64,000 nucleotides of DNA from Scytalidium lignicola (Eukaryota > Ascomycota > Leotiomycetes), in contig NCSJ02000069.1 in assembly GCA_002812745.2 (NCBI GenBank), positions 1-64,000 on the forward strand. The letters run 5' to 3'. The translations under genes and the position numbers were made by a program. Below, piece after piece: positions 1 to 64,000 of this stretch (positions are counted from its first letter, which is position 1; the number at the start of each line of letters is the position of its first letter). The notes below the pieces were generated by a model. The model saw only the letters and a list, made by a program, of their open reading frames with translations. It was not told the DNA's origin and searched no databases.

Positions 1-90
1 TTTAGTCGCATTCGCTCCTAATGCGACTAAAGTCGGGCAATGCGCGTGCCTGAGGCCCGACGATTAATTGTTATTCCCTCAGGCGCTATA
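1..90. repeat. Cluster of inverted repeats at the left edge
   Basis: Three perfect inverted repeats lie within 84 bases: a 12-bp arm at 1-12 repeated inverted at 20-31, GTCGGGC at 32-38 against GCCCGAC at 55-61, and GCCTGAGG at 48-55 against CCTCAGGC at 77-84. Such packing is typical of the ends of small inverted-repeat transposons, but the partner end would lie outside the window. The rest of 91-886 is AT-rich and I see no gene in it. Confidence 0.5.
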
Positions 91-886
91 ATATAGGGCT
101 CGCTAGGCCGGAGTTGTATGCAAGGATCCTACCCATTTAAAATCATTTATTTGCATATAATAATTCCGAGGTTTGATATATGTGCAGTGGAATGATTGGT
201 TGAATTGTAGGATATGGAGGTTGTAGATGCAGTTGTATGATTACTGTACAGCAGGGCCATGAGAATTCTTTCAACTGCTGGCAATTAAGCACTACACGTG
301 TAGTTACGTCTCGTGCCGTACCGATTCCTAACAAATAACCGCAATTATGTAATAACTAAAAGTTGCTAAGTTACCCCTGACGCACTTTCAGTTTCTCGCG
401 GATGCGGATCAGCGTGTGATACACAGCATTACCCCCTTTAATCCATAATTAACACCCTTTTATATTACTAACGGCATGTTTCCTGTAATATTTGGATGTA
501 AATACAATTACTATGTGCCTTCGTCTGTATATCAGCTTACTTTGTTATTATTTTTAAAAGCGTGTAGTTAAACGATATACACCCTTTATAAAAGCGATAT
601 ATAACGCTGATATTAGTGACGCTCGAAGGTTACTAACAAGTGAGCCAATCTTTACTTACAACAGCAGTATTCGATAATAAAAGCACACAAGTGGGACACT
701 TCCATCGCAAAGCCTCAGGGTTGATGGCTTATAAATGCTCTTACATTAAATTTAACCTGCTAAGACCATCCCTCCACCAATACCAGACTTCCCGATAACT
801 GACAATGACTGAGCTCTGAATGTACCTATTATATACAAAGACCAGTCTGGTGCACACTACCAGACCTAACAATTTGAGATACCTAT

Positions 887-2215
887 TCATGAATCCCAAA
901 TAGGCCCAAATGCTGGCACTCCCAGACTCTCTAGATCCAACACCAGATTAATTGTCAGCTTCGGGTTCGAGATTACGATCACAGCCTCGCTACATGTCCG
1001 TTTGTATAGGTCCACGACGGTTGGTAGAGTATTTGGCCTCCCTATGGTGGAAGTGTTGTGAATGTGTGCGTTCTTGCCTAAGCTAAGGACAACGGCAGCA
1101 ATTTCAGGTCCATAAGTCTCAAGTGGATTTCGGGTCGACCAGAATAGACTAATCTGAGTCTTCTGTGCCATAATGACGGGGAGGCAGGGAGCGATGCCCG
1201 AGCCCGTGGCAACCAGCAAGATGCTATTGAACATGGGAGCGATGCGTAAGACACCGCATGTTGGTGTCCGCCGGACCCAAATTTCTCGAGGGGGGGTGTT
1301 GATGAGTTTCTTAGTCCAGTCGCCGGCGTTGGAGATGACAACTGAGAAGCCGTCCTCTTTTGGGTTCTTTACCGTCGCAAAGGCATGCCACTCGAGCAGA
1401 GGTCGTGAAGAGAGGCGAATGGTCGTACCCGGTTGGGGATTAGTGTAGCTGAAATATATTCGTACGGCGTGTGATGAAAGTCTTTCCGACTGGACGGGGA
1501 TCTTCCGGCAGTTCAACCAGGTTGAAACAACGCTACAAGTTGATGTGAAGACGAGCCAGAAGTTAACGCTGCTAAAGACGGCAGCAGAAGGGGACCGATC
1601 TGGTGGAAGGTCGGACAAGGCGTCTAGGATGACTTGACACCACAAAAGGGCGAGGCAGGACCAGCCAGCCAGCCGATGGACAACCTCAAAGGAGTTGTGT
1701 ATTTTGGCACGGATCGTTGGGTAGGCCATGACGATCATCGCAACGAGGAGACAATCCAACATGTACACAATAGCAATTTGGACCCCTGCGACAGCATCTT
1801 TGCTGGTGAAGGTAGCCGACTTTTCGACAGAGAGGAGAATGAACCAGAAGGTCGCCGCCACACCACACCCGCTATGCAGGCCACCAAGGTGGTAAATCTT
1901 ACCCATCCGTCGTCGAAGCCAAAGAGGACATGTCCTGGGAAGCGCTGTGAAAGCATAATAAAGAGTGTTAACAATATGCTCCTCCCGAATGACAATCGAA
2001 ACGGTGAGGTTGATGGATGTGGCTAAAGCGCAAGCATCTCCATTGGGATGACCGCGAAGAAACCACAACCAGAGAAACAATACCACGCCAATTAGGTTGG
2101 CAAGGAAAACAAGCGTGAATAGAATCCGGTACTCTGAAGAGAGAAATCTTAGTAAGCGAGTGAAAGCAGGGCCTGTAGCCCCCTGTGTAAGGACTTTCCT
2201 CCCAGAGTCCGACAT
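887..2215 (-). CDS. TmpA-like ferric-reductase-type membrane flavoprotein
   Basis: The single uninterrupted frame encodes 442 residues from an ATG. Residues about 33-55 form a strong membrane segment, and further hydrophobic segments follow at roughly 115-135, 145-165 and 180-195, with a GGLHSGCG motif between them. The C-terminal half resembles an FAD/NAD-binding oxidoreductase module, with VATGSGIAPCLP as the nucleotide-binding loop and LFWSTRNPLETYG after it. This layout matches the fungal integral membrane protein TmpA, a plasma-membrane oxidoreductase linked to asexual development in Aspergillus, and the membrane tails of some NRPS-like enzymes. The assignment to TmpA rather than another ferric-reductase-like group is from memory of the motifs. 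Its true substrate is unknown. No adenylation domain is present upstream, so it is a stand-alone protein. Confidence 0.65.
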   Translation of the reverse strand: MSDSGRKVLTQGATGPAFTRLLRFLSSEYRILFTLVFLANLIGVVLFLWLWFLRGHPNGDACALATSINLTVSIVIREEHIVNTLYYAFTALPRTCPLWLRRRMGKIYHLGGLHSGCGVAATFWFILLSVEKSATFTSKDAVAGVQIAIVYMLDCLLVAMIVMAYPTIRAKIHNSFEVVHRLAGWSCLALLWCQVILDALSDLPPDRSPSAAVFSSVNFWLVFTSTCSVVSTWLNCRKIPVQSERLSSHAVRIYFSYTNPQPGTTIRLSSRPLLEWHAFATVKNPKEDGFSVVISNAGDWTKKLINTPPREIWVRRTPTCGVLRIAPMFNSILLVATGSGIAPCLPVIMAQKTQISLFWSTRNPLETYGPEIAAVVLSLGKNAHIHNTSTIGRPNTLPTVVDLYKRTCSEAVIVISNPKLTINLVLDLESLGVPAFGPIWDS

Positions 2216-4285
2216 TACGATGAACTATATCGAATAGTAACGAAGGTTAAAGAGCGGATAAATTAAAAAGCAGCATCAAAGGGGGGAAAGGGGGCATTAG
2301 GCGCTGTAAAGTGTTAAAAAGATGCGGTCTATGGCACTGTGATATATGCTGCAGAATCTAGTGTATTCGTGGGAGCCGCGGAAAGGCTACAGGCCCACAA
2401 GATAGGATATTGCGCAGTAAAGGACGCTCTGATATTGGAATATCCACCAATAACTGACCTACAGCTCCCGAGTCAGATATTCGGCGATGATGAACGTTTC
2501 CATGAGAGCCGACTGGCGACCTGCTGGAGTTAGAGTTACGCGTGGAGTGAGAAAATTTGGACCATCTCGCTCTTGGATAACGGCATGATACCAAAGCATA
2601 AACAATCTATTATCATACCCGGAGTGCTCGGCATCTTGGGTACCCCGTATTCTCATTTGAAGGTGACCGTGTGAATTGCTACGTGTCGCCTATGTATGGT
2701 AAATGAAGGCTCTACGTTTGGAAAAACCTCGCTGATCAAGTATCGGCCAAGCCGAGCTATCATTGTAAATTAAATGGGTGGGATAGATCTACAGAGACCT
2801 GGAAAGAGAATCCAAAGAGGTTTAGCATACTGAGGTCCAGCATCTGTAGGAGAGATGTTACGATAGAACCAAATAACGCAGTCACATAGGAAACCAAGAG
2901 GTGCACAGAGCCCTGGTACACACTCAATGACCAATCCCCTTAGAACCCAATCAAATGATCAGAGATTTTGAGTGGAGGATGTCGAACTGTACAGAAGAAG
3001 GAGTGATTAGTAGATCGGGTTCGATTCCCAACCCTGGCCCCTGGTGGCATGCACTTCCATTAGGTTGTTTCCAGCTTAGACCGAAACATCCAAAACAATA
3101 AACAATAACGTGCTGGATAGATCTACAGCGGCCTTTCTAGGGAGTTGTCTAGACTCGACATGGGTGGATGCGGTGAGAAATTGGAGTGTTCATTGAAGGA
3201 TGGCCCTGATTCTGACGCATGGTGACAGAAGATTATATTGTTTAAAAGCCATTTATCGATTTCTTGGAAGAAAGTAGCTTCCAGGCAGGACATGATAGCT
3301 TTTGCTCACTGCTATAAACACATATGGTGGTCTGCTTCATATACCGGAAGACTAGATCGTCATATCCTAGTTCTTGACTATTCCTCATTGGTGACAGGTG
3401 CTACTCCTATCTTCAAGACCCCACTGGGTTCAAAAAGCGTTTGTTAGCGTTGTTGCTTTAAGCCTGAAATAATTTTTGACGTGTGACTGGTGAAAGAGAG
3501 GTTTTGGGTGGAGTGGGATTTATGGCAGCGGCCAGCTTACTGTACTAGAACAAGTTGGGTGAGGAGTTAGTCTGGCGGCTTTAAATCCGGCCATGGATGC
3601 TTTCTCCGGGGGTTGATGGTCTTTAGAGAAGGACGCCATATGGGGTCTTCAACGTCTCGGTACTGTATATGAGGCTCTATCAGGCAAGGATTTACTGGAA
3701 CTGTAACGTCCGTGTATACCCTGCAGTTTATTGTACGGTATTCCTACGAGACCCTGGTTGAACCCTAGTCTACCATTGAGCGACCAGATGTCATCCGAAA
3801 GGATTTATGGTTGAAGATCAGCAGGCTCCACTGGCCCGTGCCGCGGAGGATCTTAGTTAGGGTATTAATACGGAGTATGCCTATTACCGTAAGCACTTGC
3901 CGTCTATATACCGGGCTCTAATAAGAACAGGGATAAGTTAAAAAAACTGAAGATGCACTCTGTACAATGCTTGGGTATCTAAGTATGGAATCTGCTGGCT
4001 ACCTCTCTAACTAGCAGGACAATTCCTATAAAACTATCATCACGTGTCTTTAGTCTATCTCCTTGAGAGTCACTGACTGTGCCGTTCGAAATCGAAGTGC
4101 AATGCAAATGACTAGGCCTTAACTGCAACACCATGGCTTGACCATTAGTGTCGAGAACATTTTTGTTAATACAGAAGTAATATAGAAATAATATAGAAAT
4201 AAATCTAAGTATAGTAAAAATCTGGGATTCGAATTTAGCACTCTAAGTTGGCCAAAGCTGCTGATGGAGGTGTGGATCACAATGC
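2216..4285. other. Intergenic region, no supported gene
   Basis: About 2.1 kb with no convincing gene. Small open frames are present, including one on the minus strand at 2459-2656 whose composition is protein-like but which I do not recognise. A TAGATCTACAG word occurs near 2783 and near 3118, and a box-B-like GGTTCGATTCC lies near 3019. The 4140-4210 stretch is AT-rich and locally repetitive (AATATAGAA units). Confidence 0.5.
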
Positions 4286-5895
4286 TTACGACGCTTCGCT
4301 CGTACCCACGGTCACGATGACAGAAGCGCTTGCATTTGGAGTGTCCCCTTGTCCCTTTCCAATTAGAGACCGCTCGTCCAGTTCGTAGTAGTTTTTTTTG
4401 TCTATGTTCGAGCGCTCCCGGGTGCTGCTGCTATGTTCATTCCCTGTGTCTTTAGTAGCCTTAGCTGAGCGCATCTTGCTGGACATCGTGCTAAATGCAT
4501 TTGGCCAAATCGTCTTCAACAGCTTGCGAATCGCCGGTAAGCTCGCACAAATCATGCCCAGCTCAGTTTCCCAGATTGACCATATCGTAACCTCGACATA
4601 ATCCCCTTATAAAATTGTGAGTCTTTTATCCTTTCAACTTTAGAGGGGGCCAACTTACATGTTGGATTCGTCGTCACCCCAAGGCTGACAAGAAATGGTA
4701 AACGGATGATGCTGAATGTGGTGACACTATAGTTGGAAGTCAGCTTGAGTCCAAGGCCAAATCATTGATTCGGTTACTTACACGATCCCGAGACTGAATA
4801 CGACGAATAATTCCATCTTCTGACGATTGTTGACCTGTAGTTTGTACAGCTCCGGTAACGGCATGATGAAAATCACGATATCGCAGAACATGTTGATTGC
4901 ACCTAGAGCGTAAGTCTGCCCGTTTAGATCGTTGCAGTGACCAACATGCTCGCCGTCCCAGCTTGTCCAGTTGAAAGACGCTGGTAAGCATTGCAACCCC
5001 GTAACGATCTCTGTTATGACGAAGCACACCCCCACAAAAGCTCCGAACCAAATGACCCTTATTTTAAACGGACGTGCTGTGAAAATGTTGGATAGAAAGC
5101 AGAGGATGGAGATCTTGGTGCAGTAAAGGTGGACACTATACAACATCTGGTCAACCCAGAAAAGCTTGAGAAGCGTATATAGATGTTCAAACGGTTGAAC
5201 GTCCCATATGTTCAAGCCAAAACCAAGATCAGACACTAGTCACGGTTAATATTTCGAGTTCGTGATGACAAAGGAACAAGAGGAGACCGACATGTGCAGT
5301 GGAGGTAGAGATACGGTACTGTAGCGAACTATGAAAGTCAGAACGGCTTGATCAAGGTCCTTTAAACTTACTCCTGCCACCAATATAAAATAATCGTCCA
5401 GTCTAAGCCTGCCTAGACTCGTAAAGTTTGAGTATATCCGCAATATGACACATATCTCGGCCAGTACGCAGGCTATAATTGCGTTGACCTTGAATCTGTA
5501 TTGCTGACTCGGTACTGGGACACCACAGGCGACCTTCTCAAGCCTCGCCAGAGCTGCGTACAACAAATTGGTTAGCGTTTGTTGTACCTCCGTGTTCAAG
5601 TAACATCGTAATACTCAAGGATTCCTTCGGCGTGCAGTTCACAGCTACGCATGCTTGCACTAAACCTGCAAAGATTGGGTCCGTGCAGATACATGTAGAA
5701 TTGGTCAATTCACATGGAGACTGAGGGATCGATTGTTCTATACATTGTAACTGTAACATGGATTAGCATTCAACATGAACGGCCTGCGTATAGACTTACT
5801 CCGCAAGGGGGTAATTCAGCAGCGAGGTCAGCCAAACTTGCTGCGTGTACGAGGGTAATCAAGCCTCCGAGCCAAGAGATAGAAAGGACACGCAT
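4286..5895 (-). CDS. CFEM-domain, Pth11-type seven-helix receptor-like protein
   Basis: Seven exons can be joined in frame: 5895-5800, 5750-5615, 5553-5372, 5328-5292, 5235-4782, 4726-4659 and 4605-4286, giving about 430 residues. A signal peptide (MRVLSISWLGG onward) precedes a cysteine-rich CFEM domain; LPPCG, CIEQSIPQSPC, CICTDP and VNC follow in order. A fungal rhodopsin-like membrane domain follows (DDYFILVAG, then LFWVDQMLY, TKISILCFLSNIF, and IWETELGMICASLPAIR near the end) with a charged cytoplasmic tail. CFEM plus this membrane domain is the architecture of Pth11-class receptors, which sense surfaces or host signals. The fourth exon (37 nt) uses a less usual GTCGGT donor and is the weakest join. 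Ligand and partner G protein cannot be inferred. Confidence 0.8.
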
Positions 5896-6245
5896 GACGA
5901 AAGATGACCTATGGAAGTTTCGGAAAGCGAACGGAAGTTCCAAAAGCAACGACAAGTCTCGTGTGGGACGGCAGAAGAGAAAAAGCAGCGTAGATATAGA
6001 TAACGGCAACGGGTTTCGCATTAACTTGTTTTATATTCAGAATGATACTTCACCAAGGTAATTTTATGCCGCAACGACTTTGTCGATCAACATCAAACTC
6101 CTTTCGACATTCCCCAGGCTAGCGCCTCCAGCACCACCGTTGTCAGAAAGAGTTTTACAATCTCATCTGGTACCTTCTAGAGTAATTCACTCGAGTACTC
6201 ACCGCCCAGGGGCAATGATCCTTTAATATGGTACAGGCCATAAGG

Positions 6246-7332
6246 TATAGTAAAAAAAGGAAGGAGTATTTGCAAGGATAAGTATAAAGGTTCGCAACGT
6301 TATTCTACTATTCTATAATTAATTACATATGATAATTTAATACTCATTTACTTGTTAACCTTTGTACAATATTAATGTAAATAATACTAAGCTCAAATCA
6401 AGTTTCCAAAAATTATATTCAAATGTCATTGAACAAAGCCCTTTAGAAGAAGCGGAGCATTTTACTATACTTACTGTAGCTTGTACTATAATACGTAAGT
6501 AATAACACGGCAAGCGGACTAAAGCAGGTTTCGCGGTCTAGTATCCTGATGAAAAGGCAGGGTAACATGGGATGCCTACGCTAAATACTGTCCAGACAGA
6601 TCAACACTTCTACGAGGCATGGCCCTGTTCTGGGACTAACGGTTGCACCAGTCGGGGAACCAGGGAAATCAGGGGGCTTTTCGACTGACAGCTTAGCAAT
6701 TGGTCAGCTTCGCAATTGGTCAGCTTTGTTGTGCTGGGCAAACCCACATATCTGTTCTTTCGAAGTGTTGAAACAGAGCCTACGTGGTTGGCCGGCGATC
6801 TAAGATTAAAAGGGGCTGGCTATTTAAGGTTAAAAAAACTACCAGTGCTATCGTAGTACCGTACGGAGGATATGTGCTCTGTATATGGCATAGCTGCTAG
6901 CCATCAATACTACAGTACCTTGTCAGAACCTGTTAAACTGGAGTGGCTCGGTTAAGGGCGATCTTCTCTAGTTCCACACCCACAACCGCCATTGCCGTGA
7001 CCATACCGGCACCCCGTATACCGCGACATCCCCCTAAATATTGAACAGGTATCGCAAGGGCCTTTTGTTCCGGAGTAGCAAATTTCGATTTTTTTTTTTA
7101 CTTCCTCTACTAGGGTTTGAGCAGATCATTACGTGGATATTTGTGGAGAGGCATGAGCTATTTAGAAGGGGGGTATACCGTAATACAGTAATAAAAAGAT
7201 GGAGTATTTGCAAAAATAAACGTGAAAGTTTAAAAATACTATTTTATACTGTACTTAAATACAGAATTGAGCAAATCCCCCTGTAAGAAATGGAGCTTTT
7301 TACTACACTTATGCCTGTACCACAGTAGTTAT
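6246..7332. repeat. Two diverged direct copies of an AT-rich repeat
   Basis: A block at 6246-6495 recurs in the same orientation at 7186-7332. Both copies start with GGAGTATTTGCAA and end with a stretch containing GAACAAA/GAGCAAA, GGAGC and TTTACTA. The first copy is about 100 bases longer in the middle. The arrangement could be long terminal repeats of a decayed retroelement with about 700 bases between them, but no coding remnant is visible there, so this is only a repeat call. Confidence 0.45.
6696..6726. repeat. Two-copy tandem repeat, 16-bp unit
   Basis: GCAATTGGTCAGCTT occurs at 6696-6710 and again at 6712-6726, separated by a single base. Confidence 0.8.
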
Positions 7333-7794
7333 GTTGTATAGCTACTACCCGACTCTGTTCGTACCCAGTTCTACAGTCTAATACACATAGGGTTGTTGGT
7401 GGAGTACGGAGTACCTAGCTATGACAAAAACAATTAGGGCGGCTGGCTCGGTATTTCTGGCCCGTCTATACCCTAGCTTAGCAAAGTATGGGGAGTGCCC
7501 GTGAAGATTCCAGCAAGCTGGATAATAGGGGCTCAAGAATATCAGTCCCAACATTCAAGGGTTTGATGATGATAAATTGCGGTCTGAAGATTCTTGCCTA
7601 TCTTAGGTAGAATGGGAAATGATATCGCAACACTGCTTCTGTATAAAAGGGCAGGACTCCTGTCTACAGGATGATGATGAAAGGACTCACCCTTATCTGC
7701 ATTCGCTCCTTTTTGCATTTCTTGTACACATTCCTTCAAACCACTACAGTCGTTTCGCGCTACCTCAAGCATTAGCGGTTTGCTAATCAGTAAT

Positions 7795-8579
7795 ATGAAG
7801 CCTTTTGAATTATTATCGTTGGCTCTGCTCTCCAACCAAGCAGCAGCTCTGCCTCCTGTTGACCCTAACGCTCCAATCCCTCTCAATGCTTTCAAGTTCC
7901 ATACGAGAGATGGTGTGGATCCTCACATGGGAATTGACCCGGAGACGATCCGCAAGTATGTGTCTCAGGGTCTAAACCCTCTTGAGAAGCGGACGGTGGA
8001 TTTCAACGCCGAGGAGCAGCTCGTTGATGGTCAGTGAGGCTACACCGGGAGACGATTGTATTAGTTTGCTTATACTTTGTAGTACACGGGGACCACGAGT
8101 TCATCCCCCCTAATTATGAAGCAGGCGAAATTCGTGGTCTCTGTCCAGGTTTGAATACTCTGGCCAACCATAATTACCTGCCTCGTAATGGCGTCGCAAC
8201 TGTGAGTCGAACATGCAAACTGGAACTGGTATGGCCTGCTAACCTGAAACTCAGTGGACTCAATATGTCAATGCAGTTGGCAAAGTCTGGGGTATGTCAG
8301 CTGATCTCGCTGGTATCCTAACAACACTAGGTGTTGTTATTGGAGGCAACTTAGTTTCAGTCTCTCAAGGCGGCTGGTCAAAGTACATGGACAGCGGCCT
8401 GGGTAGCCTACTGGGTACTCCCCGCGGTCTCGATGGTACTCATCCTTTGTTCGAGGTAGATGGCAGTCCTACCCGTGGCGACCTCTACGACCCTTCTCAC
8501 AACAATAACGACTTGAACATGACCTACTTCATGGAACTATACAACCTACAGAAGGATGCAGAGGACCCCAACTACAGCA
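7795..8579 (+). CDS. Heme-thiolate peroxidase (chloroperoxidase/peroxygenase family), 3' end lost at gap
   Basis: Exons 7795-8029, 8083-8201 and 8255-8579 join in frame; the second intron has a GCTAAC branch site. The protein starts with a signal peptide (MKPFELLSLALLSNQAAA), so it is probably secreted. It carries the family's heme-ligand segment as GLCPGLNTLANHNYLPRNG, where the cysteine would be the axial thiolate, and a downstream FEVDGSPTRGD that corresponds to the acid-base E-x-D/H region. The usual motif is PCP; here it is LCP. About 226 residues are readable before three N bases. The C-terminal third is missing and nothing after the gap resumes the protein, so it is either a misassembly or a real disruption by the palindromic block that follows. 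Confidence 0.8.
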
Positions 8580-8582
8580 NNN
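8580..8582. other. Assembly gap (NNN)
   Basis: Three consecutive N bases interrupt the peroxidase gene; sequence character changes completely across them. Single N bases occur also at 9523, 19976, 29040, 29059, 47468, 50588 and 57351. Confidence 0.95.
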
Positions 8583-8730
8583 TCTATATATACAGAGAGT
8601 TACGGCCGTAAAACCGTTATGGTCAACGGTTACGGTCGTACAGGCACCCTACGGGTGCCTATAGTTGCCTACAGTGGTAGCCTACCGTAAACCCTATCCG
8701 TAAGCCCTAGCGTAGGCAACCGTAAGAACA
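8583..8730. repeat. Palindromic repeat block after the gap
   Basis: Dense with related words around TACGG/CCGTA. It includes a perfect 8-bp hairpin with a 3-base loop (8642-8649 against 8653-8660) and a 9-bp inverted repeat GTTGCCTAC at 8664-8672 against 8712-8720. The rest of 8731-9013 shows no recognisable gene. Confidence 0.65.
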
Positions 8731-9013
8731 CTGTGAAGTGGCATCCGTAAACTCCAAATATTGCAACAGATTGTCAGAAGACATTTTGCCGGATTCCGAG
8801 CCTCTCCAGATAGTCGGAAGGACATGGCGAGTATTTCTCTCTCGAGTTGAAGGCACTGATTTCAAAGCTCTAGATCTTTGAGACCGGTAAGCTTTTACGA
8901 TGCTACGAACACTGGTTGCTCAACTATGTGGGGAACGTTAATTGGCTAAAGAGGAGTTTCTTCACTAAGAATGGAAAATAGTTACAATTCCATCACTCCC
9001 CGTGAGGACTCCA

Positions 9014-10623
9014 TTAAGCCCAGTCCTCAGCAAACCTTAAAAACTCCTCACTCTTCACCATCCTCTCCATAGCCCCACTCTCCAAAGCAGCCATGACCTC
9101 TAATCCACCATCCTCCAACCTCGGCAGAACAGCAATCGTGCCATCTGCCGCTTCATACGGCATACGAAATCCCTCTGGTTTCCCTAGCATACCCCATTGC
9201 CTCTTCCGAACGCCAATATCAGCCCATGAGGTCGAAGTCATATCAGGCCCCAAGAAGCCATGGCAAGCGAACTTGAAGTCTTGAGCATTAGGTCGCGAGT
9301 TAAGAAGTCCGATAGTCATGGGAACGCGGTTTGGCTTGTTGGAATTATTCACTGCGTTGCGAATTGCGGCGGCTGCGATAGAGAGCCCGGATTTAGGCTC
9401 TTTGAGGCTTGTTACTGAAAGACGTTGTGTGATGGCAGCAAATGATGCATTGCCTAAGTAAGTCGGAGGAAGCGTTGGACTTGTGCGACCACGAATGTTG
9501 ACCGCAAAACACATATTGGAACNTTTTTTCGTTATCGCCAGCATTGGTGATCGGATTTCGAGCTACTGTTACATGGTGCCAGAAGAAGGCACAGAGAGCA
9601 TCGTTGGTCGAGTAGGCTTTTGCTGCTGTCTTTAGACCTGCAAGATGCTCTGGTGAGAAGTAGAGGATCTTTGATGTCATTGGGGGCATCTCGAAAGCTG
9701 GCGGTCCCATCTGGGCTCTGTCAGTTGGTGGGGTAGGCAGAATGATATATTCCGGGAAGTCCGCTATATTGGCTGGCAATCCTTGGGAAAGGGGCATGCG
9801 ATCATTGGAGATAGGATCGTATTCACTGAAGAATCTGGAGCTAACAACTGCACTGGTATTGAGGGCCCAGGTTTCAAGAATGGTATCTAGTCCAGCTGCG
9901 TCGCAAACAGAGTGGTGAACTCCAACTGTAAGGAGAAGCCCACCTTCGATGAAGTTTGCTTGCGCAGCCATGACGGGCTGAGAGGCTTGCAAAACTTGGA
10001 GGGGAGAAATGAGCGGAGTCGTTAGCTTAGAAAACGGGAAGTTGTCCTCCTTGAGTTTGGTGTAAGACGGAAGGATATTGGTGAGGTCCTTGCATCTGCA
10101 CAGTATTGGTCAATTTTCAGATCACGAAATACGTAGGAGGCAGAGACAAACCGGAATTCAACGCCACCAGTTCCTTCTACAACTTGAATTCGGTTATTCT
10201 CTGGATCACTCCCTTCTTCTGGTCCCTGCATTGGAATTATCAGCCACGGAATTCCTATACAGACGCCATAGTTCAATCTCTAGGTTGAATCTTACTATAT
10301 CGCCAGCGATCCAGGGAATAGAAGCGATTGTGTGAGCTAATCCTTCCCTCAATTTTTCATACCTAAAAAAGTTAGAGAGATCAAATTAGGGCGTATCCAG
10401 AGAGGGTTTAGTCTTACACATCAGCCCTGTCTGCATCGGCAGACAATGGAAAGCACAAAATCCATCGACTTCCATATATCCTTGGCATATTCATATCGAG
10501 TGGTGATAGTTTTTGTTTCGCCGAAGGTTTGAGGAAAATGTCATAGTCTTCAATACAAACAAGATCTTTGCTCAATCTTCCGTTGAGTCTTTGGCCGTGA
10601 GGGCTATCATTGATTGCAGTCAT
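9014..10623 (-). CDS. BAHD-type acyltransferase (trichothecene 3-O-acetyltransferase-like), frame broken twice
   Basis: The first exon starts at the ATG at 10623 (MTAINDSPHGQRLNG) and two introns follow, removing roughly 10425-10365 and 10295-10225. Translation gives WIAGDI, VVEGTGGVEF, the catalytic HxxxD motif as HHSVCDAAG, and a C-terminal DIGVRKRQWG in place of the family's DFGWG. This fits an acyl-CoA-dependent O-acyltransferase of fungal secondary metabolism, related to Tri101. Two frame breaks exist. One is at the single N (9523), next to a run of T. The other, near 10083, looks like a missing base in the codon after CADAR, since the next frame resumes LTNILPSYTKLKEDN. Either assembly error or a decayed gene explains this. 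The Zn2Cys6 gene next upstream is on the same strand and may regulate it. Confidence 0.75.
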
Positions 10624-11133
10624 GGCCACTCCACAAAAATCTGATGATCGATGATTTAAAAGAAGTCTGATTAAGCAAAAAAGTGTGAAAATATTGAGCA
10701 GCTTGACTGTCATATACTTGCCTTTATACGCAGTCGTTGTCCCGTGAGACTGTGTGGCTATTAGTCTTAGACCCCAGAATATTTGTAAGGTCGAATAAGA
10801 CTACCTTGACCAAGCAATCTTGTGGGACAACGACCCGGGACGCCGAAATTTAATTCTAGATGATTGCCAATTGGCCATCGGAACATCAACCTCATCTAGA
10901 TTCAACAACTATTGAAGAAGATCCATAAATAAACGACCAATTGAAGGCCATTCGCTTCGCGATAATTTGCTATTGGAATACCGAGCGTTGATTGGACATC
11001 TCAACTGTTTCCTGATTCAGTTAGTAATATTCAGGGAAAAGGAAGCTGTACTCTTACCAATTTCAGGTTGAGTCGCACTTGGTGGACAAAAGGAAGGGGT
11101 CTGTTCTCCAGAGATTGGCGTGGAATGACAATT
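10624..11133. other. Short intergenic region
   Basis: Separates the acyltransferase start from the 3' end of the upstream regulator. No gene or clear element seen; it includes the acyltransferase promoter. Confidence 0.5.
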
Positions 11134-13143
11134 TTAAACGCAATCGAATCTGAAATCCTCAGGCCCGCCCAAGAGTGTCCAGCTCCGAGCTCGAGAAACA
11201 AGCTTCGCCTGTAGTTCGCCATATCCAGCGATCCATTGTAGTTGTGCACGCATCCACCATCGCTGAGTTTCTGGGATTGATAACACACTGCAAGAAAGGT
11301 AGAGGGGCCATATAAGAGAAAATCTCCCCGTGTGTTTAGAATCGCCGATTTTGCTCATCGAACTTTGTGGCCAAATGGACTTGTCGTCTTGGGGGTTGAC
11401 ATTTGTAGTAGGTCTTTTCAATTGTGACAAGTCATAGCCCAAAAGAAATGGAACACTAGCGCATATGTCGTTGACTAGTATGCCGTTTAAACTCTCAATA
11501 TGAATGTTTTTTGAGTGCTGCCTGCCGCTTTTTGAAGGGGAGCAAAGCCATGAGCCGGCTCGGAGAAGGATTGATTGAATGATTAGGCGTGATACGCGGT
11601 ATAGGTTCCACACCCGCGCAATGTAAAAGTCTCGGTATCCATGAATTTCACTCGGAATGTAGCGTGAAGTTAAGAGCTCTGAGCTGGATATGGAGTTGAG
11701 GTTTGTAGCCACAGAATACGACCATCCAGTAGGAACATTGCTTGCCCAATTTGTAAGGTCACGATCCAGGTCTTCAGCAGCTTGGATGAGCTCAAAAAGG
11801 TTGCTTTCGGTAATTTTGCAACTTGGCTGTGAAAGAGTATCGTTGACTAGAGACTGAAGTTGGGGCAATTTGATCGTTCTCGAAAGCAGCCGGTCCTCGG
11901 TATTCTCAAACGAGAATACAGCCTCGGCAAGCTCATCAAAGATCGGATCGACCGGTCGAGAAAGTTGAACATGACTCTGGACCTGTGATAAATTTGTCAG
12001 AAGGCTCGCCAATATGTGGAGAGATTTCTTACTGCGTTCCTTCGAATGAAGAGAAACATATTGCATTGCAATGGTGTAGACAGTTGTTCCTTCCCGCGAA
12101 CTCTGAGGAGTGCAGCAGCTCCATCTACATGTGAGCCCCATGCCGACAACATTTCCAAATCAAACGTAATAGTCTGTGACGAATATCAGGCTTGAATTAG
12201 AGTACTGGACCTTAAGACCTGGGGAGAGGGGATAAAACTGACTTCGTAACCACAAAGAAGGAGTACTGCGTACAAGTTCTCGTCGCTCTTAACTTGAATT
12301 GGATCTCGAATCGTAGCTTTCAGTGCGGATACTGATTGCACATAGTGCTTTCTGGATACCTGCATAGTATGAGAATGATTGCCTCTAGACTTTGCCCACT
12401 ATCATACGGATGTTAACAATTGCTCGATAGGTGGATGAGGGGGATAGGATGAGAGGCATCTGAATATCCCAGGAGTCTTCAGATATTGGTAGCCCTGAGG
12501 GATCGAGGCTTCCTATGAAACCAATACTTGAGAAATGACGTACCACCGCGTGTGATATTGCCCGTGCCGCTAAATATAGTGCAGAGTCCTGCCGACTCTG
12601 TGAGAGCAGCGCGGGGAGCTGTAGATGAAGATATCGAGAATGGTCAGACTCAGGCGTGGTACCAATCATAAATTCGTAAAAGTGACAAAGCGTCTGGTCA
12701 TCCGGTGAAGGGAAGAGAGATCGAGCTATACCGGGTGGCCGATATTGAGAGTTCTTCCTATGTTGGGTGTCCGGCATCTCATGTGAATGCACTCCTCGAA
12801 CTGAAGGAGCGGAGCAGCTTTCTAACTTTCGAAGTTTTCCACTCCAATTCGACTTTGAGCTTGAGTTTCCGTTCTCCATTCGAAACATTAGATCGACCTC
12901 GTCTCGATAGCCGTTGCAGACCTTCTTCAACCTCACGCACCGTGAACACTCTGGACGCTTTTCATCGCACTGTCAGATATGTCAGCACAGCCCATCTCAA
13001 CTCGGATGATAAGCAAACCTTTACATGTATCTTTCTACACAAAACATTAGATAAGGACTCTTAAGCGAAGGGAGAACGAGTGTTTCTGGGATTAATCACC
13101 TGCAAGTCTCACATCCTCGACTTGGTTTCCCAGTATATGTCAT
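11134..13143 (-). CDS. Zn2Cys6 transcription factor with fungal-specific domain
   Basis: The start at 13143 reads MTYTGKPSRGCETC; the second half of the zinc cluster reads CDEKRPECSRC followed by VRLKKVCNGY. Further exons give SDENLYAVLLLCGYE, LEMLSAWGSHVDGAAALLRVRGKEQ and, after a 52-nt intron, VQSHVQLSRPVDPIFDELAE. That order is typical of the fungal-specific transcription factor domain 2 in nuclear regulators. Apparent frame jumps near 12040 and 12170 resolve as introns. The weak point is the first half of the zinc cluster: my best model, using a 10-nt exon near 13030, gives spacing two residues short between the second and third cysteines, so either an exon is missed or the domain is damaged. 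It is a plausible regulator of the neighbouring acyltransferase and peroxidase. Confidence 0.75.
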
Positions 13144-14023
13144 CCTGAACCGTGCTCCACACAACACCTGCAAATGACACTAACGTTCAATGCCCCCTGT
13201 CTTCTAGGAATCCTTGACAAAATAATGCGTAGACGAATAGAACGCTTTCAAAATCCCGGTGGCGAAGTACGTAGCTGGGCTGATTTGAAGTTTAGTTTTT
13301 GCCGGGACACATGCGTCGAGGTCCGGATTCTGGAGATTAAGGGGCTAGTCACGTGTGCACAGGTGCAAAGGGAGATTGCCAGCAGACTTCTCTTGCCGTA
13401 GAATATTGATGCCTGAGGAATGGGAAAAGTGCCGCTGGCCGTAAGCAGTGAAATTCGGTACAGAACCCCGCATGAATTGCGTTGTATGTATGTCACGGTC
13501 TTCGAAGATGGAAACTGTATTGATCTTTAGGGGGTTGGGTGTTGATAGTTGTTGATAGTAACCGATGAACTACCGTAGCCTTCGTCCTCTTAGTTTGAAT
13601 AAATATTTGCCAGAATTTCCTGACGCGTTTCACTTAGGCAATAATTAAGTCCCGAGAAACTCGCGCGTGTCAACATCGTTTTCGGGCCGATTTATCTATA
13701 ATTTTGCCTACACTCTTAAATAATAAAAGCTGGTAAGATTTATAATATCAGTTTAGGGTTTTGCCTGGACAGAATTTACAAATTTTTATGGCTACATATC
13801 TGTCACTCTTAGCTAGGTAATAATAATCTCGAAAGAAGTAACTGTACTATAACAGAGGGTGAATCAAAATAAGATTCAACTAGATATGATGTGAAATGTA
13901 TGTAGGACTTTTAAGTTATTTGCTAGCTTTTCAAATTCTGGTTGCGGAGCTGTGGAGATGGTTATCCTGGCAATTATATGCTAACTGGGCCCAACCATCA
14001 GTACTTAACCAGTATCTTTCGTC
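13144..14023. other. Intergenic region, no gene seen
   Basis: Promoter side of the regulator and 3' side of the acetyltransferase. From about 13600 it becomes AT-rich. No RNA gene or repeat could be recognised. Confidence 0.5.
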
Positions 14024-14622
14024 CTACGGCCTCTCAACCCGGAAAACCAAAGAATCTCTAAAGCCTGGGCCCATTTTAGGCAGAGCAATATTCGCCTTCA
14101 AAGTCGCCACATTCTTGAAACCGCACTTTTTAAGAACCCTAATGCTGCCAAAATTTTCCGTGTCTGTCTTTGCTTCTATCACATTGACATTAAGTCTTGA
14201 TTTCCAGTATATATCTAAAAATCCATGGAGGGCTTCAGTGGCGTAGCCATGTCCCCAAAAGTCGGGATGAAAAGTATAACCTAGCTCTGGTACAGGTCTG
14301 AAAGAATAAACTCCCATAATACCTATCATTCTCCTTTCATTATCTTGTGATTCGCCTTCTGGAGTACGAATGAAAACGGCATAGTTATCGCCTTCAGGTT
14401 TCACCTCAGGTAGAAGGCCGTTCAGCCAACTCCTACTCTCTTCCAGCGTCTTTTTAGGACCACAGGAGCTTATGTTAGAGTTATATATTTAGCATAGAGT
14501 TACTATAGATCATAAGAGCATGCCCACCTCCATTGAGTTGCCTCTTCATTAGACCATATCTCATGGAAGTCGGTGAGGTCTGAGGCAGTAATTTTACGTA
14601 GATGGAGGCGTGGAGTATCCAT
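14024..14622 (-). CDS. GNAT-family N-acetyltransferase (RimJ/RimL-like)
   Basis: Two exons, 14622-14528 and 14468-14024, join to a 179-residue protein starting MDTPRLHLRKITASDL. It shows the GNAT order: an N-terminal strand with LHLRK, then GIMGVYSF, ELGYTFHPDFWGHGYATEAL (the acetyl-CoA-binding strand and Q/RxxGxG/A-like loop), and VLKKCGFKNVA near the end. These are features of small acetyltransferases of the RimJ/RimL type, which modify protein N-termini or small molecules. The substrate is not predictable. The length is normal and the gene looks intact. Confidence 0.85.
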
Positions 14623-15304
14623 TATTTGAGGTCGTAGTGAGGTTCACAAATGCTTGTGTTATAATAAGTATGTTATCTTAACTGTTGCAAGGCAAAAAAA
14701 ATTTGAAGGGAGAAAATTATGTTGTATCTAACCAGACGTGCCACAGTTCAGAACAGATTGCCCCATCTCTTATTCAACACCCCTTGCTTACACAAGCTCG
14801 CTTACTCATCTATTCCACGTGATTCTAAGGTTGTAATAACTCAAAATAATAATAATTGATTATTCACTTCGGATCAATTGAAATAAGATCTATTACTTGT
14901 GATTATTAGAATATTTCTGCACGTGAAACATCTATAGTGGTGCTGTGCATTGAGCCGCTAGTGTATGGAACCAACATCCCGAAGGAAATTTCATAAAAAT
15001 ATATTTAGCTATTTCGGTAACCGTCAATCTTATGAATCATATGGGTATGATTAACTTAAACTTTGCAGGGAACATCAAGTAGAGTCATGCTGCTTCAACT
15101 CTTGTAATGTAAGGCTTTCGAGAGAAGATCATTGGCTGTAACGAGACTGTTTTCTCCACTCATCTAATTATGCGGGGCAGGGTAAAAAAGTATGCGGGGG
15201 ATTTAAAACATCTTAAATAAGCAACATTCTCCGACCGCATACACCTGCAATTACATTTGCTTTGCCTAGAGCCAGCATTTCTCTATTTAGAAGTCGGACC
15301 GCAA
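14623..15304. other. Divergent intergenic region
   Basis: Lies between the minus-strand acetyltransferase and the plus-strand regulator, so it should hold both promoters. AT-rich (14830-15060). No gene or repeat recognised. Confidence 0.5.
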
Positions 15305-17160
15305 ATGGGTTGGTAAGTGTTTATAATGTGCTTATTTCGGCTTAGCTTTTGTTGTTTCTAATACTATGCGCGCAGCAAGTCCTGTCGTAAACGACATTAC
15401 AAGTGTACGTGTCCACTGAAGAACGGTCTTCTTTGACTCAGTGAATTGGGAGCCTCTAAGATGTACCTGAACTGATCTCTTTCAAGGTGACGATCAGCAA
15501 CCTCAATGCGGACGATGCATGCGTGCTGGACGAAGCTGCATTCGTGATTCCGAGGTGCGCTTTCGCTCCTCAACTCATGCTATATCTCAAACTTTGACAT
15601 TTCCATCCAATCAAACTTGGTTACCTTTGCCTCCAAATGGTATAAACATCTTATCACTATTTATGCGATTGGATAGACTAACATAAGCTTCTGACAGTTG
15701 ACTTTGTAGATGAGACTAGCGAGGCGAAGCAAGGAATAGAGCATATCAATCATCCTAGAAACCCTTCAATTGGATTGAACACACACACTAGCACTCTAGG
15801 ACGAGTGCTTCATAATTGGTCCCCCGGGTTATTGTCTTCAAAACTGACCGGAAGTTCAACAACAGCAGATCTTAGTGACGCTGAAGTGTTTAGCGGCAGC
15901 AATATCTCATCCAGAGTAACACCTGCAAGAGTATCTTCAACACCTTCGTCCTTTGCAAAATATTCAAATAATGAACGAACTCCACCGACTTATGGTATCA
16001 GCCAGATATATTTAAATCCCCCGATTTGGCCTCTTGAAAGTGCCGAAGAAGCGGGCCTTCTTCAGCATTTTATAGAAGTGGTCTCTCTATTTGTGAGTTT
16101 TTAGGTTAAACTGTAGTTCATCTACTTACAGACGCAGTTCGATTTCTGTGATCAAGAGAGGCACTTTGCAACAGTTGTGCCCCAACGAGCCCGAGTATGC
16201 AGGACATTGCTGAACGCTATTCTGGCTCTATCAGCGAGACACCTGAGTCGAACAACAGATTTCAAATCATTTGTGGCAGACCAGTATTACGAAAAGTGCC
16301 TGCACACATTGATTCCAGCTCTAGATGATGATGCAACAATTATTGACGAGACACTTTTCGTAATAGTTGTTATTTTACGCCTATTGGAGGAGTTTGATGT
16401 GTCGGTTCTAGGCTCTGATGCTCAGGGTCATCTACTTGGAGCGCAATCTTTGACACATGCGCAGGAGAAGATAGGGATGGACTCAAGCTTGCGTCAAGCA
16501 GCTTATTGGGCATGTCTTCGACAAGAGATATTTATCTCCCTAAAGCTCCAGCATCCAGTCCGTCTCAATCTCCAGCTGTATAAAGAATCACAAGCTGTTC
16601 AACCAACCGAGAAATGCTCTTGGGCGTACTGCGCAACTCTTCATTGTGCCACAACTGTTCAATTTGCCTTTGGGGATGAGTCACGATCCATGTATAAAGA
16701 GTTAATGGATTATAATAACCACCATCATGAGCATAGACCTAAGTCTGTTCAGCCATTCTATTATCTAGAATCCGAGGAAGGAGGCTTTCCAGATATTAGA
16801 TACGGAGCAGATCACCACGTCATGGGATCCCAGTATCTATCACTGGCCCGTATTCTACTGGTTACCCATGATCCCAATATCCCACGTGTAGGCCCAGCGC
16901 ACAGAGTTGCCATGCTTTCCGTGGAGGGTGAGGTTAGGACATACATTCGAACTCTCTGTGGAGTTGCCCTGTCAAATCCAACGATATCAGCAGCTCTTAT
17001 GCTTGCTTGTATGGCAATTTCGTTATGTGGTGATTGGTTCACTCAATTAAAGGAACAGGAACAACTGTATGACGTTTTGGTACACACAGAGAAGCTTCAC
17101 GGTTGGCCAACTGCGGGAATCCAGAGACAGATGAAGTTGAGTTGGGGTTGGACTACTTAA
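15305..17160 (+). CDS. Zn2Cys6 transcription factor with an 8-nt first coding exon
   Basis: Exons 15305-15312, 15376-15404, 15487-15639, 15698-16092 and 16132-17160 join perfectly in frame to 537 residues. The zinc cluster starts at residue 3: MGCKSCRKRHYKC, then QPQCGRCMRAGRSC. It is split by two introns, the first falling inside the first cysteine codon. Without the tiny first exon the first cysteine is lost, which supports this start. The remainder matches the fungal-specific transcription factor domain of ARCA-type regulators (LLNAILALSARHLSR, QAAYWACLRQEIFISL, GSQYLSLARILLVTHDP). The last intron is short (39 nt). The targets are unknown; the nearest metabolic genes are the dioxygenase and alpha-galactosidase on the other strand. 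Confidence 0.9.
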
Positions 17161-17333
17161 TAGCCAACATATATTGTATCTACAATGAGCCAAGCAACTA
17201 CAAATAGTTGCGTAATGTGTAGTGAGGCCATGTATCTAAGAGAAGCTACAACACAGAGTAAAACTGGTTTGTACATAGCTTGATCCTACCTGACAACAAT
17301 TCCACCACGTCTATCCGTAAACACGTCAGTTCT

Positions 17334-18489
17334 TCATACTCCATCACTGAAAGCATTATTAGTTCTATCTGGCTGACGATGATTAAATGTATACGTACCC
17401 AACTTCAAAGAAATTGCACCACCGCTATTGAAATTGCTTAATATCTAGAATCTATGCAATACTTTCAGGCAACACTTACCTTGTCATATGGCTTTGACTG
17501 GTCACAAAATCTAAGATCCGTTGCAAGTCTAATAATCCCGCGCAGACTGTGATTAATTGTAGATGCATGGATCTGGAATAGATAGTAATAGTTAGCATTT
17601 GTAATAAACCTCGAGGTGAAGAGACTCCGCTCACTGTGAATGGAAGATGTAACACGACATCGCCAGCATCGTAAGAACTAACCAGCCAGCGTCTATTATA
17701 GCGCTTAGCAAAAGCAGCAGGCTCTTCACTAAGAAGTCCATTTGATAACATATTATCGTTGAACGCGTTCTTAATTTCTTGCTCTGAGAACCCAGCAGCC
17801 TTTGCCTTTTCGGTAAACTCTGCCTCTAGCTCCTCACCAACAGAGTGACTGTTTTCTAGATAGATAAGCCCACCACCATCTATCTCAATATCCCCCATAG
17901 GGCACCAAGCAGTCAAGCTCGAGAGATCTCCATAACGTAAGAAGATCTGGTCGTAGTGCACACCGATAGCCTTAGCTCCGGGGATGTTGTTCCTAAGTAA
18001 CGACCTTCGAAATTGCATCGTGTCATCGCCCCATCCAGTAAACTTGGCCACGAAGGAGCTCAAACTAGGATGTTTACAGAAATCCACAGCGTACCAATTC
18101 TCCTTATGAGCCTGGAGGGCCAAGTCAACGAACAGCTTTCCCTTATCACCACCGGGTCGTGCATTCTTGCCAGTCGAACCGGCACCAATCCCAGGGAAAG
18201 TCTCGGGGTCATTACAAAGGTCGAAAATACCTTCAATCGGTTTAGTTCCCTCTTTTAAGACACCACTTGGTTCAAGAAACTCGAAATATGCTTTGCGAGC
18301 TTTGAGAACGTCTTCTCGAGGAAGGAGACCTTTTAGGAAAAGGTAGCCGTCCTCATTATAACGTTTTCGAAGCTCTTCTATAGGCTCATTGGGATAGGAT
18401 GGCCGTAATCGTGTTATCTGCTCCGGTTCTAGTCTACCATCGTTAACATGCAGTTGTGGAATAGATGACTCCTCTGATATTGAGCCCAT
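17334..18489 (-). CDS. Phytanoyl-CoA dioxygenase (PhyH) family enzyme
   Basis: Four exons, 18489-17635, 17572-17480, 17424-17399 and 17346-17334, give 328 residues. The protein has the PhyH layout: RYNEDGYLFLKGLLPREDV near the N-terminus, GVHYDQIFLRYG supplying the HxD iron ligands, GGGLIYLENSHS, and a second-histidine candidate in the IHASTINHS segment after the first intron. The family uses Fe(II) and 2-oxoglutarate to hydroxylate varied substrates, often in secondary metabolism. A single-exon reading would run past the first donor and end with an unrelated tail, so the spliced form is preferred. The start gives a normal full-length enzyme. Confidence 0.88.
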
Positions 18490-19327
18490 GGCGATGGATT
18501 ATTGTGTTGAGGTTGATCGTGGACAAATGGCGATCCTTAGTAGTTTATGGTGGAAACACCTTTTAGCTCTCAAATTGATTTCAAAGGAGGCCGTAGGGAA
18601 AAGACAATTAATATAGCTTCTACCTGCCATAATCTAGGCTTCAGATGTGGAAATGTTGGCGCATAGATCGAATGATCGCCACGTTGGAAGTTTGACCTGT
18701 TCCCCTCCAATGCGTATGTGCCACGGTGATAGGCAAGCTCCGGTACATACCCTACCCTTCCATCCAACTAGGATGGAGTGACACTAATTAGGGAATAAAT
18801 ATTGACCCGCTTTGTGCATCTTTTACTTGTTCGATGCTGAATCGGGAAATCGGGACCGACTTCCTTTGTTAGAAAATTACCTTCGATTTACTTTCCTCTT
18901 TTGAATTGCGGTTAAAATGACTATGGCTAAAGTACGGTACACTACGGAAAATCTAACCTATTAGTGCCTTTACTTTCTCTCACTTTTCTGTTCACCCTCC
19001 TTAATCCTCAAGGTTTAAAGTTACATCGCTTGAATGCCCCGCAGTCTATCTCTTCTTGTGGAATAAACGAACACAAATTAAAAAAATTACTTTAGCAAAC
19101 CAGGGCATTATGGCCTAGCTACTTGCAACCCACGTGCTAATAGTAAACGGTTCTCGGTGATGACAATGTGAAGAAATGAGGTCATTAAAGTTTCCATAGC
19201 GGTATTTTGTATTTTGTACCACATTCTAGAGCGATTCACATCATATCAATGTTTATATTGGAATATTTAAGATGAAGGATTAAGATTATCACTACTGTCC
19301 GTCTTAATTGTATTCTCTACCCGAATT
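18490..19327. other. Intergenic region, no gene seen
   Basis: Promoter side of the dioxygenase and 3' side of the alpha-galactosidase. AT-rich in places (18880-19310); nothing else recognised. Confidence 0.5.
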
Positions 19328-20973
19328 TTACAATTCATTTCTCTTCGACACAGTCGGTTGTGCACGTAGACGCAACATAGCAACCCCATGAGACTTCACA
19401 TGTGCATATACAGTTCCATGGGGCTTGACAGTGCCTACTTTCGATCCCATTAATGAGGTTGAATTAGATGGTGGTATCTGAGCAAACACTTGCTTTGCAC
19501 CTCCTAATGCCGTAATGTTGAAATAGCTTGGGTCTGATGCAGATACTGTTCCGTTGATTATAGCGGAGGCGGTCTTATTACTCATTCGATTGGCCCAGAG
19601 ATCATATATATCCCACGTTTGCTTAACCTGTGGTGCAGTACCTCGTGGAGCATTCTCCCAAAAGATTTCTGAAAGAGTAGCATTCATCACTCGGTCGTTT
19701 GAGCCTGCATTGAAAAAGAGAACTAGCATGTCACCACCAGCGAGATTACCAGTGAACAGCTGGATCTCTCCTTTACCAAACTCATCGGTATCTTCAACGA
19801 AGTACCTCCATCTTCTAGAAGCAGATGAGCCTAAGGAATCTTGTGAAACGGCAAGAACGGCGGGATTTTGAAGAATTGATAGAGTAGCTGGATCAATGGT
19901 AGAGAATACATTGGTCATGATCAGTGGCGACTTCATAGCTGCCCAGAGGGAGAAGTGCGCAACGTATTCGTCGTCNGTCATGGCACCATTTCCCACCTCT
20001 AAAAATCGGTCAAAGTTGTACAAGCGGTATCGACTAAATAATGCACTTACGCAGTAAGTCAAGGTCGTTCCATGCACCTGGATATGCCTTTGATGGATAA
20101 TAGACAGCCTTGTTCAACACATTTGTCAACGAGCATTGAAAACCAGCTACTTTGCAGTCAAGTCCGTCAAGTTCTGCACAGGGACATTGAGGGTCATCGC
20201 GGTCGAAAACATCACTCAGATCTCCAGAAGTTCTCCATGAATTTGCAATAGTTGTAGCAAAGTTCCATGGCCCATCCATCCCCCAATTGCACATGCTGTA
20301 AAGTATTGACCGACCAGTTTTATTCAGTGCCTGACCCATGGCGTTATAACGGTCAAATGAGAGTTGCGCCGTGCCTTCTTGACCCTGATTAAAGCAGTTG
20401 TCGTACTTGAGATAATCAATCTAAACCAATTATAAGATAAAGTTTTGTTGTTACGTAGTATGTATGACTTACCCCCCAGCTTGCCCAAACATTCGCATCT
20501 TCTGTCTCGTGCCCGAGCGAACCTTCATACCTAGCGCAAGTCATGACTCCAGCGCTGGAGTAAATTCCGATTTTCAAGCCAAGGCCATGGATCTTATCAG
20601 CAAGACCACTGATTCCGTCGGGGAACTTGGTTGTGTTGGGCGTGAGATATCCAGACGAATTGCGACCAGCAGACCAGCAATCATCAAGAATAATGTACTC
20701 ATAGCCCAGATCCTTGAAGCCGTACTTTACAATCTTGGTTGCCGTATCTAAAATCACTTCTGAGTCAAGATTGCATCCGAAGGAGCTCCAGGTATTCTAT
20801 GCGATAGAATTAACAAATTAATTCTTAATTGATCAATAAATGTATAGGAGTTAACGCACCCAACCCATCTGAGGTGTGATCGCGAGGCCATTATCTAGAG
20901 CAACAACCATCCGAGCTCCAATTGAAGCCAAGAGGAACAACGCCGGAGCCTTGATAGGATTGCTAGACAGCAT
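19328..20973 (-). CDS. GH27 alpha-galactosidase, secreted
   Basis: The start at 20973 gives a signal-peptide-like MLSSNPIKAPALFLLASIG, then LDNGLAITPQMGW continuing after an intron as NTWSSFG. At least four exons follow. Characteristic GH27 segments appear in order: YEYIILDDCW, DGISGLADKIHGLGLKIGIYS, IDYLKYDNC (the nucleophile aspartate), SWRTSGDLSD (the acid/base aspartate region), PGAWNDLDLL, and DDEYVAHFSLWAAMKSPLI. The C-terminal part is a beta-sandwich-like region ending RAQPTVSKRNEL. The enzyme would release terminal alpha-linked galactose from plant or microbial glycans outside the cell. One N (19976) falls at the ACN threonine codon before DDEY and does not break the frame. It appears intact. 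Confidence 0.92.
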
Positions 20974-21303
20974 TATTGCCAGACAATGAGCTACAAGAAA
21001 CCAAGTCAAGGTTGTATTATGTCTTAACTCAGAGAAAGAGAGGTCGGACACGATATATATTTTCCCAGCAATGGGCATAGCTACTTTGCGCTACGACATT
21101 GTAGGGGAAATGATCACCCCTTCTCCCACTTTGCTCTAAACAATACAGGATGTGATCGATGCTTCATTTTCCTTGGGATTGGTGAATTGCGATGATCCTC
21201 TTGCCACAACGTGGTGACATCTAATGTGCCTGAAGCTCCGTATTTTCCGCTGGTCTCCATCTGGTGATGGCAGTTTATTGGCAGGGGTGGGTTTGCCTCG
21301 CAT
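20974..21303. other. Short intergenic region
   Basis: Upstream of the alpha-galactosidase and downstream of the catalase-like relic. Nothing recognised apart from the presumed promoter. Confidence 0.45.
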
Positions 21304-22620
21304 TCAGGCATGGCCCACTTTAAGCCCGATATTTCTCCCGATTGATCGGATCCAATACGACTTAATGTTCTTGACCCTGACGTAGACAATTTTCATAAGA
21401 CGATTGGAGCCCCCTAATGGTTGCAAGGTTTTCAAATCCATCCACACATCGATCCGTAGACAGTCTTCCCAGAAGTTCTTCACCGCATAATTGAAACTGT
21501 TCTGTTTCGGGGTCGTTAGACAGGCAACTGTCTGCCAGGGTCCTGGATATACCAACGCATTATTGTCAGCAATATAGATCTGCATTTATTTGATGAAGTT
21601 TTAAGACATGTGGTCCTACTTTGATGGATAGGATGGAACGGTTAGACACTCACACTTCTCTGCCCCAAACCTTTCCTGCATCTTCTACAGGCTATTCTTC
21701 AGGATTCTTGCATAGTTGAACTTGGAATAAATACTCGGTATTATGTTCGCGGTGGAAGTTCTGTAACCATCGGTACAAGATATCCGGTCCATCTGAAGTC
21801 TTAATTGTTTTCTCGTATAGTTTCCTTTGAGTCTCAGTGTTTGGGACAAGGTAGAACTTCATTATATAGTCCCCAAATCTGTAAGCTGTCTGAGAATACT
21901 GACGAGTGGCTTCCATATGGGTGTTGTGAACATTGTCGCGGACTTTCTGCAGCTTAGTGTCCTTCGGCAGTTCAAGATATTTGTAAAGTTCGGATTGACT
22001 CTTTCCATATTTAATGCGAAGACCAAGTATCTCTCGGGCCGTCTTGGCATCTGCTATATGTAGTAGAGATGGTGTAGAATTGAACTCCATGTCTTGGACA
22101 GGGATGTCCTTTCCAGCATCGAAAAACTCGCCATGAACATCGAATACTTTCACGGCAAAACCCCGTGATTGAGGGATACGATCCTGTTTACTGGTCAATG
22201 TAAAGTGCTTCTCCTTGATGTCAATGGGCTTACGTTAACGCCCGGATTTCCTGGATCACTACTGTGTCTACATAACACAAGCCATTCTATTTCTTCAGCA
22301 AATATGCACTGCTTGAGATGTGCAGGCAAACCGGGTTCTGTCTTTAGCATACCCTTAATAATTCCGTATGTTTTTGCATGGGTGCCTAAATATGTCAGTT
22401 TAGTCTTCCAATAATTGTCCACAAGCCATACCAGACAGAGCAACGGTGCCTGTGACTGTTATATTGTATTGTTTGAATTTTGTTGATCATTTCTAAACAA
22501 TTTTTATATCTTCGTCTTCTCCTGGACGTTTTATTTCTACTAAAGGGTCGTCCCGACGAATATATTGTCTTTTCTCTAATGCTTGTCCAATCTTGTCTTG
22601 ATTTTGGAGATTCATAATGG
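21304..22620 (-). pseudogene. Catalase-like heme protein, decayed
   Basis: Reading right to left, fragments match a SrpA-type catalase-like protein: LTYLGTHAKTYGIIKG, SSDPGNPGVN joined by an intron to DRIPQSRGFAVKVFDV, then RQYSQTAYRFGDYIMKF, DILYRWLQNFH and LFQVQLC. After a further intron come WQTVACLTTPKQNSFNYA and LQPLGGSNRL. Two or more lesions break it. A TAG stop follows NPEE near 21690, where the downstream sequence PVEDAGKVWG continues in the same frame, which suggests a CAG-to-TAG change. Near 22500 the frame shifts and a stop appears after EDEDIKIV. The family binds heme and handles peroxides or lipid substrates. The order of domains is intact, so decay is recent or partial. Confidence 0.7.
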
Positions 22621-25306
22621 GTATCCAATACAGGGCTTTCAGTCCGAATTATCTTGCAGATGAGAGAGCTACAGAAAATCGCAGGTTATCCGTCGGGGTT
22701 ATACACCGCACCATCGGAATTTTACTTTTACATCAAAAATCGCATACCGCAGAAATACTGTGATTAATACTGTTGAGTGATCTGTTCTAAAGCGTCTTAT
22801 TTAGCAGTCTGATTATAAAGAAAACTTCAAAGCGGCATCCTGTTACACTCCGGAATACTATCTTTATTCTAGCATAAAATCGGTTGACATGAAGTGATTT
22901 GTCTCGTAAGATCTCTACTATGGCCTAGATCCCTAGAGTTTTGATTAGGAGTGTAGGCTAGATGAAATTTTTATGACTAAGCCTTTGATCGGAGACTACT
23001 TGGCTAAGAACATATGTTATTAAATACTATGCACTCTAAAGACATAATAATGGCTGTCGAGAATCATTTTTCTTCAGTTAGTTTCTATGTTCTTGGCAAT
23101 AGATGATGGGCAACCAGAATCACTCAGTGACAACGCTGAATACAGGGCTCTAATTATCATATATGCTACGGTCAAAGATATTACGTTGATTTGTGTATAT
23201 AATGTAAACAAGAACTCTCATCTTATAAGCTCACATCTTACCTGCAGACGTAGGATGATATTACTAACTGGGGTCTATCAAACTCTCATTTTGTGCACGT
23301 AGGATGGATGTTGAAAATTAAGATTAACTCGCTGTCTCCACGACTCTCAGGATTTGAACGTAACTAGAATATAATCAAATCTAGGAAGTAAAGCAGAAGT
23401 CAGATAAAACTAAGACGAGAGATGACGTGTACAAAAGGTTAACGTTAACCAGCTCCTATTGGTCGTGGCAGTAGTGGCAATGAACCCGAGCTCTAATTCC
23501 TCGTCTGGCTCTCATCGGAGTTTTACTAGAGTTATTGCCATTTTACTAACACCTTAATACTTGCTGCTTTTGCCGATTTCTAAGATGATTAGGAATAAAA
23601 TCGTATCATATGGCTAGCATTTCTGTAAATCAAAGGGCGCATCATCACATCAATCTGGGACCACTCCCCGGGACAAAGTTTCGTAGAGCTGTAAGTACAA
23701 GAGGATGCTATGACGTCTGGGACTTCAGCGTTGCAGAAAAGATCTTGTTGTGAAATATGTCTTAATATACAGAGGTATACCAGGGGATAATCCAGAGGTC
23801 AGACGGAGTGAAGTTTTCTACATCGCTGAGGCAACAACGGGAGCTCGAGGTAAACCGTGTTATTTGCTCGGCCGCCAGACCCGCCAGACCCGCCGATGAC
23901 TCTCTTTAGAATCCCGAGGTTAGTCAGTGATACTATTCTGGATGAGTTCCAGTTACAGCCAGTCTGAAATGCGCGATATGCTTTCTTTAATGGTTTCCAA
24001 TATAGACCGTATCGAACAAATTGATCGTTGCATTGGAATTGCGATGTTCTGCGATGGTGGGGCTGACTACTGCATGTGTGTACCTTGCACGGCATCACAT
24101 GTAAAACTAATTAAGGAAGAAGATAGGTATTTATCAGAAGAAAGCTGATTCATTACAGCAGAGCCTTATCATCTTATGTGAACAGCAAAATTGCATCTCA
24201 AGTGTTGTTTAGTTTGCTTCCTTCCTCAATCATACTTACGGTGTACCGTCCGTGCATATTCAGCAATATATATCACTCCTACACATAACCTTGCCACTAA
24301 CCACAAATTTGTAAAATCAGATCAAATATACAAATGGAACAGCACTCCCATGTCAAATAGTTATCGCAAGCCTCGTTTAGATAACAATGCAGGTTCGGCC
24401 GACCTCAAGCGTACGCGGCTACGAATAAATGGCCACAAAAGTCGGCGATTACTTTTAAACTCTAGCGATCCGAAAATCAAAGTTAAATAATACCAGAATC
24501 AATAAAATTGCAAGTTTACCCAAGTCAGGATAAGAATGATGGATCCTTTGCATAAAGCTTGTTATTTTTATTAAACAGGAATAATTTAGGATGTCTCCAC
24601 AGCTTTATCATCCTACTTGGATCTCGATTACCGATGTTCCTTCTGGTCAACCAATCGGCCGGTACATCAATCGTTCTTGATAATTTCAAGTGCCGCTGCG
24701 ACTTTTGAAAAGTTCTCAACGGCGGCTTTGTCTATAAAATCCTATAAGCTACTTTGAGTAGGTAGTGGTAATTGCAACGCCTTTCTTATTAAACCCAATT
24801 TTTTAATACTTTGGTACCTTGTTTCCGAAGTTCTAAACGTACATTTGCCGAACTGGGCAATCGCTTTGAGAGACCGAGGTTACATTACAACAGTGTGGGA
24901 CATCCCGCGTTGCAATCGCTTGCACGTTGATTATCTACAGTACAGTATTGAAAAATTGAGCGCAAACTTTGAGACTTATTAATTATGAATGCGTATCTGA
25001 GAGGCGACGCAGCTCAAGCTGCGTCAGCTGCTGTGGAGAGATTGCGGGGCAAGATCTCTTCTCCAGCCCCCAGACCTCTCCAGACCCCAGATCTCTTCCC
25101 CGCAGTCCCGTCGTCCCACCATCTAACCTGATGGAGGCATTGATGTCTCAAATCATTCATTGTCCGCGACGCCGAGCATTATATCCGGCGCCAAGCATTT
25201 ATAAAATGATAAGATGTCAAGATCTCGCCTTTGATCGCTGTCAGGCAAGTTACAGTACCGAAAAACTCTTCAGCCCTGTTTACCTCTCGAGAGAACGGTT
25301 GCAGAA
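22621..25306. other. Long gene-poor stretch with a hairpin near 25.0 kb
   Basis: About 2.7 kb without a supported gene; the small open frames here have no recognisable features. A triplet-like run of CCGCCAGAC units lies near 23872-23892. A perfect 8-bp hairpin, GACGCAGC at 25006-25013 against 25018-25025 with a TCAA loop, sits about 280 bases upstream of the transporter start. AGATCTCTTC words repeat near 25053 and 25089. Confidence 0.5.
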
Positions 25307-27294
25307 ATGTCGGTTGATGCAGAGAAACACTTCGCTTCTGTGGCGGACGAGGTCCAGAATCGATTCCACGTGGATCTTGTTCCTGGAACAGAGATCTTGA
25401 CGGATCTCAATGAAGCTCATTTCATTCATGGAGGTCGTGGAGACATAGTGTTGGTTCCTCAGCCAAACAATGATCCTCACAACCCATTGGTAAGTCCTTA
25501 ACCAATCCTGCTATAACCGACAACGAGAAGAATGAGACTTTCTAAGGCAAAAAAAATAGAACTGGAGCCGATTCTGGAAATATACCACATTGATCGTCTG
25601 TTCTATCAACATGTTTCTCGGCAACTTCTCCTCGCTCTCAATTGCGCCTATGACACCCATATTTGTAGAGTATTTCCATACGAGTGTTTCGAAAGTTGGG
25701 TTACTGGTAAGATTTCTTCCCTCTTATCGAGAATTTTAGAGAGAAGATTAGATGCTGACTGCATTCCAGACCGGTTCATGCGTCTTGGCATTAGGTTATG
25801 CCAACTTCATCATAATTCCATGTACGAGACTCTTTGGTCGTCGGCCGGTGGCCTTAGTCTGTTCAATTATCGTCATAGGCGCGAGTATATGGGAGGCGCT
25901 TGCCACCTCGTACAACTCATTAATCGGGGGCAGGATAGTGGTTGGAATTGGCTGTGCGACTAGCGAGAGCTTGATGCCGGTTGTAATTGCTGACATGCTG
26001 TTCTTGCACGAGCGGGGGACTTGGATGGGAATTTACTTGTAAAACTCCCTTGTCTTGATTTATATTTGAAGCAGCAGCTAATCTGATCCAGCTGGATCTA
26101 TTTTATGGGTGCTTGGGTTGGTCCAATTGTGTCAGGAACAGTGGCGGATCATATCGGTTGGCGTTGGTTCTTTTGGTTGGCTGTAATCCTTCAAGGTGTA
26201 TGTGAACCTCCAAAAGAACTGCAAGACATCCATGCTCACAACAATACAGGCAATCACAGTTGCGATGTTCTTCTTTTTCCCCGAAACGAAATACAATCAG
26301 GAAACCATCATGCCATCAGAGGTGGTCTATGATGAAGAAAGGTCTGATATCCAACAAAAAGATGAAACCTCACCTCCACAACAAAAGCAAGAGATCTCTC
26401 ATGAGGAAATCACGGCAGCTGATAATGGTGTTCAACATCTCGCGGTGCTCGGTAAAGGCTATCCGAGCAAAATGCAACAGTTTGGCCTCAACTGGAGGGT
26501 AGACCGCGCTCAAATTCGATTTCTACCGAGAGATTTCGTCACCCCTATTGAAATAGCAAGCTATCCAGTTATCGCATTTGGCTCTTGCTGTGTTGGATTC
26601 GCTGCGAATTCTCTGTTGGTGCTTAATCTGCTAGAGTCACCGGCCTTTTCGAGCGCTGTATACAACTTCAGTCCCGCAAGTGTTGGATATGTCAATTTTG
26701 CGCTAATGGGAGGCGGCATATTTGGCTTGGCCACTGCCGGACCCCTTTCAGACTGGATATCTATGAAACTTACTAAGAGAAATGGAGGTATCCGTGAACC
26801 GGAAATGAGATTGCTTACTTTTATCCCGTTTGTTATCTTGGCATTCCTTGGATTGTTGGTACGTCACTTCTTCCCGAAGATGAATCTTAAAAGCTCCAAG
26901 GCAAAATAATCAGGTATCCATTGCTAATGCTTTCTAGATCGCGGGGCTTGGTTGGGAACATAACTGGGCTTGGCCGGTGGTTGTTGTCCTTGGGTTCGGG
27001 TTTACGGGAGTCATTGTCATGGCTATCCCAACAATCGGCCTCACGTATGCAGTGGACAGCTACAAGCCAGTGGCAGGACAGATTATGGTTGTTGCAACGG
27101 TTGTGAAAAACACATTTGGGTTTGGAATGACATATTTTGTGAACGACATGGCTGTTGAACATGGCTACATTGCACCAGTCATGGTTCTTCTCGGGTTTAC
27201 AGTTGGAATTCCAATAGTATTCGGTACAATGCTATGGTTTTGGGGTAAATCGGCGAGGCGATTGACGAGGAATTCCAAGGTTCACACGTTTTAA
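25307..27294 (+). CDS. MFS transporter (DHA1-like, 12-helix type)
   Basis: Six exons, 25307-25489, 25560-25706, 25752-26038, 26092-26197, 26250-26858 and 26938-27294, join without a frame break to 562 residues. The N-terminus is cytoplasmic (LVPGTEILTD, ILVPQP-like VLVPQPNNDPHNPLNW), followed by the first helices. The MFS signature LFGRRPVALVCS, the LHERGTWMG motif after helix 4, GWRWFFWLAV, PLSDWISMKLTKRNGG and late helices ending WFWGKSARR are visible. The family exports drugs or metabolites by proton antiport across the plasma membrane. Canonical GTATGT and GTAAGT donors support the joins. There is no evidence of decay. Its substrate is unknown, and no biosynthetic core gene is adjacent. 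Confidence 0.9.
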
Positions 27295-30200
27295 GGGGAG
27301 ATCTTCCTACATGTAATAACAATGCCAGGTTTCCTCTGAAATATTCGGACAGAGAGTCTGCTGGGCAAGACCTGAAACACATATCTATATTGGATTGTAG
27401 TTAGGCGACTAATAGTTACAGCAATGCGAACTTGCTCGATAATACTACATTATTTTGTTCCCATAAGCGACCGCAGTCCCGCAGGGTGTGTGCAAATGTG
27501 GGCATTGCGCTATTGAAGATGTCTTCATTAGTGCTTTAACCTCTAATGAGGACGGCCTAGTTTTCAAAAGCTGTTTCACTAACCCATTGATACATGGTTC
27601 CCGCAATGAGGTGGAGTAGAGAGCTCTAGGCAAGTCATTGGCGTCGTTCCGTGATGAGAGTTCAAAGGGTATTGCCATACGGTTCCTACTTACGTCTCAC
27701 TTATTGTATTACATTTGCCTCGCTGTAACCATAGAGACGTATCCCAAATATTTAACAATGACACACCCGCACAATTCACAACACATTATAAATAGCAATG
27801 TTTGCCACGTTTTTTATTTTACTCTTTAGCTCCAGCGTGTTCAATGGTCTGTAAGACCCATTTCTTTTGCAGAAAAACTACCTCACGTAAACAATATAGG
27901 ACTCCTACAAGAAACGAATTTCCTTGGAGATGCCGAGGTTATGGATAGTATCAGTTCCATACCATCTTGCTTACAACACCCTAGCGGAAATTATACATCT
28001 GGCTTGGTTGATCCTGATGAACATGCTATATTCTTCGGCCTAGTGTGAGGGCTCAAAAAATCGCTTGTGTTAGGATTATTACTCCAATTATAACCCATTC
28101 ATGCACATTTAAAGCTGCCTTCGAAGAAATAGCAATAATATCTTAGCTTCCTGGGGTGAGATCAGACAGCAAACCACATTGGTAAAGACTTGTACAGGAT
28201 TCCAGCGCTTGGAGCCGATATCATGCTTGAGTGTTAAGATCTACTCTCTCTTGAAACTCTTTCTGTTCATAGATCCGTTCCCTTGTTTCCTCATTGTTAG
28301 TCGCCAACCTTAACCATAAAAGGGGTTAGGAGATATCGAACGATCCAGAAAGCGAGTTTACGAGACCTTTGTAGGAAATCACAGTCGAATTTAATGCTAC
28401 CAATAAATTGAATGTAATGAACTGACTGCAATTTATGCTTATTTTGCAACATTTGTTTCTTTTCTTTATGCTATTACAGCACATTAATACTAAAAGAAAG
28501 TTTCACCACGATTTTGGGGTGACGGCGGTTGTGTGTGCACTGTGCAACCAGCATCCTGGCATTGACCTAATGATTTTTATTAATATAGGGATTATGTCTA
28601 AAATTATTATCAATTTAACATTATATGTTGAATTAAGCACAGCAAGAGGTTGCGTAATCGGGGTTACTCAAATATATTGTGGTGTTGTAGTGTAGCTACG
28701 TACGTACAAGTGAAGTTAACTACTAGAAAGGGAAGTCACGTGTAATAGGTGAAACGTGGTGCCTAAGGTGGCAACTAGGATATCACAACATTATATATCT
28801 TTTTATATATTATTTTATTTTGTACTTTTTAAAGCTAAATCGTTTAGTATTGTTTGTGTTTGTTAATTTTGGACTTAGTTATATTTTGTTGCTTATTTTC
28901 TTTGTGTATAAACTAACAAAATTTATTGTTTATAGTTTTATAGTTAAACTTTGTATGTAGCTTATAAACTCGAATGTTAATATTATAAAATTGTTATTGC
29001 CATTTGTAGTTAACACAAAAGTTAATGTGATAGATAAAGNAAAAAGTACATGCCATTTNGGGGGGATAATGCTTTTATATTAATGCTTTTAAAGGATTAT
29101 ATGGATATTACTTTTGCTCAATTTGAGGATAAAGTTAATAAAAAGCCAAAGAAGAAATTGTCACGGGGTTTTTCTTTTGTAGGTAAACTCTTTGGAGGAT
29201 AGCGTTTAACCTTATCCTTAAAGCTATAAAAACACAAGGATAAAAGCATAATTAGCTTTGAGCCGGAGTATAAAGTATATACTTTAAGAATCAAGCAAAG
29301 TATTAGAGGTATTCATAATTAAATCCTTATATCGTATAATGCGGAAAGTATTAAACTTTTCGTTAGTGAAATAGTTTTTGATAGCATTTGACCAGGTTTC
29401 ATCTTCTACGACTTAGCTATTGTTCGATGCTTTCGCGTCTAAGTTAAAGAAGGGGAAATAAGATTACTAAGCTACTTTTTGTCGCTCGGGACTGTGTGAC
29501 TCAGCATTGACGGGCACCCCAATTAGATATCTATTAACTAAATCGAGTGAAGTGAATTATATAATTATAGATTCGTGCCTTTTAAGGCTTAACCGGTCTA
29601 ATAGGCTTCGTTCATACTCCTTTACTGTATCATAACACTTGTGCTTACTATGATTTCTGGCTCCTCATTAATCTTGATATAAAAACTATATAAATACTAA
29701 AGAAAGTACGGTTCCTTTATATCTAGTATTCTAATAATAATAAAAGGTAATTCCAAGCGTTAAATGAATCACAAATCCAATGGATAAGGTGATATTGTAG
29801 CGAGTGGCAGAGCGTGACCACTGCGCCAACAGACCCTAAAAAGATCTAGCATTGGCATTACGTGCCAATACGCGCTCTTATCCGTCTATTTAAGCCCACT
29901 TGTAAGGTCACACCTTACAGATATCGTCTTCTATACATGCTTACTATAAGTAGATAGAATTGAGTTGTAATAAGAGAACCGCGGTCTTAACTATATAACG
30001 CCAAATTGCCGTATTCTTGCTAGAGAGTCCTATTGTTTATATTTGGAAAGACTTATAAGGTGGACATGGAAAAGGGGGGTTCACCTCAAGTGGTTGGGGA
30101 GGTCCCTAGTGGATCGCCAGCTCAGCTGGGTATGGTATATTGTAAGGAGTGAGAACGATAGAGTCATTTTCTCCAAGTCCAGGACTTCTCCAACAATGAT

Positions 30201-30325
30201 TCGAAACTAGATTTCGGTGAGAAGAGTCGAGCATGGCTTATAGCCTTGTGAATAATTCATATTACTGCCGATCCAGGGTAAAATCGGAAAATTTCCCCGT
30301 ACCTTTTCTTCTCTCCAGTAGGTGA
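27295..30325. other. AT-rich island with repeat relics, no gene
   Basis: About 3 kb. From roughly 28380 to 29400 the sequence is strongly AT-rich and contains two N bases (29040, 29059). Open frames there are short and compositionally biased. Near 29800-29836 the minus strand carries a tRNA-like A-box segment (TTGGCGCAGTGGTCA), and a perfect 7-bp palindrome, ATTGGCA against TGCCAAT, lies at 29851-29869. This looks like decayed repetitive DNA between two gene groups. Confidence 0.55.
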
Positions 30326-32786
30326 TCAAAACGTGATGTTCTCATCCAGTAAGCTCATGAGCTGCTGGTTCCCAAAATACCAATCACCAAGGTCATACAT
30401 TTGAGGAACGCCAGGCTCTAGAGCTTCATTTACTACAGTCCTTGCTCCCATATCAAAGTTCGTGAAGTTGATATCATCTGGTGAATTACGAGCATCGTAA
30501 GACAAAGCCTGGTTTGCGGTTAAAAAAGGAGTATTCGCATCGATATAGAGCCGCGCAGCCTGACAGAGGAGCTCATAGAGCCGCTGGAAATTTGTGGTCG
30601 GCTTCGTAGAAGTTTGCTCGGGCTCCCACGAGGCTGCGAATCGCTCTAACCGTGCTAAGTCGTCAACGTCCAACAGCTGGACAGCACGGCTAAACAAAAT
30701 GCTGAATGGGACGAAAGGATGGTGCATCACTGACCTATTCGCCGTGAGTCAACCGAATTAGAGGCTTGATTCAAAAACTATTGTGGAACGTGACGCACGA
30801 AAACGGCGCTCGGGGCAGTAGGCTAGTAGAAGAATCGATCGACTTACCAGCTCAGGTATTTACTTAGCATGAATGGGTCGTTCTTATTCTCACGCATGCT
30901 TGTTACACATCGCTGGTGTAAGTCTAAAACTTCGCGAGCCACCGCGATACAGTCATCTGAAGCACTGCCAAGGGAGCCTAAGGCTGGAGGAATCGCTCGC
31001 AGAATCAAAGCAAGGAGTGAATATTGACAGACAAGCTCAGCTTGCAGATAAACATCTCGTAAAGTATCTTGGCCGTCCTCGCTCAACTGCTGGGTGGTAT
31101 TCTGTGATTACTAGTCAGAAACGATCAGATTCAAGGGGAAAATGAAGACAAACAGAAATCTCGGAATGGATCTTGCCAATTAGTTCTCGCAATTCTTTGG
31201 CAAGCCCCTCGGCCAATTGGCCTCTTACATGGCCGTCCACTTGAGCTAGACTTGTCGGGCTATACAGCTGATCCCAGACTTTGCCTTGAATCCGCCCAAG
31301 TCTACTATGCCGTTCTTCCTCTCGATCAAAGGGCAATGTAACATCAATGTCACGGATATTGGAAGAGCGGCCAAGTCGAAGCGACAGCCCTTTTTCCATT
31401 CTATAAATGGTCCAGAACAGACGTGCCTCTGCAGCTCGCGACAACCTATCAACTTCTCTCGTTGGACGAGCAAGATGATACCCTAGCGTCTGGCAGAGGT
31501 TCGAGGCATTCGAAATAAAGCTCCAAGCCAACGATATTCTGAAGTCTTCAACTGCGTTAAACGCCTACTGACGGCATTAGCCAGGAATACATGATGTCTC
31601 AACATATTTTAGAATGCGTACTCCGAGCGTTAATGCGGCAATGACTTCCATGGACGGCGGAAGAAGAAGTGGAAGCCGAGCACACGCATTGTGAAGGTTT
31701 TCCCGACATAGGCGGCAATATTCTCGGTAATTATGGAGACCAGATACAGATATATGCTCGGAAAAGACATAAGATAGATATCCGTTGGCGAGAATGAAGT
31801 CTATTTCATTGTAGTCGTCGATCGCGAAGTATACTTTTCGGCAAATGTCGGAGAACATGTCGAGGGGAAGTACACGAGATATCCACACCATTCTAGTGTG
31901 CTCATCGTGAGCTAGATGATTATATGTTAGGGAATCTAGCAATTTTGCGGACGGGAAGCAATTGACCTTTAGCCCAACGTAGTACCGCCACGGCAGCGTC
32001 CAAGGGAGGCATAAGGGAGTCGGCTTGATGTTTTGCGGCGTTGATCCTGGGGATGGATAAATGTGGACCCGGTTTGTTACCTTCTATTGCATGTAGAAGG
32101 TTTTTAAGTGACGAAACGACACTATTTTGCTCGACTCCAGAAAGCTCTGTATCTCTGTCGTTTACTACAGCTTTGATAAAATCGACAATGTGCCCCGAAT
32201 AGTCCCATTCAGGCTCGGCGACGGACGGATAGACGATTTTATCCTCGGTAGGAGACAGCACCGAATATGAGTGGCCATTTTCTTGCTGTTTTGCGCCGGG
32301 AGTTAAGTCGAGCCCTTGTAGAAGCTGTTTGATACCATCGACGCCCCTCACAATGTCATCGATTTTCTGCTCGCTGAATGAATCAAGGTAGTATGAGCAC
32401 CTAGCCTACTAAAGAAGACCTCATTATGGTCATGGAAAACGCACTCACTACTGTGCTGTTATAATCACTCTCTGTTTTGGATTGATTGCCTTGGTAGCGA
32501 TCGCGCTATGGGTACAGTGAAGCCTGGCGGAGATGCAATTTGAGCAAGGCGATCCTCGGTCACATCCGATCTAGCCTGCTCGTCAATTTCGCCATTCTTT
32601 CCTCCAACTACAGATCTGAACAGGATTATTGATCTGACCTTTCGAGCACGGCAATGATCGCACTGTTTTGCCACATATTAGCATGCTCTTATGACCATAA
32701 GTTATCATCGTTGGACTGACTGAGCGACGCGCGATAGTCGGCCGGCTGGCGGGCGATTCATCGACAATTTCTTCGCGGGATTCCAT
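30326..32786 (-). CDS. Zn2Cys6 transcription factor (Fungal_trans type)
   Basis: The gene starts MESREEIVDESPASRPTIARRS; the next exons rebuild a canonical zinc cluster: CDHCRARKIGCDRGSPCSNC and then ISARLHC, with the expected C-x2-C-x6-C spacing. Downstream exons give VRGVDGIKQLLQGL, a middle region VYFAIDDYNEIDFILANGYLS, and the fungal-specific domain hallmark SLAWSFISNASNLCQTLGYH with RAAEARLFWTIYRMEKGLSLRLGR. The C-terminal exon ends LMSLLDENITF. It should be a nuclear DNA-binding regulator of about 650 residues. It neighbours the plus-strand epimerase across a 416-base interval, but no target is evident. Confidence 0.85.
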
Positions 32787-33202
32787 CGTGAATGATGTGC
32801 CTTGAGGGAAGTATCTGGTTGGTTTTTCCCAGGAATATTAAGCTGGTGGTGATGCTGGCGATGACAAATCCGGTGGAATTGCCTTAGAACGGAAATGCGC
32901 GGGTTTCCGGCCGACCCCAAGGTCTGTCTGTTTGTACCTTCAGCCAGATTGATTGGCTGCTCTTTGTTTAGATTTACCTCCTATCCACCTCATACATCTC
33001 CACTCAACATCCGCATTTGCCAGCTAAGGCGGGTGCAGTAATGTGCTCGCGCGCTCGAGTTGTTTTTCATATTGTTCGTAAGCACGTAATCCAGTTGTAA
33101 AGAACTAAAGGGTTGAGTTATAAGTAGCCATGGAGTCTCCTGTTCAGCATTCGAGGGATTGGATATTTGACAGAAAACCTCGTTTTGTCACCTACTTTCC
33201 TC
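32787..33202. promoter_or_regulatory. Divergent promoter region between regulator and epimerase
   Basis: The two genes start at 32786 (minus) and 33203 (plus), so this 416-base interval must hold both promoters. I see no clear TATA box or paired operator. Confidence 0.5.
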
Positions 33203-34756
33203 ATGGCTCAAAACATTCTCGTTACCGGCGCTGCTGGCTACGTGTAAGGCGAATTGACCATATGCTTACCACAAGCTAACATCATGACAGCGGAGGCTCT
33301 ATTTTCGCAGACTTCCTATCTCGCAAGGGTGGTCCCATCAAAGCGGCAAAGATCTATGCGGCAGTCCGGTCTCAGGACCAAGTTCACCCTGTATCAAAGC
33401 TTGGCATCAATGTGATCCAAATTGATCTCTACGACGAAAAGGATGTCCTAGAATCTGTGCTCAGCAATGAGAGTGCGTTTGTGAATGGAATATACAAGAT
33501 GCTGAGGGACTAACAAGATCTTAGTCGATATTGTTGTCCATGCTGCAAGCTCTATAGTTACGCCTCTCGCGGTGAATCTCATCAAAGCCCTCGGCAAGCG
33601 ACGTGAGGCTGGCGGAAAACCAACATATTTAATCCACGTGAGCCCATCTATGCTTTACATTCCCAATTTCACACTGATAACAAGCTAGACATCTGTTGCT
33701 ACTGTATTCGCCGAAGAAGCTGGCTGGCCTTACGGGCAGGCCAAGGATGACGCCCCTTTGTTCGAGAGAGAGAAGGAATTGGCGGCAGAATATCACCCTG
33801 TTCGCGAGGTAAGCTATATGATCTAGATAAAATCGTTACATCTAGAAGGTGTAGCCGCTAATCCGCTGAAAAAGACCAATATCGCAGTCGTAGAACAGGC
33901 AAAAGCCAATGGTGTTGCGGCTTTCAACGTTGCGTTGCCGACTGTCTGTGGGTACTCCTGTACCGATCCTTGACAGCTTAAATTTCTAATTTAATAATCC
34001 ATGCTTATTGTCGAGTAGATGGAAGAGGCACCGGCGCGGCGAAGAAACTCTCCGTGAGCATTCCAGCTTATGTTAGGGTTAGCATGAAGCACCATATTGT
34101 CCACAAATTTGAAAAAGATGGTGTAAGTTCCGCTTCTGTCCATTCCCTTACGTGAGGATTGACTTCTTGAGGGGATGATCGAGACCAGATCCTGTTGAAT
34201 CATGGATCGGAGGCTTTACCCACGATATTATACATGAGCCAAATTCAGCGGTACTAAGACTTTTCATAGAACCCACCCGGGATACACATATCGGACTTGA
34301 CCGAACTGTATGCTCTTATTGTAGAGAACATCCTGCGGCAAGAGCCCATCCCAAGCGGAGACAAGGGATATTATTTCGCAGTGGCCCATAGAGTGCCCTG
34401 GTGGCGCACAATGGACTCTCTCGCCGAGCACTTGTATCGGCGAAGGCTGGTGGCAGAGCCCACGCCTCGGATCTGGCCGACCTATGAGATGGCCGCTGAC
34501 TGTCTGGGATTTCCCGCGAAGTATGTGCGCGCTATGGGATCTTCCACGTGAGTTCAACCTCCTGTCGCTTCAAATACGTAGCTCTAATGAAACTCATAGT
34601 GGGGATTTTGTTCCCGTCAATGGGCCTCGAATTGGTTGGCAGCCTAAGTGGGATGAGAAACAATATCTGGAGAGTATGGACCAGGAGATTCAAGATGTGT
34701 TGGACCTGGATACTCTCCAACCTTCCCTCTTTAACGCTCTGATATCCCCCGCTTAG
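33203..34756 (+). CDS. NAD(P)-dependent epimerase/dehydratase-like protein
   Basis: The first exon (33203-33243) reads MAQNILVTGAAGYV and joins to GGSIFADFLSRKGG at 33291, giving the Rossmann GxxGxxG motif GAAGYVG. Later exons read IDIVVHAASS, TSVATVFAEEAGWPYGQAKDD (with a YxxxK catalytic pair), NGVAAFNVALPTVYGRGTGAAKK and HISDLTELYALIVENIL. The C-terminus ends LQPSLFNALISPA. All introns found are short and keep the frame, and at least seven exons are needed. This is an extended short-chain dehydrogenase. The substrate could be a sugar nucleotide or a small aldehyde or ketone; it cannot be told here. Confidence 0.85.
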
Positions 34757-35109
34757 GGTTTGAGTAGCAGGTAGAGTTCTGATGTGAGATTTCATAGTCG
34801 TTTACAATTCGAAGTGAGAAATCTTTCAAGTTTAGATGCACCAATCTTAGCTAATTTACATCCATAAGTTCATCAGTATTTTAGTACCACTAAATCAGAA
34901 TATTATATCCCAGGCTCCCTGTTCTAGACAAACTATAAAATAATCGTTAGTGATATAAAATTTCAATTTTTGACCTTGGAACCCTGCTTTCGATGCCAAC
35001 GCAGATTTTTAAGCTCAACTAAAATCTTGCTAATTACTTAACTACCTCGTGGAATGGAAGGACGGAGACAATTCCTGGGAGAACGAGTCCGATATAAGGC
35101 ATGCAAGGA
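34757..35109. other. AT-rich spacer
   Basis: Follows the epimerase and precedes the transposase relic. No gene; probably part of the decayed element. Confidence 0.45.
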
Positions 35110-35840
35110 TTATGGAGTTTGAGGAAAGGAATTAACTAGAATTTCAACAGCTATATATTTCTCAGTAGTAAAGCTTATCTGCAAGCATTAACTGATTTAA
35201 TAACGGTAACCCATTCACAATTTCCAGGCTATAATAATGGAGGTTTACTAAAGCAATCAAAGGTCGTAACTACTTTAGTAGTAACAATTATACTCATTGC
35301 AAAGCTTGTTTCATCGAAATTGTAAATGTCCTCATCTAGGATTCCATATTAAGCCTTGATTTCAAGGAATTGGTTAAACTACTGATGAATAAGCTTTGGA
35401 TCTTCGCATTTAGCTCGTTGATAACTATATTTGCGAATATATTTAGTAGTCAACTTGGTATGATGGCCTAAAAATTGCTGAACCCAACTTTTCCCTACAG
35501 GTGAAGGAGTAGGTTTACCACGCTCAGAAATCAAAATGTTGGCCATTTCTCGTATTCCTGAAGGCCTAGGAGGCATTACTCGATTTCCCATAGAAATAAT
35601 CCATTGGACTAGTGATTTTTCTTCGAGATTTGACTTTTTGAAAGCTCTGGTGTAGGTAGTTCCTAGTTTAATTCGACCTCGAAGGCGAGCATATAATGTA
35701 GACTTGGGCACATCAAAATTACGTGCTGCAGCTCGAACAGACGTGATTTGTTTGTTTTTAACGCGTTTATAGCAAGAAGAACTCTTCCTTCTTGCTCTAC
35801 ATGTAGCTTTTCCCCTATTAGAACGTGTTGAGTTGAGAAA
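35110..35840 (-). pseudogene. Tc1/mariner-pogo (Fot1-like) transposase relic
   Basis: The minus strand shows EGRVLLAINALK, then after a one-base frame slip near 35755 KNKQITSVRAAARNFDVPKS, the HTH_psq part of a pogo-type transposase. It is followed by LRGRIKLG, SLVQWIISMGNRVMPP and KPTPSPVGKSWVQQFLGHH (CENP-B-type HTH). After the stop at 35379 the same frame continues as YGILDEDIYNFDETSFAM and VTVIKSVNA, the start of the DDE domain, with several stops. The catalytic region is degraded and incomplete, so this copy is dead. I could not identify its terminal inverted repeats. Confidence 0.85.
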
Positions 35841-35929
35841 TAATTAGTTGAAATTGAAGGTGTTGATGAATTTGATGATTGCGGGGAAAGTGTCCCGTGG
35901 GACCGGGATACCCTGAGACATTGAAATTT

Positions 35930-36250
35930 ACTCCCTCGCTCCCCCTTTTGCCCACGGGTAGACTGCCATTTTGCCGGGTAGCACCTCCCTTTGGTAGCTC
36001 CGCTTTGTAGTTCTCCGTTTTTTCTCTCTTACGTAACTGCGCGTAGCACTCCGGTTTCTAGCAGTCCCTTGTGAGTAGCACTTCGTTTTGCAGTACTCCG
36101 TTTTGTTGCACTCCGTTTTCTAACGTTCTTCACCTGTAGCCGCTTTGTAGCACTCCCTTTGGTAGCACTCCCCCTTGTAATACAGGGAAGGTAGTACTCC
36201 ATTTTGTAACACTCCCTTCCTTGTAGCACAAAATGGAGTACTACAAAACG
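35930..36250. repeat. Imperfect tandem array of GTAGCACTCC-like units
   Basis: Units of about 14-18 bases, consensus near GTAGCACTCCSTTTTG, repeat roughly a dozen times with changes. The same region can be read on the minus strand as a low-complexity SATKR repeat peptide (36029-36229), which I take as a by-product of the repeat rather than a gene. It sits beside the transposase relic. Confidence 0.7.
36191..36244. repeat. Perfect 17-bp inverted repeat closing the array
   Basis: GTAGTACTCCATTTTGT at 36191-36207 is matched base for base by its reverse complement at 36228-36244, with a 20-base loop made of another array unit. Confidence 0.9.
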
Positions 36251-36477
36251 GGGTACCCTTGCACAAGCACGCCATTTTCACTTTTAATCAAATCATGAGA
36301 TAGCTTTAGCCGAATTTTTAACTCGTAGAAAACACTTTTAGAACAATAGAATTTTCATCTCCTCTTAGCTTAGCTTTCATGAGCAGCATTATTCATTCTG
36401 CTTCTGATAATATCTCAGAATCATCATCACTTGGAGTATTTCCGGGTGGGAATTAGTTGGTAATATACCATCTCGGT

Positions 36478-38391
36478 ATGCAATTCGCGTCTGGTGCCGT
36501 TGCGGACAAGCGCCTCGACATCGAGGTCGCGCCGTCACTGGAAGATGGTGTTCACCAGGATGCTAATGCACCACACGACGATCATGAAGCAGACTTTGTC
36601 ACCGAGAATGAACAGCGCGACTTTGTAAGAGGTCTGCATCAGAGGCACATCAGCTTGATTGCATTGGCTGGAGCAATTGTACGGTAGAATTCCTCTCCTT
36701 CGAAGACACCACATCACGATCATTTTTATTTACAAAACAAACTTCGCAGGGAACCGGCCTCTTCTTAGGTTTGGGAAGCTCTATAGAAACTGGCGGTCCC
36801 CTAGGCTCATTACTGGGTTATGGTACTATTGGTCTCATTGTTTGCGCGGTGCAGTTTGCACTTGGGGAGGTCACCACGCTCCTCCCAGTCACTGGTTCCT
36901 TTGTGCGACATGCGGAATTCCTTGTGGATCCTGCACTTGGCTTTGCTGTTGGGTAATGAATTTTTCTTTTTAATTATTATATACCACTGATAAATCTAAG
37001 CATGCTGATTCCTATAGGTATAACATTGTCTATGGGAATTTGTTCTCCATCCCTGCCGAGATCTCTGCCATCTGTGTGCTATTTGAACTATGGACTGATG
37101 TTAACTCTTCTATTTGGATTATTGTCTTTATTATCTTGACTTTTATTGTTGGCATGGCATTTGTCCGGATTTATGGAGAGGTAGAATTCTTCTTTGCCAT
37201 TCTGAAGATCCTTCTCGTCATCTTCCTTATAATCTTGGGTTTGGTAATCAATCTTGGCGGTGTGCCAGCCCATCCTCGTATCGGCTTCAGATACTGGAAA
37301 CATCCCGGCCCGTTCGTCGAGTATATTAGCGTGGGAAGTTGGGGACGCTTTCTAGGATACTGGGCTGTTATGAGCAATGCAGTCTTCAGCTTTGCGGGTG
37401 TTGAAAGCGTGGCCATGGCAGCTGCAGAAACTAGAAATCCTCGACGAGCTATTCCCAAGGCTTGTAAAAGAGTCTTCATTCGTGTCACGTTATTCTACAT
37501 CCTAGCTGTTCTCATTGTCGGAATGCTGGTTGCCAGTGACGATCCAGCTCTTGACAGCGATTCAGGTGATGCTACTCAAAGTCCCTTTGTCATTGCAGCT
37601 AGTAAAGCTGGTATTAAAGCAATCCCTTCTGTGGTAAATGCGATAGTAATCACTTCGGCCTGGTCTTCCTCAAATCAAGCGCTTCTAGCTGGAACTCGTG
37701 TCTTGTATGGCTTGGCTTTGAAGAAGCAAGCCCCTCACATATTCCTCAGGACGACGCCATGGGGAATACCTTACATGTGTGTGCTTCTGTACACGGCTTT
37801 CATGTTTCTTGCTTTTATGAGCTTAACTAATGATGCAATAACCGTATTTTACTGGTTCGTGGACTTGACTGCATGTGGCGTTCTTATTTCATGGATTGCT
37901 ATCCTGACCAATCATCAACGTCTGATTCTTGCGATGAGGAAGCAAGGTATCCCATTGTCAGCGCTACCCTGGCATAATACATGGACAAGTGAGTACTGAT
38001 CTTGTTGAATCTCATGTGTTTCAGATCTCTGATTTGTGTTGTAACAGCCTATTCAACACCAGCAGCGCTCGTCTTGTGCGTTATAATCTTGCTTACCAAT
38101 GGTTTCCCTGTATTCACAAAGCACAATTGGTCGCCTAGCTTCTTTGTGTCTTCATATTTGTAAGTTCTCTACATCTTTCTGTTTTATACAAATTCTGACG
38201 TAAGGATTAAAAGAGATATCCCTCTCGTTATTGTTGCATATCTTCTTTGGAAATTCATTAAAGGAACTAGGATTATTCCTTTAAGTGAAATACCATTGCG
38301 GGAGGCTTTAGATGATGTTGCACAGAACCCTGAACTTCCAGAACCCTATATGGGTAAATGGCATAAAGCATTGAGTATACTGTGGGATTAA
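36478..38391 (+). CDS. Amino-acid permease (APC superfamily, YAT type)
   Basis: The ATG at 36478 gives a hydrophilic N-terminus rich in acid residues, then RGLHQRHISLIALAGAI joined across an intron to GTGLFLGLGSSI. That is the amino-acid-permease signature around helix 1. Further exons (36750-36952, 37018-37988, 38048 on) give GFAVGYNIVYGNLFSIPAEI, an AGVESVAMAAAETRNPRRAIPKA loop, NQALLAGTRVLYGLALKKQAP and late helices. The protein ends HKALSILWD at 38391. About twelve membrane segments are readable. It should import amino acids at the plasma membrane. All joins keep frame and the gene looks functional. Confidence 0.9.
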
Positions 38392-38740
38392 ATCCTCCAC
38401 ATGAGAAGATGAATTACTAGACCACACTGTATGTGTATAAAGGTGAATCTGCTCTAACATATCACAAGGTCTCTTACATTATTTCAAATTTACTAATTAA
38501 TTAATTCTAAAGGTTAGCACATGTGATCCCAGGACCATCGTTTAAACATATCACTACTGTGCTAAAGTTACAGACTGGTTTCACATTCGCTGGCACTCAT
38601 TGTGCACGTCGATTAATTCTACAACCCAGATAGCTTTGGTGGAAACCTGCAAGGCCTCGGGATAATTCAGCGGACGGTGCTTATCTCCAGGTCCCGCGAG
38701 CTACTTTCCGGGGTCCCGCACTCACATCATCACTTTAACC

Positions 38741-39425
38741 CCGACCGGTGGAAATGGAGTCACTTATGCACATTTATGCAAATTATACTTTTATGACAGG
38801 TTATCTTTGATTTTAATGGCTCGGTTAATTATACAACATCCCGTAAAACTCCAATTAGCGAAATTTGACAAGATTTACAATGAAATTACAAGTGTATCCC
38901 CTCGGGCTCCACTCGCTTAAGCTTATTAGGCCAAAATTTATATAGGTCTCAGCTAAATCGACTCCTACACCACCAGAATTACCACAAATGCTGGAAGGTT
39001 TAAGCGAGAATTGTAAAGTTTAAGCGAGATCACTTTTATACCAAACTCCCTTACTTCAACTGGCGATTTTACAATAAATTTTTATAAGAGATATATAATT
39101 AAAATCGATATTTCTGTTAATTTGAGCTTGCCATTCTGATATATCCTATTCGAGTCAATTGCAGTTCATTGGTTGTTGTGGTATTTCTGTACAAAAATTA
39201 CAGAATTAGCAGGAGTCGATTTAGCTGAGGCCTTTACATAAATAATATTCAAGGATTCCGCCCACTCAACGGCCTTCAGTGTTAAAACGTTTCTGAAGTG
39301 TCTAAATATAAGGCAACGACGCTAAAAGTGGCCATTTTGGCCATTTGGAGCTCGAGGGGATACACCAATCAGATTACTTCGCTTAAGCTTATGCATGTGC
39401 ATAAGTGACTCCATTTCCACCGGTC
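38741..39425. mobile_element. Non-autonomous inverted-repeat element, 685 bp
   Basis: Perfect 31-bp terminal arms at 38741-38771 and 39395-39425 start GACCGGTGGAAATGGAGTC. There is no coding capacity. The outer right flank reads CGAGGGGATAC, so the full terminal motif is probably GTATCCCCTCGACCGG, degraded on the left to CCCC. A shorter element is nested inside and a truncated third copy lies near 53.4 kb. Confidence 0.85.
38890..39364. mobile_element. Nested inverted-repeat element, 475 bp
   Basis: Arms at 38890-38908 and 39346-39364 start GTGTATCCCCTCG and match over 19 bp with one mismatch. Further inside, GGAGTCGATTTAGCTGAG near 39214 is inverted against CTCAGCTAAATCGACTCC near 38950. 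The terminal word is shared with the outer element, so both belong to one family. Confidence 0.8.
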
Positions 39426-40708
39426 GAGGGGATACGCCTCATGTGGGACTCCTTACAAGAATAAACACAATCTTAATAAACTAATCACTCGTAATCTCCC
39501 CATATATCCTATCACAATATTAAGTATCGGTATCGGTATCAATATCAATATTATTGATATTAATTTATATATCATTAACTTAAAATCTTCTTTATAAGAT
39601 AAGTACTCTTTTAGGATGTTAAATAAAATACTTGTTACTAATACTTTTCATCTCATGTATTAATTTAAACTGGACTACAAGTTAGATTTCAAGAGACTTT
39701 AATCCATCTATGTACACACACAGTCATGATTAATTCATCTTAAAACATCTTCATATGCTAATATACAAGAGACTTGACCCAGTTCAGAAAATATAGGTCA
39801 ACAGCTTTCTTTAGTTAAATCTTACGACTTTTCATATTAAGGTTAGAAATAACTTCAGATCTAAGTGTTACAATATCATTTACAAACTGTACTGCACTTA
39901 TTAATCAAGCCTTATAGTAGATACTAGCCTTAACACTTCTAATTCTTCATATGAATATTGTATAGGGAACTCCGTGCCCTACGTATGCAGGCACGGAGCC
40001 TATGTGGAGACCCCAGAATGAAACCCGCACCACATGACCCCCCATATATATAGCTGTAGCTTGTAGCTGTAGTAGTCACTGAACACTAACCTCCTTTCCT
40101 CCATTAGACCGTATGCTACGCGATCAAGATGGATGGATCTAGATGTCAAGGGTAGGGCATAGCTTGTCTATCTCACATAAATTCCCCCGTATCTCACTAA
40201 GTCTCACGATAAAGTGCAATTTAAAATGATGTTAAAACAAACGGGATCACCTCTGCTAAAGAGATGGCAAATATTAGCTATACGCTGGATTTGATCAAGT
40301 CTTGACGCATATCTAACAAAGATATGTCTATCCCTTGTTCGTTTTAAGTTGTCATAGTCATTGACAAGACGGTCTTAGATTTGTAAGGAAAATAGTAATG
40401 TGGCGGAAGCGGGGGAGGGTGAGATTGCGGGCGCTTACTTCTTTTACCTAATTTGGTTACTTGGCGTTTGAAGGAAGGGATGCCTTGTACAAACCTATAC
40501 ATTTTAATACAGCCGTACTTGGCTTGCAGCTTATTGAATGTGATACAGCTATACGTAGTTGAATCTGCCGCTTGATACGAACACGAATAATATCTAGCGC
40601 CGACTAGCTTACTAGTATATTTGAGATCTTACTCCAACAAACTACCCCTCCAGTCTCTCCTGATCACAAATCAATAGTGTAACAACAACTCTCTCCTATA
40701 TCCCCACA
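39426..40708. other. Intergenic, AT-rich with a hairpin
   Basis: Contains GATATT/GGTATC microsatellite-like sequence at 39522-39560, AT-rich filler to 39960, and a perfect 9-bp hairpin CTCCGTGCC at 39970-39978 against 39990-39998. The last 300 bases are the presumed promoter of the glutathione S-transferase gene. No gene seen. Confidence 0.5.
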
Positions 40709-41608
40709 ATGCCTCCCTCTGTCAAACCTGTTCTTCACTACCTTGAACTTGGCAGCCTTGGTCGTGGCGAAGTTGTACGGTAGTCATACCTTATCTTTGA
40801 ATCAGTGGACTCTGTAAATAGTTAACTAAAAATAAGCTGACAAATACCTTACATACAGACTTTTCTTGAAAGACGCAGGAATCGCCTTTCAGGATAATCG
40901 CTATGCGTACGACAGTACCTGGCCAGCAACTAGTGCAGAGTTGCAGAAAAAGGGTATCTCCTTTACAGGAAAGGTTCCTGTACTTGAGTATGACGGTGCC
41001 ATTTTGCGCCAGGTTAGCTTTAACCTCCCCACACAAACAAAGGCGTAGTCTAACATATTTTCCCAAGCATATTCCAATCCTGCGATATCTTGCCCGGGAG
41101 CTAGGCAGTTATGATGGTGAAACGAGCTTAGAGAAGTATGTTGTAGACGCCGTCGCAGACGTGTATATTGATTGGAGAGTAAGTCGTAATATTTTGGGGA
41201 AATTTTGACTACGGATTAATGAAAAAAATATGATTTTTCAGTTCCATTGGGTTGCCAATCTCACAACGCCCAAGGAAGACTTCAAGAACAAGGTTGTGCC
41301 AGAGTTTTATGATGTACTTTCGAAGTACTATTCTGAACGCAGTGGCCCTTTTCTCCTCGGCGACAAGGTCACTTATACTGATTTCGCAGTTTATCAATCT
41401 ATTGATAACAATGAGAAAACTGGAACTCTTCCGGTAGGTGTGACCTTTCTGTTCTTTCTACATCTCTAATGTCACTTGTTACTGTTGCTGATTCCTTGAG
41501 AATTTTCAGGCGACATTGCCGGATGTGATAGTGAAATTCAAGAAAGCATTTGAAGAGCGTCCTCGTATTGCTGCATACCTTGCTAGTGGTCGCGATACCA
41601 AGTTGTAA
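40709..41608 (+). CDS. Glutathione S-transferase
   Basis: The first exon reads MPPSVKPVLHYLELGSLGRGEVVR and joins across an intron to LFLKDAGIAFQDNRYAYDSTWP; then come GKVPVLEYDGAILRQ, joined to HIPILRYLAREL (the glutathione-binding thioredoxin-like half). The C-terminal helical half follows: FHWVANLTTPKEDF, YYSERSGPFLLGDKVTYTDFAVY and the last exon ending FKKAFEERPRIAAYLASGRD. It is about 220 residues, normal for the family. The enzyme would conjugate or reduce electrophiles with glutathione in the cytosol. Four short introns are needed; none disturbs the frame. Confidence 0.88.
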
Positions 41609-42163
41609 TCAGGGTCGAATTACTGGCAACTGGTAGATATGGCAAAGCTTATAGCTCGGTTCTCAAGCAGAGCTGGAATGATTAGTTCAATTGGGGAAGG
41701 GGGCCCTCATTGTTGCATTTTATGTATACTGCTGCTTAATAGTAAAATAAAACAAAGCTATTCAGACTTGGGGTCTCTCTATTTTCGAGGCCACCTGTGA
41801 AAACTTGGAAATTATCGAAGTGTGAGTGAGCTAGGAAAAGAACTCCTCGAAAAGAGGCCACGAAAGCTGAGTCTCCTCATAATTTTAGAGGCTTATTAAA
41901 ATCATTTCTATTTGATCACCTGACGAGTTTTGAGATATGGATGAACAAGGGGTTTTGGGGGAGTAGACCAGGAAAAATCTTCGCACAGTACTTGAGCATG
42001 ACGAACATAGTACTAGGATAATGCTATTATGTGCGGATTCCCTTTTCAAGCCTTGAAGTGTTTATTTTAAATCCTGCATGAGAGTTATGCTTAAGATTTA
42101 TCTCAGCGTGCTCCTGCATCATGAGGAACCAGGTTTTGTTTTTCTTTTCCCATATCTACAACC
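41609..42163. other. Convergent intergenic region
   Basis: 3' ends of two converging genes; no gene or element recognised. Confidence 0.5.
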
Positions 42164-43784
42164 TCATTTAAGATACGCCTCAATAGCAGCAAAGTTAGTG
42201 CCTGGCGCCTTATATATCTTATGCAACTTAAATCCTGATTGATCCAGAATCTTCTGCCACTGTGATTCAGTTCTCTCAGAACCACTAAGTGCCATCATGG
42301 TGATATCCAGCCATCCTGACTCCAGATCGACATCCGATTCAGGAAGCACGCTATCGGAAATCAGGAGACGGGAGATCCCGGGCTCCATGGCACTGGCTAT
42401 TTTCTTTAGGATTCGAATGCAGTCTTTATCTGGCCAGTCATGGAGACAGTGACGGATGTAGTATATTAATGCGCCTGTAGCCAAAGTCATTATTAGTCTG
42501 AGCAACAGCAGATTCAGGGATGTGATCATAAATTTATAAATTTATATTTAAAAAATGACGAGAGAAAGGAACTTGCCTTTGACGGGCTGAGGAGTGAAGA
42601 AGTCATATTCCATCTTCTCCACTCCTGTCAATGGATCGGTTATATCGGCCAGAACCTGCGGTCTATCCTGAAGAATGACTTTCCCAGGAATATTGGAGGT
42701 AAGCCCTCTAATCTGCTTAGCCACATGACCTACACCTCCACCAATATCTATCAATAACACTGTGTCGTTGTTTGTCTTGAATTTCTTAAACTCTTCCTCG
42801 AAGGGGAAGAGTTCTACAGTCCAAGGGTTGGCTTCGCTGTTAGCCTTTTGAGCGTCGTTGAATGCATCTAGTCGCGCTGGGAATTGATCGAGGTACTCCC
42901 ACATCGTCTTGTTGCCCGTTCGATGCGCGAAGCAGTACGGGTTTATTATGTCTGAGTCTGGAGTTTGGAATTTGGTTTCTCTGAAGAATTCGTACATTTT
43001 GGCATTTACGGGGGCAAATTCATCAAACCTATCGTAGAAGTCAGCAAGTGGGGTTTATCATTATCATGATCATAATTATTATTATTCTTGCAACCTATGT
43101 TTGTGTTTTGTGTTCTGTTTATGAAAAGGGGAGTTTCCAATAACACGTACATCGTTTTGAAGAGGCCTGTAAGTGCGGGAACCAGGAAGATTTGCGAAAA
43201 CTGTGTGTGCGCATATTCTTCTTTGCCAACTTCCGCAAATGGGCCCATGACAGTCACATTTCTCATAAGTCTGACTGTATTATATAGATTAGCATATGAT
43301 TATATAATTAAGCAAGGTATGTTGCGCAGAATTTACTCTCACCAGGCACACTTACCGAGCAAGTTCTTGTCGACTCTCAGCTTCTCCGCCAACGCCGTTG
43401 CGGAAGCAGGGGAACCATCTGGCGGCAGCGCTTCAAAAACGCCCATTTCCATGACTGCTCGTAAACATCCTGTGTAGACTGACTAGACGTGAATAGTGAG
43501 GATGAGCAGACAGTCACCGAGAGGAAATAAAACGGCACAGTACTGACATTCTCGAAATTGGCCGTCACCATGTCCACCGGGCCTCGTACGGTCCTCAGCA
43601 GTTTACTGGTCTTCAAGTAGAGGTCCCTGTGTGATTGGCTGACACCCCCTGAAGCCGTGACATCTCTGTTTCCGACGTTCTGGGTCGCCAGCTCAGCGTA
43701 TCTATCAATGGCCGCGGTGACTTCACTCAGCGACTGCTTGAGAGCCGCGACTTCGGCAGCAACCGACTCTGGGGTCCTCTCCAT
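42164..43784 (-). CDS. SAM-dependent O-methyltransferase (COMT family 2)
   Basis: The start at 43784 gives MERTPESVAAEVAALKQSLS. Exons 43784-43544 and 43469-43356 join to VMEMGVFEALPPDGSPAS, and the next (from 43274) opens VRLMRNVTVMGPF. Downstream, LLIDIGGGVGHVAKQI is the SAM-binding glycine loop, VILQDRPQVLADI and YDFFTPQPVKG follow, and the last exon gives YYIRHCLHDWPDKDCIRILKK with the catalytic histidine and ends IEAYLK. This is the layout of fungal O-methyltransferases of secondary metabolism, such as those methylating polyketides or phenols. It is transcribed away from a LaeA-like gene. No polyketide or peptide synthase lies in the window. Confidence 0.9.
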
Positions 43785-44426
43785 TCGCGCTGGCCAATTG
43801 AAGCAAGGAACAATGCAATGCAAGAAAGGAAAAACAATGGAGAATAATGCAACGACGAACGCTTGTTTGCTTTGTTGACGGGATACTACGCTCGGGCGAG
43901 AAGGATGGGTTGTACAGATGAAACAGAACAGTTGCTAGAAGGAGGGGTAGACGTAGATAAGACCAGAGAACCAGATACTCGGGACCCAACGACTCCTCAC
44001 AGCCCCAATGGTGACTCTCCACGTAGGCCAGAGTGGACAGCTCCATTGTCCAACAGCTCGCCCATGGTTGGTGGTGCCAGCTCCAACTGCAGCACTCTGG
44101 CCAGGGGGGAAATCAGCACAGAAGACTTCCCCGGGCGTCTGAGCGTCCCTCTCAATGCACAAGCAGTCACATTTTGTGCTGCGGCGAAGCAGCCATTGAC
44201 TTATTAACCACTGACCATGTTTCGCAATGCTTGCTGCTTAGCCAGCTCCGTGGTTAAATACTTTACCTAGGCTATGTTGGAACCCACCATTGGCCACTCA
44301 TCTCTTCCCTTCAATTGGTTTGTTGGCCCAGATCCTTTAGATAAGAGCGTCGCAACGTTTTTCTCCACGGTTCCCTTTAACTAAGCAAACTTACTATCTT
44401 CCTTCCATTCCTTCCGTTCGACGATC
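43785..44426. promoter_or_regulatory. Divergent promoter of O-methyltransferase and LaeA-like genes
   Basis: The 642-base interval separates the two starts and must carry both promoters. A pyrimidine-rich stretch lies before the plus-strand start (44300-44420). No specific operator is recognised. Confidence 0.55.
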
Positions 44427-45735
44427 ATGGAGCCGCCGCCATCCAATCCAGCTGCAGCCACATCCGCCGGGGGAGGTGCGACGACAGTACTGGCACAGGC
44501 TCCTGCTGTGGCGCCTGACGATCCTGGGGACAATGACTTGGTCGAGATTGTAAGTACTATAATAATTATTATTTGCACACGTGCAGCTTTGGTGTGCTCA
44601 AAACACACGAGGCTATCCTACAATTCTTGATGTCTTTACGCGCTGCACATTACTTACCTGCCCCAAACATTGATATCGACCTGACTGAGCCATCAGGACG
44701 ATGATGAACGAGACTTTGACGGTGACTCAGCGCTTGGCAGTGAAGTCGCCAGCAGCTTCACGGCGTCGCTCAACTCCTCCGTCTTAAACTATGTCTATGA
44801 AAACGGCCGGCGATACCACGCATACAAGTCTGGAGAATACCCCTTCCCCAACGATGAAAAGGAGCAAGAGAGAGAAGATTTGAAACACCATGTCTTTCAG
44901 CTTGTGCTGAATGGAGAGCTAATACTAGCCCCTATATCGCCTAACCCACAGCGAATACTGGACATCGGCACCGGCACCGGCATCTGGGCCATCGATGTCG
45001 CAGACCTCTACCCTAGTGCAGAAGTATATGGCATTGACCTGAGTCCAATACAACCGCGCTGGGTGCCTCCAAACTGTTCCTTTGTTATTGACAATGTAGA
45101 AGATGAGTGGCTGTATTCGCCCTCACAGGCATTTGACTATATCCACCTTCGCGCGTTATCGGGTTCCATCAAAGACTGGCCGCGACTGTATGCGCAAGCC
45201 TTCCAGCATACGAAGCCTGGAGGATGGATTGAAGCACAAGACCATGACGTCAGGGTCTCTTGTGATGATGATACGATTAATAAGGCGACTGAATGGGTCA
45301 ATTGGATGACGATGGTTAACGAGGCAGCGAGCAAGTTCGGCAAGATTTTAGACATTGGACCAAGACAGAAGCAGTGGATAATCGACGCGGGTTTCGTCGA
45401 TGTGCACGAAAAGGTGTATAAGGTAAGCTTCTGTTTATACTTTTCAAAAATAAAAATAAAGTGACCAATACTGAAAACATGGAACCCTTTAGGTCCCAAT
45501 CGGCCGCTGGCCAAAGGACAAAAGGCTGAAGAACCAAGGTGTATACCTCCAAGCGCTAAATGTCGAGGCTCTGGAGCCAATCAGTATGGTTTACTTCACT
45601 AAAGTGTTAAATATGACGGTCGAACAGGTCCATGCGGTATTAGTCGGCCCCCGAAAAGATATCATGAATCCTGCACTCCATCTATATATTAACTTTCGAT
45701 TTATATATGGCAGAAAACCTACTACTGCCACATGA
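44427..45735 (+). CDS. LaeA-like SAM-dependent methyltransferase
   Basis: Exons 44427-44549, 44697-45422 and 45493-45735 give 363 residues. A proline/alanine-rich N-terminus and an acidic stretch lead to VLNYVYENGRRYHAYKSGEY, the conserved entry segment of this family, then RILDIGTGTGIWAIDVADLYP (SAM motif I), VYGIDLSPIQPRWVPPNC, FDYIHLRALSGSIKDWP, and KPGGWIEAQDHDV. These are the hallmarks of LaeA/LlmF-type methyltransferases. LaeA itself is a nuclear regulator of secondary metabolism; most of the many paralogues have unknown targets, so I call it only LaeA-like. The gene looks intact. Confidence 0.9.
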
Positions 45736-47312
45736 GCAGTGAGATTATTTTATTAGTGTGAGCACAGAAAAGGCGAGGTTGGTGGGTAGATTGTATCTGA
45801 ACGGATAGGGATAACCTAACTTATAACTTAAATAAAGAGAAACTACATTTCCATATATAGGTGCATAAAAGGCTTCTCAATTTACGAACCTAGAGTCAGT
45901 GGAATAAGCTTTAAAGAAAATGGTATATTCGACAGCCTTAACTGGCAACTTTCAGAGGAAAGTCATTGTCAGTATGATATAGTGAGTATAGATATGGTGA
46001 TATCAGGCTCAGTAAGAGCATGCATGGTATCTGTTAATAGATTAGAACGACGACGCAAATCTTCTGACACTTGAGCAGAACACGCTGCGAAGACACAATC
46101 AAAACCAAATGTGAGGCAGTAATAAAGAAATAGATATTGCAACCTCCAAGATCATATTTGTCGGGAAAGGGCTGTTGGATGATCTCAACAGTTACGGTGT
46201 TCGTTGGATAGTTCCAATTGCATCCAACCTTAATCAAACAATAGCCGCCTAGGATGCTTGCACCTTAACAGATAATTGCAATGCAGGCGTATCACTTCTT
46301 CCCAAGCAACCTCTTAAAATGTGTCCAACTCCAACCGTTACGTTCTAAATTGATTTAAATTTTCGCGAGCAGATTTGTCACCGTCGATGATAGATTCTCC
46401 TTGGATTATTAACAATCCTATCCGTGAGGTTCTAGATCTTTAGAGTTCGAGATTGGAATGTCGGGTGGGTTAGACATATGCGATTTTGTTGCATATTGGC
46501 TTTGTGGTTCAAAGAACGGCTCAAAACCATTTTGCAATGTAGCAGTAGATGGCTGACGCTTCGCGGCCGGACACTTTCAATTCATCTCAAAACATAAGCT
46601 AGCTATTTGAGGCGGAAGCAATTACAACTTATCTTGAAATAAGTGATTCTATCGGTCAATCTATTTCCTCATGATCCTGAAATAGCCAAGCACATGCTCC
46701 TGGCCTAGCTAATTAATATACATACTCGAATATCCATTGTTCGTAGTTGAATAGTTGAAAACGGATTCTCAAATGGTGTAAAAGGTGATCGGTAAGGCAA
46801 GGAAGTTATGCAATTGCAAAGGACGATTGTGATTAGCTTTTGGGGTAAATTTTACGGATCGGCTTAGCCGGAAATTGCTAATAATTAACATGGATTTCTA
46901 ATGCATTTATAATATGGTTGTGCTTCTTTGGCACCATAACGCACAAGCCAGCAGTTTGGGTTGAATAGAGCCTATTACGAACCAGATATGTAATCACCAC
47001 TAAGCTTTATTCAAAATTACTCGTATGAGGGATAGCTGATATTGATATTTACTAAGCAGAACGGTAAGTCCAAGTCATACATTTTGAAGAATACCTTAGA
47101 GAAATTATATAATCAGATTGGTATCCTGTTGGTCGAGCTTTTCGCCCCAATAACCCTATCTATTGCCTTTCTCTTGTATTATTGAAGAAATTTAGCCTAT
47201 TCTAGCGGATCTATCTAATATTGACTTATTCCTACCATATTCAACCCAAAGAATTATATACGAGCATTTCCCCTTTACCCCAAAGTTCTTGCATCCTGGC
47301 CTCTTTTTCGAT
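45736..47312. other. Intergenic region, possible small cysteine-rich relic
   Basis: Mostly AT-rich. On the minus strand near 46250-46034 a frame reads GGYCLIKVGCNWNYPTNTVT onward, with spaced cysteines, but lacks a start or signal peptide in frame, so I do not call a gene. Nothing else is recognised. Confidence 0.4.
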
Positions 47313-48234
47313 ATGGCAACCGCTCGATCCGTCAAGCAGACGTTTATTGCGTTGGAAGTTTCCGAAGGACAGGGAATGCGTGTTCGACGAGCCATACCTT
47401 CACCAGATTTGCCCAACTTGACACCATTTGTGATGCTTGACCATTTTGCAAGTCCCGCCAACAGCGCNCGGCGCTGCCCCAGACCATCCCCACCGTGGGC
47501 AACAGATTATCTCCCTCATAATTTCTGGAGCCATAAATCATGAGGACTTCCTGGGAAACAAAGGTACAATTGGTCCGGGTGGTATTCAAGTCATGACGGC
47601 TGGCCGTGGTATCATGCATAGCGAGCAAACGAAGAGGGCCGATCCAAAATTGGATCCGCCTGATAGTATTGTAGAAGCTATTCAGCTCTGGGTAGATCTA
47701 CCACACAACCTCAGATACACAGCACCTGGGTATCTTGGCATTAAAGCTAGTAAAATCCCGGTCTTAAAAATTGACGGGGGCCGTGTGACAGTGAGGATTA
47801 TCGCAGGAGAGTCGCACGGGAAGAAGGCGAAATATAACTTGACCCACGCCCCGATGTGGTATTTTGATATTTCAATGAAGCCAGGAGGACGTATCCAACA
47901 AATAATACAAAAGGGGTGGAATGCGTTCTTATATACATTACATGGGAACATTTTTGTGGACGGGGCTCCGAGAATAGGCAAATTCTGCACTGTGGAGTTT
48001 GGTGGAGAGGGTGACTATGTTGAAGTGTTCGTCCCGGACAACGAGGAGGAGGGGGCAAGGTTCATCTTGCTTGCTGGTATGCCACTCGATCAAAAGATTG
48101 TACATTATGGCCCTTTCGTGCTTTCAGACGAAGATGAAGTTCGGAAAGCTATTTCGGACTTCCGACTGGGAATGAACGGATTCGAGAGAGCGTTAACGTG
48201 GGAGAGCGATATTTCAAAGAGCCTTGGCCATTAA
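47313..48234 (+). CDS. Pirin family protein
   Basis: The single exon opens MATARSVKQTFIALEVSEGQG, then MRVRRAIPSPDLPNLTPFVMLDHF, the usual pirin entry. It continues HPHRGQQIISLIISGAINHEDFLG, with the metal-binding histidines, and GGIQVMTAGRGIMHSE, completing the cupin core. The C-terminal cupin holds NAFLYTLHGNIFVDG and LLAGMPLDQKIVHYGPFV. Pirins are nuclear or cytosolic cupins, some with quercetin 2,3-dioxygenase activity. A single N at 47468 joins two frames (ASPANS and GAAPDHPH), so the break is almost surely an assembly artefact. Length, about 306 residues, is normal. Confidence 0.92.
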
Positions 48235-49106
48235 CAATAATTTGCCGAGGCACCAGAATATGTAACTAGTAATTATCTACCATATGAGTCCTAGAAAGTT
48301 ATCCTACTACATTACTGCTGTTAGCAGGCGAATATTTTCTGTAGTAATAGGGATTAGCCGTAAACTACAGCTATTTTCCCTATCATCATATAGAATTACA
48401 ATCACGCATCTCTTTATATTTAACATTTATGAACGCAACTGATGATCCTGATCTCCATATTCTCACTTAGTATATGGGAGGTTCAGATAATCAGGTATTT
48501 ACACAATCTAGGGAAGACTCTGGATCTAAAGATCAAAGCGAACTTCTTTTAGCGTAATATTTTGCGTATGCCTAATGTGGGCTTGAACTAGAGCTTTCTC
48601 TACCTTAAACCTCAGCTTGGTCACACCTGCATATACTGCACAGCTGACCACATATTCGGAAACTTGAACAGACAAACAGCAACGGACGGTGACATATGTT
48701 GATAGAGTCGTATTTCTTTGCCCGACATTAGTAGAAAGTTAGTCCGACTCTATGCCTAGGAATAAGCGCTGCGGAAAGAATTTCCCTAGATCGCGGGAGT
48801 ATGGCTGGAGAAGCTAAATCAAGCACCTAATAACCGCATTAACCTCGTTCATGGCAAGAAATTCCGGAAGAACGCTTAGGACCTACAATTCTAACCTTCC
48901 GACTATGATGCGGTCGAGGATCGCAGAGTGGAACATTTCAGTTTTGGGACCGGCCTAACTGTAAACAGGTCCACGGAGAACGACACTACTGTGCATGTCT
49001 ACTACGTGACTTCGACATCTGCATTAGAATTTACGCTCATGGTGCCATATTATATATATGGTAGAACGGCGAAGCCTGTTCATAAAACATTGGCAAGTTC
49101 AAAGAG
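48235..49106. other. Intergenic region, no gene seen
   Basis: Downstream of pirin and of the minus-strand regulator. Small open frames only; no repeat or RNA gene recognised. Confidence 0.5.
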
Positions 49107-51455
49107 CTAATAGAATGTCTCCGAAGACATAGGTTGAGGTATCTCACACCATGGCCAAACCTCAACCCCAGAATTAGATAAATCCATGCCAAGATTATCG
49201 GTAAGATTTTGAGTCATATCAAGTAGGGCATAAAGGTCAAAGTCTGCTGGTGTAGACGATGGGTGATGGCTGTCGCCTGTAGCTGGATGAGGATAATTCG
49301 CCTGAGATGCTGACGTGTCTATTGTTCCACCACCACTGGAATGTCGAGTTTCCCCCAGATTGAGCAGCTTTTCCATGTAACCAAGAAGCTGTTGTAGGAA
49401 TAGATAAGCTCTTTGCGCGCTATCGTGGTTGGTTGACATTCGTTTTATCATCGCCATGGCGAAATCGAGTTGCCGGAGGGCTTCCTTGTCATCTCGATAT
49501 GCCGGGTCTACAACGTGGGATATGACCACAAGAATTGCATTGAACACTAAAAACAATTTATCATGACGTGATTATTGGAGGGGTTATATGTTGTGGGAGA
49601 ACTTACAGTAGTACAGATTAAACCAACTAGGTCCTACAGCATCTGCCGTTCTCAAATAACGTAGCCCTACTAACTTGATAATTTCCATTGCACTAGAGAC
49701 ACAAATGTTCCTGCTGAATTGGAACATGTTACTCTTCATGCCGCCTGGAGAAGCTAACTTTTCTTGATTGTTGTTCCCAGAAAGGGTGTGCAGCGGAAAG
49801 GCAAGAGACTGTCGGTGAATCAGAATCCGGACCATGTTTGCTCTTAGTGCAAGTATGAGAGCCTGTTCTTTCGGATCATCGTCGCTAGAATGAATCTTCT
49901 TCAAATGAGGAGGTACATTTTGATACCATTCCTCATATTCTTCGTCTAGGGAGGCCATTGTGAACGCGAGATTACCACGCTTCATATTTCCCGAGTCTGA
50001 GAGGCGGGATGCTGATTCTAGCAGATGATAAAGTTTTGCCACTTGAATGCAGAATGACATAGAAGAAGGCCTCCTTGGAGACGGGTATAAAATTCGATGT
50101 TTTTCAATGCAATCGTCATCTAGATCCTCGGGAACAAGATTAGAATCTGTAGCCAACGTGGCAGATGGTCGACCATATATCATGCTCAAGAGTTTGTCGA
50201 ATATAAATAGATTGCACCAAACACGCTTTCGGACTTCTTTGGTTATATAGTCGAATTCGTCGCTAGGATTTCGATGTAATTCAAGGCCATATGCTATGCG
50301 TATTGCAAGCCCGAGAACATTCCAACACTCATCTGGGGAATTAGAGGTCTGAAGATATCTGGAACCAAGTAAGAGGATCTGAACCTTTTCCATATCCCAA
50401 TCTAGGAGAAGCCTTGGTTGAATCAGCGCAATAGCTATTTCATAATGCCTTCTTGCAAAACGGCGCGCAGCTGATATTGATGGTTGCCGGTGAGATATTG
50501 TAAAGGCAAAGATCATATTCATAAGTGCTAAAGTATACCTATGTTGATGTCGAACTGATATATCAGATTGCAAAACGGCGTCAAACGNTTTTTCGAATTG
50601 AAGGTTCATGGAATATTGGTGTTAGAGGAAAATGGAATTCAAAAAAATACTGTAGTAGATCTGCACTTTCCGAAGGTAGGCTGAAGAGATTTTGATCCCC
50701 TGTTCCAGATTCAGAATGTCTCGGTGTCGAAAAGGGTTCCGTTTGGACTTTGCTTGAATTTCCACCATTCATAGCATTGAGAATGAGCTGGGTAAAAGAA
50801 ACCCCTGAGCTACCGCCAACAAATATGTCCGGATCCGTGGCTACAAAATTAGCACGGGTCTGGCTTTCTGGTTCACGCACGTCAGCGGCCGGTTGCTGCG
50901 TGGTTGGAATAGTGAACTGGGTAACTTCAGATATAGCTGTAGTAGCAGGAGTATTAGTAGTTCCGGTAGTATTGGAAGGAATCTGGCTTGGTGTAGCAGA
51001 GGACTGCTTCGGTTCCTGGTCTTGAGGAGTCATTCCCTCAATAGACTGAATCCGTCTCTCCAAAGACTGTAGGTATCTTATAACGTAGGGATTAGCCTAT
51101 TTATCAATGCAGGATAATGTAGTATTAAGAATGATAATTAAAAGCAAGAGAATCTTCAACATCAGATTCTAACATACTCTTGGTTAATCAAAACATTGGC
51201 GCCTTTGGGGACTCCTATAGATGTATATTGACAAACTTCTTTAGATGCCAGGCAGGTTGAACAAGTCGGCTTTGCGGCATCACATTTAGTTTTGCGTATG
51301 CGGCAGTTAGAGCAGGCAACACCGACTCTACGCCTTTTACGAACCCGGGCCTCTGGGGGCGGCTGGGCCTGATCCATGGTCTGATACAGCAGAACTATTG
51401 GACCGGGAGTTTGGTTTTGCGGTGCCGTGGGGCTGATGGGCTTCTGATGTTGCAT
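49107..51455 (-). CDS. Zn2Cys6 transcription factor, likely regulator of the aromatic-acid cluster
   Basis: The first exon has a basic lead and the zinc cluster: VRKRRRVGVACSNCRIRKTK, then CDAAKPTCSTCLASKEVC. An intron near 51180-51100 leads to a linker VIRYLQSLERRIQSIEGM, probably a short coiled coil for dimerisation. The fungal-specific domain follows: DLLQYFFEFHFPLTPIFHEP, LLLGSRYLQTSNSPDECWNVLG and EVRKRVWCNLFIFDKLLSMI, with YGRPSATLATDSNLVPEDLD after it. The C-terminus ends WPWCEIPQPMSSETFY. An N at 50588 splits the frame within the sequence after MNLQFEK, and is best explained as an assembly fault. It lies directly upstream of, and on the same strand as, the decarboxylase and transporter, and its own promoter carries the shared CGGGGAGTT element. 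Confidence 0.9.
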
Positions 51456-51949
51456 GCGAGAAGTGGATCAGTTAATTGACGAGGGTTATGATGTTTTGGA
51501 TGCTGAGAGCCAGATCAGAGACTGCTAGGCGGGAGTTTGGTGGAAGACGGGGAGTTAAGGAGAGCTTTATATACTAGCGAATTGCGGGGTAGTTGTACCA
51601 CTAAATGGGCTGGCTTACCCCATATTTTCTTCAATAGCTCTCCCATTTAGTCATCATCTGAGGCACCGTCCCCATTCTTTGCTACTAAGCATTGCAATGT
51701 AAGGTGATTGGATAAATCAAATGAGCATAACTGGATAGAAGGCGTTCTCACAGATATGTTTTAAGTAGACTACGTTGAAATTTTTGAGATAGCTTAAACT
51801 TGTATTGCTAAACTTTCTAACTATCCCAGAGCGGGTTATTATAGCTCCGATTGTAAGTATTAGCAATATATATGTTCCGGCTGATGCGAAGAAGTCCTAA
51901 CTTCTCTATCCAAAATATGAACCCATTTACAAATAATAGCTATGGTGGA
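51456..51949. other. Regulator promoter and decarboxylase 3' region
   Basis: Contains the regulator's promoter, including the listed motif pair at 51529-51556 and a TATATA stretch about 20 bases closer to the gene. Otherwise AT-rich with no gene. Confidence 0.5.
51529..51556. promoter_or_regulatory. Cluster promoter element, regulator gene
   Basis: GGCGGGAGTTTGG at 51529-51541 and CGGGGAGTT at 51548-51556 form two near-direct repeats starting about 75-95 bases upstream of the regulator's start codon. The same CGGGGAGTT word is found in the other promoters of this cluster. Zn2Cys6 proteins commonly bind CGG-containing sites, so autoregulation is a reasonable inference. Confidence 0.55.
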
Positions 51950-53132
51950 TTATTTATACTCCTTGACCATTCGTTTGCTCCAGTGTTCATTATACATGCC
52001 ATAAGTAGGGTTACCATTTCGGAGCCCGCCAACGAGACATTCATTTGGCGTCTTGAATACAAGATTATGCGGTGTCTGAGCAAGTCGAGGGAGGACCTTG
52101 ATAGCATTGTTGCGTCCAATATTGACAAGATCGTGCTGATTGATCGGAACGTGCTCATCAAACCACACGCATCCGTTAGGGATGCTCTCAAATGGATAGT
52201 CAATCGAAAACATGACTGATTGTGCTCCCAATTCTGTCATGGCGCAGAGTAGTGCTGGAGTAGAGAAGTGACCACTTGTTGTAATGAAGACTTGTTCACC
52301 AAAGTAGTCTCGGACCAGCTTATCCTTCCGCATGGGCATATTCGGGAACCGGGCCCGATCGAGTTTATGATCGATGCGGTACATATCATATGGACTGTGA
52401 ACAATCGATTAGCTTGGAGTTATATAATAATCATGAATTGGCACCATACATGTGCTCTCCCATGTGGCCAATGATTAACTTCAACTTTGGGAAGCGGTCT
52501 AATACACCAGCGGTAATGATACCAAGGACATGCATATTCACTCGGTCTGCATAGCCCAATGCTGAGAAATTGAGCCATGGCCGATCCTTCCACATCTGCT
52601 CGTGTATGAGAGGAGTGGGTAATCTGGGATGGAGGTATACAGGTGCCTCAAGATCATTTGCCACTTTCCAGAAGACATCGTATCGTGGGTGATCGTAAAA
52701 CAGCATTGTGTTTTCGTCAGGACCACTACTCTGGAAGTCGTTCAAAAGAACACCAACAAATCCGGACTTTTGAGTCCAGCAGCGTGTAAGCTCATTAGCT
52801 GCTTGCTGCGGGTCATGCATACTCAAGGCGACAAAAGCAGCAAACCTCGTTGGGTTCTTCAGCACTTCTGCTTCTAGTCGGTCATTTGCTAAAGTAGCTT
52901 GTGCTTCTGCTTCTGTCTGGTTGGCAATTCCTTGCACACCAGCAGCATTGAAAGAGAGAACCATCAATTCCACTCCATTTTCATTCATCTGCTGTAATCG
53001 TTGTCCGTGGACATCGAGAAGGTTGTTTGTCAGAAGGTCACCCGTACCTGATGGGACGAACTTGGCGGGATTGTTCCGCTCAAGTTCTTCTGGAATTGTC
53101 CAGCATTCTTCGAGGGCAATTTTACCAAGCAT
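51950..53132 (-). CDS. 2,3-dihydroxybenzoate decarboxylase-like amidohydrolase
   Basis: Two exons, 53132-52450 and 52394-51950, give 375 residues. The protein opens MLGKIALEECWTIPEEL, with the conserved E-E metal-binding segment of this family (K-x-A-x-E-E). It continues LMVLSFNAAGVQGI, FAAFVALSMHDPQQA, GFVGVLLNDFQ, YLHPRLPTP (metal-ligand histidine), IIGHMGEH joined to IPYDMYRIDH, and FSIDYPFES with the late catalytic aspartate. These are signatures of the non-oxidative decarboxylases of the amidohydrolase superfamily acting on 2,3-dihydroxybenzoate, salicylate or resorcylate. It would turn an aromatic acid into a phenol such as catechol. Substrate choice within the group is inferred from the neighbouring salicylate-hydroxylase-like gene. 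Confidence 0.88.
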
Positions 53133-53371
53133 GGCTTCGAATAACTTTCAAATGAGGAACAAATTAGTTTGAGGAATAATACAAATTCTATTTCGACTCG
53201 AAACACAACTATTAGCGATGAGAATGAAGATTGGGAAAGTAAATTATTATAAAGCTCCCAAGCTGTAGAGCACATAGAGTGGAGACGGAAACTAAGAAGC
53301 TACATCGGAAGGCGGGGAGTTTATGTGTGCTTAATTGAACAAAGTGGAGATGGGGGACAAAAGCATTGTTT
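53133..53371. promoter_or_regulatory. Decarboxylase promoter with shared cluster element
   Basis: CGGGGAGTT lies at 53313-53321, about 180 bases upstream of the decarboxylase start codon, with two further CGGAA words at 53286 and 53306. No other element is clear. Confidence 0.55.
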
Positions 53372-53484
53372 CTGGTGGAAATAGTGTCACTTATGCAAGT
53401 TTATGCAAATTATCCTTTTATGACAGGTTTTGTTTGACTTTAATGGCTCGGTTAATTATGCATTATCCCGTTGAGTGTAAAACT
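53372..53484. mobile_element. Truncated copy of the 38.7-kb inverted-repeat element
   Basis: About 110 bases align closely with 38744-38848: TGGTGGAAATAGTGTCACTT, then TTATGCAAATTAT, TTTTATGACAGGTT and TAATGGCTCGGTTAATTA, followed by ATCCCGT. Only the left end is present; no right arm is found. Confidence 0.85.
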
Positions 53485-53622
53485 TTAAAGCTATGATTTA
53501 CTATACAATAGAATTACAGATACAAGGTTATATTGGTAAAACTCAAGCAATTAAAATTTCAGTAGTAGAGAATATATTGACATTTTATTATTTGACAACC
53601 AATTACACAGTACAGTACGGTA

Positions 53623-55302
53623 CTACAAATCGTTATGGAAATTGATCATTTTGAGCGACCGTCTCCAATGCTCCCCCTTAAACATCAAAAGAATTAACGG
53701 TAAGAAGAATAATACATCCAAGAGCGCGAATAAAACCCAAGCCCAGTGGAACCCAATCTTATCACCCAAGCGTATAGCGTAAAACCCAACGGGAAAGGAC
53801 ATAAAATTACGTCCTGCATTTAGAACCGCCCCGATTTCAGCGGATTGTGGTTTGTAGCACTGAAATAAATGTTAGATAAACATCGTTCAACATAATAGGG
53901 TTAGTCCCGAACTTACATCAGCAGTGTACGCATAGATGACGGTAGTTGCAATCTGGAGCCCAAAGCTGGCAATGCCAATGCCAAGACCAGGCCCAATCCA
54001 ATGTGTCTCCTTTTCAATGCAGACACCTTCGATGATTATTCCCGCCGGTAGAATGATCAAGGCTGGCCAGATTGCCATCAAGCGATCCTCTGCAACAATG
54101 TGTCCGCCTCTTGATTTGGCATATCTGTACATGACCCAATCTGAGAAGCCTCCCGAAACCAATTCACCCAACGCAGTACCGAAGGTTAGCGGAATACCGA
54201 GAAGCATACCTGTCTGGTATGGTTGGAAATAATAAACTTTTCCAAAGATGTTGGCTGATGATATAATGAAAAGAATGCTTCCAAATGCAAAGCTCACGGC
54301 GTAATACAAAGCCGGGATAGTAACACTAGGATATGCTAACATTTGCAAAGGACGGATAAAGTCCACGGCCCGTAGCTTCCTAGTGGGATGTATCTTTCCA
54401 CGCATCAAGAAGTTTTGTTTCCAAGTTCTCCGAGGACGGCTCATAGCTTCAGGAGAACGAGAGTATAGTGTCTCTGGAAGGCAAAATAGGAGCGTAAGAA
54501 ATAGAGCTCCAGTCATGATAGCCGGAAGATAAAAACACCAATGCCAGGTAAGATTCTTTTCGACAAAGCCACCAATGATAGGAGCAATATGGCCACCATT
54601 GGTCAAAAAGACGGTGAAAATTCCCATATAAAGACCTCTCTCATGCTGAAAGTAAAGATCACAGACAGTAGCAGAGCCTAGGCCGCCCGGGGCTCCGCCT
54701 CCAATCCCATTCAAAGCTCTCAGCGTAAGAATTGTTGCATATTTTTTGCTAGCACCTGAACCTGCTGCAGTTGCAACCGAGAGGAGTGTACATAATATGT
54801 AAACAGGTCTTCGACCATATATATTGGCAAACGGGTTTAAGAGTAAAGGCGAGGCTCCTGCAAAGAGAATGAAGACGCTGGTAACATATGCTGTGCCTAC
54901 GAGGGACTCGTGCAAAAACTTGGAGAGAGGAACAAATGCAGGCGTCTGCAGAAGATTGTCAGTGAACAAATAGTCCTGTATGAAAAGGGGCAGAGTATAT
55001 CATACAATCAGAGCTGCGCCGAGCAACCCGAAGCAAGCTATCAGTGATATTTGAATCAATGTCATGAACTTCAGCCATGAAGGCCAATTCAAGGGATCCA
55101 AAGGGTCGGCTGTTGGTTGAGGGATAAGGGGCATGCCATGTTGATCTAACTTGATATTTTCTTCTTGAACATTCCCGGACAGTTGTAAGCCTTCGATTTC
55201 GGCCTTGGTCATATGCAACCTGTCAATCTCATTAGAAGTGGAGAATTCCTTGTGCACTGCCTCAGGTGCAGCTCCAGTATCTGCAGCCTTCAAATCCATC
55301 AT
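53623..55302 (-). CDS. MFS transporter of the aromatic-acid cluster
   Basis: The first ATG in the open frame is at 55302 (MMDLKAADTGAAPE). The N-terminal exon continues MPLIPQPTADPLDPLNWPSW and helix 1, and an intron near 55000-54975 leads to the main exon. There the MFS signature NIYGRRPVYILCTLL, the YFQHERGLYMGIF motif, HWCFYLPAIMTGALF, and SDWVMYRYAKSRGG are readable. The last exon, from about 53820 to 53623, reads CYKPQSAEIGAVLNAGRNFM and ends INFHNDL. About twelve helices are present. It lies between the decarboxylase and the hydroxylase, so uptake or release of an aromatic acid is likely, but this is inference from position. Confidence 0.88.
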
Positions 55303-55678
55303 ATCATCAAGCTTAAAGAACACCTGATTCTGAGGTCATTGGTGATGGTTTCTGCAGAATTAATATTCTGGAAACAGAGTTCGGAAGGCAGAGAATCTGG
55401 GGTATGGGGTTTTGTCGAATGTTATACTTGTAAGCTGCCAATCATGTAATGGTTGGTCAGTCAGGGTGACATTATTCTCCACACTCCGTATGGGTCCTTG
55501 GCTTCGGGAGCCGGGGAGATTTCGAAATTTACGGATAACGGGGAGTTTGGGACAAATGCTGACGGCCGCTCGGAACCCGGGGGGCTAAACAGAGGAAGTC
55601 ATGGACAACAACTATTAATGAATTTATAAAACGCGATGCGAAATGTAAACCTAGCAGTTGTTCTTCATCTAAGTAACA
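55303..55678. promoter_or_regulatory. Divergent promoter of transporter and hydroxylase with shared cluster elements
   Basis: CGGGGAGAT at 55512-55520 and CGGGGAGTT at 55539-55547 lie between the divergent starts, about 130-170 bases upstream of the hydroxylase and 210-245 bases upstream of the transporter. A GC-rich block with GGCCGCTCGG follows at 55564. Confidence 0.6.
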
Positions 55679-57042
55679 ATGGGTTCTTATGGCGTAGATT
55701 GCCGTGTCGCTATCATTGGAGGGGGTATCGGAGGATTGGTTTGCGCTTTATCTCTCAATCACCACTGTCCGGGCATTCACGTCGATGTTTATGAGCAGGC
55801 AGCAGAGTATAAAGAAATTGGGGCTGGGCTTGGGATTGGAGTCAATGCAGCCAGGTTACTTCACAAACTTGGACTTGGTGAAGCGATAAATGCTATTGCC
55901 GGGCGTCGAAATGGAATCTGGATCTCTTTTCGAAGGGGTGATACTGGAGAGGAAATAGTGACGCCCAAAGCAGATGATAGCAGCCCTATCCGTCAAATGC
56001 CCGTTCATCGAGCTGAATTCCTCGACCTCCTTAAAGAGACCGTTGTTCAGAGAAAGGCAGCGACGTTACACACAAATAAGCGTCTTAAAATTGTCAATGT
56101 AAGCCAAGTCACAAAACAATCCTAGTTTCTTCAATCTCACGATTTATGATTAGGAAATAGAAGGAAAGGTCAAGGTACTATTTGAAGATGGTACGGAGAC
56201 CGTAGCAGATGTTGTTGTGGGATGCGATGGCATTCACTCTGTTGTGAGGGAGCATTTCGTAGCCGACAACCCAAGGTATAGTGGTCGAATCGCATATCGC
56301 GGGCTAGTCCCAATAAATGAAATCGAGTCCTTCTGGCCATTCTCCAGCTATTCCGCCAGCTGGCTGAACAAAGACAAGCATTTCTTGGTTTTCCCAGTGA
56401 GTCAAAACAAAACGTTAAACATAGTCGCGTTTGTTACGAAGAAGAGAGAGGAAGTTCCCGAATTAGAGGAGAGCTGGACCACAACTGCAGATAGAGCCGA
56501 GCTTGAAAACGAATACATGGATTTCGATCCGGTTGTTGGCAAGGTGATATCACATATGTCGCAGCGTCCTGGGAAATGGCTGTTGAATGATCGTGATCCA
56601 TTGGAGCAGTGGGTTTTCTGCAATGGAAAGGTTGTGCTCATGGGTGATGCAGCACATGCTATGTTGCCACATCAAGGTATGTGATGTATCCCTTTTCGTC
56701 CTATCTTCATAGTAATACTCATCCCAATTCACAGGAGCCGGTGCCGGACAAGCGATTGAAGATGGCTATATCTTTGGCCGGGCGATGCAGGATTATCTTC
56801 GCACAGGGTCAGATTTGAAAAAGTGGACTCAAGTATACCAAGATGTGCGGCTTCCACGAGCTCAAAAGGCACAACGGACAGCTAGGGAAGCAGGCCTGGT
56901 ATATGAACTCCAGGCGGATGATATGAAAGGGAAGACAGTCAAAGAATGTGTACCGGAAATTCGCAACAGACTGAAAGATCGAATGAACTGGATTTGGAAG
57001 GAAGATATTGATGATGCATATGAAAATATTGCATATAATTAA
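55679..57042 (+). CDS. Salicylate-hydroxylase-like FAD monooxygenase
   Basis: Three exons (55679-56099, about 56155-56677, about 56735-57042) join in frame. The protein opens with a Rossmann FAD motif, VAIIGGGIGGLVCALSL, then EIGAGLGIGVNAARLLHKLG, an MPVHRAEFLDLL segment with the conserved arginine, and VVGCDGIHSVVREHF (the DG motif). Next come YRGLVPINEI and VVLMGDAAHAMLPHQGAGAGQAIED, the GD motif that contacts the flavin ribityl. These are class A flavoprotein monooxygenase hallmarks, and GRRNGIWISFRRGDTGEEIV fits the salicylate-1-monooxygenase branch. It would hydroxylate and decarboxylate salicylate to catechol using NAD(P)H and oxygen. Together with the decarboxylase this suggests convergence on catechol; no catechol dioxygenase is in the window. 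Confidence 0.92.
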
Positions 57043-57782
57043 GCTACTGGTAGAATTAACATATTGGCATAACCTATTCACAAAAGTAAAGACATTTCCT
57101 GCCAGTAGAGTTTAAGTGATACCAATTATAATATGCCAAACAATTTAATAGTTTGTTGCTAGCTAGAGGCCTTTAATGTAAAGCTTGCTCTGTATACCTT
57201 TGCTTAATGACGAACTATCTTGAACTTTTACTTGCCTACATTTTTATGATATTTGTCGAAAGTATTGTGTTATTGAATTTACTAAGATTTAGACCCCGAA
57301 AAATCGTTCATGGACAAAGGCCCTTACGATAATTATTATTCTTGTGAACGNTTTTTTTAATGTTGGCGAACTAGTGTGTGGGAGCGCGAGTCTTGGGTCG
57401 GAGGGGTGTGGTGCTATATGCAGGGCAACGTTTAATTGAACAATGGCTTGAGATGGTTGCTTTCATAGTACATCGACAGTGTCGACTGGTCAGACTCCTA
57501 CTGTAATCGCCGGCTCGCTTACGGCATTTTCTCTACTCGCATCCCCTCGAAAGCCCCGACGATTAAATCGATGAGTGGATCGTCTTTACATTGTCTCCTG
57601 CTGGGTAAACGGCTTAATAATGGGCCATGTTACGTACACAGTATTCTATATAAATCTGAGATACAGAAGGAGTTTAATCAAATCCATCTCTCCCCATTCA
57701 TAACAAAGAATTTCTAGAATAGATAATTTAATCATTCAATTTCTCATCACAATCCACAATCCACACTCCTAAATAAGACATA
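57043..57782. other. Intergenic region with one N
   Basis: No gene. The N at 57351 is again followed by a run of T. A plain promoter-like pyrimidine/A-rich stretch precedes the next gene. Confidence 0.5.
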
Positions 57783-58394
57783 ATGGCTTCCTCGTGGGTG
57801 CCTCACGGCCTCATTCAGAAGAAAAATCTCGAAAAAAGATATCAAAATGCCAAGCGCTCGGTCGATAGTCACGGTAATCTAAGGGATCTAAAGGAAGATC
57901 TGACGGTTAACCTATTCGAGGGTGTATTTTCTCAGATAATATTTCCGCTTCCTTTGTTCGAAACCAACTCTCAAATACCACCATCAGATACAGCGGGCCC
58001 TAACATTATTTGCGCTCTTGTGACTAGTTATCTTGATGACAGTGACGATTGGCATGTCTTTTGCTTTAGTGAAGCCAACAAGACAAAAAATCCAACTAGC
58101 TCAATCCACGAATTTGAGGATCAAGTGCTCAAATATTGTAAAGAATATCTTCGAGTGCAATCAAGTGAGTCTCTCGTGTTTGATAATACACTGGTTGGTT
58201 CATTGATCCGTTGCTGGTCCTATCATAGGGGAGAGCAAAAACTTAGGGGCTTTTGGGATGGGCCACAAACCGGTAATTTTAAGTTCTACAAAGATATTGG
58301 TGAAGAAAGTAACAGAGCTTTATTTGAATATACCTTCAATCAGATGAAGCCAATACTGCTTAAGATGTTACATCAGGGGCAAGATTATTCATAG
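57783..58394 (+). CDS. Hypothetical protein, 203 residues
   Basis: A single intact frame with a good A-rich leader before the ATG. I do not recognise the family. It has no signal peptide or membrane segment; it reads as a soluble mixed alpha/beta protein with a basic N-terminus (KKNLEKRYQNAKR), a central acidic part (SYLDDSDDW) and a helical C-terminus (EYTFNQMKPILLKMLHQG). No cysteine pattern suggests secretion. It lies downstream of the hydroxylase on the same strand but lacks the cluster's promoter element as far as I can see, so membership is doubtful. Confidence 0.7.
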   Translation: MASSWVPHGLIQKKNLEKRYQNAKRSVDSHGNLRDLKEDLTVNLFEGVFSQIIFPLPLFETNSQIPPSDTAGPNIICALVTSYLDDSDDWHVFCFSEANKTKNPTSSIHEFEDQVLKYCKEYLRVQSSESLVFDNTLVGSLIRCWSYHRGEQKLRGFWDGPQTGNFKFYKDIGEESNRALFEYTFNQMKPILLKMLHQGQDYS

Positions 58395-59683
58395 ATTGGA
58401 ACGTCCTTGCACCAGATTCCTGCTATCCAAAATTCTAGTCTCAGATTAAGGAGTCAACCTACTACAGATCAAACGACTTCCACATACCAATAATCCGCAT
58501 CCTCATCAATATGGGGACAAGAAGCGATGTCGGTTGACACGGCAGGTCCGTCCACTAGGGGATAATTGAAAAGAACCTTGTCTCTATCTCTATCTCTATC
58601 CCTCCACAACAGCTATTATATAGCACTTGGGAACTTTATACCCTATGTCTCCCGATCTTCAAATAATTATGAATGTATACATTTTATTTTCAAGTTCCAA
58701 TTTCAGCAATCGGAAATATAGACTAAATGAAAGCTATCAACAAAATATAACATAAATCCTAGTCTGTCTGTCCAGTCGGTCATTACCAGCCACTTCCTCG
58801 ATACGTCTGTAATGTAGTATAGTTAATTTAAATTTTTAGTCATATGGGTTGAGTATTTGTTAGTTACCGGAACTGATAAGCTGATGATACTACTGGTATC
58901 ATACGCTGGTAATCGAAGAGTAGAAGTTATCATTTGTATCAATGTTGATGATTAATAAAGCGATATCGCAATGAATCATTCTACATTGACGCAGACATAG
59001 TATGTATTAGCCGATGCCAATGTGAAGATTACCCTCACACATATATCTCACATGACTCCTGAAACACCAGGGACTACCAGTATTGTTTATGGTATTCGGA
59101 GTTTTAAGGCCCTAAGATAGTCTACAAGTCAAATGATCGACAGCCTGATACATGGACAGTACATGCACTGTCGTGACTAAGCTTCTAGGTGGTTACGTCG
59201 TTACCCAAACGAGACTTGATTAGTAACGTCATGCAGTTAGATCCACGATACTTTAGGAATTTATAACAGCTCTGCTAATCTTGTGCACTTCAATGATCGG
59301 GTATAGGTATAAGGTCTGTAGATCCTGCGTTGGCACAAGCCTAAGGTTATGGCACGTTTATCAAGGATACAATTTGAAATTACCGATGTAGGAGTTAGTA
59401 TTGCGATTATGTTAGACTACGACATAATATAAGATACGGCTGAAACGACTTGCATTTGTAGACGTTGCAATGTATAAATGGAGTTGACGACTTGATTCTC
59501 TACAGAAGTGGGGTGATTCCCTATATATATACATACACACAGTACTACACACACTGTGTACCTGTTTATATTATATCCTCCCAACAGTATATCAGGCTCA
59601 AGAATTCTTTCTTCTTTCTTATATTTATTATTTTATCTCTATCTGCACATTATTCGCCACTTTACTGAAAAGAACTGAGCACC
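58395..59683. other. Intergenic region with short microsatellites
   Basis: About 1.3 kb without a gene. A run of TCTCTA units (58580-58605) and TATATA/CACA repeats (59521-59560) are visible. The last 100 bases are a presumed 5' UTR with pyrimidine-rich sequence. Confidence 0.5.
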
Positions 59684-60514
59684 ATGCCTTATATTACCAC
59701 CAGAGACAAAACCGAAATCTACTACAAAGACTGGGGCAATCCTAATGGGCAGCCAGTGGTGTTCTCACACGGATGGCCCTTAAACAGCGATAACTGGGAA
59801 AGTCAGATGTTTTTCTTGAGCAATCAAGGCTACCGTTGCATCGCACACGATCGCCGTGGTCATGGCCGTTCAGGCCAGCCATGGGATGGAAACAACATGG
59901 ACACCTACGCAGATGACCTTCACGAACTATTTGATCACCTTGATCTTAAAAATGCCATGATGGTGGGCCATTCAACAGGTGGTGGTGAAGTTGTTCGCTT
60001 CTTAGGACGGCATGGATCTTCCCGAGTCGCAAAAGCAGTCCTTGTTAGTGCTGTTCCTCCTGTCATGGTCAAGAAGGAGAGTAACCCAGGTGGAACACCA
60101 ATTGAGGTCTTTGATAGCTTCCGAACTGCGATGGAGAAAGATCGTGCTCAATTCTTCCTTGATGTTCCCACCGGACCATTCTTTGGCTTTAACCGTCCAG
60201 GTGCGAAGGCCAGTCAAGGCCTTATTCAGAGCTGGTGGTTACAGGGTATGCTCTGCGGATATAAAGCAGCATACGACTGCATAAAGGCATTCTCCGAAAC
60301 AGATATGACTGAGGACATGAAGAAGATTAATATTCCAGTCCTTCTTCTTCATGGTGATGATGATCAAGTTGTGCCGATTGGAGCCAGTGCCCATGAAGGG
60401 ATTAAGTTGCTCAAGCACGGTACATTGAAGGTTTATCCAGGAGGCCCTCATGCTTTGCCAAACATTTTCACAGATGAGGTGAATCAAGACCTGCTCAAAT
60501 TTCTCAAATCTTAA
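59684..60514 (+). CDS. Intronless alpha/beta hydrolase, non-heme haloperoxidase type
   Basis: A single exon encodes 276 residues opening [18 protein letters not shown]. The alpha/beta hydrolase core is complete: [17 protein letters not shown] with the oxyanion region, [38 protein letters not shown] (nucleophile serine in GHSTGG), HGDDDQVVP (acid), and GGPHAL (base histidine). This matches bacterial-type cofactor-free haloperoxidases/arylesterases, cytosolic enzymes that hydrolyse esters and can brominate in the presence of peroxide and acetate. Lack of introns and close likeness to bacterial family members hint at horizontal transfer, although such genes are widespread in fungi. It seems functional. 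Confidence 0.93.
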
Positions 60515-61007
60515 GGAAAGGGAAGGTCATAACTTTACAATAAGTGACGTCAATAGAATGAAACACGTCTCTAACATCTAATATAAATCTATACTGGAAT
60601 TCTTTTTTAAAAAAAATCTAATTTTTACTTTTGTGACTGATACAGACTAAAAAGTCTACACTGCTATTCTATTCCAGTTTTAACAGCCACCTGACTTCTA
60701 GGAATAAATACTGTCATTGAATGTTTCTCTTTCTTCTCACATACTAAAATATTGTCCGAGTTGTCACACTCGATAATCTTCTATAAACAGCTGCTTGATT
60801 TATACAAGAGTCTCAATTCTTAAGAGATAGAGTAATTTCCAGTAGTCTTCATATAATTTTAACTTAACAACATCCAAGTAAGTGATAATAATCGACACTT
60901 CCTCTCCTCTAGCTTCTATATTTTCTTTTCTTCCATCCACTCAACAATATTTAGATGCGCAGTCTTTCAAATTAACATCCATAAGAAGATAATCGCCTCC
61001 AGCAATA
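60515..61007. other. Intergenic, AT-rich
   Basis: Downstream of the hydrolase. AT-rich with pyrimidine tracts; no gene or element recognised. Confidence 0.45.
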
Positions 61008-61175
61008 ATGACTCTCGTAGGTAACGCCGTGTTACTTCTAGCACTCTTGTTATATGCATTAGCATTGGTAAATATCATCTTCGATGAGCTTAATCTATCT
61101 ACCAGACTTCCCAGCAATGCTCAACACCTTTCTCTTCCCGCCCTGTTCAACACCAGTCACCAACTTATTACTTGA
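61008..61175 (+). CDS. Possible 55-residue single-pass membrane peptide
   Basis: An ATG frame of 55 codons reads MTLVGNAVLLLALLLYALAL, a strong membrane segment, followed by VNIIFDELNLSTRLPSNAQ and a short soluble tail. A GTAAAT donor-like word occurs inside. The family is not recognised and only length, ATG context and hydrophobicity support it. It is shorter than most gene callers accept. Confidence 0.35.
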   Translation: MTLVGNAVLLLALLLYALALVNIIFDELNLSTRLPSNAQHLSLPALFNTSHQLIT

Positions 61176-61313
61176 TTTTAGTTTATTTTCAAACATTAAC
61201 TATTATAATTTATATAATATATGTTTTATTATATTTGTTGTTTTGATGTAACAGAATTAAAATATTGTGATTTAATTAGAGGAGATTTATGTCTGGTCGA
61301 TTTTGTACGTTAC

Positions 61314-61560
61314 GTACGTAAGGGGGTGTCAGAAATGATTCGGCATCCCCCTGCAAGCGAAAAAGCCAATTAGATGCTCTACTTTATCTGAAATTCACGC
61401 TGCCTTAATACCTTCAAGCGATCACACCAGTTTAGATTCCTCATGCCATACAAAGTTTCTACAAAGCTATCCAAACAGCGTGAGAAAATCTCCTGATTAG
61501 GCCAAAAAAATGCTCGCTTGCAGGGGGATGCCGAATCATTTCTAACACCCCCTTACGTAC
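61314..61560. mobile_element. MITE with long inverted terminal arms, 247 bp
   Basis: Arms at 61314-61360 and 61514-61560 are inverted and match over about 47 bp with a single mismatch, starting GTACGTAAGGGGGTGT. TA/TAC words at both ends fit a TA target-site duplication, as for Tc1/mariner-type MITEs. The 150-bp interior is non-coding. It ends about 130 bases before the tRNA gene. Between them, AGTTCTCGCTTA is repeated in tandem near 61600-61630. Confidence 0.9.
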
Positions 61561-61688
61561 TTATGTAGAGAGCGTGTGCTCAGGCCAAGGAGAACCTTTA
61601 AGCAAAGTTCTCGCTTAAAGTTCTCGCTTAGAAGTAGACAAATCGTTTATGGCCGTATATGATTGAATAAGCAACTTCTCTCTCACAC

Positions 61689-61854
61689 GTCTTCGTGGCT
61701 CAGTGTAAGCACTTCCCACTTTTCGCCAAAAACCACCCCCAAAAACTAACTTTAAAAAGTGGTTAGAGCGTTGGTCTCATATAACAAACATATGAAAAGA
61801 TTGTTAACAGTCTTGGCCATCCAAAGGTCGTGAGTTCGAACCTCACCGAGGACA
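61689..61854 (+). tRNA. tRNA-Met(CAT) with anticodon intron and an extra intron-like insertion in the D-loop
   Basis: Exons 61689-61704, 61760-61781 and 61819-61854 fold into a canonical 74-nt elongator-type tRNA. The acceptor is GTCTTCG (61689-61695) against CGAGGAC (61847-61853). The D-stem is GCTC (61698-61701) against GAGC (61766-61769), the anticodon loop is CTCATAA, and the T-arm is GTGAG/CTCAC with TTCGAAC. The 37-nt gap at 61782-61818 lies after position 37, the standard nuclear tRNA intron site. The 55-nt gap at 61705-61759 lies in the D-loop and has GTAAGC at its start, ACTAAC at 61745-61750 and AG at its end. Removing it leaves AGTTGGTTA, a normal D-loop with its GG pair. Two T4 tracts follow at 61861-61869 as Pol III terminators. 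The insertion interrupts the end of the A box, so activity is uncertain. Confidence 0.88.
61705..61759 (+). other. Spliceosomal-type intron inside the tRNA D-loop
   Basis: 55 nt, the usual size of introns in this window, with 5' GTAAGC, branch-like ACTAAC whose second-last A is 10 nt from the 3' end, and 3' AAG. It is flanked by AGTG on both sides (61702-61705 and 61758-61761), which could be a target duplication. See the finding. Confidence 0.7.
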
Positions 61855-62968
61855 ACAAAGTTTTCTTTTATATTTTTGGTTTGCTTTGTCACATGCTTGA
61901 TTCCTAATCAATATTATTTTGTAGTCTACTGATGTGACTTTATATAGCCAAGAAGAGAATTTGTATTCAATTACAGCTTTACAGGGTAGATTTATTATTG
62001 GGAAGTTTTAACTTTTGTTCTTTAAAGTCGTCTCTAAACAAGTTGCGAAGTACTGTATGGAAGATTAGACGAGTTCATAAACATATTTCAGATCCGCACG
62101 ATCAGATTCATTAACTGTTAATGTTCCTTTTCTTATACGTTTCTGCAACTGCAAGACTGTCAAGAATTAATTCCAACATGGCATCTCTGACTGGCGACAC
62201 CTTCTAGGTCAATTGAAACCAATCATAATAACATGTTCACATAGGAGAAGCAAACCGCCCACGCAACATTGCTCCTTCCAACCGTGTACAATGAGGCATT
62301 TTGCCGCGATCCCTCAGCTCTATGATATCTACACCCTAGTTTGTACGTAGCCATCCTTTCATGCGGAGATAATGAAGCTCAAAGCAGTGAAGTCATATGA
62401 GCTCCTATCACCCGCCATGAGCAGTCGAAGGCTATCCGATACCAAATTGAATTACCCCGCATTATTGAACTTGCCGGTCGGTCTTGACTTAAGAAGCATC
62501 CTCTACGTATCTCCTGTTTGGATGAACATTGCTTCATGGTGTTCTGCGACTAGCACAGGTAGGGTTTGTGGCAATAATGTGTCACTCAAAGTAAGTGCAA
62601 CATCTGACGAGCTAAGCCGGCTTGCTCGGCTTGACTTGGATCATTTGAATTTACCCTATTGTTTGGTTCAATAATTGACAACCCATCATCGCAACCTAAT
62701 GCATTTCATGGCTAGAACCTCCAAACCTCGCTTTCCGGTTGGTGGAAGGCTGTGAACGAGGTGTGACAGGGCTGGCAATTATCTATCCCAAGTATTCAAG
62801 TATGCTTGGCTTTGTGATATCTCCAGGTTGACTCTCTTCAACAGCTGGTTTGTAAGCTGTAATATGTATTACAAATAACAACAATAACCAATTATCCGTT
62901 TAACCTCCAACGTATTATATTTCAAATATTCGCAATTATGTACTTCTTACAACACTAGTCTGCTATTC
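61855..62968. other. Intergenic region after the tRNA gene
   Basis: AT-rich; holds the tRNA terminator at its start. A 100-codon frame at 62372-62674 has no recognisable features and I do not call it. Confidence 0.5.
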
Positions 62969-63199
62969 TTACTTAGCAGCTAACAGTGGCTCCAAGATGG
63001 CCTCAATATCCGCCTCCGTTTTATTCCCTGCAATCCCAAGAAGTTCATTATCCACCTTTTCCATGCGTCCACCATAGCCTTTCCCGAATAGCGATATATA
63101 TAGATATTCATACATTATCTTCTCCGTAATTTCACCACTTGCTAGGTTTTCATTTGCAGCTTTCTCCATTTCAGTAAGATCAGCTTGAACTGGTTCCCA
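62969..63199 (-). CDS. C-terminal fragment of an unidentified protein
   Basis: The frame on the minus strand reads WEPVQADLTEMEKAANENLA, then SGEITEKIMYEYLYISLFGK and ends AILEPLLAAK. It has natural coding composition and helical character, but starts only at an internal ATG (63169). Upstream of AAGTGGGAACC there is a TATCTAG that could be a 3' splice site or a stop. It runs straight into the oxidoreductase fragment of the opposite strand, so the rest of the gene is probably missing. I do not recognise the family. Confidence 0.4.
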   Translation of the reverse strand, partial: WEPVQADLTEMEKAANENLASGEITEKIMYEYLYISLFGKGYGGRMEKVDNELLGIAGNKTEADIEAILEPLLAAK

Positions 63200-64000
63200 C
63201 TTCTAGATATTGCTGGCTTTATCTACTCCATTGGCGACAGTGTTACGGAGTTTAAGGCTGGCGACCGAGTCGCCGCCTTCCACGAGATGTTCACGTCAGG
63301 GGGAAGCTATGCTGAATATGCCGTCGCGTGGGAACACCACATTTCATTTGCCCAAAACTACGACTTTTGAGGGTGAGTGGTCTGGCTTTGAAAGGAGAAG
63401 GATGGTTAATGGACTAGATATTACCTTTTCCCATTATTTTAATCCCCCCGAATACTAGAGAAGTAAAAGACTGACTCTTAGTGTTATGCGTCTTGCAGAA
63501 GCTGCCACGATACCTCTCTCGGCCATGACGGCTGCTATACATCTTTATCAAGTTCTCCACCTCCCTCTCCCCTGGGCTCCTGCTACCGAAGCTACTCCAC
63601 TTCTCATCTATGGTGGCGCTTCGGCTGTTGGTGCATATGCCATCAAACTTGCAAAGCTCTCAAATATCTACCCTCTTATCGTAGTTGCAGGCCGCGGAAT
63701 CCCATTTGTGGAGAATCTGATTGATCGTTCACAAGGCGACACTGTGCTAGACTATCGAAATGGCGATGATAAGATTGTAGGAGACCTGAGAGACGCTTTG
63801 GGAGGAAGAAAGTTAGAATACGCGTTGGACGCTGTCAGTGAGAAAAACAGCTATGTTAATATCGATAAAGTTATTGAGGCGACAGGTCAGGTCTCTCTCG
63901 TGCTTTCAGCAAAGGAGAAAGTTATGCCCTCTGGTCTGAAGCTTGTCTTCCGGTCCGTGGGGACTGTACATGGGCCTGTCGCAAAGGACACCCGGGATGG
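63200..64000 (+). pseudogene. Zinc-type alcohol dehydrogenase/enoyl reductase fragment, frameshifted
   Basis: The plus strand reads DIAGFIYSIGDSVTEFKAGD and RVAAFHEMFTSGGSYAEYAV, the entry of the GroES-like domain of MDR oxidoreductases, then a second exon from about 63499 with EAATIPLSAMTAAIHLYQVL. Next come PLLIYGGASAVGAYAIKLAK (the nucleotide-binding loop, GGASAVGAYA) and DTVLDYRNGDDKIV. The N-terminal third is absent: sequence before DIAGF does not fit the family. Near 63342 the frame slips by two bases, since WEHHISFAQ must become WEHTTFHLPK to continue. So the fragment is likely dead. It runs off the right end of the window. Confidence 0.75.

Follow-up and report, generated by a model that had tools for sequence, protein, structure and literature searches.

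We found that the 55-nt insert in the D-loop of an elongator tRNA-Met (eMet) gene of Scytalidium lignicola is very probably a true spliceosomal intron of the U2 type within a working nuclear tRNA gene, and that it is not a lone case, since at least 16 such introns appear to be present in 15 or more of this fungus's tRNA genes. At the level of sequence, spliceosomal-type introns are confirmed as a recurrent feature of the tRNA genes of this genome, and removal of the inserts by the spliceosome is strongly implied. The inserts carry the signals of such introns at constant spacing, their excision restores the tRNA structure exactly, and the exons are conserved above the introns. Removal by the spliceosome, the order of the processing steps and transcription by RNA polymerase III (Pol III) are what we infer for these genes.

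The eMet gene lies at positions 61689 to 61854 on the forward strand of the 64,000-nt stretch analyzed here (the window) and has three exons and two introns (all letters checked against the window). Exon 1 (61689-61704) holds the 5' strands of the acceptor stem and D-stem and the D-loop up to position 16. The 55-nt GT-AG intron (61705-61759), running from GTAAGC to AAAAAG, separates positions 16 and 17 and contains a branch-site-like CTAAC (61746-61750) that starts 14 nt from the intron end. Exon 2 (61760-61781) supplies the remaining D-arm and the 5' half of the anticodon arm, with the anticodon CAT at 61778-61780, and is followed by a 37-nt canonical anticodon-loop intron of the 37/38 type (61782-61818) in which GT-AG ends are absent. 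Exon 3 (61819-61854) comprises the 3' strand of the anticodon stem, the variable loop, the T-arm, the 3' acceptor strand and the discriminator A. As an earlier note on this DNA had proposed, the joined exons make a complete tRNA-Met of 74 nt with anticodon CAT (acceptor pairs 7/7, T-stem 5/5); exact removal of the insert does restore the D-loop (D-stem 4/4), and the ordinary anticodon intron described there is indeed present besides the D-loop intron. The anticodon stem has four of its five pairs, with one T-T mismatch.

Standard tools do not see this gene in its genomic form: neither ARAGORN nor Rfam at gathering scores gave a tRNA in the unspliced window. A custom covariance model, trained on 16 sequences that included the window tRNA-Met in spliced form, scored 61689-61854 at 52.7 bits and placed 60 inserted nt in the D-loop and 38 in the anticodon loop. 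When the gene was fully spliced, ARAGORN called tRNA-Met(cat), or SeC(tca) when a minimum intron of 1 nt was forced. Elsewhere in the window, a 253-nt MITE-like element (61311-61563), whose 50-nt terminal inverted repeats are 96% complementary, ends some 125 bp before the tRNA begins. In a protein comparison, the product of 59684-60511 had its closest named relative in Xylogone sp. PMI_703 (93% identical) and was 80-82% identical to proteins of Mollisia, Stipitochalara, Hyaloscypha and Cadophora, unnamed proteins ranking in between. Xylogone is classified within the Leotiomycetes as incertae sedis, so that this protein, too, probably points to a leotiomycete.

The inserts look like spliceosomal introns. 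All 16 start with GT and end with AG, the donors being GTAAGT (five), GTATGT and GTTAGT (three each), GTAAGC and GTGAGT (two each) and GTACGC (one); 13 of the 16 fit GT[AG]NG[CT], the exceptions being the three Ile introns with GTTAGT. A branch-site-like motif (CTAAY in 15, TTAAT in one) always starts 13-16 nt before the intron end, and the length is 48-58 nt in all but one, which measures 162 nt. A pattern demanding CTAAY was the means of finding five of the introns; 10 of the other 11 have the motif too. The 2,000 end-preserving shuffles averaged 0.27 introns with CTAAY at the observed spacing and never exceeded 2 of the 16, against 15 observed. The signals of the window insert also go beyond chance: segments of 48-58 nt with a GT[AG]NG[CT] donor, CTAAY and a nearby AG start at 43 of 536,558 positions on both strands of the sequence scanned, a figure that is an upper bound because real introns are counted in it.

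For comparison, 36 introns of mRNA type were chosen from 800 clusters in the genome by consensus donor and branch. Nearly half of them (17/36) measure 49-58 nt (range 42-105), and the branch motif lies 14-22 nt from the end in 34/36. GTAAGT, GTAAGC, GTGAGT, GTATGT and GTACGC also start mRNA-type introns here; GTTAGT could not appear in this set because of its selection by donor and branch consensus. A stricter coding-score search for mRNA introns returned one candidate and nothing usable. AG is the usual pair of last exon bases at spliceosomal donors; it precedes none of the 16 tRNA inserts, which counts against the reading as spliceosomal introns.

A search of the 46.85-Mb assembly with the tRNA and its flanks gave, besides the window gene on contig C630, a second eMet gene on contig C244 (17445-17609), 81% identical over the tRNA only. 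Its D-loop intron occupies the same site and is a 58-nt counterpart with GTAAGC, CTAAC and AG, and its anticodon intron is unlike that of the window gene in sequence. The evidence favors the reading of the insert as a fungal spliceosomal-type intron put forward in the earlier note. Of the 74 exon positions, four are not shared by the two genes, and all four are in the T-arm; two of them face each other in a single T-stem pair, which reads T-A in one copy and C-G in the second. By reading, the two D-loop introns are nearly identical over their initial 19 nt. In the window gene, CCACTTTT and AAAAGTGG could base-pair with each other over the 3' splice site, and the corresponding pairing in C244 is shorter.

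Several intact tRNA-Met genes elsewhere would have spoken for a dead copy, and they were looked for: only one other eMet gene was found, with the same intron, in searches that were not exhaustive. The search with the tRNA and its flanks, a 301-nt query, matched the genome only at the two eMet genes; the spliced window tRNA found C630 alone, its strict first step missing C244. The anticodon-arm 16-mer with up to three mismatches occurred at 222 places (265 for the reversed pattern) and gave no third eMet gene; about 100 of these places were listed and 20 read, and a tRNA body was present only at the two eMet genes. Nor did a 21-mer for an uninterrupted eMet D-arm, again with up to three mismatches, find such a gene, its three places (one in the control) all being Ile(AAT) genes. 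An intronless eMet gene could have been overlooked, since the tRNA census covered 63 of 2,176 candidates of the main search and the 16-mer places just given, and is incomplete. The covariance model recovered the C244 gene only in part (24.2 bits) and the Leu gene on C288 hardly at all (13.7 bits, E 0.16).

The 16 GT-AG inserts are distributed over 15 tRNA genes of nine isoacceptors (Met, Arg, Trp, Thr, Leu, Pro, Ile and two kinds of Ser) and ten positions from the D-loop through the T-loop, numbered here from the spliced sequences. Apart from the site between 16 and 17 in the two eMet genes, introns are found at 18/19 in Leu(TAA) (C288), 21/22 in Thr(AGT) (C125), 25/26 in Arg(TCT) (C129 and C555), 26/27 in Ile(AAT) (C142, C232 and C264), 27/28 in Trp(CCA) (C30), 32/33 in two Pro(AGG) genes on C636 and in the variable arm of Ser(GCT) (C621 and C499). 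The C499 gene (L183) has a second GT-AG intron at about 145-195, inside the T-loop (55/56), so that its B-box is split, and with its anticodon intron it carries three introns in one tRNA gene. In Ser(TGA) on C188 (L184), the 162-nt GT-AG intron lies inside the anticodon itself (35/36) and the canonical intron begins two bases after it.

Taking all searches together, 15 of 70 nuclear tRNA matches have GT-AG introns, and 10 of 65 when only the searches not asking for an intron are considered (the two Pro genes included); these are not genome-wide rates, because the main tRNA search disfavors long genes. The 70 matches are made up of 41 from the main search, two eMet genes, five from a CTAAY pattern, three from the D-arm 21-mer and 11, 4 and 4 from further searches. 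The main search scored 63 of 2,176 candidates and gave 55 matches, of which 14 on contig C648 were dropped as mitochondrial. All three Ile(AAT) genes found have a GT-AG intron, and many other tRNA genes, five for Gly and four for Val among them, lack one, absence among the other tRNAs of the main search being judged by eye. The CTAAY pattern search gave nine matches (five for the reversed pattern), of which five are intron-bearing tRNA genes and four (L081, L082, L084 and L086) are not. No full tRNA was present in 58 of 69 candidate regions by a test that requires the T-arm within 188 nt and could miss longer genes because of this distance limit. Also rejected as intron-bearing tRNAs were 11 of the 15 candidates of one further search, together with L185 and L190 (L191 was left out).

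Two side observations were made during this census. No nuclear Phe or Tyr gene was recognized among the 13 places with a contiguous D-arm within three mismatches of TAGCTCAGTTGGTAGAGCG; introns may conceal the Phe, Tyr and Asp genes, or their D-arms may be of a different sequence. Contig C648 (L056-L058; 142,778 bp) carries, by reading, mitochondrial-type cox1, nad1, nad4 and atp6 at 20-30 kb, with tRNA matches as far as about 34 kb and nuclear-looking ORFs at 40-50 kb, and is either chimeric or a nuclear contig with a very large mitochondrial insert.

How would such a gene be expressed? We propose that it is transcribed, probably by Pol III, and that U1 and U2 would recognize GTAAGC and CTAAC in the precursor; the spliceosome would then take out the 55 nt as a lariat, restoring the D-loop, and the tRNA endonuclease and ligase would take out the separate anticodon intron as usual. 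The window gene has a contiguous GTTCGAACC at 61834-61842, which, going by the box consensus, we take to be the B-box of the internal Pol III promoter, and an A-box that is split by the D-loop intron. Downstream, T runs (T4, T4 and T5) at 61861-61877 resemble a Pol III terminator and may act as one. A rival reading, in which the introns are spliceosomal but the precursors are Pol II transcripts at least at some loci, seems to us improbable. The A-box is split in two of the 15 genes (both eMet), the B-box is split in Ser C499 and altered in Arg C555, and T4-T5 runs occur within five of the 16 introns, all of which may mean lower transcription or Pol II at some loci. On the other hand, each box is contiguous in 13 of the 15 genes, T runs follow the genes looked at, and the U6 RNA of fission yeast is, according to passages of PMC10484740, a Pol III transcript with an mRNA-type intron. 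T runs, which could stop Pol III, are not depleted in the inserts and in this respect give no sign of Pol III transcription (T5 in 3/16 inserts versus 3/36 mRNA-type introns; T4 or longer in 5/16 versus 10/36). Energy folding of the precursors did not recover the cloverleaf and was left unused.

The interrupted genes might instead be dead or silenced copies hit by intron-like sequence, with intact genes elsewhere supplying the tRNAs, one of the options in the earlier note. Relatives without a GT-AG intron do exist for Thr (L007), Trp (L045), Arg (L003) and Ser(TGA) (L005), the Arg gene on C555 looks decayed, and the split B-box of Ser C499 points the same way. However, when paralogues are compared, spliced exons are 86-100% identical and the inserts 56-80%: for exons and GT-AG introns respectively, 74/74 and 30/52, 73/74 and 32/50, and 73/74 and 32/52 in Ile, 72/72 and 45/56 in Pro, 70/74 and 44/58 in eMet, 69/72 and 38/55 in Arg, and 71/83 and 30/54 in Ser(GCT). 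The exons are thus more alike than the introns in seven of seven comparisons from five families (Fisher p 3.8e-3 to 1.3e-10), the three Ile comparisons among them not being independent. The T-stem change in eMet is compensatory; in the Ser(GCT) pair, by reading, the anticodon stem differs on both strands with pairing kept. Dead copies would also leave unexplained why both eMet and all three Ile(AAT) genes found have the intron, and why GT...AG is present in 16/16 inserts with CTAAY at a fixed spacing in 15/16. With exons kept better than introns and a compensatory change in eMet, silencing is a very poor explanation of these genes, and functional genes with spliceosomal introns remain the preferred reading.

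The spliced products are also recognizable as tRNAs in most cases. ARAGORN gave the right amino acid for one of the 15 genes in genomic form, for 12 when the GT-AG introns alone were removed, and for 12 when all introns were removed (one canonical boundary of Ser C499 being shifted by 2 nt for this test), with Trp C30 and Ser C621 undetermined and Arg C555 read as Lys; the canonical-intron boundaries of these failures may be misplaced by one or two bases. Spliced Thr(AGT) from C125 is identical to its intronless paralogue L007 (72/72), and the flanks of the two do not align at E 0.01, a neighboring Thr gene aside. Arg C555 has a D-stem deletion, a base change in the B-box and a changed anticodon, and is probably decayed, as judged from these lesions. 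Trp C30 has three of five anticodon-stem pairs with the boundaries used, and in a simple pair check the full D-stem was not reached in the Leu, Pro and Ser genes. Leu C288 has three of seven acceptor pairs with a start one base late, and a complete stem, by eye, with the preceding G. Overall, a cloverleaf, the conserved residues and selection on the spliced product are seen in most of the 15 genes, Arg C555 excepted and Trp C30 doubtful.

For canonical tRNA introns (37/38), removal is the work of the tRNA endonuclease and ligase, which read the tRNA structure (as passages of PMC4090602 explain). These introns resemble the GT-AG inserts in interrupting tRNA genes and requiring removal, and they differ from them in their ends, since none of the 12 canonical anticodon introns in these genes has both GT and AG. 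Could the same enzymes remove the inserts, as they would the non-canonical introns of Cyanidioschyzon, nucleomorphs and archaea? In the Guillardia nucleomorph and in Cyanidioschyzon merolae, tRNA introns do occur in the D-arm, T-arm and other non-canonical places, of 3-24 nt in the former and with bulge-helix-bulge structures in the latter (passages of PMC4090602), and 12 of our 15 genes carry a canonical anticodon intron as well. The full 4-bp bulge-helix-bulge center was present in none of eight GT-AG introns, but it was also absent from all four control anticodon introns, so that this result is weak and does not discriminate. A stronger point is that one does not expect endonuclease substrates to have GT...AG ends together with a constantly spaced branch motif, and none of the 12 canonical introns has both ends. 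The nucleomorph and C. merolae introns, although at non-canonical places as here, are not described as spliceosomal (again in passages of PMC4090602). We therefore regard endonuclease removal as highly unlikely and retain removal by the spliceosome.

New introns can also arise from introner-like elements, which multiply into related copies. A shared mobile source of this kind, described in fungi as a source of new spliceosomal introns (in part of PMC4457414) and matching the earlier note's suggestion of an introner-like element, is not supported, since the tRNA introns of the four other isotypes compared share no pairwise similarity and the eMet query matches only the two eMet genes.

With spliceosomal introns in functional genes as the preferred explanation, a broader reading seems to us reasonably likely, namely, that the spliceosome has become an obligatory tRNA-processing machine in this lineage. 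Essential eMet and Ile(AAT) would exist only as genes with spliceosomal introns, and translation would therefore depend on the spliceosome acting on precursors that are probably Pol III transcripts. The introns would have been gained repeatedly at many positions, even within the Ser(TGA) anticodon and the Ser(GCT) B-box, and tRNA finders would have missed them. Confirmation would place spliceosomal splicing within the maturation of tRNA in a fungus, with one short precursor worked on by two splicing machineries, and would mean that the tRNA annotation of such genomes misses or misnames essential tRNAs, as the single correct genomic call by ARAGORN illustrates. The Thr genes of C125 and L007, identical except that one has the intron and the other lacks it, make a very clear record of how an intron is gained or lost, in a setting where each base of the exons can be judged for function.

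In reviews, tRNA splicing is treated as separate from the spliceosome (passages of PMC13149111 and PMC4090602). Among the titles and abstracts that searches of the open-licence literature returned, none described a spliceosomal intron in a tRNA gene, a scope outside which most subscription papers lie, and within it the earlier note's view that such a class is not described in fungi holds. Within this genome, no intron was evident in three U6 matches (two over the cut-off; 98-113 nt for 105 positions; 47 of 3,539 candidates scored) or in 28 5S genes over the cut-off (47 of 1,751 candidates scored). The nearest precedents are the introns of ascomycete rDNA and of fission-yeast U6. Bhattacharya and colleagues reportedly described, in 2000, spliceosomal introns in the nuclear rDNA of ascomycetes; these are likewise spliceosomal-type introns in structural RNA genes, although they interrupt rRNA genes transcribed by Pol I and not tRNA genes. 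U6 genes with mRNA-type introns have also been reported from some basidiomycete yeasts. In Schizosaccharomyces pombe, the U6 snRNA gene has an mRNA-type intron near the catalytic bases that is thought to come from reverse splicing (according to passages of PMC10484740). As proposed for the genes described here, this fungal gene combines a short non-coding product, transcription by Pol III and an intron of the spliceosomal type; however, the fission-yeast case concerns, in those same passages, one RNA that is itself a component of the spliceosome, whereas in S. lignicola many tRNA genes are interrupted at many positions.
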